Part shown: in pieces, positions 1 to 64,000 of the stretch
Layout of the letters: each line of letters begins with the position of its first letter
How positions within the stretch are numbered: position 1 is the stretch's first letter
Source: Saccharopolyspora spinosa NRRL 18395
Lineage (GTDB): Bacteria; Actinomycetota; Actinomycetes; Mycobacteriales; Pseudonocardiaceae
Reading direction: 5' to 3'
Assembly (NCBI RefSeq): GCF_000194155.1
Contig: NZ_GL877878.1
Span: forward strand, 2,606,783 to 2,670,782
DNA length: 64,000 nt
Translations under genes and position numbers: made by a program
The notes under the pieces: generated by a model
What the model was told of the DNA's origin: nothing
Seen by the model: only the letters and a program-made list of their open reading frames with translations
The model's database searches: none

Positions 1-1
1 A

Positions 2-382
2 CTGCTGGAGCTGTTCGGCGTCGGCCCCGAAACCGCCGGCCAGCTGCTGACCTCCGCCGGGGACAACCCCGAACGCATGCGCTCCGAAGCAGCGTTCGCG
101 CACCTGACCGCGGCCGCACCGATCCCCGCGTCCTCCGGCCGCACCCACCGCCACCGCCTCAACCGCGGCGGCGACCGCGCCGCCAACAACGCCCTGCACA
201 CCATCGTCCTGGTCCGCATGCGCCACGACGAACGCACCCGCGCCTACGTCCAACGCCGCACCAAGGAAGGACTCTCGAAGAAAGAGATCATGCGCTGCCT
301 CAAACGATTCGTCGCCCGCGAGGTCTACCACGCCCTGACCACCACACAAGTCACCCAAAACGACCTTGCACCCGCCGCTTGA
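2..382 (+). CDS. IS110-family transposase, C-terminal part (runs in from the left edge)
   Basis: The reading frame is already open at base 2 and stops with TGA at 380-382, so only about 126 residues are in the window. The segment starts with a helix-hairpin-helix-like stretch (LFGVGPETAGQLL) and continues with the GGDRAANNALHTIV motif, which is typical of the C-terminal Transposase_20 domain of IS110/IS1111 enzymes. Those enzymes have an N-terminal DEDD catalytic domain, which must lie outside the window. The element right end probably falls shortly after the stop. IS110 elements usually lack terminal inverted repeats, so I cannot fix the boundary. Several decayed genes follow within 5 kb. 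Confidence 0.85.
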   Translation: MLELFGVGPETAGQLLTSAGDNPERMRSEAAFAHLTAAAPIPASSGRTHRHRLNRGGDRAANNALHTIVLVRMRHDERTRAYVQRRTKEGLSKKEIMRCLKRFVAREVYHALTTTQVTQNDLAPAA

Positions 383-397
383 CATCTATAGGAGCAT

Positions 398-428
398 CCG
401 TTCACGCCTCCTGTGACCAGATGAACGG
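398..428. repeat. GAACGG/CCGTTC inverted repeat (family C copy)
   Basis: Seven-base arms CCGTTCA (398-404) and TGAACGG (422-428) flank a 17-base spacer just after the transposase stop. The same arm sequence recurs at 3081-3116 and in the tandem array at 46255-46459. It may be a terminator or a dispersed palindrome; the short arms keep confidence low. Confidence 0.4.
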
Positions 429-475
429 TCCGCTTCAGATGACCGGCCACCACTGCGCACGACTACGCTGAGCGC

Positions 476-1375
476 ATGAACGCGTTCAGCCTCAGCGGCG
501 CACCGATGATCCTGGACGGCGGCCTGGCCACCGAGCTGGAAGCGCAGGGCCACGACCTCTCCGATGCGTTGTGGTCGGCGCGTCTGCTGGCGGATGCGCC
601 GGAGGAGATCGTCGCGGCGCATGCCGCGTTCTTCCGGGCGGGCGCGGAGATCGCGACGACCGCGAGCTACCAGGCGAGTTTCGAGGGGTTCGCGGAGCGC
701 GGCATCGAGCGCGCCGAAGCGGCGAAGCTGATGCGGCGGAGCGTGGAACTGGCCCGGCTGGCCGGGGAAGTGGAGCCGGGCCGGCACCGCTGGGTGGCGG
801 CGTCGATCGGCCCGTACGGCGCGATGCTCGCAGACGGCTCGGAGTACCGGGGCCGGTACGGCCTGACGAAGCGCGAGCTGCACGACTTCCACCGGCCGCG
901 GCTGGAGGTGCTCGCGGAGTCCCGCCCGGACATCTTCGCCCTGGAGACCGTCCCGGACATAGACGAGGCGGAAGCGCTGGTGGACGCGGTCGCGGACCTG
1001 GACGTCCCGGCCTGGCTGTCGTTCACGATCAGCGGCGAGCAGACCCGGGCCGGCCAGCCCCTGGCAGAAGCGTTCGCCGTGGCGGCGGACAGCGACGCGA
1101 TCATCGCGGTCGGGGTCAACTGCTCGGCGCCGGACGACGTGCTGACCGCGATCGAGATCGCCAGCGCCACGGTGGAAAAGCCGATCGTCGTCTACCCCAA
1201 CAGCGGAGAGGGCTGGGACGCGCAGCGGCGCGCATGGACGGGCCGCGCCCGGCTGTCGGCGGAGCAGGCCCGCAGCTGGCGCGCGGCGGGCGCCCACGTG
1301 ATCGGCGGCTGCTGCCGGGTGCGCCCGGAGGACATCACGGCGGTGGCGGACGCGCTGACTGATCCGGCGGCCTGA
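476..1375 (+). CDS. mmuM: Homocysteine S-methyltransferase
   Basis: This 299-residue protein transfers a methyl group from S-methylmethionine (or S-adenosylmethionine) to homocysteine to give methionine in the cytosol. It begins with the LDGGLATELE segment of the family. The three zinc ligands of the fold are visible: Cys216 in GVNCS and Cys279-Cys280 in GGCCR near the end. The length fits the MmuM/YagD group, so the gene looks complete. The ATG at 476 has only a weak ribosome site. It stands alone between an IS110 end and a decayed sialidase gene, so it appears to be an accessory or relocated gene rather than part of an operon. Confidence 0.9.
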   Translation: MNAFSLSGAPMILDGGLATELEAQGHDLSDALWSARLLADAPEEIVAAHAAFFRAGAEIATTASYQASFEGFAERGIERAEAAKLMRRSVELARLAGEVEPGRHRWVAASIGPYGAMLADGSEYRGRYGLTKRELHDFHRPRLEVLAESRPDIFALETVPDIDEAEALVDAVADLDVPAWLSFTISGEQTRAGQPLAEAFAVAADSDAIIAVGVNCSAPDDVLTAIEIASATVEKPIVVYPNSGEGWDAQRRAWTGRARLSAEQARSWRAAGAHVIGGCCRVRPEDITAVADALTDPAA

Positions 1376-1500
1376 TCGGGCGGTGGGCCGTCCGCCACCG
1401 AGGCCAAGCATTTACCGGACAGTTAAGCGACAAGTTTCTTATCCGACATACCGGATCTGCGGTGCAATGCCTCATCCGTTCGTCGGCGAACGGACGGGGC

Positions 1501-2150
1501 ATGCGCGGGATGACCAAACTCGTGGGGGCGGCCGCCGGAGCGGCGCAGCTGTGCCTGGGCGCGCCCGAGGCATCCGCGACCAACGAACCAATGGCGATCA
1601 GCGGAACGACGATCTTCACCAAGGGCGAGGGCGGCTACAACTGCTTCCGCATCCCCGCCCTGGTGCGCACCCAGGACGCAGCACTCTGCTGGCGTTCGCG
1701 GAGGGCCGCCACAACAACTGCGACGACGCCAGCAACATCGACGTCGTGTTCAAGCGTTCGACGGGAAGACATGGCGACCGCTGGAACTCGTCACCGACGG
1801 ACCCGGGGACACCCGGGGCAACCCGGTGCCGATCGTGGACCGGGCCACCGTCCGGATCACGTTGCTGACGAGGCACAACCCTGGCCCGGATTGCTCCGGC
1901 AATGGCTGCACCAAGACACCTTTCCTACAGCACAGCACGAACCTGCAAGGTACGCAGTGGACCAAACCGGTGGCGCAGCCGCAGCTGAAGAAGCCGGAGA
2001 GGAACACCTGGTACGCCAAGGGACCGGGCCACGGCCTGCAGATGACCCGCGGCGACCACGTGAACCGGATGGCTGCGGGCATCACTTCGAAGGCGGTAGC
2101 GGCGTGAGGCGCTGGGATGGTCTTCAGCGATGACGGCGGCGATACCACGG
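1501..2150 (+). pseudogene. Decayed secreted sialidase (exo-alpha-sialidase, BNR-repeat)
   Basis: The gene starts at ATG 1501 with a secretory leader (charged start, then an Ala/Gly-rich core). It keeps the sialidase FRIP motif in the phrase YNCFRIPALV. The family text then jumps between all three frames: LLAFAEGRHNNCDD near 1700, IVDRAT near 1830, TKTPFLQHS near 1915, and an Asp-box SDDGGDT near 2125. At least three frameshifts are needed, and the protein is cut off after about 215 residues where a normal sialidase needs 350 or more. The 3' end runs directly into the remains of an oppositely oriented amylase gene at about 2150. Confidence 0.75.
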
Positions 2151-3000
2151 CCTACTCGCTCGGCAGCGGCGTCTGGCTCGGCAGATTCGCCAATCCGGCG
2201 AGGCTTCCGCTCTTGAACGCGTTGGCGACAGTGCCGTAGTTAGGCGAACTCGGTCGCGTCACGGTTGCCGGTGTACTCCCCCGCCGTCGCCGTGCCGTCC
2301 GCGATCACCTCCTGGAAGACGTACGGCTTCGCGCCCGTCCAGGCACGGTCCGCAAAGCCCCGAAGATCGCGCCGACGTCCTCCGGCGGCATGCGCTTGAC
2401 GCCGTCCACCCGGAACCCGGAAACACCCCGGCTCACCAGGTCGTTGAGGTAGGCGATCTCGGTGTTGCGCACGTACTCGGACGCGGTCGCCAGGTCCGCC
2501 AGCCCGACGAGCTCGCAGTTGCGCACCTCCCACTTGTCGCCTTAATTGCTGATTTCCCAGCGGCAGCCGTGGAAATCGGCGTCCGAGTGGACGCCCGGGT
2601 AGGAGTGCTTCTCGTAGGTCGAGCCGCCGCTGCCCCGGCCCGCTCCCGACGGAGCCGGTGCCGCTCATGTGGTTCACCACGGCATCGATGTAATCTCCAC
2701 GCCTGCGGCGCTGCAGGTCTGCACCGTCGCGGCGAACTGCTCCCGGTCGCCGCACGGGATTCCAGCTGGTAGCTCACCGATTGGTAGTCCTGGTACCAGC
2801 AGTAGCCCTTTCGGCGGGCACCACGTGCTCCTGCGGCGGCGACAACTGGACCGCGCCGAAACCCTTGGGGCCGAGGGAATTGTGCATTCCTGTCCGATGG
2901 ATTCCCACGGCCACTGGAACATCTGGATGATCGGCCCGTTGACCGGGGCCGTGGCCGGTGCCTCCGGAGCGCCCGTCACGACGGGCACCAGTGCCGCGCC
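2151..3000 (-). pseudogene. Decayed secreted alpha-amylase (GH13)
   Basis: On the minus strand the amylase text can be followed across three frames. IIQMFQWPWESIGQEC (near 2930) comes first, then GFGAVQLSPPQEHV and VVNHMSG near 2680, GFRVDGVKRM with the nucleophile Asp near 2400, and FQEVIADG with the acid/base Glu near 2305. A final trace, TVANAFKSGSLAGLANL, continues down to about 2160 beyond an in-frame stop. An N-terminal signal peptide is not clear and the C-terminal half is missing. The truncation point meets the truncated end of the sialidase pseudogene, which suggests one deletion joined them. Confidence 0.7.
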
Positions 3001-3080
3001 GCCCTGGATGACGTTTTCCGCAGCTGATCGCCCGGGAGCGCCTTCGGGTGCCGCAGAGCCTGTTCTGGAATGCGCTGGTT

Positions 3081-3116
3081 GAAGCGAACGGACCGGGTGT
3101 ACAGGCCGTTCGCTTC
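3081..3116. repeat. GAACGG/CCGTTC hairpin (family C copy)
   Basis: Perfect 11-base arms, GAAGCGAACGG at 3081-3091 and CCGTTCGCTTC at 3106-3116, enclose a 14-base loop. The hairpin lies between the amylase remnant and the 3' end of adoK. It shares its arm core with the copies at 398-428 and 46255-46459. Confidence 0.6.
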
Positions 3117-3246
3117 ACACCAATTGGCAAGGCGGAACCACCTCGTTCCCGCCGGTCCGCCACCAGAACCTTGAGGCAGAACGAGGTCCTAAACAGGCTC
3201 TACAGCCGTGAGCAGCACTCACGGGCCTGACTAGCCGAAGCATCGC

Positions 3247-4592
<1,346 letters not shown>

Positions 4593-4628
4593 ACCTCGCC
4601 CGCAGACCCAACCCCGGGTGGGGTGCAG

Positions 4629-4669
4629 AGTGAGGGGCACCGTGCCCGAGTAACCGGTGGTCCCTCACT
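4629..4669 (+). terminator. Hairpin downstream of the S4-domain gene
   Basis: Arms AGTGAGGG (4629-4636) and CCCTCACT (4662-4669) are perfectly complementary and lie 36 bases after the S4 stop codon. No T-run follows, as is usual in actinobacteria. The loop is long, so this is a likely but unproven terminator. Confidence 0.5.
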
Positions 4670-5380
4670 TGACACCGGTTCGCGTCAGAGCGCCCGGCTC
4701 GGAGACGGGGCGCCGTAACCGGGCCTGCGCCATGATCTTCCGCGGGTCGAAGGCGGCAATCGGCCAGTCCGCGCCGAGCGCGACGTGACCGCCCGCGGCG
4801 AGGATGTCGCGATAGCGTCGCTCAACGAGCCGACGATGCCGATCGTGTCGTCGACCGTCCCAGGCAGGCACCACGGCGCGAGGACGGTCCGCACCCGTGA
4901 GGTCACCGCGCTCGTCGAGCTGTTCGAAGACCTTGTCGGTGCCCGGCCAGTACGCCAGGTCCCAGCATGTGCGCGCCGGTGATGCCCACCGCGTTCTGGG
5001 CGCGGTGCAGGTCGGCGACCCGCCTGGCGAGTTCGTCGAGTTCCAGCGACGGCATTGCGGCGCTGCCGAGCATCACGGCCGATGTCTCGTGCAGCTCGCC
5101 GGTCGGCGTGCCGTCTGCGTCGACCGGCGACCGCCGAGCGGTCGGCGGACTCCACCGCACCAGTGATCCCGGCCCGTTGGAGCTCACGTGTGTTCATCAG
5201 CGCGGTTTGCGCGTCGATCATCAAGAGGTACGCCGGGTGGTCACCGATCGCTTCGTCGATGTGCTGGCGGTGCAGCCAATCCGGGACGAACGCGTTGTAC
5301 TGCGGGCCGCGCTCAATCAGGCATTCGCCGCGCCCCAGCCGGGCGCTCTCCCCGCGCAGTTTCGCTTGCCGCTCCGCCAT
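4665..5380 (-). pseudogene. Decayed amidohydrolase (Amidohydro_3, YtcJ-like)
   Basis: The minus strand carries amidohydrolase pieces in different frames. FVPDWLHRQHIDEAIGDHPAYLL with ALMNTRELQRAGIT lies around 5180-5320. VDADGTPTGELHETS lies around 5080-5130. HVALGADWPIAAFDPRKIM, which contains the late metal-site Asp of the family, lies around 4740-4800. Intact YtcJ-type enzymes run 500-550 residues, so this copy has lost the N-terminal metal-binding HxH region and most of the barrel as well as suffering at least two frameshifts. It lies between two conserved housekeeping genes, so it is probably a decayed insertion. Confidence 0.7.
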
Positions 5381-5544
5381 TGGTCTACCTCCGCGTGCGA
5401 GACGTCGATGCCATCGCGGACGCGTTCGGCGTCCGGGCCGAAGACGCTCCGTGGGCGCGTGAATCGGACTGCGCGACCCCGACGGAAACCGGCGGTGGAG
5501 GCCCGCCCACGGAATGAGCGCTGCCCCGACCCCGGACAGCAAGA

Positions 5545-5570
5545 AGGCCGGCACCCGCGGGCACCGGCCT
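5545..5570 (-). terminator. Terminator of erpA
   Basis: AGGCCGG (5545-5551) and CCGGCCT (5564-5570) form a GC-rich stem, with further pairing across the CCGCGG centre. It is 23 bases past the erpA stop codon on the minus strand, with TCTTGCTG following in the direction of transcription. Confidence 0.65.
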
Positions 5571-5592
5571 CATGCCAGATCGGCTTGCTCGA

Positions 5593-5958
5593 TCAGTGGA
5601 ACGAGTCGCCGCAGGCGCACGACCCGCCCGCGTTCGGGTTGTCGATGGTGAAGCCCTGCTTCTCGATGGAGTCGACGAAGTCGATCACCGCGCCCTGCAG
5701 GTAGGGAGCGCTCATCCGGTCGACGACCACGCCCAGGCCCTCGAAGTCCCGCCGAGCGTCGCCGTCGAGGCTGCGCTCGTCGAAGAAGAGCTGGTAGCGC
5801 AGGCCCGCGCAGCCACCCGGCTGGACGGCGATGCGCAGGTGCATGTCGTCACGGCCCTCCTGGTCGAGCAGGGCCTTGGCCTTCTGGGCCGCCGCGTCGG
5901 TCAACGTGACACCGTGGGCAGGCGCCTCGGCCTCGGTCGTGGTGTTCGGGGCGGTCAT
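5593..5958 (-). CDS. erpA: Iron-sulfur cluster insertion protein, HesB/IscA family
   Basis: The 121-residue A-type carrier passes Fe-S clusters to target apoproteins. All three cluster-ligating cysteines of the family are present: one in PGGCAGLRY and two in the C-terminal CAC of GGSCACGDS. Length matches the actinobacterial protein (Rv2204c position in M. tuberculosis). The start ATG at 5958 is preceded by AGGGAGAG. It is divergent from the DUF3043 gene and has its own terminator. A plausible client in this window is the Fe-S enzyme lipoyl synthase (lipA); that link is inference. Confidence 0.92.
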   Translation of the reverse strand: MTAPNTTTEAEAPAHGVTLTDAAAQKAKALLDQEGRDDMHLRIAVQPGGCAGLRYQLFFDERSLDGDARRDFEGLGVVVDRMSAPYLQGAVIDFVDSIEKQGFTIDNPNAGGSCACGDSFH

Positions 5959-6186
5959 GGACTCTCCCTAGAGGTCTCGCTCGTCCGATTCCGGCGTGAG
6001 GTGCAACCACAGCCGGAGTCGCGCTATTCCCGCGGGCGCCGCCCGGGGGAGCTACGTCTTGTCTCCTCCGCCTATGGTGGCACAGTTACCCGCCTAGCTG
6101 GTGTGATGTGGCCTCCCGATGTCGGATCCGCCCGCTGGTGTCCGGTCTGCTGCAGCCCCGACCGGGGCGTCGAATACCCTGGAGGA

Positions 6187-6831
6187 GTGAGGTTCCTTCG
6201 CCGTAGCAGCGCTGAGCAGACCGCCACCACCGAGTCCGACGCGGAGACCGGTCAGGCTGCGGCGGAACATGCCGCCAACCACAACCACACCCCGAAGAAG
6301 GGGAAGCCGACGCCGAAGCGCCGGGACGCGGAGGGCAAGCGGCGCGGCCCGGTCCCGCCGCCGCCGAAGAACCAGCGCGAGGCGATCAAACGGTCCCGTG
6401 GCAACAAGGATGAGCGCCGGCAGGCCGCGCGGGAGCGCCGCGAGCGGATGATGCAGGGCGACGACCGCTACCTGATGCCCCGCGACAAGGGTCCGGTCCG
6501 TGCTTACGTGCGCGACCTGGTCGACACCCGGCGGCACCTGATGGGCCTGTTCATGCCGCTGGTGCTGATCGTGTTCGCCACCACGCTGGCGCAGAACCTG
6601 GTGGTCCAGCAGTACGCGACGCTGGCGTGCATGGCGCTGCTGGTGATGATGGTCGTCGAGGGCACCCTGCTGGGCCGGTATGTGAACAAGCGCGTGCGCG
6701 CGAAGTACCCGGATCACAAGGACCGCCCGCTCTCCCTGGGCTGGTACGCCTTCACCCGGGCCATGCAGATCCGCAAGCTCCGGGTTCCCCGCCCCCGCTA
6801 CACCCCCAAGGACATCGCCAAGATCGGCTGA
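6187..6831 (+). CDS. DUF3043 membrane protein
   Basis: This 214-residue protein has a highly basic, disordered N-terminal half (KKGKPTPKRRD, RRQAARERRERM). Two transmembrane helices follow at about residues 117-137 and 142-161, then a basic C-terminal tail. It matches the DUF3043 family, at the Rv2206 position just before the cobalamin genes in mycobacteria. I choose GTG 6187 because the product then begins VRFLRR, like the family's usual start. The frame is open much further upstream, but that part is not protein-like. GGAGG lies almost against the start codon, which is unusually tight. The function is unknown. Confidence 0.85.
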   Translation: MRFLRRSSAEQTATTESDAETGQAAAEHAANHNHTPKKGKPTPKRRDAEGKRRGPVPPPPKNQREAIKRSRGNKDERRQAARERRERMMQGDDRYLMPRDKGPVRAYVRDLVDTRRHLMGLFMPLVLIVFATTLAQNLVVQQYATLACMALLVMMVVEGTLLGRYVNKRVRAKYPDHKDRPLSLGWYAFTRAMQIRKLRVPRPRYTPKDIAKIG

Positions 6832-6933
6832 TCCCAGCGCTCGTCGACGGCTGTCACACCGACCGCGGTCATCTGATCGATCCGGGTAGCGTCACTGCGA
6901 CGTCGTAGGTAAGTGGACCGGAGGTTTCGTCGG

Positions 6934-7479
6934 GTGGCTGTGCGCACGTTGGTGCTCGGTGGGGCTCGTTCCGGCAAGTCCGCGCACGCCGAGGGTTTGG
7001 TCTCGGAATCCTCCCCTGTCACCTACGTCGCGACCGCGCGGCGCGATCCCGACGACGCCGAGTGGGCCGAGCGGATCGCCCTGCACGTCTCCCGGCGCCC
7101 CGGCACCTGGCGGACCGTGGAAGCCGGCGACGCCGATTCGCTGCTCCGTGTGCTGGCCGATGCCGACCCCGGGGCTACCGTGCTGGTGGATGACCTGGCC
7201 ACCTGGCTGACCGGCGTGCTCGAAGACGCCGGCGCGTGGGATCGCGACCCCGGCGCGCTCGACGTGGTGGCCGGGCACTGTTCCCGGTTGGTCGAGGCCG
7301 TCGCCGGGTGCCGGGCCCGGTTGGTGGTCGTTTCCGCCGAAGTCGGCCTCGGCGTCGTCCCGGCGACCAGGTCTGGAAGGCTGTTCCGGGACGAGCTCGG
7401 TTCGCTCAACGCCCGGCTGGCCGACGTATCCGACGAGGTAGTCCTGCTCGTGGCCGGACTTCCGCTCCGCATCCGCTGA
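6934..7479 (+). CDS. cobU: Adenosylcobinamide kinase / adenosylcobinamide-phosphate guanylyltransferase
   Basis: The 181-residue bifunctional enzyme phosphorylates adenosylcobinamide and then guanylylates it to AdoCbi-GDP, the nucleotide-loop precursor of vitamin B12. The P-loop GGARSGKSAHAE is at the extreme N-terminus. The guanylylation-site His lies in the conserved block WAERIALHVSRRP. GTG 6934 is preferred over the GTG at 6913, because GGAGG sits nine bases upstream and family members start just before the P-loop. It is followed by cobT 33 bases later and by overlapping cobS, forming one operon for late cobalamin assembly. Confidence 0.92.
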   Translation: MAVRTLVLGGARSGKSAHAEGLVSESSPVTYVATARRDPDDAEWAERIALHVSRRPGTWRTVEAGDADSLLRVLADADPGATVLVDDLATWLTGVLEDAGAWDRDPGALDVVAGHCSRLVEAVAGCRARLVVVSAEVGLGVVPATRSGRLFRDELGSLNARLADVSDEVVLLVAGLPLRIR

Positions 7480-7512
7480 CCCCAGACGCGCCGAACAAAC
7501 GGAGGTTGTCGC

Positions 7513-8655
7513 TTGTCCACCGACCAGAACCAGTCCGGCCCGATCGGGTTCCCGGCGGTACCGGCACCCGACGAGCAGGCCCTGCGGCAGGCGGTCGCCC
7601 GGCACGAGCAGTTGACCAAGCCCGCCGGATCGCTGGGGCGGCTGGAAGAAATCGGCGTCTGGGTCGCATCCCGGCAGGGCAACTGCCCCCCGCGCCCCTT
7701 CACCCGCCCCCGCGTGGTCGTCTTCGCCGGGGACCACGGCATCGCGGCGCACGGCGTCTCGGCCTACCCCAGCGACGTGACCGGCCAGATGGTCAGCAAC
7801 TTCCTAAGCGGCGGCGCGGCGGTGAACGTGCTGGCCACCAACGCCAGCGCGACGGTGCGAGTGGTGGACATGTCGGTCAACACCGACACCCCGCCGGTGG
7901 TCAGCGCGCACAAGGTGCGGCGCGGGTCGGGTGCGATCGACCGGGAGGACGCCCTCACCACCGACGAGGTAGACGCCGCTATCAACGCCGGGCGCACCAT
8001 CGCCGACGAGGAAGTGGACTCCGGCGCCGACCTGCTCATCGCCGGCGACATGGGCATCGGCAACACCACCCCGGCGGCGGTGCTGATCGCCGCGCTGACC
8101 GGGACCGAACCGGTGGCGGTGGTCGGCCGCGGCACCGGCATCGACGACAACGCCTGGATGCGCAAGACCGCCGCGGTCCGGGATGCGTTGCGCCGTGCCC
8201 GCAAGGTGCTGAACGACCCGGTGGCACTGCTGCGGACCTCGGCGGGAGCCGACATCGCCGCGCTGACCGCGTTCCTCGCGCAGGCCGCGGTTCGGCGCAC
8301 CCCGGTGCTGCTGGACGGGGTGGTGGTGGGTGCGGCGGCGCTGGTCGCCGAGGAACTCGCGCCCGGCGCCCGGCAGTGGTGGCTAGCCGGTCACCGCTCC
8401 GCCGAACCTGGCGGGCCGCTGGTGCTCGACCACCTCGATCTCACCCCGGTTCTCGACCTGGGGATGCGGCTCGGCGAGGGCTCCGGGGCACTCACCGCAC
8501 TGCCGGTGGTCACCGCCGCGGTGCGGGTGCTCGGTGAGATGGCGACCTTCGCCGAAGCCGGTGTCGGCGGCCCGACCGAACCCGGCGCGAGCGGCCCGAC
8601 CGAACCCGGCGCGAGCGGCCCGACCGAACCCGACGCGAGCGGCCCGACGGCGTGA
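7513..8655 (+). CDS. cobT: Nicotinate-nucleotide--dimethylbenzimidazole phosphoribosyltransferase
   Basis: The 380-residue enzyme makes alpha-ribazole phosphate, the lower ligand precursor of cobalamin. TTG 7513 is the start, with GGAGG seven bases upstream. Conserved blocks include [27 protein letters not shown] and [13 protein letters not shown], and the catalytic Glu lies in the C-terminal MRLGEGSGA. The last 30 residues are unusual: an eight-residue unit GPTEPGAS is repeated three times plus a partial copy, encoded by near-identical 24-bp repeats, after the normal family end MATFAEAGV. The stop codon overlaps the GTG start of cobS, so translation is probably coupled. Confidence 0.93.
8569..8652 (+). 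repeat. 24-bp tandem repeat at the 3' end of cobT
   Basis: Three units (8569-8592, 8593-8616, 8617-8640) and a half unit encode GPTEPGAS. The first two are identical and the third differs at one base (Gly to Asp). The array ends exactly at the cobT stop and cobS start, so copy-number change would alter only the CobT tail. Confidence 0.9.
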
Positions 8656-9407
8656 CGGTGCTGGACGGTCTGCGCCTGGCGGTGTCGTGGCTGAGCGTGC
8701 TACCGGTGCCCGCGCGGCGCGTCGACGACCGCACCTGCCGCCAGGCGATCTCGTTCGCGCCCCTGGTCGGCGCGCTGGTCGGTGCCTTCGGTGCCGCCGC
8801 GCTCTGGGCACTGACCGCGCTCGGCTCTCCCCCGCTGTTGGCCGGGCTGCTCACCGTCGCCGTGTTGGTGCTGGTCACACGGGGTATGCACGTCGACGGC
8901 CTGGCGGACACGGTGGACGGTCTCGGTTGCTACGGGCCACCGGAGCGCGCGCTGAGCGTGATGCGCGACGGCGGCGCGGGGCCGTTCGCGGTGGCCGCTT
9001 TGATCCTCGTGCTCGGCATCCAGGCGGCAAGCCTCGCCGAACTGGCGAACATGCCGCTAACGGTCGTCCTCGCATGTGCGGTGGGCCGCGCGGGATTCGT
9101 GCTGTGCTGCCGAGCCGGACTGCCGGCGGCACGCCCGGAAGGCATGGGTGCGCTGGTAGCGGGCAGCCAACCGACCTGGCTCGTCGCCGCCTGGTGGCTC
9201 GCCCTGCTCGCGGTGGCCGCCGTCGGCTTCGGCTGGCACGCGGCGATCGCCGTGGTCCTCGCCGCAGCCCTGCTACTCGCCCTCACCTGGCACACCCGAC
9301 GCCGCTTCGGCGGAATCACCGGAGACGTCCTAGGCGCCGCCTCCGAACTCGCGACCACAACAGTCCTCGCGACCACGGCGGTCCTCGCCACCACGGCCAT
9401 CGCCTGA
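8652..9407 (+). CDS. cobS: Adenosylcobinamide-GDP ribazoletransferase (cobalamin synthase)
   Basis: This 251-residue integral membrane enzyme joins AdoCbi-GDP with alpha-ribazole (phosphate) to finish adenosylcobalamin. The signature [13 protein letters not shown] (around residues 79-91) holds the metal-binding aspartates. DGGAGPFAV follows, then several hydrophobic spans. It starts at GTG 8652, overlapping the cobT stop in the GTGA arrangement. The C-terminus ends in a repetitive tail, [18 protein letters not shown], from an 18-bp tandem repeat. cobS is the last gene before a cluster of three palindromes that separates it from convergent ilvE. Confidence 0.92.
9351..9404 (+). repeat. 18-bp tandem repeat at the 3' end of cobS
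   Basis: Three in-frame 18-base units (9351-9368, 9369-9386, 9387-9404) encode ATT(T/A)VL-type hexapeptides and end directly at the stop codon. This parallels the repeat tail of the neighbouring cobT but uses a different unit. Confidence 0.8.
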
Positions 9408-9417
9408 CCAAGTCCAC

Positions 9418-9463
9418 CGCAATTTCCATTGAAACCTGAGGTTCGATTTCAATGGAAATTGCG
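9418..9463. repeat. AT-rich inverted repeat, family A copy 1
   Basis: Perfect 17-base arms (9418-9434 and 9447-9463, each built on CAATTTCCATTGAAA) enclose a 12-base spacer ten bases after the cobS stop. The AT-rich stem contrasts with the local GC content. It could act as a bidirectional terminator between convergent cobS and ilvE, but related copies also lie between co-directional genes. Confidence 0.85.
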
Positions 9464-9465
9464 AA

Positions 9466-9499
9466 CCTTCGGCGTGTCGGCATCCCGGCACGCCGAAGG
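9466..9499. terminator. GC-rich hairpin between cobS and ilvE
   Basis: Perfect 11-base arms, CCTTCGGCGTG (9466-9476) and CACGCCGAAGG (9489-9499), enclose a 12-base loop. The position between convergent genes suggests a terminator usable from both sides. Confidence 0.6.
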
Positions 9500-9512
9500 C
9501 TGTGGATAACTT

Positions 9513-9536
9513 CCGCAATTTCCATTGAAATTGCGG
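9513..9536. repeat. AT-rich palindrome, family A copy 2
   Basis: CCGCAATTT (9513-9521) pairs with AAATTGCGG (9528-9536) around a CCATTG centre. It is 13 bases from the ilvE stop on the opposite strand. The core resembles copy 1 and the palindromes at 42346, 51540 and 51603. Confidence 0.8.
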
Positions 9537-9549
9537 ACACCCCTGGCGG

Positions 9550-10653
9550 TCAGCTGAGCTTGGTCATCCAGCCGTGGGTGTCGGCGACCGTGCCGTGCTG
9601 GATGCCGGTGAGGCGCTCGCGCAGCTTCATCGTCACCTCGCCCGGCTGGCCGTCGGCGATGCCGAACTCCCCGTCGCGGTGCTTGACGTGGCCAACCGGG
9701 GTGATCACCGCGGCGGTGCCGCAGGCGAAGACCTCGGTGAGCTCACCGGTGGTGGCCCTCTTCTCCCACTCCTCGACGGTGATCCGCCGCTCCTCGACCT
9801 GCATGCCGAGCTCCTTGCCCAGCTCCAGCAGCGACGAGCGGGTCACGCCCGGCAGCAGGCTGCCGCTGAGCGCCGGGGTCACCAAGCGCGCGTCCGAACC
9901 GGAGCCGAACACGAAGAACAGGTTCATGCCGCCCATTTCTTCGACCACGTGCCGCTCGCACGCGTCCAGCCACACGACCTGGTCGCAGCCCTGCTCCACG
10001 GCCTCGGCCTGCGCCAGGAACGATGCGGCGTAGTTGCCCGCGAACTTCGCCGCACCGGTGCCGCCGGGCGCCGCCCGCACGTACTCGTGGCTCAGCCACA
10101 CGGTGACCGGCTTGATGCCGCTGGCGAAGTACGAGCCAGCTGGGGAGGCGATCAGCGCGTACAGGTAGGCGTTGGACGGGTGGTTGACGCCGAGCCCGAT
10201 CTGGGTGGAGATCATGAACGGGCGCAGGTACAGCGAGCTCTCCTCGGCGCTCGGCACCCAGTGGGTGTCCACCGCGATCAGCTCGCGCAGCGACTCGATG
10301 AACAGTTCCTCCGGCAGCTGGGCCATCGCGATCCGCTGCGCCGAGCGCTGGAACCGCCGTGCGTTCGCCTCCGGCCGGAACGCGGCGATCGAGCCGTCGG
10401 GCTGACGGTACGCCTTGAGTCCCTCGAAGATCGCCTGCGCGTAGTGCAGAACCGAGGTCGCCGGGTCCAGCTCCAGCGAGTGGTAGGCCTCCACCGCGGC
10501 GTCATGCCAGCCGCGGTCATCGGTCCACTTGATGGTCACCATGTGGTCGGTGAAGTACCGTCCGAAGCCCGGATTCGCCAATACCTCCGCACGGCGCTCC
10601 TCGCTGGCCGGTTGCGGGTTGGGGGTCCGGGTGAAAGACAGCGCTCCAGTCAT
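9550..10653 (-). CDS. ilvE: Branched-chain amino acid aminotransferase
   Basis: The 367-residue class IV PLP aminotransferase interconverts Leu, Ile and Val with their 2-oxoacids. The PLP-binding lysine is in AAKFAGNYA, preceded by the arginine-rich family segment. FGTG-like phosphate-binding residues are in [15 protein letters not shown] near the C-terminus. ATG 10653 is chosen over an in-frame upstream start because the product then begins [10 protein letters not shown], as in mycobacterial IlvE (Rv2210c). It is transcribed alone, convergent with cobS. Confidence 0.93.
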
Positions 10654-10810
10654 GCGCGTACCGTATCGCGCGCTTCGGAGCAGTTGAAACCCGATCTCCA
10701 GAACTTGGTCGTCCAAATATCCGTCGTCCGCTTACTCAACGTTGAACGAACGCCACCGTTCGTGACCCGAAGCGGGTGGATCCGGACGATTCGCCGCCTA
10801 TGATGTGACC

Positions 10811-11110
10811 ATGACGCACGCCCACAACACCCCGGTCCCGGCGGGGACACCCACGACGACGTCGCAGGATGCGCTGGCCGCAACCCTAGCGGCGCTCATG
10901 CCGCTGGGGGGCGGCCTGCTGGTGATGGTCGGTTACGCGTGGATCGGCATCTTCGGCGCGATCCTGGGCCTGGCTGGCGCCGTCGGATGGGCGTTCTGGT
11001 GGCGCAACAAGCACAAGACGTTCTTCCCCAAGGACCTGCGCGGTGGCTCGGTCGGCGGGATCGGCGCGCTCGTCGCCGTCATCGCCTTCCTGCTTTTCGT
11101 CTCGCTTTGA
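10811..11110 (+). CDS. Small two-helix membrane protein, unknown function
   Basis: This 99-residue protein has a polar N-terminus and two hydrophobic spans, at about residues 27-53 (one long Gly/Ala-rich helix or a close pair) and 81-98. Between them lie a short basic WWRNKHKTFFPKD stretch and a Gly-rich turn. I do not recognise a family. ATG 10811 is more likely than the GTG six bases upstream. It is divergent from ilvE and is followed by a strong hairpin at 11123-11164. Confidence 0.65.
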   Translation: MTHAHNTPVPAGTPTTTSQDALAATLAALMPLGGGLLVMVGYAWIGIFGAILGLAGAVGWAFWWRNKHKTFFPKDLRGGSVGGIGALVAVIAFLLFVSL

Positions 11111-11122
11111 CCCTGGCGGCAC

Positions 11123-11164
11123 GGGGTCGTGAGTCCTTCGGGCAGCCGACGGACTCACGACCCC
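11123..11164. repeat. GTGAGTCC hairpin (family B), probable terminator
   Basis: Perfect 14-base arms, GGGGTCGTGAGTCC (11123-11136) and its complement (11151-11164), enclose a 14-base loop. It separates the small membrane protein gene from the convergent DUF402 gene. An almost identical stem follows pepA at 14801-14854, so this is a dispersed element as well as a likely terminator. Confidence 0.75.
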
Positions 11165-11170
11165 GGCTCG

Positions 11171-11845
11171 TCAGCTGAGCAGCAGTCCCTCCGGGAGGGA
11201 CGGAAGTGCCCACTTCGGATCGGGCTGGGCATCGCAGTAGGTGCCGTCGAACGGGAACCGACGCGCCTCGGCCAGCGCGATCATGCGTTCGCCCTCGGCC
11301 TGCAGTCTGCTCAGGTGGCGCTCGTCGAACCGGCCGGCGGCCAACGCATCGGCCACCTCGTTCTCGTCCTTCCAGGACCAGCACCCGTCGGGGAACACCT
11401 CGATGTCGAGCACCCCGTCCACGCGCCGGACGCCGGTCGCATCCCTGCCCAGCGGGACTTCGAGGTTGACGTACCAGTTGCGGAAAGTGCCGTCGGGCTC
11501 GAAGAACCACCAGACCGACACCCAGCGGTGCTCGAACACCAGGCGCAGCGTCGAGGTACCGCGCCAGGTCGACTTCGCGGGGATTCGGGGCCCGTTGAAG
11601 CGTTCGGACAACGGCATCTGGCGCGGCGACCGGCCGTCCGGGGAGGTGGTGATCCGGATCGGCGTGCCGTCCAGGACCCAACAGAGCAGGTGGTCTCCAT
11701 CGTCCTCGACCACCCGTGCTGGGTGGACGGTGCCGAGCGAACCGTCCAGCCTCCAGAAGCTGTAGAGCACTTCCTCACCGGGCTCCCACGCCAGGGACTC
11801 GCCAGTGGATTTCAGGGGAATGTTGGCAACACTCGTTTTGAGCAT
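11171..11845 (-). CDS. DUF402 domain protein
   Basis: This 224-residue soluble protein matches the DUF402/FomD-like barrel family. The core runs RNWYVNLEVPLGRD, DIEVFPDGCWSWKDENEV, with the conserved acidic residues that bind divalent metal in characterised members. Some relatives are nucleotide hydrolases, but the substrate here cannot be told. ATG 11845 is chosen because GAGG lies about six bases upstream; an in-frame ATG at 11857 is possible. The permease gene ends nine bases upstream, so the two are likely co-transcribed. Confidence 0.75.
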   Translation of the reverse strand: MLKTSVANIPLKSTGESLAWEPGEEVLYSFWRLDGSLGTVHPARVVEDDGDHLLCWVLDGTPIRITTSPDGRSPRQMPLSERFNGPRIPAKSTWRGTSTLRLVFEHRWVSVWWFFEPDGTFRNWYVNLEVPLGRDATGVRRVDGVLDIEVFPDGCWSWKDENEVADALAAGRFDERHLSRLQAEGERMIALAEARRFPFDGTYCDAQPDPKWALPSLPEGLLLS

Positions 11846-11853
11846 GACCCGCC

Positions 11854-13101
11854 TCATCTCCAGCGACGGGACACCCCTCCCGTCGCCAAAGGACCGACAA
11901 CAACGACAACAAGCGTCGCAAGCATCGCAGAAATCGGCATGCTCATTGCGAGTAAAACCGACAAACCCATGCCCAGGCACGCTGCGCGCATCGGCCAGAT
12001 GTGCCCCTCCGAAAGCAGCAGTCGCGCACCGGCATTAGTGAATGCGTAGTGGACGAGCAGGCAGCAGGCCGCGAAGGCCATCGCCGGAACCGGCTCGACC
12101 AGCACCGCGACCGCCACAGCGGCGACGCCAGCGGCCACATCGAGCAGATAGGGCGTCCCGGCACTGCTGGTGCGCCCCATTAAGCGCGGCAAGTCCCGGT
12201 CCCGCACAAGCGCCAGCGCCGTCGACCGGAACGACTCCAGCGCACCCAGCAGCACCGGCAGCAGCGCCACCGCCGCGCCGACGCCCACCAGCGGCGCGAG
12301 GTTCGCGGCCGCAGCGGCGGTCAGCACCTCGCGGATCGGCGTTGGTGAAAGCGCCAGCCGCGACCATCCCAGCTGGTAGACCAACGCCGCGGTCACGACC
12401 GATAACGCCACGGCGAGGGCGACCAGCGAGACCACGGTGCCGCGCTTCATCGCCGACCAGGCGAACCGGTCCTGCTCGACGGCAGGCGCGGTCAGCCGCT
12501 CGAAGCCGATGAAAGCGAAGAACAGCACGCCGGCCGCCCCGGTGATGCCCACCGCGCTGTCGGCCAGCGGGCGCCCGGTCGGGATCGGCGGCACCGGATC
12601 TATCGCGAAGCAGGTGACCACCACGAGCCCGAGCACCGCGACGGTCAGCGCGAGCCAGATCCAGGCGGCACCGCCCCTGATCCGCAACCCCACCGTCGCC
12701 GCGAGCACGACCAGCAGCAGCGCCACCGCGGCGACCTGCGGAGCAGCGGTCGGCAGGAAGAAATCGCCCAGCACCCGCGCGATCACGGCCATCCCGGCGA
12801 CCTGTCCGGCGAGGTGCGCGCTGGCCCCGATCCGCGCCGGCAGTACGCCCACCCACGCCCGCACGCACGCGTAAGCCGCGCCTGGGCCCCAGTAGGCCTC
12901 GGACTGGTGCGCGGTCGCCGACGCGGCACATGCCGCGGCCAAGAACGCGACCAGCAGCCCGAGTGGCAGCCACGGCCCGGCTGCCGCAGCGGCGGGTGCG
13001 GGCGCAACGAACACGCCGGCACCGAGCATCCCGCCGAGGGCGAGCGGGATCCCGCCACTGCCGGACGCGAGCCGACCGCTCGATTCAACCTCTTGGGGCA
13101 C
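11854..13101 (-). CDS. APC-family amino acid permease
   Basis: The 415-residue protein has about 12 hydrophobic spans and the APC-superfamily start, GIPLALGGMLGAGVFVAP, whose glycines in TM1 bind substrate backbone. The TM6 region FFAFIGFERL is also typical of amino acid/polyamine transporters. The substrate is not predictable. It is the upstream gene of a pair with the DUF402 gene. It is divergent from pepA, leaving about 190 bases for both promoters. Confidence 0.85.
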   Translation of the reverse strand: MPQEVESSGRLASGSGGIPLALGGMLGAGVFVAPAPAAAAAGPWLPLGLLVAFLAAACAASATAHQSEAYWGPGAAYACVRAWVGVLPARIGASAHLAGQVAGMAVIARVLGDFFLPTAAPQVAAVALLLVVLAATVGLRIRGGAAWIWLALTVAVLGLVVVTCFAIDPVPPIPTGRPLADSAVGITGAAGVLFFAFIGFERLTAPAVEQDRFAWSAMKRGTVVSLVALAVALSVVTAALVYQLGWSRLALSPTPIREVLTAAAAANLAPLVGVGAAVALLPVLLGALESFRSTALALVRDRDLPRLMGRTSSAGTPYLLDVAAGVAAVAVAVLVEPVPAMAFAACCLLVHYAFTNAGARLLLSEGHIWPMRAACLGMGLSVLLAMSMPISAMLATLVVVVVGPLATGGVSRRWR

Positions 13102-13287
13102 GGCACCACCCTTACAGACGAATGTCGATGCGTGCAGCCGCCTGTCGGCTGACGCACGGTGCAGGCCGGGGCGGAGAGCCCGACCGGACCGCCACTCCGA
13201 GCGAATTCGCAGTTGCCGAGCGTTCTAGAGTGCGAAGGAGCTTTGCTTACACCGCAGCGTTGACGCAGTGACCCGGAGGATGACCAC

Positions 13288-14781
13288 GTGACGACCCCGA
13301 AACTCGCCCTGACCGACACGGCGGTGGCCAAGCTGACCGCGGACGCGCTCGTCGTCGGAACCGTCCAGGGCGCCGACGGCCTGCAGCTCGCACCCGGTGC
13401 CGATCAGGTCGCCGCCGCGTACGACGGAGACCTTGCGAAGGTGCTCACCTCGCTGGGCGCGACGGGCAAAGCGGACGAGGTCGTCAAGCTGCCCGCTGGC
13501 GGAAAGCTGCGCGCCGACGTGCTGGTCGCAGTCGGGCTGGGCAAGCCCGCGGCGAACGGCGGGGTGTCCGGCGAGGCGGTGCGCCGGGCCTCCGGCGCTG
13601 TGGCCCGGTCGCTGAGCGGCGTCGAGCAGGCCGCCACCACGATGTCCACTGTGGACTTGTCGGCGGCGGTGCAGGGCACGGTGATGGGCGCCTACGCGTT
13701 CACCTCGTACAAGTCGCAGTCCGGCGACGGTCCGGTGTCCAAGGTGGACTTCGTGGTCGGCGACGCCAAGGCGGATGCGAACGCGCACGCGCTGAAGGGC
13801 GCCGCCGCGATCGGCGAGGCGGTTAACACCGCCCGCGACCTGATCAACACCCCGCCCAACGACCTGTACCCGGCCTCCTTCGCCGAGCGCGCCGCCGAAT
13901 TCGGGCGCACCGCGGGCCTGGAGGTCGAGGTCCTCGACGACAACGCGCTGCGCAAGCAGGGCTTCGGCGGCATCCTCGGCGTCGGCGCCGGTTCCGCTCG
14001 CCCGCCGCGCCTGGTGCGCCTGCGGCACAAGGGCCCGAAGGCGGCCAAGAAGGTCGCGCTGATCGGCAAAGGCATCACGTTCGACACCGGCGGCATCTCG
14101 ATCAAGCCCGCCGCGAGCATGGAGGACATGACCTCGGACATGTCCGGGGCCGCCGCCGTGATCGCGACCATGCTGCTGGCCGCGCGGCTCAACTACCCGC
14201 TGGACATCACCGCGACCGTCCCAATGGCCGAGAACATGCCGTCGGGCACCGCCTACCGCCCGGGCGACGTGCTGACCATGTACGGCGGCAAGACCGTCGA
14301 GGTGCTCAACACCGATGCCGAGGGCCGGCTGATCCTTGTCGACGCCATCACGCGGGCCTGCGAGGACGAGCCGGACTACCTGATCGAGACGTCCACGCTG
14401 ACGGGTGCGCAGGTCGTGGCGCTGGGCAAGCGCACCCCCGGCGTGATGGGCAGCGAGGAGTTCCGCGACCGGGTGGCGCGGCTGTCGCAGGCCGTCGGCG
14501 AGGGCGGCTGGCCGATGCCGCTGCCGGAGGAGCTGCGCGGCGACCTGGACTCCAAGCTCGCCGACCTCGCCAACATCACCGGGCACCGCTGGGGCGGCAT
14601 GCTCGCGGCAGGCATCTTCATCGAGGAGTTCGTCGCCGACGACGTGCAGTGGGCGCACCTGGACATCGCGGGCCCGTCCTACAACACGAGCGCGCCGTGG
14701 GGCTACACCCCGAAGGGCGGCACCGGCGTCCCGGTCCGCACCTTGGCGGCGGTGCTGGCCGACATCGCCGACCGGGGCTGA
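13288..14781 (+). CDS. pepA: Leucyl aminopeptidase (M17)
   Basis: The 497-residue cytosolic dizinc aminopeptidase removes N-terminal residues from peptides. The metal site is complete: [14 protein letters not shown] contributes Lys and Asp, MTSDMSGAA an Asp, and the signature [10 protein letters not shown] the Asp/Glu pair and catalytic Arg. GTG 13288 has GGAGG eight to ten bases upstream. The N-terminal 170 residues are the less conserved macro-like domain. The gene lies at the Rv2213 position and is followed by a family B hairpin. Confidence 0.95.
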
Positions 14782-14800
14782 GCGCAATTTCCTGACGCGT

Positions 14801-14854
14801 CGGGGCCGTGAGTCCTTCGCGCTGCAACAGCCGCCCGCCGGATTCACGGCCCCG
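14801..14854. repeat. GTGAGTCC hairpin (family B), probable pepA terminator
   Basis: Fifteen-base arms, CGGGGCCGTGAGTCC (14801-14815) and GGATTCACGGCCCCG (14840-14854), pair with one G-T wobble. It starts 19 bases after the pepA stop. The stem is nearly the same as that at 11123-11164 while the loops differ. Confidence 0.75.
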
Positions 14855-14950
14855 CTCGGTGTGTAGTTCTACTACGCCGAGGTGGCGTATTTGTGATCTG
14901 AACCTCAAAAAGAGCACCACAGCACGGCGCCGGAGTGCCACGATGGGTCG

Positions 14951-15451
14951 ATGACCGAAACGACACCGACCGCGCCCAGCGCGGCACGGCACGGATACAA
15001 GGTCGACGTGGTGTGGACCGGCAACACCGGGCAGGGCACCAGCTCGTACCGCAGCTACGAGCGCACCCACGAGGTGCGCGCAGCGGGCAAGGACGCCATC
15101 GACGCCTCCGCGGACCCGGTCTTCCTCGGCGACGCGGACCGCTACAACCCGGAAGAACTGCTGGTCGCATCGCTGTCGCAATGCCACATGCTCTGGTTCC
15201 TGCACCTGGCCGCGGACTGCGGCGTCGTGGTCACCGGCTACCACGACCAGGCGCGCGGCATCCTCACCGAGAACCCGGACGGCTCCGGCCAGTTCGAAGA
15301 GGTGCAGCTCGCGCCCCAGGTCACGGTGGCCGACCGGGCGAGCGTGGACGTGGCGGAAGCCCTGCACGAACGCGCCCACGAGCTCTGCTACATCGCGAAG
15401 TCGGTGACCTTCCCGGTCAACTGCACCCCGACCACCCGCATCGCGAACTGA
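14951..15451 (+). CDS. OsmC-family protein
   Basis: The 166-residue protein has the OsmC fold with both redox cysteines, in LSQCHMLWF and in HELCYIAKS. Family members reduce organic hydroperoxides or other thiol-reactive compounds using a Cys pair in a dimer. The YNPEELLVASLSQC stretch and the C-terminal NCTP are characteristic. It belongs to the YhfA/OsmC-like branch rather than Ohr; the true electron donor is unknown. It is probably monocistronic. Confidence 0.85.
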   Translation: MTETTPTAPSAARHGYKVDVVWTGNTGQGTSSYRSYERTHEVRAAGKDAIDASADPVFLGDADRYNPEELLVASLSQCHMLWFLHLAADCGVVVTGYHDQARGILTENPDGSGQFEEVQLAPQVTVADRASVDVAEALHERAHELCYIAKSVTFPVNCTPTTRIAN

Positions 15452-15554
15452 CGATTCGACGCTGTTCCGGGCTCACCTCGCACCGCCGCGCGGATGGGCT
15501 AGCGGCTTCGCCGCTCCAAAGACACAACCGAACACCGGCGGCTTCGAGCCGCTC

Positions 15555-15899
15555 CTAGCCGTCGGCTGCCCTGCGGGCCCGGTCGCGGAGGATGCGCTGG
15601 CGGGCCTGGTAGTCCCGCATCCGCTGCGGGTAACCGACCTTCGACACCTCGTAGAGCGGGATGCCGATCCTGCGGGTCAGCCGGTACGCGGCCGACGGGC
15701 CGTCCACCCGCCGCCGGGTCCACTCGCCGTCGTGCGCGATGAGCATCAGTGTCGTCTCGGTCACCGTCGTGCGCGGTTCCAGGTATCCCTCGACGCCGCT
15801 GTGCTGCGCAGCCCAGTTGATCAAGTGCTCGGCGTCCGCCGAACTCGCGCCGCGCAATCCACCGGAGCGCTTCCCGCGGAACCGACCGAACAGGCCCAC
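15555..15899 (-). CDS. Conserved actinobacterial protein, unknown function
   Basis: The 114-residue protein has a short basic N-terminus, VGLFGRFRGKR, then a compact alpha/beta region with TTVTETTLMLIAHDGEWTRRRV and AYRLTRRIGIPLYEV, and a basic helical C-terminus. GTG 15899 has GGGAGG nine bases upstream, which decides the start; the open frame further upstream is not protein-like. I recall similar uncharacterised proteins in other actinobacteria but no function. It is convergent with the OsmC gene and divergent from lpd. Confidence 0.7.
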   Translation of the reverse strand: MGLFGRFRGKRSGGLRGASSADAEHLINWAAQHSGVEGYLEPRTTVTETTLMLIAHDGEWTRRRVDGPSAAYRLTRRIGIPLYEVSKVGYPQRMRDYQARQRILRDRARRAADG

Positions 15900-16162
15900 C
15901 GGACTCGCCTCCCGTCGCAGAGGATGTCGAACAGCAGCTGTTTCCGATGATGCCACCGGCAACATCGGGTGCGTGTGAAAAACGGTCACTCCAGCCACTC
16001 GGCTCGAACGGCGCCGCTGTGATCCTCGGCAGTGCAGCACAGATCACCCAGCCCACGTCGCATACGCCCGTCGTGTGGTGACAAGATGGCTGTCAGGCGA
16101 CCGTGAACCCCTGTTCCGGCGACGCCATCAGCTAGTAAACGACGCCTGTCGAGGAGTGCGAA

Positions 16163-17533
16163 GTGACCGACACGTCCGCCGATCTGGTCATTCTCGGCGG
16201 CGGTTCGGGCGGCTACGCCTGCGCCTTCCGCGCAGCCGAGCTAGGCCTGTCCGTCGTCCTTATCGAAAAGGACAAGCTCGGTGGGACGTGCCTGCACCGA
16301 GGCTGCATCCCGACCAAGGCACTGCTGCACGCCGCCGAGGTCGCCGACTCCACCCGTGACGCCGACCAGTTCGGCGTCCGCGCCGCCCTCGAAGGCATCG
16401 ACATCGACGGCGTCAACAAGTACAAGGACGGCATCGTCGCAGGCCTGTACAAGGGCCTGCAGGGCCTGGCCAAGGCGCACAAGGTAACCCTGGTCGAGGG
16501 GGCCGGCACGCTGGTCGACGCCAACACCGTCGAGGTCAACGGCACCCGGTACACCGGCAAGAACGTCGTCCTGGCCACCGGGTCCTACTCCAAGACGCTG
16601 CCGGGCCTGGAGCTGGGCGGCAAGGTCATCGCCAGCGAGCAGGCGCTGAACCTCGACTTCATCCCGGAGAAGGTCGTGGTGCTCGGCGGCGGCGTGATCG
16701 GCGTGGAGTTCGCCAGCGTTTGGCGTTCTTTCGGCGCCGACGTGACCATCGTCGAAGCCCTCCCGCACCTGGTGCCCAACGAGGACGAGTTCGCCTCCAA
16801 GCGCTTGGAGCGCGCCTTCCGCAAGCGCGGCATCAAGTTCAAGACCGGCGTCAAGTTCACCGGCGCGACCCAGACCGCCTCCGGCGTCTCGGTGAGCCTG
16901 GAGAACGGCGAGACCCACGACGCCGACCTGCTGCTGGTCGCCGTCGGCCGCGGCCCGAACACCGCCGGGCACGGCTTCGAGGCCGCCGGGGTGCGCATGG
17001 AGCGCGGCTTCGTCCCCACCGACGAGCGGCTGCGCACCAATCTGCCGGGCGTCTACGCCGTCGGCGACATCGTGCCCGGCCTGCAGCTGGCGCACCGCGG
17101 TTTCCAGCAGGGCATCTTCATCGCCGAGGACATCGCCGGGCTCAACCCGCAGCCGATCGACGAGGCCGGCATCCCGCGCGTGACCTACTGCCACCCCGAG
17201 GTCGCCTCGGTGGGCCTGACGGAGGCCGCGGCTAAGGAGCAGTACGGCTCGGTGGAGACCTTCACCTACGACCTGGCCGGCAACGGCAAGAGCCAGATCC
17301 TCAAGACCCAGGGCGCGGTCAAGCTGGTCCGCGCCACGGACGGCCCGGTGGTCGGCCTGCACCTGGTCGGCGACCGCGTCGGTGAGCTCATCGGCGAGGC
17401 GCAGCTGATCTACAACTGGGAGGCGCTGCCGGAGGACGTCGCTCCGCTGGTGCACGCCCACCCCACCCAGACCGAAGCCCTGGGCGAGGCGCACCTCGCC
17501 CTGGCCGGCAAGCCGCTGCACGTGCACGGCTGA
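16163..17533 (+). CDS. lpd: Dihydrolipoyl dehydrogenase (E3)
   Basis: The 456-residue flavoprotein reoxidises dihydrolipoyl groups of 2-oxoacid dehydrogenase E2 proteins with NAD+. It shows the FAD dinucleotide fold GGGSGGYACAFRAAELG, the redox disulfide in GGTCLHRGCIPTKAL, a second NAD-binding GGGVIGVEFA and the C-terminal active-site His-Glu in HAHPTQTEALGEA. The start at 16163 is a GTG with GGAG upstream. sucB follows after 54 bases with its own AGGAG, so E3 and E2 form an operon. Confidence 0.95.
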   Translation: MTDTSADLVILGGGSGGYACAFRAAELGLSVVLIEKDKLGGTCLHRGCIPTKALLHAAEVADSTRDADQFGVRAALEGIDIDGVNKYKDGIVAGLYKGLQGLAKAHKVTLVEGAGTLVDANTVEVNGTRYTGKNVVLATGSYSKTLPGLELGGKVIASEQALNLDFIPEKVVVLGGGVIGVEFASVWRSFGADVTIVEALPHLVPNEDEFASKRLERAFRKRGIKFKTGVKFTGATQTASGVSVSLENGETHDADLLLVAVGRGPNTAGHGFEAAGVRMERGFVPTDERLRTNLPGVYAVGDIVPGLQLAHRGFQQGIFIAEDIAGLNPQPIDEAGIPRVTYCHPEVASVGLTEAAAKEQYGSVETFTYDLAGNGKSQILKTQGAVKLVRATDGPVVGLHLVGDRVGELIGEAQLIYNWEALPEDVAPLVHAHPTQTEALGEAHLALAGKPLHVHG

Positions 17534-17587
17534 CGTCGGCTCCGCAGTCAGCCAGCACCCCGCCACACCACGAGGAGTCAGCAGCAC

Positions 17588-19261
17588 ATGGCCTTCTCCG
17601 TTCAAATGCCGGCACTCGGCGAGAGCGTCACCGAGGGAACGATCACCAGGTGGCTCAAGCAGGAGGGCGAGACCGTCGAGGTCGACGAGCCCCTGCTGGA
17701 GGTCTCCACCGACAAGGTCGACACCGAGATCCCGTCGCCCGCCGCCGGTGTGCTCCAGCACATCATCGCCCAGGAGGACGACACCGTCGAAATCGGTGCC
17801 GAGCTCGCCGTGATCGCCGACAGCGGCGAAGCAGCGGCCCCCGCTCCGGCCGCGGCCGCACCCGCGGCCCCGGCCGAGCCCGCGGCCGAGCAGCCCGCCC
17901 CGCCGCAGCCGGAGGCTCCAGCCCCCGCCGCTCCGGCCGGTGGCGCGGCAGGCACGGATATCAACATGCCGGCGCTCGGCGAGAGCGTCACCGAGGGCAC
18001 CGTGACCCGGTGGCTCAAGCAGGTCGGCGAGACCGTCGAGGTCGACGAGCCCCTGCTGGAGGTCTCCACCGACAAGGTCGACACCGAGATCCCGTCGCCG
18101 GTGGCCGGCACCCTGCTGGAGATCACCGCAGGTGAGGACGACACCGTCGAGGTCGGCGCCAAGCTGGCCGTGATCGGCTCGGCCGACGCGCCTCCCGCCC
18201 CGGCTGCCCCCGCTGCCCCGCCCGCAGCTCCGCCGGCCCCCGCTGCTCCGGCTGCCCCGCCCGCAGCTCCGGCCCCGCCCGCAGCTCCGGCCCCGGCGGC
18301 CCCGGAAGAGCCGGCGGCGACCGTCGGCACGCCGTACGTGACGCCGCTGGTCCGCAAGCTGGCCAACGAGCACGGCATCGACCTGTCCGCGATCAGGGGC
18401 AGCGGTGTCGGCGGCCGGATCCGCAAGCAGGACGTGCAGGCAGCGATCGAGGCGAAGCAGGCACCGGCGCCCACCACCCCGGCCGCTCCCGCTGCGGCCG
18501 CGCCGAGCGCTCCGGTGCCGTCGGCGGAGGCCAAGGCGCTGCGCGGCACCACGGAGAAGATGTCGCGCCTGCGCCAGCTGCTGGCCCGCCGGATGGTGGA
18601 GTCGCTGCAGACCGCGGCGCAGCTGACGACGGTGATCGAGGTCGACGTGACCCGGATCGCCCGGCTGCGAGAGCGCGCCAAGGCGAACTTCGAGGCGTCC
18701 GAGGGCGTCAAGCTCTCATTCCTGCCGTTCTTCGCGAAGGCCGCCGCCGAAGCGCTGAAGCTGCACCCGAAGCTGAATGCCTCGATCGACGACGAGAACA
18801 AGCAGGTCACTTACCACGGTGCCGAGCACCTGTCGATCGCGGTGGACACCGAGCGCGGCCTGGTCTCGCCGGTGATCCACGACGCCGGGGACCTCAACCT
18901 CGGCGGGCTGGCCCGCAAGATCGCCGACCTGGCTGCGCGGACCCGCAACAACAAGATCAAGCCGGACGAGCTGTCCGGTGGCACCTTCACCATCACCAAC
19001 ACCGGTAGCCGCGGCGCGTTGTTCGACACGCCGATCCTGAACCCGCCGCAGGTGGGCATGCTCGGCACCGGCGCGGTGGTGAAGCGCCCGGTGGTGGTCG
19101 CCGACGAGAACGGTGGCGACACCATCGCGATCCGCTCGATGGTCTACCTGGCGCTGTCCTACGACCACCGGCTGGTCGACGGCGCGGACGCCGCCCGCTT
19201 CCTGGCCACGCTCAAGCAGCGGCTGGAGGAAGGCGCGTTCGAGGCCGACCTGGGTCTGTGA
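17588..19261 (+). CDS. sucB: 2-oxoacid dehydrogenase E2, dihydrolipoamide acyltransferase with two lipoyl domains
   Basis: The 557-residue acyltransferase core of the 2-oxoglutarate (and in mycobacteria also pyruvate) dehydrogenase complex carries acyl groups on lipoyl-lysine arms. Two lipoyl domains have their lysines at Lys43 and Lys163, each in [12 protein letters not shown]. Ala/Pro linkers follow, then the peripheral subunit-binding domain (about 247-290, [15 protein letters not shown]) and the catalytic domain with His527 and Asp531 in [10 protein letters not shown]. The two lipoyl domains are nearly identical at DNA level. Its arms need LipB and LipA, encoded just downstream. M. tuberculosis calls the equivalent DlaT; substrate choice cannot be settled here. 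Confidence 0.93.
17606..18098 (+). repeat. Duplicated lipoyl-domain segment inside sucB (offset 360 bp)
   Basis: Bases 17606-17738 are repeated at 17966-18098. Within this the stretch 17665-17738 is identical to 18025-18098, including third codon positions. The identity ends sharply after the PSP codons, which points to recent gene conversion or unequal exchange rather than protein-level selection alone. Confidence 0.85.
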
Positions 19262-19274
19262 CCTAGCGAAAGGT

Positions 19275-19312
19275 GAAAGGGGTCGCCCACCGATCGGTGG
19301 GCGACCCCTTTC
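19275..19312 (+). terminator. Terminator of the lpd-sucB operon
   Basis: The 38 bases form a perfect palindrome: 18-base arms starting GAAAGGGGTCGCCC around a central AT. It starts 14 bases after the sucB stop. This is one of the strongest hairpins in the window. Confidence 0.9.
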
Positions 19313-19361
19313 GCTCGTTCCGGCTCCAGACCGCTAGCACCGCGCCGACCGGTGCGGGACG

Positions 19362-20258
19362 ATGCCGGGCATGCACGTGGTTGTCGCCGGTTCGTCCGGT
19401 TTGATCGGCACGTCCCTGGTCGTCGGGTTGCGGCAGGCCGGGCACGACGTGGTCCGGCTGGTCCGCCGCCTCCCCCAAGCCCCCGACGAGCGGGGCTGGG
19501 ATCCGGAGACCGGGCAGCTCGACGCGGATGCGCTGGACGGTGCCGACGCGGTCGTGAACCTCTGCGGAGCCGGCATCGGCGACAAGCGGTGGACGCCGGA
19601 GCGCAAGCGGCTGCTCGTGCATTCCCGGGTGCGGCCGACGCAGGTGCTCGCCGAGGCCGTCGCCGCGAAGGGCGTCCCGGTGCTTGCGAACGGGTCTGCG
19701 GTGGGTTTCTACGGCGACAGCGGCCCGAAACCGGTGACCGAGACCTCCGCTCCAGGCACGGACTTCCTGGCCGACCTATGCCGCCAATGGGAGGCTGCCA
19801 CCGGCGCGGCCGCGCGGGCCGGTGCCCGGGTGGTGCTGCTGCGCAGCGGGCTGGTGCTCGCCCCGTCCGGTGGGCTGCTCGGGCAGCTCCGGCCGCTGTT
19901 CTCGCTGCTGCTCGGTGGCCGGCTCGGCGACGGCAGCCAGTACTTCCCGTGGATCTCGCTGGACGACGAGGTCGCCGCGATCCGGTTCGTGCTGGAGCGG
20001 CCCGAGGTTTCCGGTCCGGTGAACCTGACCGGGCCAGCACCGGTCACCAACGCGGAGTTCACCCGCGCACTAGGCGAGGCGCTGGGCCGACCCGCGCCGT
20101 GGATCGTGCCGGGCTTCGCGCTCCGGATCGTCCTCGGGGAGCTCGCCGACCAGATCCTCGGGGGCCAACGCGCGGTGCCGACAGTCCTGGAGGCGCAGGG
20201 GTTCACCTTCCAGCACCCGTCGATCGGGGCGGCGCTGGCGGCGGCCGTCTCGGAGTGA
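19362..20258 (+). CDS. TIGR01777-family NAD(P)-dependent epimerase-like protein
   Basis: The 298-residue short-chain dehydrogenase-type protein has the nucleotide-binding AGSSGLIGTSLV at the N-terminus, the family block NLCGAGIGDKRWTPERK and the C-terminal DUF1731 segment (GELADQILGGQRAVP). Members are related to plant SulA/cell division inhibitor-like proteins, but the reaction is unknown. ATG 19362 or 19371 could be the start; the latter gives MHVVVAG. It sits between sucB and lipB as Rv2216 does. Confidence 0.85.
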   Translation: MPGMHVVVAGSSGLIGTSLVVGLRQAGHDVVRLVRRLPQAPDERGWDPETGQLDADALDGADAVVNLCGAGIGDKRWTPERKRLLVHSRVRPTQVLAEAVAAKGVPVLANGSAVGFYGDSGPKPVTETSAPGTDFLADLCRQWEAATGAAARAGARVVLLRSGLVLAPSGGLLGQLRPLFSLLLGGRLGDGSQYFPWISLDDEVAAIRFVLERPEVSGPVNLTGPAPVTNAEFTRALGEALGRPAPWIVPGFALRIVLGELADQILGGQRAVPTVLEAQGFTFQHPSIGAALAAAVSE

Positions 20259-20301
20259 GCCTTGGGCCGTTGTCGCTGGGCCCGGGGCGTAGCCTGGCCG
20301 C

Positions 20302-21048
20302 GTGAGTCGTGCCAATACTACCTGCCGCGCATCCGCCGATCCGATGGCCGTGCGCGACCTGGGAACCATCGATTACCTCTCCGCCTGGGACCTGCAGCGC
20401 GAGCTGGCCACCGGCCGCGCCGAGGAGCAGAACCCGGACACCCTGCTGCTGCTGGAGCACCCGTCGGTCTACACGGCGGGCAAGCGCACCTCGCCGGAGG
20501 ACCGGCCGACGGACGGGACGCCGGTCATCGACGTCGACCGCGGCGGCAAGATCACCTGGCACGGCCCGGGGCAGATCGTCGGCTACCCGATTCTGAAACT
20601 GGCCGACCCGATCGACGTCGTCGACTACGTCCGCCGCCTGGAGCAGGCGCTGATCTGGGTGTGCGACCAGTTCGGGCTGGAGGCGGGCCGCGTCGAGGGA
20701 CGCAGCGGCGTCTGGCTATCCGCCGCGGACGGACTTCCGGAGCGCAAGATCGCCGCGATCGGCATCCGGGTGCAGCGGGGCATCACGATGCACGGGCTGG
20801 AGCTGAACTGCAACGCCGACCTCAGCCACTTCGACCGGATCGTGCCGTGCGGCATCAGGGACGTGGGCACCACTTCGCTGACCGCGGAGATCGGTCGGAC
20901 GGTCACCATCGCCGAGGCGATGCCGCTGGTCCAGCAGGGCGTGCTGGACGCGCTTGAGGGCGAGTTGCCGGTCAGCGAGCGCAACATCCCGCGCGAGCAG
21001 CCGAGCGCCGCCGGGGTGACGCTCTCGCTGGACCCGAGCCTGCGCTGA
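20302..21048 (+). CDS. lipB: Lipoyl(octanoyl) transferase
   Basis: The 248-residue enzyme moves octanoyl groups from acyl carrier protein to the lipoyl-domain lysines of E2 proteins. The catalytic pair is Cys183 in VPCGI and Lys149 in ERKIAAIG. The [12 protein letters not shown] motif is around residue 85. GTG 20302 gives an N-terminal extension of 14 residues relative to the ATG at 20344; similar extensions exist in relatives, so either may be used. With lipA 2.3 kb downstream it supplies lipoate to sucB. Confidence 0.93.
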
Positions 21049-21073
21049 TCGGGCGGCGGACCCCGACCCACCG

Positions 21074-21202
21074 GTGACGCTCGACGACGTGGCCTCGGCC
21101 ATGATCATGTTCAGCGACGGCGCGGCCCCCGACTTCCTGCGCAACCGCCTCGGCGAGGCCGCACTGCGCATCGCGGCAGAACCCCCCCGTCGGGGGGTGT
21201 GA
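21074..21202 (+). CDS. Possible 42-residue ORF or gene-end remnant after lipB
   Basis: GTG 21074 opens VTLDDVASAMIMFSDGAAPDF, a helix-rich, codon-plausible stretch that ends at TGA 21202. It reads like the C-terminal helices of a larger regulator, but no upstream part is seen between it and lipB. A poly-C/poly-G hairpin lies inside its 3' end. It may be a remnant or a chance ORF. Confidence 0.25.
   Translation: MTLDDVASAMIMFSDGAAPDFLRNRLGEAALRIAAEPPRRGV
21181..21198. terminator. Hairpin between lipB and convergent LLM gene
   Basis: A run of seven C after A21181 pairs with the G-run ending at T21198 around a short loop. It lies between the convergent lipB and the LLM oxidoreductase gene, a place where a two-way terminator is expected. 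Confidence 0.55.
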
Positions 21203-21228
21203 GCCTGGACGCCGTTCCGCCGCGAAGG

Positions 21229-22173
21229 TCAGAGCTGGGGCGCCACCTCGGCGGCGACCAAGTCGAGGTGGTCCAGGTCGGAGAGGTCGAGGACCTGGAG
21301 GTAGAGGCGGGTGATGCCGGTGAGCTCCCGCCACGTCCCGATCTTGGCGACGACCTCGTCCGGCGTCCCGGCCAAACCGTTGAGACGCAGCTCCTCGACG
21401 TCCCGGCCGATGGCATCGGCCCGGCGCGTGAGTTCCGCGTCGCTCTTGCCGACGCACAGCACAAGAGCCGCGGACCGCACGATCTCCTGGTGCGGCCGAC
21501 CGATCGCGGTGCACGCCTCGGCGACCCGCTCGAACTGCTTCGCGGCCGTGTCCACGTCGACGAACGGCAGGTTGAACTCGTCGGCGAAGCGAGCGGCAAG
21601 CTCCGGCGTCCGCTTCTTGCCCTGCCCTCCGATCAGCAGCGGCGGCCGGGGCTGCTGCACCGGCTTGGGCAGCGCCGGCGAATCCACCAGCTGGTAGTGC
21701 TCGCCGTCGTACCGGAAGTGCTCACCGGCCGGGGTGCCCCACAGCCCGGTGATGATCTCCAACTGCTCGGCGTAGCGGTCGAACCGCTCCTTCAGCGACG
21801 GGAACGGGATGCCGTAGGCGGTGTGCTCCGCCTCGTACCAGCCGGTGCCGAGGCCGAGTTCGACGCGCCCGCCAGACATCTGGTCGACCTGCGCGACCGC
21901 GATCGCCAACGGCCCGGGCAGCCGGAACGTGCCCGCCGTCATCAGGGTGCCCAGCCGCACCCGGCTGGTCTCGCGGGCCAACCCGGCCAGCGTCACCCAG
22001 GCGTCGGTCGGGCCGGGCTCGCCCGACACCGACCCCATCCTCAGGTAGTGGTCGGAGCGGAAGAACGCGTCGTAGCCGGTCGCCTCCGCGTGCTTGGCCA
22101 CGCGCAGCAAGTCGTCGTAGGTCGCGCCCTGCTGGGGCTCCGTGAAGATCCGTAACTTGAAGTATTCGCGCAC
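21229..22173 (-). CDS. LLM-class F420-dependent oxidoreductase
   Basis: The 314-residue protein has the luciferase-like TIM barrel. FRSDHYLR, the GTLMTAGTFRLPGPLA block, SGGRVELGLGTGWYEAEH and a late LIGGQGKKRTPELAARFAD are typical of F420-binding members. Such enzymes reduce or oxidise varied substrates with F420; the substrate is unknown. GTG 22173 is chosen because the product then starts VREYFKLRIF, just before the barrel. The upstream in-frame sequence is low-complexity. An F420:NADP oxidoreductase gene lies at 52246-52911 in this window. Confidence 0.85.
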   Translation of the reverse strand: MREYFKLRIFTEPQQGATYDDLLRVAKHAEATGYDAFFRSDHYLRMGSVSGEPGPTDAWVTLAGLARETSRVRLGTLMTAGTFRLPGPLAIAVAQVDQMSGGRVELGLGTGWYEAEHTAYGIPFPSLKERFDRYAEQLEIITGLWGTPAGEHFRYDGEHYQLVDSPALPKPVQQPRPPLLIGGQGKKRTPELAARFADEFNLPFVDVDTAAKQFERVAEACTAIGRPHQEIVRSAALVLCVGKSDAELTRRADAIGRDVEELRLNGLAGTPDEVVAKIGTWRELTGITRLYLQVLDLSDLDHLDLVAAEVAPQL

Positions 22174-22410
22174 GGTCCCCGAGGCTAGTAGCAGGGTCCG
22201 GGCTGTGCCGACGGCCCGCCGAAGCGGGTCGTAACCCGTTACGGACCCGGTCCACGCACTCGCCGATGCCGAGGCCGCGTCGACCGCGCATTCCCGCAGC
22301 TGGTGCGCATCACCCCGCAGCAGCACTCGTGAGCACTTCCGGGTGCCATAGCACCGCGACGCACTCACCGGCATTGACCAGCAAAAACGCCCGAACCAGA
22401 GGTCACGAGC

Positions 22411-22812
22411 TCAGCTGACGGGCTGCGGCACCCGCCGGACCAGGCTGGGCAGCGGCAACTGGAGCGCGTGCCCGGCGGTCAGCTCACGCCGGGCACGCAC
22501 GGAGGCGAACATGCCGCGCACCTCCGCCTGCAACTCCGCGGAGCCCTGCCGCACGAGCTCCACCGGCCACGGCAGCAGGTGGCAGAGCTTGAGCAGGAAC
22601 ACGAGCGGCAGCAACGCGATCTCCGCCAGCAGCTCCAGCATCGCCCCGGTGAACAGCACGGCGAACAACAGCAGGAACGGGATGGCGATGATCGCCGAGA
22701 TCGGGTCGTCGCCGAGCCCGCTGGGCAAGCTGTCCACGGCTGTCGCGAACGAAAGCCGTCGGCGCCAGAGGAACCAGCGCCGACGCCCGTACGGGCTGAG
22801 CTGGTGCGTCAC
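22411..22812 (-). CDS. Membrane protein of a coupled pair (downstream member), unknown function
   Basis: The 133-residue product has a basic start, VTHQLSPYGRRRWFLWRRR, a long hydrophobic region at about residues 43-85 (probably two helices), and an amphipathic basic C-terminus. GTG 22812 overlaps the TGA of the upstream gene as GTGA, which fixes a translationally coupled start. Alternative in-frame GTG codons lie at 22830 and 22842. I recognise no family. Confidence 0.6.
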   Translation of the reverse strand: MTHQLSPYGRRRWFLWRRRLSFATAVDSLPSGLGDDPISAIIAIPFLLLFAVLFTGAMLELLAEIALLPLVFLLKLCHLLPWPVELVRQGSAELQAEVRGMFASVRARRELTAGHALQLPLPSLVRRVPQPVS

Positions 22813-23207
22813 CAGCCGCCACCGCCGCACGCTGACCTCCACCGCGCATCGGCCACCCCAGGATGGGTGCCCAGGTGCTCGCGCAGCGCCCGGCGCACTC
22901 GGCGGGCCGCGGCCAGGCTGCCGACCCGAACGACCCCCGCCCGGCAGCCCCGGGTGCGGATCTCCAACCACCACCCCAGCCCCATCACCCGGCCCACCAG
23001 AACGAACGGCAGCAGCAACAGGACCACCAGCAGTTCCAGCCAGCAACCCAGCAGCACCGGCACGAGCAGCAGCAGCCAGGCGAACCGGAGCACCACCGAG
23101 ATCGGCCCCTCGCTCAGCCGCGGCCAGCGGTCCCTGGCGAGGCGCAACCGGACGACCCGGAACCACGGCGCCCAACGGAGGTGGACCGACCAAGATTCTT
23201 TCGACAC
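22809..23207 (-). CDS. Membrane protein of a coupled pair (upstream member), unknown function
   Basis: The 132-residue product has a basic N-terminus rich in WRL/RVVRLRLARDRW, then one long hydrophobic region at about residues 41-72, and a basic C-terminus with RVRRALREHLGTHP. Its layout mirrors the next gene. I chose GTG 23207; the frame is open to 23258, so the start is uncertain. No family is recognised. It is divergent from lipA with about 100 bases between. Confidence 0.55.
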   Translation of the reverse strand: MSKESWSVHLRWAPWFRVVRLRLARDRWPRLSEGPISVVLRFAWLLLLVPVLLGCWLELLVVLLLLPFVLVGRVMGLGWWLEIRTRGCRAGVVRVGSLAAARRVRRALREHLGTHPGVADARWRSACGGGGW

Positions 23208-23307
23208 GGCTGTGCAGTATGCCTCCCCCGACCGGGCTACCACTGGGCAAATCCGCACCGCTTCTCACCATTTCGGACCGCTGGGATCAGGGGCGTAGCC
23301 TGTCGTC

Positions 23308-24309
23308 GTGACTGTCGCGCCGGAGGGTCGGAAGCTGCTGCGGCTGGAGGCCCGCAACAGCCAGACACCGATCGAGAAGAAGCCGTCGTGGATCAAGACC
23401 CGCGCACGGATGGGACCCGAATACACGGAGCTGAAGGGCCTCGTTCGCCGCGAGGGCCTGCACACCGTCTGCGAAGAGGCGGGGTGCCCCAACATCTTCG
23501 AGTGCTGGGAGGACCGGGAGGCCACGTTCCTCATCGGTGGCGACCAGTGCACGCGTCGCTGCGACTTCTGCCAGATCGACACCGGAAAGCCGGCCGAGCT
23601 GGACGTTGAGGAGCCGCGCCGTGTCGCCGAGTCGGTGCAGGCGATGGGCCTGCGCTACTCGACCGTCACCGGCGTCGCCCGCGATGACCTGCCCGACGGC
23701 GGCGCGTGGCTGTACGCGGAGACGGTCCGGCAGATCCACGCACTCAACCCCGGTACCGGGGTTGAGTTGCTCATCCCGGACTTCAACGCCAAGCCGGACC
23801 AGCTGGCCGAGGTCTTCAGCTCCCGACCGGAGGTGCTCGCGCACAACCTGGAGACGGTGCCGAGCGTGTTCCGCCGGATCCGGCCGGGCTTCCGCTACGA
23901 GCGGTCGCTGAAGGTGATCACCGAGGCCCGCGAGGCGGGCCTGGTGACGAAGTCGAACCTGATCCTGGGCATGGGCGAGACCCCGGAGGAGGTCCGCCCC
24001 GCGCTGCAGGACCTGCACGACGCGGGCTGCGACATCATCACCATCACCCAATACCTGCGGCCCAGCCCGCGGCACCACCCGGTGGACCGGTGGGTCAAGC
24101 CGGAGGAGTTCGTGGAGCACACCAAGGCCGCCGAGGAAATCGGCTTCCCCGGCGTGATGGCGGGCCCGCTGGTGCGCTCCAGCTACCGCGCCGGCCGCCT
24201 GTACGCCAAGGCCACGGTGCACCGCGGTATGCCGCTGCCGGACAACCTGGCCCACCTGGCCAAAGCCGGCACCGCCGCCCAAGAGGCCACCAGCCTGCTC
24301 TCCCGCTGA
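23308..24309 (+). CDS. lipA: Lipoyl synthase
   Basis: The 333-residue radical-SAM enzyme inserts two sulfurs into protein-bound octanoyl groups. The radical-SAM cluster ligands are Cys81, Cys85 and Cys88 in CTRRCDFC. The auxiliary, sacrificial cluster ligands are in [12 protein letters not shown] about 30 residues earlier, with the conserved Ser in the C-terminal [11 protein letters not shown] 23308 is the start. It completes the lipoate pathway begun by lipB and may draw on the A-type carrier ErpA for its clusters (inference). Confidence 0.95.
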
Positions 24310-24321
24310 TGCTCTCCGAGT

Positions 24322-24364
24322 GAGGGGCGCCGTCGATCGAGTTGCTCGGTCGAGGGCGCCCCTC
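24322..24364 (+). terminator. Terminator of lipA
   Basis: GAGGGGCGCC (24322-24331) pairs with GGCGCCCCTC (24355-24364), and TCGA repeats inside the loop can extend pairing. It begins 12 bases after the lipA stop. Confidence 0.75.
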
Positions 24365-24465
24365 GCGCTTCGCTCGACCGCGTTTTCGGGGCGGAATTCA
24401 CGGGTCGGTCACGCATCCCGGACCGCACCTGCACCTGGTAGAGGCCGCGCCGTATCCTGAAAAAC

Positions 24466-25194
24466 ATGGCCAAGCAGGACAAGACCGCCAAGAAAGCGGC
24501 GGCCAAAGCAAGGCGCCAGGCAACCCTGGGCCGCATCAAGCAGATCTTCGAGGCGTTCAAGATGCAACGCCGGGAGGACAAGCTGCTCCTCCCGCTGATG
24601 CTCGGGGCGTTCCTCGGCGTGACAGTCGTGGTGTTCCTGCTGGGCATGATCTGGGGTATGCACTGGGTGTTCCTCCCGGTCGGCCTGGCCTTCGGCCTGC
24701 TGGCCGCAGTGATCATCTTCGGTCGACGGGTGCAGGCGACCGTCTACCGCAAGGCCGACGGCCAGCCCGGTGCCGCCGGGTGGGCCCTGGACAACCTCCG
24801 CGGCCGCTGGGTGCTGAACCAGGCCGTGGCTGGCACCGCCCAGCTCGACGCCGTGCACCGGCTGATCGGGCGGCCCGGGGTCGTGCTGGTCGGAGAGGGT
24901 GCCTCGCACCGGGTCAAGTCGCTGATGGCGCAGGAGAAGAAGCGCGTCTCCCGCCTGATCGGGGAGACGCCGATCTACGAGATCACCGTCGGCAACGAGA
25001 AGGACCAGGTGCCGCTGAGCAAGCTGCAGCAGCGCATCATGAAGCTGCCGCGCAACATCGGCCCGGGCCAGGTCGACGCGATCGAGAACCGGCTCGCGGC
25101 GCTGGCCAGCCGCGGCAACTCGCTCCCCAAGGGCCCCATGCCGCAGGGCGCCAAGATGCGGAACGTGCAACGCTCCGTCCGCCGCGCGAAGTAA
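24466..25194 (+). CDS. DUF4191 membrane protein
   Basis: The 242-residue protein has a Lys-rich start (AKQDKTAKKAAAKARR), a linker, two transmembrane helices at about residues 41-63 and 65-86, then a soluble C-terminal domain with GRRVQATVYRKADGQPGAA and a conserved VGEGASHRVKSLMAQEKKR. This is the DUF4191 family, always next to lipA in actinobacteria (Rv2219). Function is unknown; the conserved neighbourhood is the only clue. A perfect 21-bp hairpin follows. Confidence 0.85.
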   Translation: MAKQDKTAKKAAAKARRQATLGRIKQIFEAFKMQRREDKLLLPLMLGAFLGVTVVVFLLGMIWGMHWVFLPVGLAFGLLAAVIIFGRRVQATVYRKADGQPGAAGWALDNLRGRWVLNQAVAGTAQLDAVHRLIGRPGVVLVGEGASHRVKSLMAQEKKRVSRLIGETPIYEITVGNEKDQVPLSKLQQRIMKLPRNIGPGQVDAIENRLAALASRGNSLPKGPMPQGAKMRNVQRSVRRAK

Positions 25195-25199
25195 CCAAG

Positions 25200-25246
25200 A
25201 CGAAGAACGCGGGCCCGGGTGCGCAACCCGGGCCCGCGTTCTTCGT
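25200..25246. terminator. Bidirectional terminator between DUF4191 and RDD genes
   Basis: A perfect 21-base stem (25200-25220 with 25226-25246) closes a five-base loop GCGCA. It begins five bases after one stop codon and ends 12 bases from the convergent one, so it probably serves both genes. Confidence 0.9.
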
Positions 25247-25258
25247 CCGCAGTCGTCC

Positions 25259-25756
25259 TCAGCGCCGGATAACGATGGTCTTGCTCGCGCGGTCGTGCCA
25301 GGAGCGGCCGTCGAAGTTCCACATCACCGCCGGGATGACCAGCAGCGTCAGCCCGCAGCGCAGCACCGCGCGCAGCGGCCCAACCATCCCCGCGCCGTCG
25401 ATCCGGGCGACCCAGATCCGCATCATCGCCATACCCGGTGTGAAGCCGAAGAAGCTCACCGGGATGACGGTGATCAGGAACCAGGTCAGCAGGCTCCAGT
25501 CGCCCGGGAACTCCGGCGCGGTGAACGCGGCGGTGATCAACGCCGCCAGCAGGATGTCGACGACGAACGCCAGCAGGCGCTTGCCCGGCGGCGCCGCCGA
25601 ACCCGGGCCGTCCTTGGGCAGGCCCAGCTTCTCGCCGCGCCAGTCGGGCCGCGCCTCGGCGGCCTGCTCGCGCGCGTGGTTGAATGCGCTCTTCGGGCCG
25701 TCCAGCCACGAACCGATGACTCTTCGCACGTCATCCAGGGTACGTGCCCCTGCCAT
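25259..25756 (-). CDS. RDD-family membrane protein
   Basis: The 165-residue protein has a soluble N-terminal 55 residues, then the RDD domain: KRLLAFVVDILLAALIT is the first helix with its conserved Arg and Asp. A second helix and FGFTPGMAMMRIWV follow, ending in IVIRR. RDD proteins are thought to be membrane transport or accessory factors. It corresponds to the Rv2219A position. It is convergent with DUF4191 and divergent from glnA. Confidence 0.85.
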   Translation of the reverse strand: MAGARTLDDVRRVIGSWLDGPKSAFNHAREQAAEARPDWRGEKLGLPKDGPGSAAPPGKRLLAFVVDILLAALITAAFTAPEFPGDWSLLTWFLITVIPVSFFGFTPGMAMMRIWVARIDGAGMVGPLRAVLRCGLTLLVIPAVMWNFDGRSWHDRASKTIVIRR

Positions 25757-25819
25757 ACGGCCAGCGGAGCATCACGCTCGGCCGGTGCGCGCAACCCCGA
25801 CCACCCAAACGGGCGGCAG

Positions 25820-25857
25820 TTAACGCCCACGAAACATTCAGGTGACGACAGGGCAAC
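25820..25857 (+). promoter_or_regulatory. GlnR operator upstream of glnA
   Basis: Four half-sites appear with exact 11-base periodicity: TTAAC (25820), GAAAC (25831), GTGAC (25842) and GCAAC (25853). The known actinobacterial GlnR consensus is gTnAC-n6-GaAAC repeated twice, so two sites are perfect and two differ at one base. The operator lies about 90 bases before the glnA start, as in Streptomyces, where GlnR activates glnA under nitrogen limitation. A TAACAT at about 25864 could be the -10 region. Confidence 0.8.
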
Positions 25858-25947
25858 ACCCCTAACATAACGTGGACTACGAGCCGGCGGTGGAACCTTT
25901 GGCGTTGCGTCGGTGAGCTGTACGAGTGCGTGAAGGAGCCACCGAGG

Positions 25948-27372
25948 TTGTTCAAGAATCCTGACGAGGTCCTGCGCTTCATCGCCGATGAGGACGTGAA
26001 GTTCGTAGATGTCCGGTTCTGCGACCTACCGGGCGTGATGCAGCACTTCACGGTGCCCGCCACCGCGTTCGACCAGGATGCATTCACCGAGGGACTGGCC
26101 TTCGACGGCTCGTCCGTGCGCGGCTTCCAGTCGATCCACGAGTCGGACATGCTGCTGCTTCCGGACCCCTACACCGCCCGGCTGGACCCGTTCCGCGCGG
26201 AGAAGACGTTGATCCTCAACTTCTTCGTGCACGACCCGTTCACGCTGGAGCCGTACAGCCGCGACCCGCGCAACATCGCGCGCAAGGCCGAGCAGTACCT
26301 GAACGAGTCCGGCATCGCCGACACCGCGTTCTTCGGCGCCGAGGCCGAGTTCTACATCTTCGACTCGGTCAAGTTCGGCGAGGCCCCCAACAAGAGCTTC
26401 GCCGAGGTCGACTCGATCGAGGGCTGGTGGAACACCGGCCGCGACGAGGAGGGCGGCAACCGGGGCTACAAGACCCGGCTGAAGGGCGGCTACTTCCCGG
26501 TCTCCCCGTACGACCACTTCGCGGACCTGCGCGACCAGATGGTCAAGCAGCTGATCGGCTCGGGCTTCACCATCGAGCGGGCGCACCACGAGGTCGGTAC
26601 CGGCGGCCAAGCCGAGATCAACTACAAGTTCAACACCCTGCTGCACGCGGCGGACGACTTGCAGCTGTTCAAGTACGTCATCAAGAACACCGCCTGGCAG
26701 CACGGCAAGACCGTGACGTTCATGCCCAAGCCGCTGTTCGGTGACAACGGTTCCGGCATGCACAGCCACATGTCGCTGTGGAAGGACGGCAGCCCGCTGT
26801 TCTACGACGAGTCGGGCTACGCCGGCCTGTCGGACATGGCGCGCTACTACATCGGCGGCATCCTGCACCACGCGCCGAGCCTGCTGGCCTTCACCAACCC
26901 GACGGTGAACTCCTACCACCGCCTAGTGCCGGGCTACGAGGCCCCGGTGAACTTGGTGTACTCGCAGCGCAACCGCTCGGCCTGCATGCGGATCCCGATC
27001 ACCGGTGCGAACCCCAAGGCCAAGCGCGTCGAGTTCCGCTGCCCGGACCCGTCCGGCAACCCGTACCTGGCGTTCGCCGCGATGATGATGGCCGGCCTGG
27101 ACGGCATCAAGAACAAGATCGAGCCGGCCGAGCCGATCGACAAGGACCTCTACGAGCTCCCGCCGGAAGAGGCAAAGAACGTCCCGCAGGTGCCGGACAG
27201 CCTGGCCAAGGTCATCGACAACCTGGAAGCCGACCACGACTTCCTGCTGGAGGGTGGCGTGTTCACCCCCGACCTGATCGAGACCTGGATCAGCCTGAAG
27301 CGGGAGGACGAGATCGACCCGATCCGCCTGCGTCCGCACCCGCACGAGTTCTCGCTGTACTTCGACGTGTGA
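25948..27372 (+). CDS. glnA: Glutamine synthetase, type I
   Basis: The 474-residue subunit makes glutamine from glutamate, ammonia and ATP. I place the start at TTG 25948 rather than the in-frame GTG at 25930. GGAG lies nine bases before it and the product then starts with the usual (M)[20 protein letters not shown]. The active-site blocks [22 protein letters not shown] and NRSACMRIP are intact. Tyr402 in DLYELPPEE is the adenylylation site, so the enzyme should be switched off by GlnE, encoded nearby. A GlnR box lies upstream and a hairpin downstream. Confidence 0.95.
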
Positions 27373-27391
27373 TCGACTGACAGCCCGGTCG

Positions 27392-27423
27392 AGCGGGGTG
27401 GGGACTTCGGTCCCCACCCCGCT
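27392..27423 (+). terminator. Terminator of glnA
   Basis: AGCGGGGTGGGGAC (27392-27405) pairs with its complement (27410-27423) around a TTCG tetraloop. It starts 19 bases after the stop. Confidence 0.9.
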
Positions 27424-27471
27424 TCGCTTCGCCCACCGAGCCGTAGCAACCGCTGTTATTAGCGACCGGGG

Positions 27472-28332
27472 TCAGATTCCCTGCCAGGGCGGGAGTTGCA
27501 CGCCAGCGGTGCCGGGCTTGAAACGCAGCAGCGCGCCCGCGTAGGGGTCGTCGCGCAGCCCGAGTTCGTCGTAGCCGAAGCACGCCGAAGTCACGTACAT
27601 CTCCTCCAGCCGCGAACCACCGAAGGCGAGGCTGGTGATCCGCCGGGTCGGTGCCCACAGCACGGTTTCGAGGTCCCCGCTGGGCGCGTACCGGTGGATC
27701 CGCCCGGTCCAGTGCATCGCCACCCACACGCATCCCTCGGCGTCCACCGCGATGCCCTCCGGGCTGCCCTCGGACTCCGCGCACACCACCCACTGCCGCC
27801 CGGACACCGCCCGCGCGCCGTCCACGTCGTAGTCGTAGACCCAGATGGTGCGCGTGTCGACCAGGTACATCCGGGTACCGTCCGGGCTCCACGCCAGGCC
27901 GCCGACTCCGGTCACCCCCTCGACCAGCAACCGCGCCCGGTCGCCGTCGAGCACGTACAGCGCGCTTGCGCGCAGGTCGCGGGCGTGCGTCAGGGTTCCG
28001 GCCACGAATCGCCCGGCCGGGTCGCAGGCACCGACGCTCATCCGGTCGCCGTTGCGCACCTGCACGACCGGCTCCAGCGCGGCACGCCCCAGGTACACCC
28101 GTGCGAAACCGTTCCCCGCGGCAGCGATCAACTGCCCGTGCCGAGTAGCACCCAGCGCCGTCACCGCGCCCGGTAGCACCCGCACTTCGTCGACACCGGA
28201 ATCCCGGTGATAGGTGTGCAATTCGCGGCGCAGCAAGTCCACCCAATGCACGCAATTGAGCGCCGACATCCACAGCAGGCCCGTCCCGCACAGCGCCTGC
28301 CGGTCGACGAGCAGCTCGAAGTCCTCGGACAT
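27472..28332 (-). CDS. SMP-30/gluconolactonase-like beta-propeller with altered metal site
   Basis: The 286-residue protein has the SMP-30/gluconolactonase propeller layout: a late DPAGRFVAGTL, GGLAWSPDGTRMYLVDT, GSPEGIAVDAEGCVWVAMHWTGRIHRY and ITSLAFGG. The three metal ligands of characterised lactonases appear replaced. The N-terminal GEGP Glu is GTG, the Asn of NGLAWSPDG is Gly, and the Asp of PDG is Glu. It may therefore use another site or not be a lactonase. ATG 28332 with GGGGGA upstream is the start. Confidence 0.75.
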   Translation of the reverse strand: MSEDFELLVDRQALCGTGLLWMSALNCVHWVDLLRRELHTYHRDSGVDEVRVLPGAVTALGATRHGQLIAAAGNGFARVYLGRAALEPVVQVRNGDRMSVGACDPAGRFVAGTLTHARDLRASALYVLDGDRARLLVEGVTGVGGLAWSPDGTRMYLVDTRTIWVYDYDVDGARAVSGRQWVVCAESEGSPEGIAVDAEGCVWVAMHWTGRIHRYAPSGDLETVLWAPTRRITSLAFGGSRLEEMYVTSACFGYDELGLRDDPYAGALLRFKPGTAGVQLPPWQGI

Positions 28333-28553
28333 CGACAGTCCCCCATTCCGAACCACGCCTGCCCTGGTCGCCGAGGCTACTGGCGAATTCGGCAATTCGG
28401 GACCGCCGACCGGGTTTCCCGAAAAAGTCCAATGAGGATGCCGGATCGCGTTGCGCCGCGATACGTCATCCGGACTATTCGATTACCGCCGATTCACGCA
28501 ATCGAACAATCTGCCGGCGTGGCCGAATAGTCCACATTGCATATGTCGTCCGG

Positions 28554-29069
28554 TCAGCTACCGGAAGAGGGCGAGATTTCCCGGACGAAGCAAACCCGGT
28601 CGTGCCCGCGCCCGTCGTAATCGCGGTGCACCGGAATCCCGTCAATTTCGGTGTCGCCGGGAACGAGCTCGAACCCCATGCGCCGGTGAAACGCGATAGA
28701 ACCGGTGTTGGCCGGGGAGGTGATGCAGCGGACCCGGCTGCGCCCGGCGCAGGACGCGGTATCGAAGAATTCGGCGTACAACCGGCGCGCGAGCCCGCCC
28801 CGGCGCAGCGCCGGATCGACACCGACGAAGTGGATGTAGGCGTCCTCGGGGCGGTCGGCGGACAGAAATCCGATCAGGAATCCCGCCATTTCACCACCCC
28901 GCTCGGTCACGAGGCTCGTACCGGAGAAATGCTGCAAGAACAACCGTGGCGCCAACAAGGACAATTCGCGGGCTGCGGCCGGACTTCTGGAATCCGTCCA
29001 CCACGACTCGATCGCCGCCACAATCCGAGGATGGTCGGTCTCTTCGGCCTGGCGCAACTCATCGGGCAT
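28554..29069 (-). CDS. GNAT-family N-acetyltransferase
   Basis: The 171-residue protein has the acetyl-CoA binding motif in VGVDPALRRGGLARRLYAEFFDTA and the following ANTGSIAFHRRMGFELVPG, both typical of GNAT enzymes. It likely acetylates a small molecule or peptide amine; the substrate is unknown. ATG 29069 has AAGGGTGG upstream. It lies 22 bases after the glnE stop in the same direction, so it is probably co-transcribed with glnE. Confidence 0.85.
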   Translation of the reverse strand: MPDELRQAEETDHPRIVAAIESWWTDSRSPAAARELSLLAPRLFLQHFSGTSLVTERGGEMAGFLIGFLSADRPEDAYIHFVGVDPALRRGGLARRLYAEFFDTASCAGRSRVRCITSPANTGSIAFHRRMGFELVPGDTEIDGIPVHRDYDGRGHDRVCFVREISPSSGS

Positions 29070-29091
29070 GACACCACCCTTGGCGCAACGA

Positions 29092-32000
29092 TCAGGAACC
29101 ATAGAAGACCCGTTCCACGACGGTGCGAGCGCGCCGCGTCACCCGCAAGTAGTCGTCGACGACCTCACCGGCGTCCACTCCGGCCGGATAGCCCAACGCC
29201 GCCGCCACCGCGCTCAATTCCCGGATGTGCTTGGGAAGCTGGTCATCGGGCTTGCCGCGCACCAGCATCACCGCGTTGCGCACGCGCATCGCCAGCGTCC
29301 ACGCCTCGACGAGCTCATCGGTATCACTGGCCTCCAGCACACCGACCGAGGCTGCGGCGCCTAACCCGTCCACCGTCGATGTGGTTCGAAGTTCGGCGAA
29401 CTCGTGCGCATGCTGCAACTGAAGCAACTGAAGCGTCCACTCCACGTCGGCCAGGCCACCGCGCCCGAGCTTGGTGTGGGTGGCGGGATCGGCCCCCCGC
29501 GGCAACCGCTCTGAATCGACCCTCGCCTTGATCCGGCGGATCTCCCGGACCTTTGCCTCGTCCAGCCCGCCCTCCGGATAGCGGATCGGGTCGATGGCGC
29601 GGCAGAACCGCTGCCCCAGGTCGTGATCGCCCGCAACGACCCGCGCCCGCAGCAGGGCTTGCGCCTCCCATGCCTCGCCCCAACGCCGGTAGTACGCCTG
29701 GTAGGAGTCCAGGGTCCGCACCAGCGCGCCCTGCCGCCCCTCCGGCCGCAGGTCGATGTCGACCTCCAACGGCGGATCCTGGCTCGGTGCACCGAGCAAC
29801 CGGCGAACCTGCTCGACGACGGAAGTGGCGAACCGGACGGCAGCCCGCTCGTCGGCCCCGTCGATGGGTTCACACACGAACATCACGTCGGCATCGGAGC
29901 CATAACCCAGCTCGGCACCGCCCAGGCGTCCCATCCCGATCACGGCGATCCGCGCCGGGATCTCGTCTTCCGACCGGCTGGCCACGTCCCGCATGGACAC
30001 GTCCAACGCGGATTCCAGCACTGCGACCCAGATGTTCGACAGCGCCCGGAAAACGGTGGTCGGTTCCATTAGGCCGAGCAGGTCACCGCAAGCGATGCGC
30101 AGCAGTTCGTGCCGCCGCAATGAACGCGCCGCGGATACCGCCCGCTGCGGCTCCGAGTACCGCGCCACCGCGCTGCGCAACGATGCTGCTGCCTCCATCG
30201 GATCGCGCTCGGCGAGTGCTGCGGTATCCGAAAGCAGTCGCAGCACTTCCGGCGCCCGCACCAGCAATTCCGGAACCAGTTTCGAAGTGCCCAGCAGCTG
30301 GGCCAGCCGTTCGGCGACCACGCCCTCGTCCCGCAGCAACCGCAGGTACCAAGGGGTTTCGGCCAACGCCTCCGACACCTTGCGGTAGGCGAGCAGCCCG
30401 CCATCGGGATCCGGCGTGTTCGCCAGCAGATCCAACAACATCGGCAGCAAAGTGCCCTGGATGCTGGCCCGCCGCGACACCCCGGACGTCAACGCCCCGA
30501 TGTGCCGCAACGCCCCTTCCGGGGAGGTGTAGCCGAGCGCGGCCAGTCGCTCGACGGCGGCCGAGGTGGTCAACCGCAGTGCCGCGGTGGGGACCTTCGC
30601 GACCGCTTCCAGCAGCGGGCGGTAGAAGAGCTTCTCGTGCAGGCGGCGAACCCTGTTGCCGTGCCTGCGGAACTCCGCGACCAAAGCCTGTGCCGCGGTG
30701 TTCCGGCCGCTGGAGCGAAGGCCGACCGCGCGGGCGAGCACGGTCAGCGCGTCGGTGTCGTCGAAGGGCGGGAACAGATGGGTGCGGCGCAGCTGTCGCA
30801 GCTGTAGCCGGTGCTCCACGGTGCGCAGGAAGCGGTAGGAGTCCACCAGGTCTGCGGCGTCGGTGCGGGCCACGTATCCGCCCTCGCCCAACGCCAGCAA
30901 AGCATCCAATGTGGACTTCGAACGGAGCGAGTCGTCGCTGCGACCGTGCACCATTTGCAGCAACTGCACGGCGAACTCGACGTCCCGCAAGCCCCCGCGG
31001 CCGAGCTTCAGCTCGCGCTCGACCAACTCCGACGGAACGTGGTCCTCGACCCGCCGCCGCATCGACCGCACATCCGAGACGAAACCCTCGCGCTCCGCAG
31101 CGGTCCACACCAGCGGCTGCACCGCTTCGAGGTAGCGGGCACCGAGCTCCTCGTCCCCGGCCACCGGGCGCGCCTTCAACAACGCCTGGAACTCCCAGGT
31201 TCGGGCCCACCGCCGGTAGTAGCTGAGGTGGCCATCAAGCGTCCGCACCAAGGCCCCGGCCTTGCCCTCCGGGCGCAGCGCTGCATCGACCTCGAAGAAC
31301 GCTGGGCTCGCCACACGCATCATGAGGCTGGCCAACCGTGTCGCGGCCGGGATGTCCGACTCGCTGTCGGCGACGAACACGACGTCGACGTCGCTGACGT
31401 AATTCAGCTCCTGCCCACCGCACTTGCCCATCGCTATCACCGCGAGGACCGGCACCTCGTCCACGCCGGACCGCTTCAGCTCCGCGACGGCGACCGCCAG
31501 CGCCGCCCGCAGCGCCGCGACCGCCACGTCGGACAGGTCGGCAGCAACGCCCTCATACGACATCGTCGGCAACGACGGCTCCGCAACGCTAGCCATGTCG
31601 TTGCCGGCGACGTCCAGCAACAACCCCCGGTAGGTGCTCCGCAGAGCGCTAACCGCGTCGGGTCCGCGCAGCTCCGCAACCGGGCCTCCCGGTGTGCCCG
31701 GCACCCCGTCGCCGTCCGCTCCGACCGAAGCCAGCAGCACCGAAGTGCGCTCCTCCAGGGTGCTCGGCTGGACGGCATCCGACCGCAGCCGACGCCAGTC
31801 CGCCGGATTCGCCACCAGGTGATCGGCGAACGCCGTGGAATCGCCGAGCACACCGAACAAGCGCCCGCGCAGCCCCACGTCGTCCGCGAGTGCCTGCGAC
31901 AACTCCGTCCAGGCAGGGCCTGCGAACTCCTGGAAGCGGTCGATGGCGAGCAGCGCGAGATCCGGATCCGGTGCGCGGGAAAGCGCGGCGACGATCGGCT

Positions 32001-32133
32001 CCGCTTGCGCCGGGCCGGCATCCGACCACCAGCCGACTCGCCTCAGCTGGGCCTCGGCACGTGACGCGTCGCTGAACCCGTAACGCGCGGTGGACGGCAC
32101 CGAACCCGATCGGGACGAGTTGCTGTTCGCCAT
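29092..32133 (-). CDS. glnE: Bifunctional glutamine synthetase adenylyltransferase/deadenylase
   Basis: The 1,013-residue regulator adds AMP to, and removes it from, the GlnA tyrosine. It has two nucleotidyltransferase halves. The first is marked by GKCGGQELNYVSDVDVVFV (about residues 236-254), and the second by GMGRLGGAELGYGSDADVMFV (about 729-749), each with its catalytic Asp pair. ATG 32133 gives a length near the mycobacterial protein; the longer open frame upstream overlaps the amidotransferase gene and is not protein-like. Its substrate GlnA is encoded 2 kb away. Confidence 0.95.
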   Translation of the reverse strand: MANSNSSRSGSVPSTARYGFSDASRAEAQLRRVGWWSDAGPAQAEPIVAALSRAPDPDLALLAIDRFQEFAGPAWTELSQALADDVGLRGRLFGVLGDSTAFADHLVANPADWRRLRSDAVQPSTLEERTSVLLASVGADGDGVPGTPGGPVAELRGPDAVSALRSTYRGLLLDVAGNDMASVAEPSLPTMSYEGVAADLSDVAVAALRAALAVAVAELKRSGVDEVPVLAVIAMGKCGGQELNYVSDVDVVFVADSESDIPAATRLASLMMRVASPAFFEVDAALRPEGKAGALVRTLDGHLSYYRRWARTWEFQALLKARPVAGDEELGARYLEAVQPLVWTAAEREGFVSDVRSMRRRVEDHVPSELVERELKLGRGGLRDVEFAVQLLQMVHGRSDDSLRSKSTLDALLALGEGGYVARTDAADLVDSYRFLRTVEHRLQLRQLRRTHLFPPFDDTDALTVLARAVGLRSSGRNTAAQALVAEFRRHGNRVRRLHEKLFYRPLLEAVAKVPTAALRLTTSAAVERLAALGYTSPEGALRHIGALTSGVSRRASIQGTLLPMLLDLLANTPDPDGGLLAYRKVSEALAETPWYLRLLRDEGVVAERLAQLLGTSKLVPELLVRAPEVLRLLSDTAALAERDPMEAAASLRSAVARYSEPQRAVSAARSLRRHELLRIACGDLLGLMEPTTVFRALSNIWVAVLESALDVSMRDVASRSEDEIPARIAVIGMGRLGGAELGYGSDADVMFVCEPIDGADERAAVRFATSVVEQVRRLLGAPSQDPPLEVDIDLRPEGRQGALVRTLDSYQAYYRRWGEAWEAQALLRARVVAGDHDLGQRFCRAIDPIRYPEGGLDEAKVREIRRIKARVDSERLPRGADPATHTKLGRGGLADVEWTLQLLQLQHAHEFAELRTTSTVDGLGAAASVGVLEASDTDELVEAWTLAMRVRNAVMLVRGKPDDQLPKHIRELSAVAAALGYPAGVDAGEVVDDYLRVTRRARTVVERVFYGS

Positions 32134-32185
32134 GTCCGAACCGTAGTCCGCATCCGATGCCGGTGAAGACCCAACCTGACGACAA

Positions 32186-32938
32186 TCACGCCAGGGGCAA
32201 GAACCTGCTGGTACTGCGCTCCTCCGGGGGAGTGGCGACCATCCGCACGAAGCGTTCGGCGACCGGCTGCCACGTCTCGGCGAGATCGGCATGGAACTCC
32301 CGCAGGTGCTCGGGTTCCAGCTGCCCCGGACGGGCTGCGGCGGCGACATCCGGCGACAACCTGGCCCACTCCAACACCATTTCCGGGGTGGTCTCGATGT
32401 GGAACTGCAATCCGTACGCGCAGTCCCCGACCCGGAAGGCCTGGTTGTCGCACTTTGGCGAGGAAGCGAGCAGCCGCGCAGACGGCGGCAGGGCCGTGAT
32501 CTCGTCGGTGTGGAACTGCAACACGTCAGGCGTCAGCGGCGCTGGGCCGAGTAGCGGATCCTCGGCCGCGGCATCCCGCTTCGCCACCAACAGGGTGCCG
32601 ACCTCCGGCCCCTTCCGAGCGGCTCGAACCTGGCCACCGGTAGCGGCGGCGAGCAACTGCGCGCCCAAGCAGATCGCCAACACCGGAACTCGCTCGCCCA
32701 CGGCCTTGCTCAGCAACGCGCGAACGCCAGCCAGCCAAGGGTGTTCCGCGTCGTCGTACGCACCGATTTCACTGCCGAGCACGACCACGCCCTGATGGCC
32801 GTCGAAGCCGTCCGGGAGCTGCTGCTCCGACGGAAGCACAACGTCGAGTTCCGCACCCGCGGCGAGAAGCCATTCGCCGAGCTCGCCCGGGGAATCCAAC
32901 TTCGACGGCTGGACAACGAGAATCCGCACACCACCCAT
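32186..32938 (-). CDS. Class I glutamine amidotransferase-like protein
   Basis: The 250-residue stand-alone GATase has a complete triad: Cys90 in AICLGAQLL, His180 and Glu182 in LQFHIETTPE. Its partner synthase is not evident. Such orphan GATases include GuaA-like and PuuD-like relatives. ATG 32938 gives MGGVRILVVQPS. It lies just upstream of glnE (52 bases), so it may share its transcript. A possible link is glutamine or gamma-glutamyl metabolism with the neighbouring glutamine synthetase genes; this is only context. Confidence 0.85.
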   Translation of the reverse strand: MGGVRILVVQPSKLDSPGELGEWLLAAGAELDVVLPSEQQLPDGFDGHQGVVVLGSEIGAYDDAEHPWLAGVRALLSKAVGERVPVLAICLGAQLLAAATGGQVRAARKGPEVGTLLVAKRDAAAEDPLLGPAPLTPDVLQFHTDEITALPPSARLLASSPKCDNQAFRVGDCAYGLQFHIETTPEMVLEWARLSPDVAAAARPGQLEPEHLREFHADLAETWQPVAERFVRMVATPPEERSTSRFLPLA

Positions 32939-33016
32939 GCCTGTGAGGGTACGTGCCGGCAATCCGAACGCCCACCGACTTCTGCAGGCCGACCCGACGG
33001 ATCGCCTTGGAAATGG

Positions 33017-33057
33017 GAAGGGGCCCCTTCTTCCGGAATGGAAGAAGGGGCCCCTTC
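33017..33057 (-). terminator. Perfect 18-bp hairpin after the 5S-like sequence
   Basis: GAAGGGGCCCCTTCTTCC (33017-33034) and its complement (33040-33057) close a five-base loop. On the minus strand it follows the 5S-like sequence immediately, as an rRNA terminator would. The GATase gene starts beyond it. Confidence 0.8.
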
Positions 33058-33065
33058 AAATAGTG

Positions 33066-33160
33066 TGTCGGCGGTGTCTTACTCTCCCACACCCTGTCGA
33101 GTGCAGTACCATCAGCGCTGGGGAGCTTAGCTACCGGGGGAGCATTTCCTCTTCGCTTTC
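33066..33160 (-). rRNA. Orphan, degenerate 5S rRNA copy
   Basis: The minus strand reads AGCTAAGCTCCCCAGCGCTG, then ATGGTACTGCACTCGACAGG and GGGAGAGTAAGACACCGCCG, which is the 3' two thirds of an actinobacterial 5S rRNA. The 5' part keeps only AGCGAAGAGGAAA. The helix III/loop region between it and CCCGG is about 12-13 bases too short, and the 5' strand of helix I does not match the 3' end. No 16S or 23S genes are near. It therefore looks like a decayed copy that kept its terminator; automated rRNA finders may still call it. Confidence 0.55.
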
Positions 33161-33525
33161 TTGTGTCGGTAACTGTAGCAGGCGCTCATTTCGGCGTTTT
33201 CAGGGGGGTCAACCCCGCGCTGATCGCTCCGAAGATCGAGCCCGTTGCTTGAGTTATCAACGCGCCTCGTAGCCTTGACGTCTACTTGGCGACCGCTTTA
33301 CGTTACCCGGTGCACTTCGCGGTGTCAAACCGCGTGCCCCGGTTGGTGTGCGCTCCGCGGAGTTCGTTTCCGATCTCCGGGGCGCTCCCCAGGCCGTCCT
33401 CGTCAGGCTCTTGTGTCCTGTTTCGTCCGGCTTTCCATGCGGCGAAGGGAAAGTTACGCACACCCTACGTGAAAGTCAAATCGCCTGGTCAAACTCTTGA
33501 CGGCGCTCCTTCGGGGGATCTTGGG
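33161..33525. other. Gene-free stretch upstream of the 5S-like sequence
   Basis: No reading frame here has protein-like content and no tRNA or 23S remnant was recognised. Composition is somewhat more mixed than in neighbouring genes. It may hold the former 5S promoter or transcribed spacer, and the 3' side of the glycosyltransferase gene. Confidence 0.4.
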
Positions 33526-36500
33526 TCACTTCTGCTTCGGCCGCAGCCAGAGCTTCACGGTGCTCGCCGAACCCGCCGCGTCGATCGCTTCCAGCAGGTC
33601 AGAGGCGGTGACCGCATGGGTTCGGCCGATCGGGACCAGGTCGTAACCCCACGTGCCGAACTCCCTCAGCGCCGCCGCCGGATCGTCACCCAGCTGCCGG
33701 ATCGCATCCGGTGTGAAAGAGCACACGATCGAAGGACGGTCGCGGCGCAGGAGCCGGACCAGGCCACCGAGCACCCGATGCACACGCCCGCCCACGTCCA
33801 CGTGCACGACCGAGAGCTTCAGGCTTTGCAGCGCGTCGTGGTTCTCCAGCTCGCGGTCGAGCCGGACTCCGCGCACGGACGGCGCTTTCCCGCCATCCGC
33901 AGGGCTGACCGACAGCCCACCTGCGAGCGACGATTCGGCTGCTAATTGACAGGACCCGTCCCACGCCGCGCCTTCCACCACCACGAGCCGGTGGCCCCAT
34001 GCAGCGGGCACGTTGACTTCCACGTTGTGCTTGAGCAGTGCGCCGCTTCGCGGGCACGGTTCGACCGCGACGACCGCGCCGGTGTTGCCCAGCCTGTTCA
34101 GGACGCGCACGGTCTGGTAGCCCACGTAGGCACCGACATCCATGAATACGCCGTCAGGTTCTAGCAAGGAGTCGATCAGCGTCGACACGTCGACGTCCCA
34201 GTTGGGGTGCGACGACAGCCACGGGAGCATGAAGCTGTCGTCCGCCGGCAGTCGCAGCAGTCCGGCATCGCAGAGCACGGGCGTCGTCGTGCCGTCCCCA
34301 CCACCGGTGTTGCGCTCGTGCTCCCTCAGCAGGATGCGTTGCAGGACGTCGGTGCGCTGCAAGGCGTTCGCGGCATCGAGGGACGCTGCGCGCAGGCCCG
34401 CCTCAACCCCGCGATCACTTCCCTGGCTTTGCTCCAGGGAGTCCATTCGGTCGAGGATTCGCTCGACAGCTCCGGTCAGGCTATCCAGGCGTTCCGCCAG
34501 GGCGTCCACCCGTTGATCGCCGACCCCGCCGTCTTCGAGCTTCAGGAGCCTGCGGTGCTGTTCGGCCAGGTCCGCCCGGGCTCGGACCATGCCGTCGTCG
34601 GTGCCCAGCAGCTGGGCACCGAGCTGGTCCTGGCGGCGGATCAGCTGGACGAGTTCCGCCCGCATCGCCTCCAGGTCGCCTTCGCCGTCCGCCTCGTACT
34701 GGCGGCGGAGCAGTTCGGAGGCGGTCTGCTCGACGCCGTCGACCAGCGAGCGCATCACGTCGCGGATGTGCTCGTCGTAGTGGCTCAGCGCTTTGAGGAC
34801 GGCCTTGCGCAGCGCCGGTGCCATCGAGTTCCGGCTGCTCGCCCCCACCTCCGGCGTCCGGTGCAACGCGTGACGTGCCACCAGCAGCGGGCGCAGCGGG
34901 TCGTCGAACTGGCCGTGGCTGTCCCGCGACCACTTCGTGCGCCAGTTCCGGTAGGCCTGCTCGACGCGCTCGCGCAGGCGCGCGCCCGCCCGCGCGACGG
35001 TGTGCGCCGCAAGCAGGTTCTCCCTCGCTGCTGCGCCGAAAGCCGCCGTGCCTTCCGGGTCGTCGGCAGCGGCCCGCAGGAGTTCTGCGGCCGAGTCGAT
35101 GTCCGGTTCGCCAGGCCCCGTGCAGGGCACGAGGCGTGCCGCTTCGTCGCCGAAGAACTCGGCGACCGCGCCGTGCTCCCCCGCGATCACCGGAACTCCG
35201 TGCGCCGCCACTTCGAGTAGCCGCAGGACGTGGCCATCACCGGCTTCGCCGCGGTGCAGCGACACGAAGCCGTCCGATGCGGACAGCAGCGGATTGATGT
35301 CGAGGTCCTCTTCGACCAGCAGGATGCGGTGATCCGTCGCGGTCGCCAAGCGCAGGCGCTCGGCGGCCTCCGGGTGCTCGACCGCACCGACGACGCCGAC
35401 GAGCAGGCGCACCTCATCGCGTCCCGGGAATGCCGCCAGGAACGCGCTGACCACGCCCAGCGCGTTGTCCCCGCGCTCGGCCGCGTGGTCCACGAACGTT
35501 CCGAACACGAACTCGTCGGACAGCCCGAACCTGGCCCGTGCGCCCTTCCTGGTCGGCAAATCGACCCGGCTGCGCTCCGGTGCGGGCAGCGCGACGACCC
35601 GTGTCTTCGTGCCGCTCCGGCGGGCTGCGGCGCGGCCGCTCTCCGACAACGCCCAGGTCTCCGCCACGTCGACGGTGTCGGGGGTGCCGGTGTGGATGTC
35701 GATCACGTACCTGCCTGCGGGCACCGACAGGCCCGGTTCGCAGCGCAGGACGACCGGGTAGTACGCGGTATCGGCCGAGGGCAGCCCGGACGCTCCCACG
35801 GCGGTGCGCATCAGCTCTGCGAGTTGCCCGTCGCCGAGCACCGCGACACCGAGCTGATCGACAAGGGCCGCCCGGTTGTCGATCCTGCGGTGCACCGCCT
35901 CGGCGGGGACTCGGCCGCTGGCCACGCCGACGCCGACGCACCACTCGTGGAAGGCCTCAGCATTGCTGCCGAACGGGTCCGGGTAGTCGCACTGCAGGAT
36001 CGGGTCATCCGCCCACACGGCCGCGGTCCAGCGGGAGCCGCCGGCCGCGCGTTGCCTGCCGTCGGCCGGGACGCACGACCACTCCCGGAACTCCGCCAGC
36101 GGGCCATCCGGTTCGAAGGGGCTCGGCGGTGGTTCTCCATCCGCGAGCCAGGCGTCGAGGTACTCGCGTCGCAGCGTCTCGGGCAGCACGATGCCGTCGG
36201 GCAGGACGTCGAACGGGTGCGGCTGTTCGCGGGTGTATCCGGCTCCGACCAGCGCGTTCCGGTAGCCCGCGCACAGCCCGGCGAACGCCGGGTTCTCGGA
36301 GAGCAGTATCCGCGGCCGGTCGGCGTAGTCCGTGGACAGCAGCCAGGGCCGCTGCGGTTGGAAGCCGTCGAAATGGACACTGCGCAGCGCGGCGCCGTCC
36401 ACCGTGTGCCGACCGTCGCCCGCCACCACCAGCTCGCGCTGGGCCGCGTTCCACACCGACAGCCCCACACCGGGGTCGCGGATCACTTGGTGATCGACCA

Positions 36501-37218
36501 GCGCGGGCGCCCCGTCCAGCACCGGCGTCGCCGCGCCGGGGTCGGCGCGCAGCTGCTCCACCCACGTGGCGAGGAGCTGCTCGGCGCCCGGGCGGACGGC
36601 GAACGCGCTGGCGTCGAAGGTGCCCGATTCGGCGAGGTCGGAGGGGCTCGGGCGCAGGCCGTCCACGGCCAGCGGGCGCAGCACCCGCGGCACCAGGGCG
36701 ACCGGGCGCTCGTGGGTCAGGCCCGCGACGAGGTCGTCGAAGCGGCCGAAGATCTGCACAGCCGGTTCGAAGTACAGCACCGTCGAGCCGGACTTCAGCA
36801 GGTGCTGCAGGAACCTGGGGCGCAGCACGTTGCGCAACTGCTCCGCGGTGCAGCCCATCGCCAGCCGGGCGTACTCCTGCTCGTCGAGCCCGATGTCGGC
36901 GAAGGTCAGGCCGTCCGGCTCCGAACGGGCCGCGCCGGGCAGGTCGACCACGAGCAGCGCGAACTGCGCGTTCGGGTGGTGGCGGCGGAACGTTTCGCGT
37001 AAGACGCGGGCGGCCGGGAGCTGGTTGCGGCACGCGAGCGTGCAGCCGAGCAGGGTGCGGGCACCGAGGTTTTCCGGGGTTTCCGCCGGCCACTCCGGCT
37101 CGCCGAACAGCTTGGCCGATTGCGCCAGCACGCCGGACTGCAAGGTGGATTCCGCGGCGGCCTCGCCGTCGGAACTCCCGGCTGCCACGGGTTCGGGCTG
37201 CGCCTGCGAATCAGTCAC
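33526..37218 (-). CDS. Large glycosyltransferase-coiled-coil-FkbM methyltransferase fusion
   Basis: The 1,230-residue protein has four visible parts. Residues about 55-400 resemble a GT-A glycosyltransferase (TLACRNQLPAARVL, VLYFEPAVQIFGRFDDLV), with FEPAVQ where a DxD metal motif is usual. Residues about 540-790 resemble a GT4-type domain (GDGHVLRLLEVAAHGVPVIAG), with Asp where the first EX7E Glu is expected. Residues about 830-990 are charged and helical, probably coiled coil. Residues about 1010-1225 are an FkbM-type SAM methyltransferase with FMDVGAYVGYQTV at about 1025. It likely modifies a surface glycan, but no substrate is clear. It stands alone. Confidence 0.75.
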   Translation of the reverse strand: MTDSQAQPEPVAAGSSDGEAAAESTLQSGVLAQSAKLFGEPEWPAETPENLGARTLLGCTLACRNQLPAARVLRETFRRHHPNAQFALLVVDLPGAARSEPDGLTFADIGLDEQEYARLAMGCTAEQLRNVLRPRFLQHLLKSGSTVLYFEPAVQIFGRFDDLVAGLTHERPVALVPRVLRPLAVDGLRPSPSDLAESGTFDASAFAVRPGAEQLLATWVEQLRADPGAATPVLDGAPALVDHQVIRDPGVGLSVWNAAQRELVVAGDGRHTVDGAALRSVHFDGFQPQRPWLLSTDYADRPRILLSENPAFAGLCAGYRNALVGAGYTREQPHPFDVLPDGIVLPETLRREYLDAWLADGEPPPSPFEPDGPLAEFREWSCVPADGRQRAAGGSRWTAAVWADDPILQCDYPDPFGSNAEAFHEWCVGVGVASGRVPAEAVHRRIDNRAALVDQLGVAVLGDGQLAELMRTAVGASGLPSADTAYYPVVLRCEPGLSVPAGRYVIDIHTGTPDTVDVAETWALSESGRAAARRSGTKTRVVALPAPERSRVDLPTRKGARARFGLSDEFVFGTFVDHAAERGDNALGVVSAFLAAFPGRDEVRLLVGVVGAVEHPEAAERLRLATATDHRILLVEEDLDINPLLSASDGFVSLHRGEAGDGHVLRLLEVAAHGVPVIAGEHGAVAEFFGDEAARLVPCTGPGEPDIDSAAELLRAAADDPEGTAAFGAAARENLLAAHTVARAGARLRERVEQAYRNWRTKWSRDSHGQFDDPLRPLLVARHALHRTPEVGASSRNSMAPALRKAVLKALSHYDEHIRDVMRSLVDGVEQTASELLRRQYEADGEGDLEAMRAELVQLIRRQDQLGAQLLGTDDGMVRARADLAEQHRRLLKLEDGGVGDQRVDALAERLDSLTGAVERILDRMDSLEQSQGSDRGVEAGLRAASLDAANALQRTDVLQRILLREHERNTGGGDGTTTPVLCDAGLLRLPADDSFMLPWLSSHPNWDVDVSTLIDSLLEPDGVFMDVGAYVGYQTVRVLNRLGNTGAVVAVEPCPRSGALLKHNVEVNVPAAWGHRLVVVEGAAWDGSCQLAAESSLAGGLSVSPADGGKAPSVRGVRLDRELENHDALQSLKLSVVHVDVGGRVHRVLGGLVRLLRRDRPSIVCSFTPDAIRQLGDDPAAALREFGTWGYDLVPIGRTHAVTASDLLEAIDAAGSASTVKLWLRPKQK

Positions 37219-37418
37219 GGGCGAAACCTATCGCTCCACGCGCCACAGCGACACGCCCAACCCCATGAGTGCGCGGGCCGGGACGTGCCGCCTTAGCCCC
37301 CCGACCCCGATCGATGCGGACTGGGCGGGTGTTTTCGCACGTCAACGGCCGCGAGCACGTTGAGACGCGGCAGCGCCCCAACGTGCTCACGGGGCCTGAC
37401 CAGGCCGAACGCCCGGGC

Positions 37419-38773
37419 TCAGAGCATCGGCATGAGGGTGCGGAGCTCGTACGGGGTGACGTGGCTCCGGTAGGCGTTCCACTCCTCGCGCTTGTTGCGC
37501 AGGAAGAAGTCGAACACGTGCTCGCCGAGGGTTTCCGCGACCAGCTCGGAGGACTCCATCTCGGACAGCGCCTCGTTGAGGTTCTGCGGCAGGTTGGCGT
37601 AGCCGGCTGCCTTCCGCTCCCGCTCCGTCAGGCCCCACACGTCGTCCTCGGTGGCAGGCGGCAGCTCGTAGCCCTTCTGCACACCGCGCAGCCCGGCCGC
37701 GAGGATCACCGCGTACGCCAAGTACGGGTTGCAGGCCGAGTCGAGGTTTCGGACCTCGACTCGGCGGGACGAGGCCTTGCCCGGCGAGTACATCGGCACC
37801 CGGACCAGGGCGGACCGGTTTGCGTGGCCCCAGCAGACCGCGGTCGGGGCCTCGCCGCCGACGACCAGCCGCTTGTAGGAGTTCACCCACTGGTTCGTCA
37901 CGGCGCTGATCTCGCGGGCATGATGCAGGATCCCGGCCACGAACGCCCGGCCGATATCGGACAGCTCGAACGGGTTCTCCGGGTGGTAGAAGGCGTTCTG
38001 GTCGCCCTCGAACAGGCTGAAGTGGGTGTGCATGCCCGAGCCGGGCTGCGCGCTGAACGGCTTCGGCATGAACGAGGCGCGCACGCCCTGCGTGATCGCG
38101 ACCTCCTTGACCACGTACCGGAACGTCATCACGTTGTCGGCCATAGTCAGCGCGTCGGCGTAGCGCAGGTCGATCTCCTGCTGGCCGGGGGCGCCCTCGT
38201 GGTGGCTGAACTCCACCGAGATCCCCATCGCCTCCAGGGTCTCGATGGCGTTGCGCCGGAAGTGCGGCGCCGCGTCGTGACTGGCCTGGTCGAAGTAGCC
38301 GCCGGAGTCGGCGGGCACCGGCTCGCTCGATGGCGTTGCGCCGGAAGTGCGGCACCCCAAAGCAGGAAGAACTCGATCTCGGGGTGCACGTAGCAGGTGA
38401 AGCCGGACTCGGTGGCGCGGGCCAGGGTGCGGCGCAGCACGTGCCGCGGGTCGGCCCAGCAGGGCGAGCCGTCGGGCATGTGGATGTCGCAAAGCATCCG
38501 TGCCGAGTAGTGCTCGCCGTCGGGGGTCTCCCAGGGCAGCACCTGGAAGGTGGCGGGGTCCGGCTTGGCGACCATGTCCGATTCGTAGACCCGGGCGAAG
38601 CCCTCGATGGCCGAGCCGTCGAACCCGATGCCTTCGGCGAAGGCGCCTTCGAGTTCGGCGGGCGAGATCGCCACCGACTTGAGCATGCCAAGGACGTCGG
38701 TGAACCACAGCCGCACGAAGCGGATGTCACGTTCCTCCAAGGTGCGGAGCACGAACTCCTGCTGGCGGTTCAT
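37419..38773 (-). pseudogene. glnA2: Frameshifted glutamine synthetase-like gene (glnA2 type)
   Basis: The first 140 residues (MNRQQEFVLRTLEERDIRFV to HPEIEFFLL) are in one frame. The remaining roughly 300 (EPVPADSGGYFDQASHD to TPYELRTLMPML) are in another. Apart from the junction both parts match GlnA2 (Rv2222c type), with SGMHTHFSLFEG and NRSALVRVPMY intact. At the junction, the expected short segment after EIEFFLL is replaced by a 28-base copy of sequence found 85 bases away (see repeat). In Streptomyces GlnA2 acts as a gamma-glutamylpolyamine synthetase. Either the gene is dead or the sequence has a local error. Confidence 0.8.
38241..38353. repeat. 28-bp templated duplication inside glnA2
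   Basis: Bases 38241-38268 and 38326-38353 are identical (CTCGATGGCGTTGCGCCGGA and eight more). The first copy encodes the conserved HFRRNAIE of the enzyme. The second sits where family members have a short variable loop, and it shifts the frame. Confidence 0.9.
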
Positions 38774-38923
38774 GCACGCAGCCTAAGAGTTCCACCGACC
38801 AACTGCGTAACTGGTCCATGAAGCCGGCACCACCCGGACCTGGACTCCCCCACCGGATGAACGCGGGAGGGCACCGCCGGGCGACGGGTGGGAAGCTCGG
38901 AGGTGCCCTTCACCTGGTGGTGT

Positions 38924-40507
38924 TCAGCTCGCGGTGCAGCGTTTGCCTTCGGGCGGGAGCGTCAGGTCCACCAGGTACTTCGTGGTCGCGTCGTCCACGC
39001 AGGAGACGCCCTGCAGGAAGACCGTGTGCTGGGTGCCCTCGAAGGTCAGCAGGCGGCCGTGCAGGGCCTGCGCGAGCCGCACCCCGGCCTGGTAGGGCGT
39101 GGCGGGGTCGCCGGTGGTGGAGATGACCAGGATCGGCGGCAGCGCGCCCACCTCCGGTTCGGTGGTCTCGCCCGTGACCGGGACCGGCCAGAACGCGCAC
39201 TTATCCCGCGCCGCGCTCGGCGGGTGCCCGCTGTCCAGGAACGGCGCCGCCTCGCGGTAGCGGCGGTCCGCCTCGCGGACGATGTTCGGGTCCTCGACGC
39301 GCTGGTCGTCGACGCAGTGCACAGCGTCGAACGCGTCGCTGGTGTTGCTGTACTGGCCGCCGCCGTCGCGGTTGTAGTAGTTGTCGGCGAGGGCCAGCAG
39401 CGTGCGGCCACTGCCCTGCCGGAGCTCGGCCAGCCCGCTGTCCAGGTTCTCCCAGAGGCTGGGCGTGTACAACGCCTGGATCGCTGCGATGGAGGCGTCC
39501 TTGTACGACAGTTCGCGGCTGTCGCCCGCCGGGGCCGGGTGGTCCACCAACGGGCGAGTGAGCTGTTGGAACGCGACGACCGCGTGCGAAGGGTCGGTGC
39601 CCAGTGCGCACCGCTGGCGCTTGGCGCACCAGGCCGCGAAGTCGTTGAAGGCGCGTTGGAAACCGGCGCCTTGGGCGACCAGCTGGTCGACCGTGGACTG
39701 CCCGGGGTCGATCGCGCCGTCGAGCACCATCGTCCGCACGTTGGTGGGGAAGGTCTCCGCGTACTCCGCGCCGATCAGGGTGCCGTAGGAGTAGCCGAGG
39801 TAGTTCAGCTTCTCGTCGCCGAGCGCCGAACGCAGCACGTCCATGTCCCTGGCGACCTCGCGGGTGCCGACGTTGGCCAGCATCTTGAGGCCGGTGCGCT
39901 CCGAGCACTTCGCCACGTGGTCGCGTTCTTCCTGCTCGGTCTGAGCGACCCCGGCGGGCGAGGTGTCCGCGTCGGAGTCCAGCCGCTCGGCGTCGCGTTC
40001 CGGGCCGGTCAGGCAGTGCACGGCTGGTTCGGAGGCGCCGACTCCGCGCGGGTCGAAGCCGACGAGGTCGAACCGCTGGCCCAGCGCGCTGTCCGAGACC
40101 GACGAGGCGAGGCTCGCGGCCGTGCTCATGCCGGATGCGCCCGGGCCACCCGGGTTCACCACCAGCGAACCGATCCGCTGTACCGGGTCGGTCACCGGTT
40201 TGCGGAGGAGCCCGAGGGTGATCGTCTGCCCCTGGGGGTCGGCGTAGTCCATCGGGACCTCCAGGCGCGCGCATTCCAGGCCTGCCTTCTGGTACGCATC
40301 GCGATCGCTGTCGGTCGTCGCGTACGGTCCGCACGGCCCCCAGGCCAGCGCTTGCCCGTAGAACCGCTCCAGACCTGCTGGAACCGGCCCGACCGGGCCC
40401 TTGTGCTCGGTGTGCGGCTGCAGCGGCGCCGCCTCTCGCGTCGGCGCGCTGCACGCGGTCGCGCCCAGCAGGGCCACCGCGAACAGCACGGTCAGTAGAC
40501 GGGTCAC
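38924..40507 (-). CDS. Secreted lipoprotein alpha/beta-hydrolase, TAP/CaeA-like peptidase
   Basis: The 527-residue protein begins with a lipoprotein signal (MTRLLTVLFAVALLGATAC, lipobox Cys19), so it should be anchored outside the membrane. The alpha/beta-hydrolase fold shows VVNPGGPGASG (oxyanion region), FDPRGVGASEP and the nucleophile Ser240 in GYSYGT. The C-terminal TAP-like domain contains ILVISTTGDPATPY (acid) and GTQHTVFL (His). Homologues include Streptomyces tripeptidyl aminopeptidases and mycobacterial CaeA/Hip1, at the same synteny position. GTG 40507 is the start. Confidence 0.9.
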   Translation of the reverse strand: MTRLLTVLFAVALLGATACSAPTREAAPLQPHTEHKGPVGPVPAGLERFYGQALAWGPCGPYATTDSDRDAYQKAGLECARLEVPMDYADPQGQTITLGLLRKPVTDPVQRIGSLVVNPGGPGASGMSTAASLASSVSDSALGQRFDLVGFDPRGVGASEPAVHCLTGPERDAERLDSDADTSPAGVAQTEQEERDHVAKCSERTGLKMLANVGTREVARDMDVLRSALGDEKLNYLGYSYGTLIGAEYAETFPTNVRTMVLDGAIDPGQSTVDQLVAQGAGFQRAFNDFAAWCAKRQRCALGTDPSHAVVAFQQLTRPLVDHPAPAGDSRELSYKDASIAAIQALYTPSLWENLDSGLAELRQGSGRTLLALADNYYNRDGGGQYSNTSDAFDAVHCVDDQRVEDPNIVREADRRYREAAPFLDSGHPPSAARDKCAFWPVPVTGETTEPEVGALPPILVISTTGDPATPYQAGVRLAQALHGRLLTFEGTQHTVFLQGVSCVDDATTKYLVDLTLPPEGKRCTAS

Positions 40508-40591
40508 TCACGAATCGTGACACGAGCGGAGAGGCGCGGCTCACGCCGGGCAGAAACGACGTACGCCTGTGGTGTGCGCGAAGATGGGTGC

Positions 40592-42337
40592 ATGCCCCAG
40601 CTGCGCATCGCACTCGCACAGGTAAACGCATGCGTCGGCGACGTCGCCGGCAACAGTTCGATGATCCTGGACTGGACCCGCCGCGCCGTACAGGACGGCG
40701 CTCACCTCGTGGCCTTCCCGGAGATGGTGCTCTCCGGCTATCCGGTCGAGGACCTCGCGCTGCGCAAGTCGTTCGCCGCCGCGAACCTCGCCGAGCTGGA
40801 CGCGCTGGCGCGGCGATTGCAGGACAACGGCTGCGGTGACGCACTGGTCGTGGTCGGGCACCTCGGCCGCGACGACGCAGGCCCGCGCAACTCCGCGTCG
40901 CTGCTCTACGGCGGCGAGGTCGTCACGACCTACCACAAGCACCACCTGCCGAACTACGGCGTGTTCGACGAGGCGCGCTACTTCGCGCCGGGCTTCGACC
41001 TGCCGATCGTGCGGTTGCACGGCTTGGATGTCGGGGTGGTCATCTGCGAGGACATCTGGCAAAACGGCGGCCCGGTGGCTGCGTTGGGCGAGGTCGGCGT
41101 CGATCTCGTGGTGTGCATCAACGGTTCGCCGTACGAGCGCGCCAAGGACGACGTGCGCACCCCGCTCGTCATCCGGCGGGCCGCCGAGGCGGGTGCGCCG
41201 ATGGCTTACGTGAACCTGGTCGGCGCGCAGGACGAGCTGGTCTTCGACGGCGACTCCACGGTTGCCACGCCGGACGGCGAGATCCTCGCACGAGCACCAC
41301 AGTTCACCGAGCACCTGGTGGTGCTGGACATGGACCTGACCGCGGGTGGGCACACCTCGACCACGGTGACCGCCGAGCCGGGCCCGATGCGGCTGCCCGC
41401 CTTCGACGTGCAGCGGATCGTGCTGCAGCCGGAGCCGCAGCCGCGCTACGAGCCGGTGTCCGCGCTGCCACCGGCGGAGCCGCTGGACGACGTGGCCGAG
41501 GTGTGGTCGGCGCTGGTCACCGGGCTGCGCGACTACGTGCAGAAGAATGGGTTCCGGTCGGTGACTTTCGGCCTCTCCGGCGGCATCGACTCGGCGGTGT
41601 GTGCCGCGCTGGCTGCCGACGCGCTCGGCGCGGACGCGGTGCACGGCGTGTCGATGCCGTCGAACTACTCGTCGGAGCACTCGCGGTCGGACGCCGCTGA
41701 GCTGGCGCGGCGGATCGGTTGCCACTTCGAGGTTCACCCGATCGCTGACATGGTCGACGTGTACGTGCGGCAGCTGGAGCTGACCGGGCTGGCCGAGGAG
41801 AACGTGCAGGCCCGCGCCCGGGGCGTGCTGCTGATGGCGTTGTCGAACCAGCGCGGGCACCTGGTGCTGGCCACTGGGAACAAGACCGAGCTGGCAGTGG
41901 GGTACTCGACGATCTACGGCGACGCGGTGGGCGCGTTCGCGCCGATCAAGGACGTGCCGAAGACGCTGGTGTGGAAGCTGGCGAAATGGCGCAACGCCGA
42001 TGCGGAGAAACGCGGCGAGGTGCCGCCGATCCCGGAGAACTCGATCACCAAGGCTCCATCGGCGGAGCTGCGGCCGGACCAGGTGGACCAGGATTCGCTG
42101 CCGGAGTACGACGTCCTGGACGTGGTGCTGGACGGCTACGTGGAGGGCGACCGCAGTTACGCGGACCTGATCGCGGACGGGTTCGACGCCACGCTGGTCG
42201 AGCGGGTGCTGCAGATGGTGGACCGCGCCGAGTACAAGCGTCGGCAGTACCCGCCGGGTACCAAGATCACGTTCAAGGCGTTCGGCCGGGACCGGCGGCT
42301 GCCGCTGACCAACCGGTGGCGCGAGATCGCGCCGTGA
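40592..42337 (+). CDS. nadE: Glutamine-dependent NAD+ synthetase
   Basis: The 581-residue enzyme amidates nicotinate adenine dinucleotide to NAD+. The N-terminal nitrilase-type glutaminase has its triad Glu44 (FPEMVL), Lys116 (YHKHHLPNYG) and Cys152 (VICEDIW). The C-terminal synthetase has the PP-loop SGGIDS at 329-334 and KAPSAELRPDQ-DQDSLPEY later. ATG 40592 is preferred to the in-frame upstream start, because the glutaminase fold begins there. It is divergent from the CaeA-like gene and is followed by two family A palindromes. Confidence 0.95.
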   Translation: MPQLRIALAQVNACVGDVAGNSSMILDWTRRAVQDGAHLVAFPEMVLSGYPVEDLALRKSFAAANLAELDALARRLQDNGCGDALVVVGHLGRDDAGPRNSASLLYGGEVVTTYHKHHLPNYGVFDEARYFAPGFDLPIVRLHGLDVGVVICEDIWQNGGPVAALGEVGVDLVVCINGSPYERAKDDVRTPLVIRRAAEAGAPMAYVNLVGAQDELVFDGDSTVATPDGEILARAPQFTEHLVVLDMDLTAGGHTSTTVTAEPGPMRLPAFDVQRIVLQPEPQPRYEPVSALPPAEPLDDVAEVWSALVTGLRDYVQKNGFRSVTFGLSGGIDSAVCAALAADALGADAVHGVSMPSNYSSEHSRSDAAELARRIGCHFEVHPIADMVDVYVRQLELTGLAEENVQARARGVLLMALSNQRGHLVLATGNKTELAVGYSTIYGDAVGAFAPIKDVPKTLVWKLAKWRNADAEKRGEVPPIPENSITKAPSAELRPDQVDQDSLPEYDVLDVVLDGYVEGDRSYADLIADGFDATLVERVLQMVDRAEYKRRQYPPGTKITFKAFGRDRRLPLTNRWREIAP

Positions 42338-42345
42338 GGAGCGGC

Positions 42346-42375
42346 GGGTCCCAGTTTCAATTGAAACTGGGACCC
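42346..42375. repeat. Perfect 30-bp palindrome, family A copy 3
   Basis: GGGTCCCAGTTTCAA pairs exactly with its complement across the centre at 42360/42361, eight bases after the nadE stop. It has no loop. The TTTCAATTGAAA core is shared with the other family A sites. Confidence 0.9.
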
Positions 42376-42388
42376 CCTGGGTCCTGAG

Positions 42389-42410
42389 CACAGCTTCAAT
42401 TGAAACTGTG
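42389..42410. repeat. 22-bp palindrome, family A copy 4
   Basis: CACAGCTTCAA and TTGAAACTGTG pair with one mismatch, 13 bases after copy 3. It lies upstream of the SNF2 gene ribosome site, in the same direction of transcription, so the pair could attenuate or separate nadE and SNF2 expression. Confidence 0.85.
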
Positions 42411-42456
42411 GTCGTGGTCTGAGTACTCGCGCGCGACCACCGAAGGAGGTTCGGCC

Positions 42457-45447
42457 GTGTGGGCCGTGCACGGATTGTGCGCTGTGGACGGGCGTCTGGT
42501 GCTGTGGGCGGAAGATTCCGAGCTCCCGGCTCGCGTGGCCGGGCGTGCTCCGCGCGGTCCCGTGTCGCACCCCTTCGCCGTGCCGGGTGAGGCTCTTCGG
42601 GACGCCCTGGCGGGTGAGCAGCTGAAAGCCGACTCCGTACGCCTCCAGCTGCCCTCCCACCCCTCCGCTCCCGCCGCATCGCCCGAACTGGTGCGGGATC
42701 CGCTGACCGCGGGGCCGGCGCCACGCGGCAAGCTTCGGCTGCGCGAATGGCTGGTACCTGCCGTGTCTTGCAGCCCCGCAGCCGTGATCGCCCTGCTCGA
42801 TGAAGGCGTGCCCGGATGTCGGTTGGGCGCATCCGCGCATTTCCTGCGCAGCGTCGCCGGATTCGCCGAGCAGGTGGTGTCGCAGGGGCGGGTGCTGCCC
42901 TCGCTGGTCTTCGAGGCGGACCGGCCGACGGCGCGCTGGCGGCCGTCGTTGTCCGGCACTGATTCGGCTCGGTTCGTGGCGCTGCGCGAATCCATGCCGC
43001 CGGCCTTCCGCTGCGAGCGCGGCGACCCGCCCGCCGAGGTCCTGCGCGCGGCGCTGGACACGCTGGTCGACGGCATCGCCCGCGCCCGGGTCGCAGACGT
43101 CAAGATGCCCGGCGGCCGGACCGCGGCCGCGGCGTGGCTCAACGCGCTGGCCCACGAGCCGCGGTTCGACGGCGATCCCAAGAAGACGCGGAAGCTGGCC
43201 GGGCAGTTGGACGCCTGGCGCGCCAGCGGCGCAGGTGAGAGCCCCGTGCGCACCTGCTTCCGGCTGCACGAACCGGCGGGCGACGACGCGGACTGGCGGC
43301 TGGAGTTCATGCTGCAGGCCGTGGACGACCCGAGCGTTCTGGTGTCCGCGAACGAGGTGTGGCGGGAGGAGAGCCGGGTACTGCAGCGCTGGGTCGCGCA
43401 ACCGCAGGAGTTGCTGCTCGCCGACCTCGGGAAGGCGGGCCGGGTCTTCCCGGCGCTCGATGCGGCGCTGCTCGTACCGCATCCCACGGAGTTGTTCCTG
43501 GACGCCGACGGCGCGTACGAATTCCTCACCCATGCGGCGCTGCTGGACCAGGCCGGGTTCGGGGTGCTGCTGCCGTCCTGGTGGGGACGCACCCAGCAGC
43601 TCGGGTTGAAGCTGACAGCCACCAGTTCCGGCACCGCGGGCACGGTGGCCAAGAAGTCCGGGCTCGGCATGGACGCCGTGGTCGACTACCGCTGGGACCT
43701 CGCGCTCGGCAACGAGCGGCTGACCGAGTCAGAGCTGGCGGAGCTTGCCGCCGCGAAGGTTCCGCTGGTTCGACTGCGCGGCAAGTGGGTCCAGGTCGAC
43801 CGCAAGCGGCTGGCCGCCGGACTGGCCTATTTGGAGCGCTCCGGGACCGGGCAGATGACCGCCGGCGAAGTGCTGCTGCAGGCCGGGGTGCACCCCGAGG
43901 ACGGCGACCGGCCGCTGCCGGTGGTCGAGGTCAGCGGGCACGGGTGGCTCGGGGATCTGCTCTCCGGGCAGGCCGAGCAGTACCTGGAGCCGGTGGATCC
44001 GCCGGAGGGATTCACCGCGACGCTGCGCCCGTACCAGCGCCGCGGCCTGGCCTGGCTGGCGTTCCTGGACCGGCTGGGGCTGGGCGCATGCCTCGCCGAC
44101 GACATGGGTCTGGGCAAGACCGTGCAGCTGCTGGCGTTGGAGGCGCTGGCCCGATCGCACGGTTCGCGCGCCCCGACGCTGCTGATCTGCCCGATGTCGG
44201 TGGTCGGCAACTGGCAACGGGAGGCGGCCCGGTTCGCGCCAACGCTGAAGGTGCACGTCCACCACGGCGGCGGTCGGCTCATCGGTGAGGACCTCATGGA
44301 AGAGGTCGGCGGGCACGACCTGGTCATCACGACCTATCCGCTGGCCGCGCGGGATTCCGCCGTGCTGCGGGAGATCCGCTGGGACCGGGTAGTGCTCGAC
44401 GAAGCGCAGAACATCAAGAACAGCGCCTCCCGCCAGGCGAAGGCGGTGCGCGGTCTGCCGGCCCGGCAGCGGATCGCGCTGACCGGCACGCCGGTGGAGA
44501 ACCGGCTCGCCGAGCTCTGGTCCATCATGGACTTCGCGAATCCCGGTGTGCTGGGCTCGCTGAGCACGTTCCGCGCGCGGTTCGCGGTGCCGGTGGAACG
44601 CGACGCCGACACCGACGCGGCGGCCCGATTGCGGCGCATCACCGGTCCTTTCGTGCTGCGCCGGGTGAAGACCGATCCGGCGATCATCAGCGATCTGCCG
44701 GACAAGATCGAGATGAAGCAGCTGTGCAACCTCACCGCCGAGCAGGCTTCGCTTTACCAGGCGGTCGTCGACGACATGCTGGCGCGCATCGACAACAGCG
44801 AAGGCATGGAGCGCCGCGGGCTGGTGCTGGCGACGATGTCCAAGCTGAAGCAGGTGTGCAACCACCCTGCGCAGCTGCTCGGCGACGGCTCCCCGCTGCC
44901 CGGCCGGTCCGGGAAGTTGCTGCGGCTGGAAGAAATCCTCGAATCGGTGCTGGCCGACGGCGACAAGGCACTGTGCTTCACGCAATTCGCCGGGTTCGGC
45001 GGGATGCTGGTTCCGCACCTGTCGGCGCGGTTCGACACCGAGGTGCAGTTCCTGCACGGCGGCACGACGAAGAAGGCCCGCGACGAGATGGTCCGGCGGT
45101 TCCAGTCCGAGGACGGGCCGTCGATCTTCCTGCTGTCGCTGAAGGCCGGCGGCACCGGGCTGACGCTCACCGCCGCCAACCACGTCATCCACCTGGACCG
45201 GTGGTGGAACCCGGCGGTCGAGGACCAGGCCACCGACCGGGCGTTCCGCATCGGCCAACGCCGGGACGTGCAGGTCCGCAAGCTGACCTGCATCGGCACC
45301 CTGGAGGAGAAGATCGACCGGATGATCGAGGACAAGAAGGCGTTGGCTCAGCTGGTGGTCGGCTCCGGCGAGAACTGGCTGACCGAGTTGTCCACCCGCG
45401 AGCTACGTGACCTGGTCTCCCTGGAAGCGGAGGCCATCGGTGAATGA
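42457..45447 (+). CDS. SNF2-family helicase
   Basis: The 996-residue ATPase has an N-terminal region of about 500 residues, typical of the bacterial SNF2_N-associated (DUF3670-like) type, and then both helicase lobes. Walker A is DDMGLGKT with Lys554, the Walker B box is DEAQ at 648-651, and the second lobe ends with FLLSLKAGGTGLTLTAAN and DRWWNPAVEDQATDRAFRIGQ. GTG 42457 with AAGGAGGT six bases upstream is the start. Such enzymes move or remodel protein-DNA complexes, often in repair. Its stop overlaps the SWIM gene by eight bases. Confidence 0.93.
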   Translation: MWAVHGLCAVDGRLVLWAEDSELPARVAGRAPRGPVSHPFAVPGEALRDALAGEQLKADSVRLQLPSHPSAPAASPELVRDPLTAGPAPRGKLRLREWLVPAVSCSPAAVIALLDEGVPGCRLGASAHFLRSVAGFAEQVVSQGRVLPSLVFEADRPTARWRPSLSGTDSARFVALRESMPPAFRCERGDPPAEVLRAALDTLVDGIARARVADVKMPGGRTAAAAWLNALAHEPRFDGDPKKTRKLAGQLDAWRASGAGESPVRTCFRLHEPAGDDADWRLEFMLQAVDDPSVLVSANEVWREESRVLQRWVAQPQELLLADLGKAGRVFPALDAALLVPHPTELFLDADGAYEFLTHAALLDQAGFGVLLPSWWGRTQQLGLKLTATSSGTAGTVAKKSGLGMDAVVDYRWDLALGNERLTESELAELAAAKVPLVRLRGKWVQVDRKRLAAGLAYLERSGTGQMTAGEVLLQAGVHPEDGDRPLPVVEVSGHGWLGDLLSGQAEQYLEPVDPPEGFTATLRPYQRRGLAWLAFLDRLGLGACLADDMGLGKTVQLLALEALARSHGSRAPTLLICPMSVVGNWQREAARFAPTLKVHVHHGGGRLIGEDLMEEVGGHDLVITTYPLAARDSAVLREIRWDRVVLDEAQNIKNSASRQAKAVRGLPARQRIALTGTPVENRLAELWSIMDFANPGVLGSLSTFRARFAVPVERDADTDAAARLRRITGPFVLRRVKTDPAIISDLPDKIEMKQLCNLTAEQASLYQAVVDDMLARIDNSEGMERRGLVLATMSKLKQVCNHPAQLLGDGSPLPGRSGKLLRLEEILESVLADGDKALCFTQFAGFGGMLVPHLSARFDTEVQFLHGGTTKKARDEMVRRFQSEDGPSIFLLSLKAGGTGLTLTAANHVIHLDRWWNPAVEDQATDRAFRIGQRRDVQVRKLTCIGTLEEKIDRMIEDKKALAQLVVGSGENWLTELSTRELRDLVSLEAEAIGE

Positions 45448-46279
45448 GTGGCGCGGATTCCCCCCGTCCGCGAAGCCGATCCGGGTCGAGGGCGGCATCA
45501 AGGCGCGCAGCAAGCGCGGCGAAATCGCGCAGACCTGGTGGTCGCGGCGGTTCATCGAGGTCCTGGAGTCGTTCGGCATGGGCGGCCGGCTGCAGCGCGG
45601 CAAGCGCTATGCGCGAGCCGGGCAGGTGCTCAGCCTGACGCTGTCGACCAGCCTGGCGATCGGGCTGGTGCAGGGTTCGCGCCCGGAGCCGTACCGGGCG
45701 CGGATCGCGATCAAGGCGTTCCCCGCGGCCGACTGGGAGCGGATCGAGCGGGCACTGGCCGGGCAGGCGCTGTACGCGGCGAAGCTGCTGGCCGGGGAGA
45801 TGCCGACGGACATCGAGCGGGTCTTCGACGAGCTCGGATTGCAACTGTTCCCGACGACGATGCGGGAACTGACGATGGATTGTTCCTGCCCAGACTGGGA
45901 AATCCCGTGCAAGCACCTGGCGGCGGCCTGCTACCTGCTGGCCGAATCCTTCGACGAGGACCCGTTCCAGATCCTCGCCTGGCGCGGCCGGGGGCGCGAG
46001 GAGCTGCTGGACGGGTTGCGGGCGTTGCGTGGCAACGTGTCGGCCTCGGCGGCGGAGGAACCCGACGATGCCGCACCGCTGTCGGAATGCTTGGGAACAT
46101 TCTGGACCGCCCCGGAATCCCCGGCGGCGTCGGCCACGCCCGCCCCGGAACCGACCCCGCCGGACGCGCTGCTCGACGAGCTCGAGCCGCTGCCGGTGAA
46201 GATCCAGGGCGAATCCGCCGTCGAGTTCCTGCGCCCCGCCTACCGGGCGATGGCGCGAACGGACCGTCCACCGCAATAG
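45440..46279 (+). CDS. SWIM zinc-finger protein
   Basis: The 279-residue protein has one SWIM finger, Cys148-x-Cys150-x6-Cys157-x-His159 (DCSCPDWEIPCKH), which binds zinc and contacts DNA or protein. The N-terminal half has the RSKRGEIAQTWWSRRFIEVLESFG block usual for partners of SNF2 helicases in actinobacteria. Its GTG start lies within the helicase gene end, so both are made together and probably act as one complex. The last ten codons run into the first unit of a 76-bp tandem repeat, which supplies the C-terminal TDRPPQ and stop. Confidence 0.9.
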   Translation: MNEWRGFPPSAKPIRVEGGIKARSKRGEIAQTWWSRRFIEVLESFGMGGRLQRGKRYARAGQVLSLTLSTSLAIGLVQGSRPEPYRARIAIKAFPAADWERIERALAGQALYAAKLLAGEMPTDIERVFDELGLQLFPTTMRELTMDCSCPDWEIPCKHLAAACYLLAESFDEDPFQILAWRGRGREELLDGLRALRGNVSASAAEEPDDAAPLSECLGTFWTAPESPAASATPAPEPTPPDALLDELEPLPVKIQGESAVEFLRPAYRAMARTDRPPQ

Positions 46280-46459
46280 ACGGCACAAACAGGCCGTTCA
46301 CTCCAAACCCCGAAACACACCACAACTGCCGCGAACGGACCGTCCACCGCAATAGACGGCACGAACGGGCCGTTCGCTCCAAACCCCGAAACACACCACA
46401 ACTGCTGCGAACGGACCGTTCACCTCGATAGACGGCACGAACGGGCCGTTCGTGCCGGA
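46255..46459. repeat. 76-bp tandem repeat array, 2.7 copies (contains family C palindromes)
   Basis: Units begin GCGAACGGACCGT at 46255, 46331 and 46407. The first two are complete (76 bases each, few differences) and the third is partial. Each unit carries two 13-base palindromes of the form GAACGGNCCGTTC, about 35 bases apart. The array overlaps the SWIM gene 3' end. Confidence 0.9.
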
Positions 46460-46476
46460 TTCAGCCGTTCGCCCGG

Positions 46477-46705
46477 TTACCGGTCCAGGTGGTCGGACCG
46501 GCGGGATCGGGGCGCGTTCACCGGGGTGCAGTGCACCGGGGCGCCGAGGTCTGCGACGTAGTCGGCGCCGTAGCGGGCCGCCAGACCCGGTGCCGGGAAG
46601 ATGAACTGGATCTGGTTCATCCGCAGGTCATCGCGCGGCGGACACCAGCAGGCCGACGCAAACGGCTACGGCTGCGGCGGTCATACCTGCGCGGGCGATT
46701 TGCAT
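46477..46705 (-). pseudogene. Small secreted-protein-like ORF, split by frame change
   Basis: ATG 46705 opens a 25-residue signal-peptide-like sequence (MQIARAGMTAAAVAVCVGLLVSA) that stops at 46628. In another frame, ATG 46620 opens MNQIQFIFPAPGLAARYGADYVADLG, ending at 46477. The two may be one small exported protein broken by a frameshift, or two unrelated short ORFs. No family is recognised. Confidence 0.35.
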
Positions 46706-47119
46706 GGCGGGCGCCTTGGGGTGGGCGGCTAAGGCCGGAACGAGAAGATCACCAAGCCGCGATCCGCTGTCCCACCGCCGAACACCATGCGAACACCCGG
46801 GGCAGGCGTTCGGCCTGCTCAGCCCGTGATCGGTTTTGGGTGCCACAGCAACGAGAGACACTCGCGCTGGCGAACATCCACATCGCATACGAGCTGGCGC
46901 GGCGGCAGCGTGGTCGAAATATCACGGCCAGGCCAACGCCTTCGACCCGGGCTCATGCCGGAAACCGGGCTGGCACGCGACTATCCCCACCCGTCACCTC
47001 CTGACGCTCGCTCGCAGCGATCGGCCCCTCATCGTCGGAGATCAGTTGGTTTGTTCCGGTATTGCGGGCATCGACGCGCCGCCCGAATTCCAGGTTTGCA
47101 GGAAATGGGACTGGCGGGA

Positions 47120-47344
47120 CTAGTTGACCAGTTCTATTCGGGCTCCGATCGAGTCCATCCGGTGGTATGCGAACGCTCGGCCGTAGGGCCAGCCGGAGAA
47201 GACCTCCGGCAGGCCCCGGTCCGCCAGGCGGCGCGAGTCGGCTGGTCTGCGGTTCGTTCCACTCGACGCCCGCGTCCCCTCGAAATCGAGCATCGCCTTC
47301 TCGAGGTCGGGCACGACGAAGCACACGTGGTAGAAGGCAGTCAC
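47120..47344 (-). pseudogene. Truncated, frameshifted VOC/glyoxalase-fold gene
   Basis: GTG 47344 opens VTAFYHVCFVVPDLEKAMLDFEG, a clear start of a vicinal-oxygen-chelate protein with its first metal-side His. After this the sequence goes out of frame (VEWNEP in the next frame) and it ends at 74 residues instead of the usual 120-150. Confidence 0.6.
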
Positions 47345-47962
47345 CGGGGCAGTATCCCCTTCTCCCCGGAGTGGCCGTCGGCTGACGGGAGGGGGACACC
47401 CCCAGTTGCCCCCCTCCCGCGCTCCCACGCGCTCCCGGTTATTAGACGCCCGGGACGCCGTTTGGTTGCTTCGTTGTTTTCCCGTTATTGCCGGAGGTCG
47501 AGGCTCAGGCACCGCCGTTGCCGAATTCGCTGCAGGTCCGGGCGGGATCTGGGCTTTCGCAACGCGATGACAACGACCAATGCGAGCACCGCCGCCGACC
47601 GGGATCACCAATCCCAGCACCGCGCCATCGCGCCACTGCTTCTCGACCATCAGCGTCGCGGCGACGCAACGGCAGCCGGCGAACAGCGCCGCGCAGATCG
47701 GCAGCACGGCGAAGTACAGCAGCAGCGCCAACGGCAGCACGATGAACGTGATCACGACCCTGCCGCTGGCCTCGACGAGGTTTCACTTCCGCCACAAGCG
47801 GCCAACGGCTTGTAGGTCGTACCAAACCATCACGATCTCCACCGGGAATGCCCGAGCGTCACGAATCCCGCGCAGGCCCAGGCCGATCTTCACCGGTCTT
47901 CTCTGCTGTTCCGCAGTCGAGTTGCCGGGACGCGCGGCTCGGTGCGGTTGCACCGACCCGCA
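47345..47962. other. Region without a confident gene
   Basis: On the minus strand a hydrophobic stretch (VITFIVLPLALLLYFAVLPICAALF near 47750-47680) could be one or two helices of a small or broken membrane protein. Its frame then runs on through low-quality sequence into the VOC remnant. Nothing else here is convincing on either strand, and the whole 46.5-48.0 kb patch looks like decayed DNA. Confidence 0.4.
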
Positions 47963-48232
47963 TCAGTCGACGATCCGCTCCAACAGGCGGACGGTCACTT
48001 CGGCGCCGGCTTCCTTTCCGATCGCTTTGCGGACATCCGCCTTCACCGGCAGCTTGTGGGTGCCATCGCCCAGGGCCATGAATGAGCTCCGGAACGGGTG
48101 GCCGTCGATCGTCCCCCGGACCTTCACCAGGCCCCGGGTGCCGAAGTACTCGACCGACCTCGGCCAGACCACGTAGGTCCAGCCGCCCCGGTTGGGGCTC
48201 TTCTGCAGCGTCGCGTCGAACTGCTCGTCCAT
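47963..48232 (-). CDS. DUF1905 domain protein
   Basis: The 89-residue protein is essentially one DUF1905 domain: [20 protein letters not shown], then [47 protein letters not shown]. This small beta-barrel is often fused to a DUF4440-like or YdeI-like helix elsewhere. Its role is unknown. ATG 48232 with GGAGGCG upstream is the start. It is divergent from the PheC-like gene. Confidence 0.85.
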
Positions 48233-48357
48233 AGTCGCCTCCTCTCGCGAACCGCCTCCTGAACGTGCAGACCGCTGGCGGCCCGGAAACTCATCGCTCT
48301 GGCCTTCCCTGGTTCGAGCGGATATGCATGTTCCGCGAAGATCGAAAGGCAGGCGGC

Positions 48358-49158
48358 ATGCATTGGAAGAAGTTCGGCTTCGGGTTGGTCGCGGCGGGTG
48401 TCGTCGCGCTGAGTGCGGCGTGCGCCGCGCCACTGGTCGAGCCCCCGAAGGCCGCGGCAAGCCGGGTGGACGACGTCGTTCAGCGCGGTGAGCTGCGGGT
48501 TTGCAGCACCGGGGACTACCGGCCGTTCACCTACCGGAACGCGGCGGGTGCCTGGAGCGGGATCGACATCGACATGGCGCACGACCTCGCCAGCAAGCTC
48601 GGCGTCAAGGCGACGATCGTCCCCACCACGTGGAAGACGCTGGTCACCGACTTCAACGCGAAGTGCGACATCGCCGTCGGAGGCGTGTCGATCACTCTGG
48701 AGCGCGCGAAGCAGACGTTCTTCAGCGCCGCCTACGTGGTCGACGGCAAGACCCCGATCACCCGCTGCGAGCACGCGGCGCGGTTCCAGACGTTGCAGCA
48801 GATCGACCAGCCCGGCGTCCGCGCCATCGTCAACCCCGGCGGCACCAACGAGCAGTTCGCCAAGCAGAACCTCAAGCAGGCCACCATCGTCGAGCACCCG
48901 GACAACAACACGATCTTCCAGCAGATCCTCGACGGCAAGGCCGACCTGATGATGACCGACGCCGCCGAGACCAAGTGGCAGGCCAGGCAGCACCCCGAGT
49001 TGTGCTCGGTGCACCCGGAGCAGCCGTTCACCTTCAGCGAGAAGGCGTACCTGCTGCCCAAGGGCGACGTGGTGTTCCAGCAGTACGTGAACCAGTGGCT
49101 GAGCCTCGCGCTGCACGACGGCACCTACGCGCGCATCGCCGAGCCCTGGATTGGCTGA
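48358..49158 (+). CDS. Secreted cyclohexadienyl (prephenate/arogenate) dehydratase-like lipoprotein
   Basis: The 266-residue protein has a lipoprotein signal (LSAACA lipobox) and a periplasmic-binding-protein type II fold. It resembles PheC rather than an amino acid receptor: [68 protein letters not shown] and [11 protein letters not shown]. PheC converts prephenate or arogenate to phenylpyruvate or phenylalanine outside the cytosol. A plain solute receptor is the alternative, as no ABC transporter genes are adjacent. ATG 48358 is the start. Confidence 0.8.
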
Positions 49159-49286
49159 CCTGGAACTGTGATGTTGGCCCTCGAAGTGTGTCGGCGGAGT
49201 TGAGCGCATGCGACGCTTTCCTGCGCAACCATCCGTTACGACCCGGGGACCTGCGATGCGGGCTTCGAGGAATAGGACGGTCAACG

Positions 49287-50141
49287 ATGATTTCTGCGCA
49301 AAATCAGGGCGAGACGGCCGCGCCGTACGGCTCCACGCCGACCAAGCGACGAGTCCGTATCCACCACCTCCAGCAGCTGAAGGAGCGCGGCGAGCCCTGG
49401 CCGATGCTCACCTCGTACGACATGTACACCGCGCGGATCTTCGACCAGGCCGGAATCCCGGTGCTGCTGGTCGGCGACTCGGCCGCCAACAACGTCTACG
49501 GCTACGAGTCGTCACTGCCGGTGACCGTGGACGAACTGCTGCCGCTGGTCCGCGCCGTGACCCGGTCCGTCGAGCAGGCGCTGGTCGTGGCCGACCTGCC
49601 GTTCGGCTCCTACCAGGCGTCGCCGGAGCAGGCGCTGGCCACCGCGACGCGGTTCATGAAGGAAGGCCGCGCGCACGCCGTCAAGCTCGAAGGCGGCCGC
49701 CGCTACGCCCCGCAGATCGAGGCGCTGGTGTCGGCGGGCATCCCGGTGATGGCCCACATCGGCTTCACACCGCAGAGCGAGCACGGCCTCGGCGGCTACC
49801 GGGTGCAGGGTCGCGGCGACAAGGCCGACGAACTGCTGGCGGACGCGCTCGCGGTCCAGGAGGCGGGCGCGTTCTCGGTGGTGCTGGAAATGGTGTCGGC
49901 GGAGGCGGCGAAGCGGGTGACCGGGGAGCTGCGGATCCCGACTGTCGGCATCGGGGCTGGACCGGACTGCGACGCCCAGGTGCTGGTCTGGACCGATATG
50001 GCGGGCATGAACACCGGTCGCACGGCGAAGTTCGTGAAGCGCTACGCCAACGTCGGCGGGGTCCTAGCCGATGCGGCCAGCCGCTTCGCGGATGAGGTTC
50101 GCGGCCACACCTTCCCGGCCGCAGAGCACTCCTTCGACTAG
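49287..50141 (+). CDS. panB: 3-methyl-2-oxobutanoate hydroxymethyltransferase
   Basis: The 284-residue enzyme makes ketopantoate from 2-oxoisovalerate and methylene-tetrahydrofolate, the first step to pantothenate and CoA. The Mg-binding [14 protein letters not shown] and ADLPFGSYQ, the substrate [14 protein letters not shown], and the catalytic Glu in [10 protein letters not shown] are present. ATG 49287 is chosen; the frame is open further upstream but only as an out-of-frame overlap with the PheC-like gene. It sits at the Rv2225 position. Confidence 0.95.
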
Positions 50142-50221
50142 CAGGGGCGCGCAGATCGGGCGTGTCACCGGGGAGCGGGCGAGCGGCGATTTCGCGCGAA
50201 ATCGCCGCTTGCCGGAAAGGG

Positions 50222-50480
50222 TCAGCCGGCGGCGGCCCGGGAGATGCGATCGGCCAGCGTCCGCGAGTAGCTGATGAGCTCGGGCGGAGCTTCGATGGTG
50301 CAAGGCACGCCGACCGTGGCGAGGGTGCCGGACAGCCATTCCGTAGGGCTCGACGCCGCGTTCGGAGTAACGCCGACCACTCTTGCCGCCTGGGCTCACG
50401 CGCACCTCCAGCCCGTGCTCTGAAGACTCGCGCAGCAAGATCGAAGCGGGGTGCCCGGTGCTTTGCCCGGGCACGTTCTC
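50222..50480 (-). pseudogene. Gene remnant, possibly the C-terminus of a WYL-domain regulator
   Basis: The minus strand reads EWLSGTLATVGVPCTIEAPPELISYSRTLADRISRAAAG to a stop at 50222. An out-of-frame upstream segment, SSEHGLEVRVSPGGK, precedes it. The ending is like the last helices of WYL-type transcriptional regulators, but no HTH region is left. Identity is tentative. Confidence 0.4.
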
Positions 50481-50535
50481 GACCGCAGAATGGCCGCGAA
50501 CCGGTATCCGGGCTCCAGATCACCTCGATCGGCCG

Positions 50536-51513
50536 CTAGGCAGGCGCGGTGCCGTTGCCGAACGGCTTGCCCCCCAGGGCCTCTCGGCCGTGCGGGGTGC
50601 CCCAGCCCGCGAGATCCGGGCCTACCGGAACGATTCCGGTTGGGTTGATCTGGTGGTGTGTCGCGTAATAGTGGCGCTTGATGTGGTCGAAGTCGACCGT
50701 GTCGCCGAACCCCGGCGTCTGGAACAGGTCCCGCGCGTACGCCCACAGGACCGGCATCTCGGTGAGTTTCTGGCGGTTGCACTTGAAGTGACCGTGGTAG
50801 GCGGCGTCGAAGCGGACCAGCGTGGTGAACAACCGGACGTCGGCCTCGGTGATCGCGTCGCCGACCAGGTAGCGGCGGTCCGCCAAGCGCTCGGAAAGCC
50901 AGTCCAGGCGGGCGAAGAGCCGCTCGAAGGCCTCCTCATACGCCTGCTGCGAGGTAGCGAAACCGCAGCGGTAGACGCCGTTGTTGACATCGGCGTACAC
51001 CACCGCGTTGACCTCGTCGATCTCCGCGCGCAGGTGCTCCGGGTACAGCTGCGGTGCGCCGTCGCGGTGGTACGCGGCCCATTCCGTGAACAGGTCGAGG
51101 GTGAGCTGCGGGTAGTCGTTGGTGACGACCTTGCGCTCGGCGACGTCCAGGACGGCAGGAACCGTGTAGCGGCTGATGAACTCGGGATCGGCGGCCAGGT
51201 ACGCCTCGGACAGGAAGGCAATCCCGGTCACCGGGTCCACGCCCTGCGGGTCGAGGGTGAAGCGCCAGCCGCGTTCGTCGCGGATCGGATCGACGACCCC
51301 CAGCGACAGCACGTCCTCCAGCCCCAGCAGGCGGCGGACGATCACCGACCGGTGCGCCCACGGGCAGGCCAGGCTCACCACCAGCCGGTACCGGTCCGGC
51401 TGCACCTTCCACCCGGACGAGCCGTCCGCGGTGATCCGCTCGGTGAACCGGTTCACCTGCCGCACCCACGCGCCCCGCGTCGAGGTCTCCGCCCCGAACT
51501 GTGCTTCGGCCAT
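50536..51513 (-). CDS. Xi-class glutathione transferase-like protein (glutathionyl-hydroquinone reductase family)
   Basis: The 325-residue protein has the xi-class signature with the catalytic cysteine, Cys50, in SLACPWAHRS, followed by GLEDVLSLGVVDP. The C-terminal helical domain has FARLDWLSERLADRRYLVGDAITEADVRLFTTLVRFD. Family members reduce glutathionyl-quinones. Pseudonocardiales usually make mycothiol rather than glutathione, so the natural thiol here is probably different (inference). Start ATG 51513. It is monocistronic, with family A palindromes upstream. Confidence 0.88.
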   Translation of the reverse strand: MAEAQFGAETSTRGAWVRQVNRFTERITADGSSGWKVQPDRYRLVVSLACPWAHRSVIVRRLLGLEDVLSLGVVDPIRDERGWRFTLDPQGVDPVTGIAFLSEAYLAADPEFISRYTVPAVLDVAERKVVTNDYPQLTLDLFTEWAAYHRDGAPQLYPEHLRAEIDEVNAVVYADVNNGVYRCGFATSQQAYEEAFERLFARLDWLSERLADRRYLVGDAITEADVRLFTTLVRFDAAYHGHFKCNRQKLTEMPVLWAYARDLFQTPGFGDTVDFDHIKRHYYATHHQINPTGIVPVGPDLAGWGTPHGREALGGKPFGNGTAPA

Positions 51514-51539
51514 ACCCCCACCGTAGGCCCGGCGAGAAG

Positions 51540-51561
51540 CCCAGTTTCAATTGAAACTGGG
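51540..51561. repeat. Perfect 22-bp palindrome, family A copy 5
   Basis: CCCAGTTTCAA and its exact complement meet at 51550/51551, 27 bases upstream of the xi-class GST start codon. It therefore lies in a promoter or leader region rather than after a gene. Confidence 0.9.
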
Positions 51562-51602
51562 GTTTCCCAGCAAATGGACGAGCACGGTCAGCGGGGTTCC
51601 CG

Positions 51603-51624
51603 CGCAGTTTCAATTGAAATTGCG
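51603..51624. repeat. 22-bp palindrome, family A copy 6
   Basis: CGCAGTTTCAA and TTGAAATTGCG pair with one G-T wobble, 41 bases from copy 5. The two form a pair like that at 42346-42410. Confidence 0.85.
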
Positions 51625-51758
51625 GTCAGCCTGGTTCCGGCGATCTCCGACCCTTGTACGACAAAGTCGGCCGAAGTTAGGCCTTGACCTAGGTGAAAGG
51701 CCAACCGAGCGGGCACGCGCCCGCGTGAAATCGCCGCTCGCTCCTCGCCGAGCCCTGC

Positions 51759-52154
51759 TCAGCCCGCGCGTCGGGCGAGGACGTCGGCGTGGCAGGGCTT
51801 GGGCGCGCACCAGCAGCCCAGCGCGCGCCCGCTCAACTCACCCTCGCGCAGCTTCGCGAGCAGGTTCGGCTGCTCGTCCAGCCACTTCTCGTAGTGCCGG
51901 ACCATCGCCTCGCGATCGACCTTGGCCTCCTTCAAGAACGGGCTGGCGAACTCTGAAGCCGGCCAGTGGTGCCGCGGCCCAGCGTGCCCGACGTAGGTCA
52001 GCAGGCCCTGCTCCTCCAGCCACGGCACCAGGTGCTTGTGCGGGCCGCCCATGCGCACGTTGACCACGACGGCATGCCCGTCGAGCAGGGCATCCGCCCT
52101 CTCTCGCTCGTCATCGCTCCAACTGCTCGCCTCGTCCGGCAGCACAACGACCAC
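51759..52154 (-). CDS. DUF4326 protein
   Basis: The 131-residue protein has the DUF4326 core VVVNVRMGGPHKH and the C-terminal Cys/His cluster GRALGCWCAPKPCHADVLA, a probable metal site of the CxC-x4-CH type. This domain is common in phage and plasmid genes as well as in actinobacteria; its function is unknown. The start codon at 52154 is a GTG or ATG of MVVVLPDEASSWSDDERERAD. It is transcribed in the same direction as the next gene upstream but after a gap of about 90 bases. Confidence 0.85.
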   Translation of the reverse strand: MVVVLPDEASSWSDDERERADALLDGHAVVVNVRMGGPHKHLVPWLEEQGLLTYVGHAGPRHHWPASEFASPFLKEAKVDREAMVRHYEKWLDEQPNLLAKLREGELSGRALGCWCAPKPCHADVLARRAG

Positions 52155-52245
52155 CTCCGCCGCTCAGGGTGCCGCCGTGGGGCGCTGGGGACAATTTCGC
52201 GAGGACCAACGCCCAGCGCTACCGGAGAATCCGCTCCCGAACGGC

Positions 52246-52911
52246 TCACACGTCGGTGATGCGGAGGCCCGCGTGGGCCCTGTAGCGGCGGTTGATCGCG
52301 ATCAGGTTCGCCGTGAACGCCTCCACTTGGTGGGCGTTGCGCAGGCGTCCGCCGTAGATGCCGCGCACGCCCGGAATCACGCGGGCCAACTCGCGGACCA
52401 CGTCGGTGGCCTCGCGGTCGTCGCCGAGCACCAGGACGTCCAAGTCCACGTGGCTGACCGCGAGATCGGCCAGGATCACCGCGGAGACGTGGTGGAACGC
52501 CGCCGTCACCCGCGACTCCGGCAGCAGCTGCGCCGCCTGCTGCGCCGCGCTGCCTTCCAGCACCGGCAGCGCGTACGGGCCCGTCTTGTCGAAGCCGAGC
52601 GGGTTGACACAGTCGATCACGATCTTGCCGGCAAGCTCCGCCTGCAGGGACTTGAGCAGGTCCGCGTGGCCCTCCCAGGGCACCGCGGCCAGCACGATGT
52701 CCGAGGCCGCCGCGCACCTGGCGTTGTCCTGGCCCGAAACGTCGCCACCAGCGATCTCGACGATCTCGGCCGCCGCCTGCTGGGCCCGCTCGGCGTTGCG
52801 CGAGCCGATCACGACCTTCAGGCCCGCCTTCGCCCACCGGATCGCCAGCCCACGCCCCTGCGCGCCGGTGCCGCCCAGCACCCCGACCGTCATCTCCCGC
52901 ACCTCAGCCAC
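52246..52911 (-). CDS. npdG: NADPH-dependent F420 reductase
   Basis: The 221-residue protein has an N-terminal Rossmann motif TVGVLGGTGAQGRGLAIRWA with SRNAERAQ for NADP phosphate, then AAVPWEGH and DCVNPLGFD, which are typical of F420H2:NADP+ oxidoreductases. It moves hydride between F420 and NADP and so links F420 enzymes, such as the LLM protein at 21229-22173, to general metabolism. GTG 52911 has AAGGGG six bases upstream; ATG 52893 is an alternative. Confidence 0.9.
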   Translation of the reverse strand: MAEVREMTVGVLGGTGAQGRGLAIRWAKAGLKVVIGSRNAERAQQAAAEIVEIAGGDVSGQDNARCAAASDIVLAAVPWEGHADLLKSLQAELAGKIVIDCVNPLGFDKTGPYALPVLEGSAAQQAAQLLPESRVTAAFHHVSAVILADLAVSHVDLDVLVLGDDREATDVVRELARVIPGVRGIYGGRLRNAHQVEAFTANLIAINRRYRAHAGLRITDV

Positions 52912-52989
52912 GCCGGACCCCTTTCGTCTCCGTCGACCATGCGAATTCCACAATCGACCCGGAGACAGAAAAGCGCCACGGCATGTGCG

Positions 52990-54453
52990 TCAAGCCACTT
53001 CGAACGCGACGTCGCGGCGCGCCGGGTCGGCCTCGACGAGCCGCACCCTGACCTGCTGGCCCTCGCCGAGCCCGGTACCGGTGCACCGCGCGATGACCGG
53101 CGGATCGGCCACGAACACCTCGCCCGCCGAACCGTTGGGCACGCGCAGCACCGTCGCGGCGAACTCCTCACCGACCCGCGACGCCAGCGACCAGGCCTGC
53201 GCCTGGGCGATGCAGGCGCGCTCCACCTGCCCGGCCATCCGGTCAGAGCTGCCCATCGCCGACGGCAGTTCCGCCAACGCCACCCGCACCCATTCCGGTA
53301 CTTCCCGGTCCGATGCCACCGCCAGGCACACCTCGGCGCTGTAGCGGTCGACCAACCGTCGCAGCGGGGCCGTCACGTGCGCGTACGAGGCTCCGATGCC
53401 CGCGTGGTTGGCCTTCGCAGGCGCCCCGTCGCCGAAGGCCGTGTAGCCCGCGCCGCGCAGCAAGCGGGTCGCAGCCACGTGCACGGCCAGCGCCTCCGGC
53501 TTGATCGGGTTGAGCCTCGCGAGCGCGGCTGCGGGTGGGGTGTCCATCGGCCAGTGCACGCCAAGCCTGGTCGCCGATCGGCGCAGCCCGGCGACCGTTT
53601 CGGGCTCCGGGTCGGGCACCGTGCGCAGCACACCGATCCCGGCCGACAGCATCATCTCCGCCGCGCACATGCCGGTGAGCAGGGAGATCTCCGCGTTCCA
53701 CTCCTCGACCACGAGGCGCGGCCGCAGCACCAGCCGCCAGCCGCCCGCACCGTCGGATTCCACCTGCTGCTCCGGCAGGCCGAGCTCTATCGCGCCGCGC
53801 AGCACCGCCTGCTCCCGGCGCAGCCGCCCGACCTCGGGAAGCAGCGCGATCGAAGGATGCGGGTCGCCGAGCCGCAGCGAACGCTGCACTCCGTCGTAGT
53901 CCAGCTGCGCGACCGACCGCACCAGCGCCCGCCGGACGTCGACGCGCACCGGCAGCCCGTCGGAATCCAGGTCGATCGTCCACAGCACGGCCGCGCGCAC
54001 CTGGTCCGGCAACAGACTCGCGGCGTCTTCGGACAACCGCGTCGGGTGCAGCGGAACGTTGCCGTCCGGCAGGTAGAGGGTCTGCCCACGTCGCCGCGCC
54101 TCGATGTCCAGCGCGCCACCGGGCAGCACGAAAGCGGCGACATCGGCGATCGCGTAGTGGATGCGGAAGCCGTTGCGCCGACGGCGGACCAGCACCGCTT
54201 GGTCGAGGTCCTTGGAGCCGGGCGGGTCGACCGTCACCAGCGGCAGGTCGGTGGCGTCCACCCGCGCCCCGTTGGGCACCGGCTGCGCGACGGTCTGCTC
54301 CACCTCGACGAGCGCGGCGGTCGGATAGTCGACAGGCAGCCCGAGCTCGGCGCGGATCGCCGAGAAGTCCAAGCCCAGTTCCGGCCGACTCCGACCGGTC
54401 GGTAAGGCGGCGGCAGCTCCGGTGCCACCCGGTGGGATCCCCGCCGCCGCCAC
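52990..54453 (-). CDS. RNB-domain exoribonuclease (RNase II/R family, short form)
   Basis: The 487-residue protein is mainly an RNB catalytic domain. DLPLVTVDPPGSKDLDQAV holds the Mg-binding aspartates, then YAIADVAAFV, the family block PTRLSEDAASLLPDQVRAAV, and the late HVTAPLRRLVDRYSAEV. It lacks the cold-shock and S1 domains flanking RNase R and II, apart from a short OB-like C-terminal stretch. It should degrade RNA 3' to 5'. GTG 54453 lies four bases after the upstream small gene, so the two are coupled. Confidence 0.9.
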   Translation of the reverse strand: MAAAGIPPGGTGAAAALPTGRSRPELGLDFSAIRAELGLPVDYPTAALVEVEQTVAQPVPNGARVDATDLPLVTVDPPGSKDLDQAVLVRRRRNGFRIHYAIADVAAFVLPGGALDIEARRRGQTLYLPDGNVPLHPTRLSEDAASLLPDQVRAAVLWTIDLDSDGLPVRVDVRRALVRSVAQLDYDGVQRSLRLGDPHPSIALLPEVGRLRREQAVLRGAIELGLPEQQVESDGAGGWRLVLRPRLVVEEWNAEISLLTGMCAAEMMLSAGIGVLRTVPDPEPETVAGLRRSATRLGVHWPMDTPPAAALARLNPIKPEALAVHVAATRLLRGAGYTAFGDGAPAKANHAGIGASYAHVTAPLRRLVDRYSAEVCLAVASDREVPEWVRVALAELPSAMGSSDRMAGQVERACIAQAQAWSLASRVGEEFAATVLRVPNGSAGEVFVADPPVIARCTGTGLGEGQQVRVRLVEADPARRDVAFEVA

Positions 54454-54457
54454 GAGC

Positions 54458-54643
54458 TCAGTCCTCGCTGTTCCAGCGCCGGTCGGCGTCGTCGGCCGCT
54501 TTGGTCCGCTCCTCGGCTATCTCCAGCGCACGAGCCGCGGTCTCCCGATCCGGGTACGGCCCCAGGCGCTCAGCAGCCCGGCAACCAGCCTTCGGCTCCA
54601 CCTGCCGATGCGTCAAACAGAAGTACCAACTTCCGCCGCCCAT
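54458..54643 (-). CDS. Small SPOR-like conserved protein
   Basis: The 61-residue protein reads MGGGSWYFCLTHRQVEPKAG, then LGPYPDRETAARALEIAEERT and an acidic tail. The GPYPDRETAARAL pattern resembles the end of SPOR repeats and is common in small actinobacterial proteins near RNB-type RNase genes. Function is unknown. ATG 54643 is chosen; the longer open frame upstream is not protein-like. Confidence 0.75.
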   Translation of the reverse strand: MGGGSWYFCLTHRQVEPKAGCRAAERLGPYPDRETAARALEIAEERTKAADDADRRWNSED

Positions 54644-54713
54644 GCCTCGAGCCTCGCACGACAGCGCGCACCTGTCACGCGCCGGGTCGCGACACGACCG
54701 GTATGTCCCAACC

Positions 54714-55175
54714 TCACCAGGCCGGTGGGGGCGGCGCGGCCGGCATCGGCTGCTGGCCGCCGGGGTCCTGCCGCGGGATCGGGTCCAAGCAGGACACCAG
54801 CACCTGATGGGTCTCCGGGTTGTCGATGCGGCGACCATCCCGCATCCGGTACTCCAGGTCGCCGTTGTCGCCGACCTCCACAGTGCATCCGACCTCGGCG
54901 AGCTGGTCGTCGTCGAGGTCCACCAGGCGCTCGTAGCGGGACGGCACCACCCGGTACACGGGCCACTGCAGGTGCCCGAAGGCCTGGTGGAACTCCGCCA
55001 GCAGGTTGCTCATCTGCTGCTGCCACGGCAGCGGCATGGCCTCGGCCAGCGATCGCGGCAGCACCGCGTACCCGCCGTCCACCCCGGGCAGGGGCTGCCG
55101 GGTCAGGTAGTCCCCGAGCGGCGTGCTCGATGCGGGCGGACGAGATGGCCGCGGAATCGGGTCCGGCGTGAACAT
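54714..55175 (-). CDS. Conserved hypothetical protein at the end of the secretion operon
   Basis: The 153-residue protein is soluble, Pro-rich at both ends, with a folded middle: LPRSLAEAMPLPWQQQMSNLLAEFHQAFGHLQWPVYRVVPSRYERLVDLDDDQLAEVG. ATG 55175 has AAGG upstream. It follows the NlpC/P60 gene after 43 bases, so it is probably the last member of the leftward secretion-like operon. No family function is known to me. Confidence 0.7.
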   Translation of the reverse strand: MFTPDPIPRPSRPPASSTPLGDYLTRQPLPGVDGGYAVLPRSLAEAMPLPWQQQMSNLLAEFHQAFGHLQWPVYRVVPSRYERLVDLDDDQLAEVGCTVEVGDNGDLEYRMRDGRRIDNPETHQVLVSCLDPIPRQDPGGQQPMPAAPPPPAW

Positions 55176-55218
55176 GATCAACCCTTTCCGAAGGTCAGCA
55201 AGCCGCCGCCATTCTTAC

Positions 55219-56325
55219 CTACCGCGCACCCCAAGCGGCAGGAGCGGGCGCGCCCGGCGACGGCGTGTCGGCGGGCGCACCGGGCTCGCGCGGCGCGATC
55301 CCAGCAGGCGGGGCGGGCTCGCTCGTCGAAGATCCAGCCCCGCTCGACTGCGCCGGATCGGCGGCCGGGCGGACCACCGTGGGCAGCAGCTGGCCGCCGT
55401 CCCACAGCTTCGTCGTCTCGACGGACTCGCCAGGCTGCGGCGCGTGCAGGACCTCGTTGTCGCCCAGGTACAGCGCCACGTGGTGGATTCCGTTCGGATC
55501 CCGGCCGTAACCCCAGAACACGAGGTCACCGGGCTGCGCCTGGGCCAGCGGGACGTGCACGCCGCCCTGGGAGTACTGGGTCTGCGAGTACTTCGGGATC
55601 TCCACCCCGGCCGCCTTCCAGGCCTGCTGCGTCAAGCCCGAGCAGTCGAAGGCGTTCGGCCCCGCCGCGCCCCACACGTACGGCTTGCCGAGCTGGCTCT
55701 GGGCGTACTGGATCGCCTGGCTGGCCAGCACGCCGGCGCTGGGCAGCTCCTGGCAGGCGCTGACGCCCTCGACGTTGCCCTCCACGCTCACCAGGTGCGC
55801 GGCCATCGGCTCCCACTTGTGGTAGCGCAGCGGGAACGCCGACCGCTCCACCCGCTGGGCGGCGTCGCCGGGTCGCATCTCCTCCCAGCGAGGCACCGCG
55901 AGCAGCACGTCGTAGAACTTGTTGATCGCGTAGTCCACGTCGGTGACCTGCTGGACCGAACCCCAGCCCATCGACGGCCGCATCTGGAAGATGCCCAGCG
56001 AGTCCCGGTCGCCGTGGAACACGTTGACCAGGTTCGACTCGGTTTTGCCCGCCTGGATCGCGATCTGCCAGGCCCGCGGCGGCAGGCCGCGCTGCTCGCC
56101 GATTTCGATGATGCGCTTGGCGATGGCGACCGATTCGGCGGACAGCGTCACGGCGTCCCGCTCGCCGCGGCCCGCGCCATCGCCCCACGGCCCCAGGTCT
56201 GCGCTGCAGTTGGACCAACCCGCACCCCGCCCACCGCTGCCGACCAGCAGGGCGGTCACCGCGCCGACGCCGATCAGACCTGCGAAACCCGCGAGCACGA
56301 CGAAGGCAACCACGAGCTTCCGCAT
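55219..56325 (-). CDS. NlpC/P60 peptidoglycan hydrolase with N-terminal transglycosylase-like region
   Basis: The 368-residue exported protein has one N-terminal membrane helix (residues about 5-29). A region like a lytic transglycosylase follows: LPPRAWQIAIQAGKTESNLVNVFHGDRDSLGIFQMRP. Then comes an NlpC/P60 domain with Cys228 (FDCSGL) and His281-His282 (HHVALYLG), and a Pro/Ala-rich tail. It should open the cell wall, the usual job of VirB1-like or NlpC/P60 proteins in Gram-positive type IV secretion. It is one base after the upstream gene stop, within the operon. Confidence 0.9.
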   Translation of the reverse strand: MRKLVVAFVVLAGFAGLIGVGAVTALLVGSGGRGAGWSNCSADLGPWGDGAGRGERDAVTLSAESVAIAKRIIEIGEQRGLPPRAWQIAIQAGKTESNLVNVFHGDRDSLGIFQMRPSMGWGSVQQVTDVDYAINKFYDVLLAVPRWEEMRPGDAAQRVERSAFPLRYHKWEPMAAHLVSVEGNVEGVSACQELPSAGVLASQAIQYAQSQLGKPYVWGAAGPNAFDCSGLTQQAWKAAGVEIPKYSQTQYSQGGVHVPLAQAQPGDLVFWGYGRDPNGIHHVALYLGDNEVLHAPQPGESVETTKLWDGGQLLPTVVRPAADPAQSSGAGSSTSEPAPPAGIAPREPGAPADTPSPGAPAPAAWGAR

Positions 56326-56326
56326 G

Positions 56327-56905
56327 TCAACCTTCCTTGTCGTACTGGGCGACTCGCCAACCGGCAGGGGTCTTGTTCACGGTCACCGAGAGCGCGCCGA
56401 CGTCGGTCGGCAACCGCACCACCATCGAGCCCGCGGTGGAACTGACCGCGGTGGTCGCACCGGTGATCACGTTGCCCGCGTTGCTCGGGTCCACCGACGC
56501 CATCTCGGTGAGGAACTCGTCAGTCGTGTACGGGCGCAGCTTGTCCAGCCACTGCTGGCGGTCGGCGCCGACCGGGTGGTCCACCCACGCCTTGCCCCAC
56601 TGCTCGACAACGGCCAGCCCGGCCGGGTCCGGGGCGACCGGTGTCGGGACGGCCTGTGGCACCGAGATCGTCGGCGGCGACTTCGTCCGGGTCAGCGGCG
56701 GCACCACTGCCGAGTGCCGGGGCGCCGAGGTGCGGGGGGCGGCCATGTTCTGGGTCGGCGGCGGCTCGGGCAGCAGGAAACCGATGGCTGTAGCCACCAC
56801 GGCGAGCACGATCACCGCAGTCGCAAGGTGCTTCGGCGAGCGCAACGGCCAGCCCCACAGCCTGCGGTACACCGCGGCCCGCCCGCGATGCGTCCGGATC
56901 GGCAT
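56327..56905 (-). CDS. Single-pass membrane protein of the secretion-like operon
   Basis: The 192-residue protein has a basic cytosolic start, one transmembrane helix (about residues 27-46), a Pro/Thr-rich linker and an extracellular domain of about 100 residues (VEQWGKAWVDHPVGADRQQWLDKLRPYTTDEFLTEMA, ending VTVNKTPAGWRVAQYDKEG). Topology and the NTF2-like appearance of the C-terminus recall VirB8/TcpC-type components of Gram-positive systems, but that is inference. Start ATG 56905, 18 bases after the TrbL-like stop. Confidence 0.75.
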   Translation of the reverse strand: MPIRTHRGRAAVYRRLWGWPLRSPKHLATAVIVLAVVATAIGFLLPEPPPTQNMAAPRTSAPRHSAVVPPLTRTKSPPTISVPQAVPTPVAPDPAGLAVVEQWGKAWVDHPVGADRQQWLDKLRPYTTDEFLTEMASVDPSNAGNVITGATTAVSSTAGSMVVRLPTDVGALSVTVNKTPAGWRVAQYDKEG

Positions 56906-56923
56906 CAGCTACCCCTCTTCCGC

Positions 56924-58728
56924 TCAGCCATCGGCTACCTCCAGCCCTCGGGAAGGCCGGTACACCACGTAGACCGGACGGCCGGCCACGACCTCCATCT
57001 CCGCTCGGCGCGGTGCCGGTTGTTCCGGCGGTCCGGGGACCGGGGAACCGGCCGTGCGCGACGGGACCAGCACCGGATCTTCGTCCATTCCATCCCATTT
57101 GGCATCCGCCACCGGGTTGGTATCGACCACTCGGCTTGTGCTCCGCGCCTCCGGCAGCGCCGCCGCGCCGCCAGGTCGGCGCGCCGCGCCGCCGGCAGGC
57201 AGCGCGGTTCCCGCGTCCGGACCGACATGTGCTGCGCCTCCGGCCGGCTCCGCCGGCGGCCGCGCTGCGGCGTCGCGTACTCGTCGTCGGGATCCGAGTC
57301 GCGCACCTGGTCCCAGAAGTTGCCGCCCTCTTCCTCCGACCGCCCGCGCCCGCGGAACTTGGCGAACAAGCCCTGCGGGGCGCGCGGCATGGCGCGGCCG
57401 ACGGTGCCCACCGACAGCTGGACCATCTGGCCGATCCGCCGGACCGGCTTGGCGACCAGCAGGAACACCACCGTGACCAGCGCGGCGAGCAGGATCTGGG
57501 TCAGCGCCGAGAATCCGCGCAGCGGGTCGAAGATCCAGGTCAGGATCAGGGTGTGCAGTCCAGCCAGCGCCGAGATCATGACCACGTTGAGCACTGCGGC
57601 ACCGGCCACCCGGCCGATGACGCGCAGCACCTGGTGGTAGATCAGCGCAACGAGCCCGATCAGCGGCCCGGCCAGGATCAGCACCCGAAGCAACACCTGG
57701 GCGAGCAGGATCGTCGCTTTCGCCAGCAGCTGGAACGCCGCGTAGGACAGGCCCTGCACCAGCGCCAGCACGCCACCGCCGACGCGGCTGCCGTCGACAC
57801 CCTGGAAGTAGCCGTAGGAACTGCCCATCTTGCCGGCGACGTCCTCGAAAGCCTGCTTCTTCGGCTCCGGTGAACCGGCATCGGCCGCGTCGTTGACCTC
57901 CTGCTTCGTCCACGCCTGCGCGCGCAGCAGGTCCCGGCCGAGCTGCTGGGCCTGCGGGGAGTCGGGCGAGCCGAACTCGCCGCGCAGCCAGTTGCGGTAG
58001 ATGACCTGGTCGTGCAGCAGCGTCGGCAGCGCGTTGGCCTCGTCGACGCCGACCTCCCGCAGGAACCCCGCCTGCACAGCCGAGGTCCCGGTGATCACCA
58101 CGTCGTCCAGCGCGTGCGTGTAGACCAGCGGCGTCAGGTAGGTCGCGGAGGCGAACCAGAGCCCCGCCAGCGCCCACATGCCCCGCTTGCCGATCGTGGC
58201 CAGGTCGCCCTGCCAGATGTAGCGGAACAGCACTACCGCCAGCACCAGCGCGACCAGCCCGAACCACGGGGTGAACACGCTGTCGTAGAGCGCGACGGTG
58301 CCGGTGGCGATGACGTCGTCGAGCGGGTCCATCAGGTCGCCGTTGAGCAGCGCGTAGTGCAGGCCGTTGGTGGCGCCGACGAGGTTCTTGGCGACGTTGA
58401 ACATCTCGTTGCCGAGCCACGTGTCGACCAGCGCGTTCGGATTGGTCACGCCCTGCGGGCCGCAGCCGAGGTCGTAGGTGTGCCAGACCAGCCCGGCGTA
58501 GCCGACCTCGTCGTAGGCGCTGCCCGGGTTCCCGACGCCCATCGGCGCGGGGTCCAGCGCTCCGACCATGCCCGAGCCCGGTCGCTCAGGGTTGGGCGCT
58601 TCCTTGCAGTCGAAGCCCTGACCCCAGGCCGGGGCGCCGATCAACGCCTGGATCGCGATCAGCCCGGCGACGAGCGCGAAAGCGCGGCGCTTGGGTGCGG
58701 TGCGCTTGGGTGCGGTGCGCAATTTCAA
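56924..58728 (-). CDS. Polytopic TrbL/VirB6-like membrane protein, with a probable 3' frameshift
   Basis: The roughly 600-residue protein has a signal-like N-terminus, a Cys-containing extracellular segment, about six to seven hydrophobic spans (for example WFGLVALVLAVVLFRYIW and QILLAALVTVVFLLV), and a polar tail. TTG 58728 overlaps the stop of a 36-residue gene as TTGA, which supports this unusual start. After about residue 500 the first frame becomes Arg-rich to 56935, while a second frame gives VVDTNPVADAKWDGMDEDPV and VYVVYRPSRGLEVADG to 56924. A frameshift near 57170-57260 is therefore likely. Its place between VirB4-like and wall-hydrolase genes fits a secretion-channel protein. Confidence 0.75.
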
Positions 58729-58753
58729 TGGAAATCGAAGGTCCGAAATTGCG
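58718..58753. repeat. Family A-like inverted repeat across a gene start
   Basis: CGCAATTT (58718-58725) and AAATTGCG (58746-58753) are arms around TTTCAATGGAAA and a spacer. The element supplies the stop of the 36-residue gene and the TTG start of the TrbL-like gene. Confidence 0.7.
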
Positions 58754-58835
58754 TTCGGGCCTCACGTCGCCGCCGACTTCGCAGGGCCATGACGATCACC
58801 GCGGCCAGCACGGTCACCAGAACTGCGCCGCTCAC
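58725..58835 (-). CDS. 36-residue single-pass membrane protein between VirB4-like and TrbL-like genes
   Basis: GTG 58835 overlaps the VirB4-like TGA as GTGA. The product is VSGAVLVTVLAAVIVMAL followed by a basic RSRRRREARTQFRTFDFH, so one N-out helix with a positive cytosolic tail. The stop TGA (58727-58725) overlaps the next gene's TTG start. Coupling on both sides argues that it is a real gene despite its size. No family is recognised; a small subunit of the membrane complex is plausible. Confidence 0.6.
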   Translation of the reverse strand: MSGAVLVTVLAAVIVMALRSRRRREARTQFRTFDFH

Positions 58836-61800
58836 CGCGCGTCTTCCCCACCCCGCTCGCCCGGCCGACCGGTCGAGCGCTCGCTGCCGTCATCGGTGTA
58901 GCCGATGCCGACCGTTTCGAGCTCGAATTCGTCGAACGATTCGAAGTCGTCCGCGTACTCCTCGGCCGAGCGCAGCGCCGGGACGCTGGAATCGGAGTTC
59001 GCGCCGTTGTCGACCGGCTGCAGGGCCCGGCGTTCGACGTGGTCGTCGGCGGCCGGGGTGGTGTTCAGCGCGTCGCGCAGGTGGTCCAGGTGCGGGCCGG
59101 AGAAGTCGATGCGGATCTTCTCCACCCCGCCGGCCCCGTCGCCGAAGATGAACTGGCGCGGCGAACGGTCCCGCTCGGTGGCGTTGCGGGCCGGGCCGGG
59201 GCGGCGGCCCAGCGCCGCCACCACCTGCTCGTACCCGGCGCCGACGGGCACCTTGAGCAGCCGCAGCGCGTCGGCCTGCGCCTGCTCGTCGTCCAGCCGC
59301 CCGATGAACACCGAGTCCAGCAGGGAAACGAAGCCCTGGATGCGCAGGAAGTCCGCCGGGATTTGGCTGGACAGCAGGACTCGGACGTTCCACTTACGGG
59401 AGTCGCGGGCGAACCGGTTCATCAGCACCCGGCCGGTCGGCACCTCGGAGAGGAAGAACGCCTCGTCGATCCACACGCCCTTGCGCTCGTTCTTGGGCCG
59501 CTCGTAGATCGACCGCTGCGTCAGCCACGCGGCCAGGTTGAGCATCTCGACGCCAAGCGCCTCCGCGTCGGTCCAGTGCTCCCGGCCGACGCCGTCCTTC
59601 GGCAGCGTCAGGCCCGCCATAGTCAACACTGTGAGCCGGTCCTCGCGGCGCTCGGAGTACGGGTCGGCGTTGATCTCGGGGATCAGCAGCGACATCCGCT
59701 CCCGGATCTCGTCGAGGAAGTCGGCCACCACCACGGCGTGCTCGTGGTGTTCGCTCGCGTCGCGGCGCAGCGCCTCGAAGACCATGCCCGGGTGGGCGTC
59801 GGGTCGGCCGCCGACGGCGCGGACCGCGCGCAGCAGCACGATCCGGGTCTGCGGCAGCCGCGCCACCTCGTACGGCAGCAGACCGGTCAGCACGTCGAGC
59901 ACCAGGCGGCGGCGGGTGGCCGCGGCCAGCGCGCGCTCGCGGCGCCAGCTGCGCTCCGGGTCTTCCTCGTCGACGAAGTGCTCCAGTTCCGGCTCGGCGA
60001 CCACCCGGTACGGGTTGAGGATGCCGGGCTGGGCGTTGAGCAGGTTGATCGGCCGGGCGTAGGGCCGCAGCTCGGGCAGGGTGCACAGCGCGGCCAGTGG
60101 ACCGGACGGGTCCAGCAACGTCCAGTGCGCCCCGGAGCGCAGCGTCTTGTAGACGGTGCCGCCGCCGAGGAAGGAGTTGTGCGTGGGGATGCACGTCTCC
60201 CCGGCCAGATACATGTGGTCCGCGTTATCCACCTGGACACAACGCACCGGAACAGATTCCACTGGCACTACATCGGCGATGTAGCGATAGCGGTTCGTGT
60301 CCCGAATGCTCGGATTGAGCTGCGCCAGCTTCCGCGTGAGCCGGAACACCTTGTCCGAGGTGGTAAACGAGATGATGTAGGCGGTCGAGGTGTGCGGATG
60401 CCGCCCCTTTACCTGCTTCGTGCGCAACCGAGCCTGATATCCCAGTCCCAGCACCAACTCGTGAACATCCCGGGCCAGTCTCTGGCTCGTCACGGAGAAT
60501 TCGATGCCACCCGACGGCTTGCAGTACCCATCCGTATCGAGCAGACCGGCGAGCAACGCGCGGCGTTGCCCTTCGGACGCTCGTAGATAGCCGGCCGGGA
60601 TGTGCTTGTTGTCCAGCAGCCCCATCCGCCGCAAATTCTGCTGCACCGCAACCGGCAAGCTGTAATCCCGTTGCGACGGGCGATACCGGCATTCCTGGCC
60701 AGCGCATTCCTGGCCAGCAGCCTCGATCTCGTCGATGAGCTCACGATCGAAGACCGTGATGGCCGCTCCGCAGGAGGTTCCGTCGCCGAGCCACGCCCCA
60801 AGTAGGTACGGCTCGACGGGCAAGTCGGCTTCCGGCAGGTCGAACGCCGCTGCGACCGGAACCGCGTGGTTTCGCTGCCTGCCGGAACTTAGCGTCGCAG
60901 CGATCTCAGCGGTCGTATGGATCGTGGGGCGCTGATTGATCTCCAGCGAGATCTCACCACGGCGCTGGTGCCCGCGAACGAAACGCGAATAGTAGACCGT
61001 GCCGTCGCTTCGGGCGTCAGGGGTACGCCGGTAAGTCCACATCTTCGTCGGCTGGCCACAGCCGCAGGCGCAGCTACCCGGAGGCGGTTCCGGGCTCGGC
61101 ATCGTGGCAGCGGCCCGGCGGAGTCGTTCCGCTAGACGGTTCTGGGCCTTCCAGTCCTTCCTAGTCCGGGTCAGCCATTGATGCTGCGCGTCGGCGCGGA
61201 TCACGGATCCATCCGAGAACACCACGTCATAACACGGACGGTCGAGCAAAACGTCGGTCGCCGCGATCACGCGAGTCGGCTGGCCATTCATTCCCAGCAG
61301 TTGATCGCCGACCTTGACCTCACCCATCGTGGTCCAGCCAGTCGGTGTGGGCAGCGGGGTGTCGAGGGCAAGCGCCTTGCCCCCGCCCAACCCGGCGACT
61401 ATTGCGGTCAGGCCGGAGGCGTCGCGGATTTCCTGCGCCATCCACGGATCCCAGGCCACCGGGCGGCGGGTCGCGGTGCAGGTCTCGCCGAGCAGGACGC
61501 CGCGCCGGTCACCGACCTCCGCGGTCGCCTGCGGCACCGCGGAAGCGGCCCAGACCACCGATCCGCGGCGCAGGTAGGCGCTGTTGGCCAGCGGCTCGCC
61601 GGGGATGAATTCGCGGGCCATCGCGTACTGCGCTTCGGGGTGCTCGATGGCGATCTTCGGCTTGTACAGGTCGAGGATCTGCTGCGCCAACCGCAGCGCA
61701 TCCCGCTCGGTGGGGCCGGAAACCGCCAGCCGCCACCAGGACTTGACCCGGGTGGCCAGCGCGGTGAAGCCGGAGGTCATCTCGTCGTCGACCTCCAGCA

Positions 61801-62917
61801 CCCGGCCCGCCTGCCGGGCCAGCGAGGTCGGCGGCTCCAGGCCGTGCTCCTCGGTGTAGTGCCGCACCTGGGAGCGCACCTTGTTCATCTGCCGCTGCAG
61901 CTCGCCGCCGACGTCTTCGGGGCGCCGCACGTAGATCCGCGCGGACCACTCGACGGGCGCGGGCAGCCGGTCGGAGTGCTGCACCCAGGGGTCGTCGATC
62001 TCCGGGATCTGCAGGCCGTGGGTCTGCCCGACGGTGAGCACCGCGAGGTGCCGGGTGACGCCCGCGTTCGAGCCGGTGCGGCCGCGCACCGTCACGGTCG
62101 GCGCGTACGGGTCCTGGTGCATGTCGGAGGCGTCGGTGAAGGACGCGAGATCCTCCGGTTCCCACGGAGCGCCGGGCACCGCGGGCAGGTTGCGCGGCGC
62201 GGGCAGGCCCAGCGAGCACGAACGGTGCATCAGCCAGGAGATCTCCTCGGCGGTCACCGGACGCCCGTCCAGCCCGGCCGAGCCGATCACCTGGTCCAGG
62301 TGCTCGATCTCGCTGTCCAGCGCGATGAGTTCGGCGTCCACCGCTTCCGGGAACACCCGGCGCAGCAGCGGCGCGGCGCGTTCAACGGCGCGGTCCACCA
62401 CGTTGCGGGTCTGCACCTGGACACCCAGGTAGACCTCTTTCTCCGCCATTGAGCGGCCCATCAGCTGCTGCTGCTCGCCGACCATGTAGTCGTCGAAGGA
62501 CAGCGCACCGGGCGTGTCCGGCATGGGGTTGCGCGCGTTGTACACGTGCGCCTCGGCCCACATCCGGATCGGGTAGGGCCGGTTCGTCACGCGCAGGTGC
62601 ATCCAGCGGCCCTGCAGCTCGGCGTACTGGCCGGCGATCGCGGCGATCAGATCCTGGCGCTGCGAATCGGAGCGGAAGGACCAGCGCTGCGGCGAAAGCC
62701 GGTACCAGGCGAACACGTCCTGGCCGGTGCGCAGCACGTGGCCTTCGATCGACCGCACGGCGATCGACGGCGTGTAGTTCGGGATGGACTGCTCGTCGCC
62801 GGGGCCGCGGGTGCGTTTGGCCTGCTTGCCGCTGGCACTGCGGACCTTGCCGTTCGAACCGCGGGGACCCGGAACCTGGTGCGTGTTGCGCTCACGGCCT
62901 CGCCGGCGACCGAACAC
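58832..62917 (-). CDS. VirB4/TraC-like conjugation ATPase interrupted by an intein
   Basis: The 1,361-residue precursor gives a 961-residue ATPase after splicing. The N-terminal 500 residues are the VirB4-type N-domain. The Walker A loop GLGGGK-S is split between Lys514 and Ser915 by the intein. Walker B is GVWIDEAFFL at about residue 1,150, followed by RKWNVRVLLSSQIPADF, typical of VirB4 motor domains. A polar C-terminal tail follows. It should power a type IV secretion-like channel. GTG 62917 has AAGGAGG upstream and overlaps the PrgI gene by 26 bases. Without splicing the P-loop is broken. Confidence 0.92.
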   Translation of the reverse strand: MFGRRRGRERNTHQVPGPRGSNGKVRSASGKQAKRTRGPGDEQSIPNYTPSIAVRSIEGHVLRTGQDVFAWYRLSPQRWSFRSDSQRQDLIAAIAGQYAELQGRWMHLRVTNRPYPIRMWAEAHVYNARNPMPDTPGALSFDDYMVGEQQQLMGRSMAEKEVYLGVQVQTRNVVDRAVERAAPLLRRVFPEAVDAELIALDSEIEHLDQVIGSAGLDGRPVTAEEISWLMHRSCSLGLPAPRNLPAVPGAPWEPEDLASFTDASDMHQDPYAPTVTVRGRTGSNAGVTRHLAVLTVGQTHGLQIPEIDDPWVQHSDRLPAPVEWSARIYVRRPEDVGGELQRQMNKVRSQVRHYTEEHGLEPPTSLARQAGRVLEVDDEMTSGFTALATRVKSWWRLAVSGPTERDALRLAQQILDLYKPKIAIEHPEAQYAMAREFIPGEPLANSAYLRRGSVVWAASAVPQATAEVGDRRGVLLGETCTATRRPVAWDPWMAQEIRDASGLTAIVAGLGGGKALALDTPLPTPTGWTTMGEVKVGDQLLGMNGQPTRVIAATDVLLDRPCYDVVFSDGSVIRADAQHQWLTRTRKDWKAQNRLAERLRRAAATMPSPEPPPGSCACGCGQPTKMWTYRRTPDARSDGTVYYSRFVRGHQRRGEISLEINQRPTIHTTAEIAATLSSGRQRNHAVPVAAAFDLPEADLPVEPYLLGAWLGDGTSCGAAITVFDRELIDEIEAAGQECAGQECRYRPSQRDYSLPVAVQQNLRRMGLLDNKHIPAGYLRASEGQRRALLAGLLDTDGYCKPSGGIEFSVTSQRLARDVHELVLGLGYQARLRTKQVKGRHPHTSTAYIISFTTSDKVFRLTRKLAQLNPSIRDTNRYRYIADVVPVESVPVRCVQVDNADHMYLAGETCIPTHNSFLGGGTVYKTLRSGAHWTLLDPSGPLAALCTLPELRPYARPINLLNAQPGILNPYRVVAEPELEHFVDEEDPERSWRRERALAAATRRRLVLDVLTGLLPYEVARLPQTRIVLLRAVRAVGGRPDAHPGMVFEALRRDASEHHEHAVVVADFLDEIRERMSLLIPEINADPYSERREDRLTVLTMAGLTLPKDGVGREHWTDAEALGVEMLNLAAWLTQRSIYERPKNERKGVWIDEAFFLSEVPTGRVLMNRFARDSRKWNVRVLLSSQIPADFLRIQGFVSLLDSVFIGRLDDEQAQADALRLLKVPVGAGYEQVVAALGRRPGPARNATERDRSPRQFIFGDGAGGVEKIRIDFSGPHLDHLRDALNTTPAADDHVERRALQPVDNGANSDSSVPALRSAEEYADDFESFDEFELETVGIGYTDDGSERSTGRPGERGGEDAR
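60176..61375 (-). mobile_element. Class 3 intein with LAGLIDADG homing endonuclease
   Basis: The 400-residue element starts ALALDTPLPTPTGW with Ala1 instead of Cys/Ser. It has Trp67 in DAQHQWLT, Cys379 in VRCVQVDN and Thr398 before the final His-Asn, followed by extein Ser. This Trp-Cys-Thr set with Ala1 marks a class 3 intein, in which the block F Cys does the first attack. Two LAGLIDADG motifs (LLGAWLGDG at about 189-198, LLAGLLDTDG at about 274-283) indicate a homing endonuclease. A CACGCGQPTK-type Cys cluster precedes them. The insertion site is the ATPase P-loop. Confidence 0.9.
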
Positions 62918-63410
62918 CGCGAACCTCCTTGCTACGCGTGCGCCTGCTGGTAACCGTGCCGCGGGCCGCTGGCTGCCTGGACCGGGCGGGCCGCTGCTGC
63001 GGCTGCTGCGGCTGCTGCGGGCGAACCCGCTTGGACTTCTTCCTGGGCCGAGGCCGCTGCGCCTTCACCCTGATCCGCGCCGCGCTGGCGGCGCCGCCCG
63101 TGCCGGACGTCTTCTCGCGGGGCGCGGTGAGCTCGCGGAGCCACATCACCAGCACCGCACCCAGCGGGCGTTCGTGCCCGATCCGGGAGCAGATGATCCG
63201 GGTGACGACGACCGTGGTGACCACTGCCCACCCGGTGGAGAAGAAGCCGAAGCCGATGTTCATCCGGCGCTCCACCGCGAGCACGATCAGGAACACCACG
63301 AGCCCCACGCCCCAGGCGACGTAGCGGGCCCGCCACGGGAAGGTCGCCTTGGGTGGGCCGAGCCAGACGGCGTCGACCCGGTAGATCTCGTCGTCGGTCC
63401 GTATTCGCAC
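62892..63410 (-). CDS. PrgI-family membrane protein
   Basis: The 172-residue protein has a short N-terminal DEIYRVDAVWLGPPKATFPWRARY, two adjacent helices at about residues 30-47 and 52-70, and a basic Pro/Gln-rich tail (RPQQPQQPQQRPARS). PrgI/TcpE-like proteins accompany VirB4 in Gram-positive conjugation systems. Its tail overlaps the VirB4-like gene start. It lies six bases after the VirB2-like stop. Confidence 0.8.
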   Translation of the reverse strand: MRIRTDDEIYRVDAVWLGPPKATFPWRARYVAWGVGLVVFLIVLAVERRMNIGFGFFSTGWAVVTTVVVTRIICSRIGHERPLGAVLVMWLRELTAPREKTSGTGGAASAARIRVKAQRPRPRKKSKRVRPQQPQQPQQRPARSRQPAARGTVTSRRTRSKEVRGVRSPARP

Positions 63411-63416
63411 GCCGAA

Positions 63417-63710
63417 TCACCCGCCGCTGGTGCTGAACAGGCCAGCGATGAACGTGCCGATGTTGACGCCCGCCCCGTTGACGGCAAGACCGATGATCGC
63501 GAGCGCGACGATCACCCCACCGACGCGGCGCATGACGCCCGCGTTGTCGCCCTTGCCACCGCCCAGCCACAGCAGCAGGATCGCGACGGTGAGCAGCAGC
63601 AGCGGGAGCAGGTTTTCGAGGATCCAGCCCTGAATGCCTCCCGTGCCCACCTGTGTCTGCTGCGCCAGTACGTCCAGTTGCGCCAGTGTTTCCAGTGGCA
63701 TGGCGGTCAT
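63417..63710 (-). CDS. VirB2/TrbC-like small two-helix membrane protein
   Basis: The 97-residue protein has a polar N-terminus, a first helix at about residues 31-50 (ENLLPLLLLTVAILLLWLGG), a short basic loop GKGDNAGVMRRVG and a second helix at about 64-82, ending GLFSTSGG. This hairpin topology is that of VirB2/TrbC pilin-like subunits. It is the first gene of the leftward secretion-like operon inside the window. ATG 63710 has AAAGAGATG just upstream. Confidence 0.75.
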   Translation of the reverse strand: MTAMPLETLAQLDVLAQQTQVGTGGIQGWILENLLPLLLLTVAILLLWLGGGKGDNAGVMRRVGGVIVALAIIGLAVNGAGVNIGTFIAGLFSTSGG

Positions 63711-64000
63711 CTCTTTACCCCTGATTGCGCGGAGTGTGGTCGGGTCGGTACCTCAGCGTTCCGGGCCGGCCCCGGCACGCAGGTACGAGTAGAACATGAC
63801 ATGGTCACCAGAAGTAGTGGTTGCCAGTTCCGGTGTGGCGGAATCGGTCGCGCGGAGCTGTCGCCGTCACGCCGTGAATAGGCCGTTCGGGCAAGCCACT
63901 TTCGGCACACCACCGGGAAAAAGACGCTCACCAGGCCGATTCTGGTCTGGATCAGTGTGGCTGTTCACCCGCTTGCGAGCCCCTTCGTAACACACCGTGC
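63711..64000. other. Upstream region of the secretion-like operon, no gene seen
   Basis: No frame on either strand has convincing protein content up to the window edge. The composition is less GC-rich than in the genes. It probably contains the promoter of the leftward operon; I could not pick out a certain -10/-35 pair. Confidence 0.4.

Follow-up and report, generated by a model that had tools for sequence, protein, structure and literature searches.

Class 3 inteins are defined by the 'WCT' triplet, consisting of Trp at position 12 of block B (B:12), Cys at position 4 of block F (F:4) and Thr at position 5 of block G (G:5) (PMC3196547; the block positions are also given in PMC5222942), and their presence in P-loops is already well known. 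The closest described systems are the mycobacterial DnaB-b/DnaBi1 inteins (from M. smegmatis, M. leprae and M. chimaera; structures 6bs8 and 6rix), which lie between the Lys and Ser of the Walker A loop with flanks FGVGK/STLGL (PMC5222942), and for which Ser+1 is described as both a splicing nucleophile and the P-loop Ser (PMC6195587). Inteins of DnaB and of IcmO have been shown to splice with the block F Cys (CysF4) as the first nucleophile (PMC5222942). Inteins located in P-loops or ATPase domains have also been described in mycobacteriophage terminases, of which TerL1-c and TerL1-e belong to class 3 (PMC5050341), and ATPase activity is reported to be absent before splicing for the P-loop intein of P. 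horikoshii RadA (cited in PMC6195587 and PMC8557812).

The window (the whole 64,000-nucleotide stretch of Saccharopolyspora spinosa DNA that was analysed) contains a gene that very probably encodes a widespread chromosomal VirB4-type ATPase carrying, within its Walker A loop, a self-splicing class 3 intein with a LAGLIDADG endonuclease (Table 1). The translated junctions read ...GLGGGK / ALALDTP ... CIPTHN / SFLGGG, so that the insertion point falls precisely between Lys514 and the following Ser of the Walker A loop; the intein begins with the sequence ALALDTPLPTPTGWTTMG and ends with CIPTHN. An exact Lys/Ser insertion in the Walker A loop of a VirB4-type (AAA_10) host had been proposed in a sequence-only reading of this DNA and is borne out by translation and by Pfam; that reading had also described an intein of 400 residues with Ala1, Trp67, Cys379 and Thr398, all of which lie where it had placed them. 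The AAA_10 match in the precursor extends from residue 1020 only, starting at profile position 119; AAA_10 with its Walker A motif matches all 14 of the intein-free relatives examined (best E-value 1.6e-25), and in the one printed it covers residues 519–841, beginning at profile position 23.

Table 1. Coordinates (positions in the window) of the precursor gene, its predicted splicing and endonuclease elements, and the surrounding cluster.
Feature	Position	Strand	Remarks
T4SS-like gene cluster with host gene	55219..63710	-	Pfam/curated-family matches
Precursor gene, VirB4-type ATPase plus intein	58832..62917	-	one ORF, 1361 codons, GTG start; AAA_10 4.7e-15
N-extein, residues 1-514, ending ...GLGGGK of Walker A	61376..62917	-	
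Class 3 intein, 400 residues	60176..61375	-	precursor residues 515-914
C-extein, opening with Ser+1 (SFLGGG); remainder of AAA_10 domain	58832..60175	-	
Ala1, no N-terminal nucleophile	61373..61375	-	invariant in 40/40 aligned inteins
Cys48, counterpart of disulfide partner in M. smegmatis DnaBi1 intein	61232..61234	-	alignment; PMC6195587
Block B, D62-A-Q-H65-Q-W67	61175..61192	-	
Cys-rich loop, C102-x-C104-G-C106 ... G-H136, between block B and endonuclease	60968..61072	-	
LAGLIDADG motif 1, LLGAWLGDG, intein residues 191-199	60779..60805	-	
15-bp perfect tandem duplication in endonuclease part, AGQEC twice, between the two motifs	60689..60718	.	in-frame
LAGLIDADG motif 2, LLAGLLDTDG, intein residues 274-283	60527..60556	-	
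Cys379, block F position 4, proposed first nucleophile	60239..60241	-	
Thr398-His399-Asn400, block G	60176..60184	-	
Ser+1, predicted second nucleophile and P-loop Ser of mature protein	60173..60175	-	

The intein contains the complete WCT triplet (Trp67, Cys379 and Thr398), together with the other residues expected of class 3: His65 (B:10), a penultimate His399, a terminal Asn400, Ser+1 and a non-nucleophilic residue at position 1. A1, C48, D62, H65, W67, C379, T398, H399 and N400 are invariant in all 40 inteins aligned, and A1, C48, W67, CysF4, the terminal THN and Ser+1 are kept in all ten VirB4 inteins found in the family (see below). A phmmer search of the PDB with the intein sequence returned 6rix (2.1e-39), 6riy (1e-38) and 6bs8 (9.7e-38), entries named as replicative DNA helicase; the match row that 6bs8 shares with 6own identifies it as the M. 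smegmatis DnaBi1 intein, and 6rix and 6riy we take to be the M. chimaera intein. All three alignments start from the first residue and run to residue 400 (6rix), 399 (6riy) and 400 (6bs8), such that both ends of the intein are covered and the LAGLIDADG domain fills the middle. The three best matches are class 3 DnaB inteins, and the gp41-1 intein (6riz) is a far weaker match (0.064). The residue signature confirms the segment as a class 3 intein, as had been claimed from the sequence alone, and the PDB matches and the alignment agree; splicing via Cys F:4 is predicted.

The absence of a nucleophile at position 1 is also compatible with a class 2 route, in which Ser+1 would attack the N-terminal junction directly. 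We regard that route, or a class 1 route, as extremely improbable. Trp67, Cys379 and Thr398 form the class 3 triplet, and the intein both aligns with class 3 DnaB inteins and finds its best structural matches among them; furthermore, none of the three class 3 inteins described as tested in PMC5222942 spliced after loss of CysF4, and class 1 requires Ser, Thr or Cys at position 1 (PMC3196547).

The mycobacterial DnaB-b/DnaBi1 inteins share with the window intein Cys48 and the splicing residues, the latter with equal numbering up to block B (His65/Trp67), and they occupy the same Walker A Lys/Ser site (PMC5222942). The M. smegmatis and M. leprae DnaB inteins, however, are mini-inteins without an endonuclease in a replicative helicase, whereas the window intein is full-length, with LAGLIDADG motifs, in a VirB4-type ATPase. 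Full-length relatives were found in actinobacterial genomes: at 76 of 79 intein loci (the 79 being drawn from 102 qualifying stretches) the flanks are of DnaB type, a name assigned from those flanks, and all 76 inteins are positioned between the Lys and Ser of the P-loop; the remaining three loci are VirB4-type (L064, L065 and L066). The LAGLIDADG motifs are intact in four of the five DnaB inteins printed. Among the 29 DnaB inteins that were aligned to the window intein, 28 are 47–60% identical to it and one is 39% identical. The DnaB inteins differ from the VirB4 inteins in their host protein and lie outside the separate VirB4 clade (support 100). In the genome containing the window, the DnaB P-loop also harbors an intein between Lys and Ser; it is 500 residues long and has the class 3 residues (G000:C3:179289-180818, locus L199).

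More distant relatives were found in other ATPases. The plasmid pKAZ5 (KR827394), of the IncC-type conjugative group, carries an insert in TraD, a T4SS coupling ATPase, with junctions GTTGSGK/A...THN/T; by eye, this intein has Ala1, a block B HLW, a block F Cys and a terminal THN, and it contains LAGLIDADG motifs and is 26% identical to the window intein. The TraD host is presumably VirD4-type rather than VirB4-type. That TraD (L258) is annotated as a single 990-residue protein despite the intein at GSGK/T. We also observed a Rhodococcus plasmid protein of the FtsK/SpoIIIE type in which a class 3-like intein follows GSGK. In viral contigs, inteins with class 3 residues follow GK (for example at L143, L147 and L156); the seven that were aligned are 37–49% identical to the window intein and differ from it in residing in phage host proteins. 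The IcmO intein of Burkholderia vietnamiensis belongs to class 3 and has been shown to splice, in a protein whose function is described as not established (PMC5222942). It differs from the window intein in that it is a plasmid-borne mini-intein with Cys+1 and flanks ARSLGF/CITFA, which do not correspond to a Walker A Lys/Ser site (PMC5222942).

The sequence-only reading had proposed alignment with VirB4 homologues lacking the intein, and a search for empty sites in sister strains, as checks on its claim. In each of 65 intein-free copies that we read, the flanks join directly and in frame as GxGK/SF, leaving an unbroken P-loop. These copies are a non-random set in which the match had stopped at the insertion site, comprising all 20 from the genus of the window and, from each of the other genera sampled, one or a few; 62 were recovered by a first pattern and three more by a pattern containing GxGK followed by S or T. 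All 22 genomes of that genus have the host gene and two have the intein (the window's own, G000, and G007); in the 20 genomes with empty sites the match halts at residue 515 and restarts at residue 915 (914 in one). Since intein-free homologues join the flanks directly, the segment is truly an insert. The P-loop Ser codon is AGC in the intein-free copy L207 (G387), a sister of carrier G388, and TCN in the other 15 of 16 sites printed.

Of the 390 genomes in the family, about 387 have the host gene, based on the best E-value per genome. The probe for this search consisted of the ∼100 residues preceding the site and the first residues of the intein, and matched 388 of the 390 genomes; the match in G057 (E-value 1.1e-30) seems to be to intein sequence only, hence the lower count. 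Among the intein-free matches listed, those ∼100 residues are 77–96% identical to those of the window. The host gene lies within a cluster that also encodes an NlpC/P60 protein (8.7e-25), a 192-residue protein, a CD3337/EF1877-type membrane protein (1.7e-8; 33.7 bits, where the cut-off is 120) and proteins of 172 and 97 residues. The order of these genes is kept in all five relatives checked (G007, G015, G225, G065 and G291). In four of them the cluster is flanked by an RNB gene and, at its opposite end, by a Nif3 gene; the stretch fetched for G291 showed the cluster only. Because it is present in about 387 of 390 genomes and in the same order in five relatives, the host gene is in use, and we infer that it is a long-standing chromosomal gene rather than part of a plasmid or of a recent conjugative element.

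Assignment of the host to a named T4SS family was considered and not adopted: its AAA_10 match is firm, but its match to TcpF (1e-8, 33.6 bits) is far below the curated cut-off of 1100, and a profile of the host matched no solved structure in the PDB at an E-value of 0.01. The C-extein alone gave a single, meaningless match (0.43). The Pfam AAA_10 match, together with the weak match to TcpF, suggests that the protein is best described as VirB4-like.

Across the 390 genomes of the family, ten have an intein at the VirB4 site. They fall into seven genus groups (G000 and G007; G224; G066; G189; G386; G388; and G288, G293 and G341); the hosts of all ten were verified by translation. The named carriers are Amycolatopsis alkalitolerans (G189), Actinophytocola xinjiangensis (G066) and an Actinophytocola metagenome-assembled genome (G386), and we take the family to be the Pseudonocardiaceae. 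A class-wide search covered 394 genomes, three of which (G000, G040 and G278) belong to the window's family. Among the matches listed, only the window's own gene gave one running through both host and intein; the list was ordered by E-value, and any such match would rank first in it. The sequence-only reading knew of no VirB4 case from an actinobacterial chromosome. In the open-licence literature, no report of an intein in VirB4 was found among the titles and abstract openings of the matches listed. Nine other genomes of the family carry the same intein. Within the reach of these searches, the host protein is new for class 3 inteins.

A quick tree of 58 inteins (the ten from VirB4, 40 from DnaB and eight of the 26 viral ones) placed the VirB4 inteins in one clade, with an SH-aLRT support of 100. 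The DnaB set, from which further loci were omitted, comprised 38 of the 76 together with those of G000 and G007, and no class 1 or class 2 intein is known to be among the 58. The split between DnaB and the rest had a support of only 6 in this quick tree, which has long phage branches, and placements of the VirB4 clade as sister to the DnaB inteins or nested among them are not separated by it. The VirB4 and DnaB insertion sites have little sequence in common beyond the core GGCAAG/TC. We rejected a shared homing sequence for the two sites: the core follows from the shared GK/S and is no proof of ectopic homing.

When presence of the intein is mapped onto a quick tree of 75 host proteins, nine changes are required, eight of them forced by the starred branches, compared with an average of 9.6 for shuffled labels; presence is thus as scattered as random, which is what a mobile element gives. 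Divergence of the intein nevertheless correlates with that of the host, both for all ten carriers (Mantel r 0.89, p 0.0001) and for six carriers taken one per genus with group g31 omitted (r 0.65, p 0.0013). Recent, free horizontal spread as the sole explanation is not upheld, given that intein distances follow host distances; the correlation is as compatible with long residence and losses as with transfer. Our reading is that the intein is an old resident of the family that has been lost repeatedly and has re-homed for the most part locally, gains and losses being inseparable with these data.

Two LAGLIDADG motifs were read in the translation and labelled as such by us, and a Pfam LAGLIDADG_3 match (3.6e-8) agrees with their retention, as previously suggested. 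The acidic residues of both motifs (LGDG and DTDG) are present in the window intein; all ten VirB4 inteins have LGDG and nine have DTDG, the exception being G388, where the motif reads DTAG and most of the Cys-rich loop is missing. In six pairs, chosen from 45 and not independent of one another, dN/dS values were 0.16–0.31 for the endonuclease part versus 0.05–0.15 for the N-terminal splicing part. Because these values are low, yet higher than those of the splicing part, they indicate that the endonuclease part is under purifying selection, weaker than that acting on the splicing blocks. The 15-bp duplication is private to the window copy, being absent from the other nine VirB4 inteins, and since it falls within the endonuclease part, homing by this copy may be impaired. 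The suggestion that the intein may still be mobile consequently appears plausible for the lineage, on the basis of these ratios, and less so for the window copy with its own duplication.

By analogy with the studied relatives, splicing would begin with attack by Cys379 on the Lys514–Ala1 bond; the N-extein acyl group would then pass to Ser+1, and cyclization of Asn400 would leave the exteins joined. The product of the 1361-residue precursor would be an ATPase of 961 residues whose GLGGGKS loop is intact. Before splicing the P-loop is split, and splicing should therefore be required for use of ATP. Through homing, alleles lacking the intein would receive a copy by way of the endonuclease.

As an alternative, the intein could be a decayed class 3 element that no longer splices, leaving the host ATPase inactive in the window strain. 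A published precedent is the non-splicing Arth_1007 intein of Arthrobacter (PMC3196547), and such decay could also be read into the private in-frame duplication and the low GC3 of the intein (0.76, versus 0.94 for the exteins of the host gene). The dead Arth_1007 intein, however, is described as lacking CysF4 and HisB10 (PMC3196547), both of which the window intein has. In addition, the precursor reading frame is open, dN is far below dS in both the splicing blocks and the host gene when compared with the nearest carrier (G007), and the host gene is present in nearly all genomes of the family. We therefore consider decay highly improbable, and favor an intein that would still splice.

Conservation of Cys48 raises the further question of whether splicing might be regulated. 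In M. smegmatis DnaBi1, a Cys48–Cys118 disulfide and zinc bound at Cys118 each reversibly inhibit splicing (PMC6195587, PMC7360933 and PMC8557812), and Cys48 is found in all ten VirB4 inteins and all 40 aligned relatives. The insert might then be useful to its host, with a reversible Cys48–Cys379 disulfide, or zinc on Cys379, pausing assembly of the ATPase under stress (conditional splicing). This appears unlikely. Every Cys48 mutation tried in DnaBi1 is reported to have abolished splicing (PMC6195587), and because Cys48 is needed there, its conservation may be catalytic or structural rather than regulatory. Moreover, the intein is found in ten of about 387 host genes; the 97% that do without it argue that the host does not need it, and its presence is as scattered as shuffled labels. 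An adaptive switch provided by the intein is possible but not favored.

The VirB4 inteins also share a CxCGC motif, found in all ten (in G388 without the rest of the loop); this exact motif was found in none of the 76 DnaB inteins and none of the 26 from viral contigs. The CxCGC...GH loop is possibly a metal site. In a more elaborate and quite improbable proposal, maturation would be redox- or zinc-sensitive: oxidized Cys48–Cys379, or zinc on Cys379, would keep the P-loop split and the secretion machine unpowered, with the Cys-rich loop of the clade acting as a further metal or redox sensor.

Our preferred reading remains that of a self-splicing, LAGLIDADG-containing intein of long residence in the family. 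Precedents for a class 3 intein in a T4SS-type ATPase are the published intein of IcmO, a protein whose name presumably points to a type IV secretion ATPase, and the TraD intein read here. The VirB4-type ATPase now joins the hosts of P-loop class 3 inteins, which include DnaB and, by our own reading, TraD and viral ATPases. It provides a second protein in which control of splicing by Cys48–CysF4 oxidation could be tested. The approximately 387 orthologues in one family, ten of them with the intein and one of these (G388) with a changed LAGLIDADG motif, form a natural series at a single site, in which the invasion, decay and loss of an intein can be counted in a setting other than phages and plasmids.
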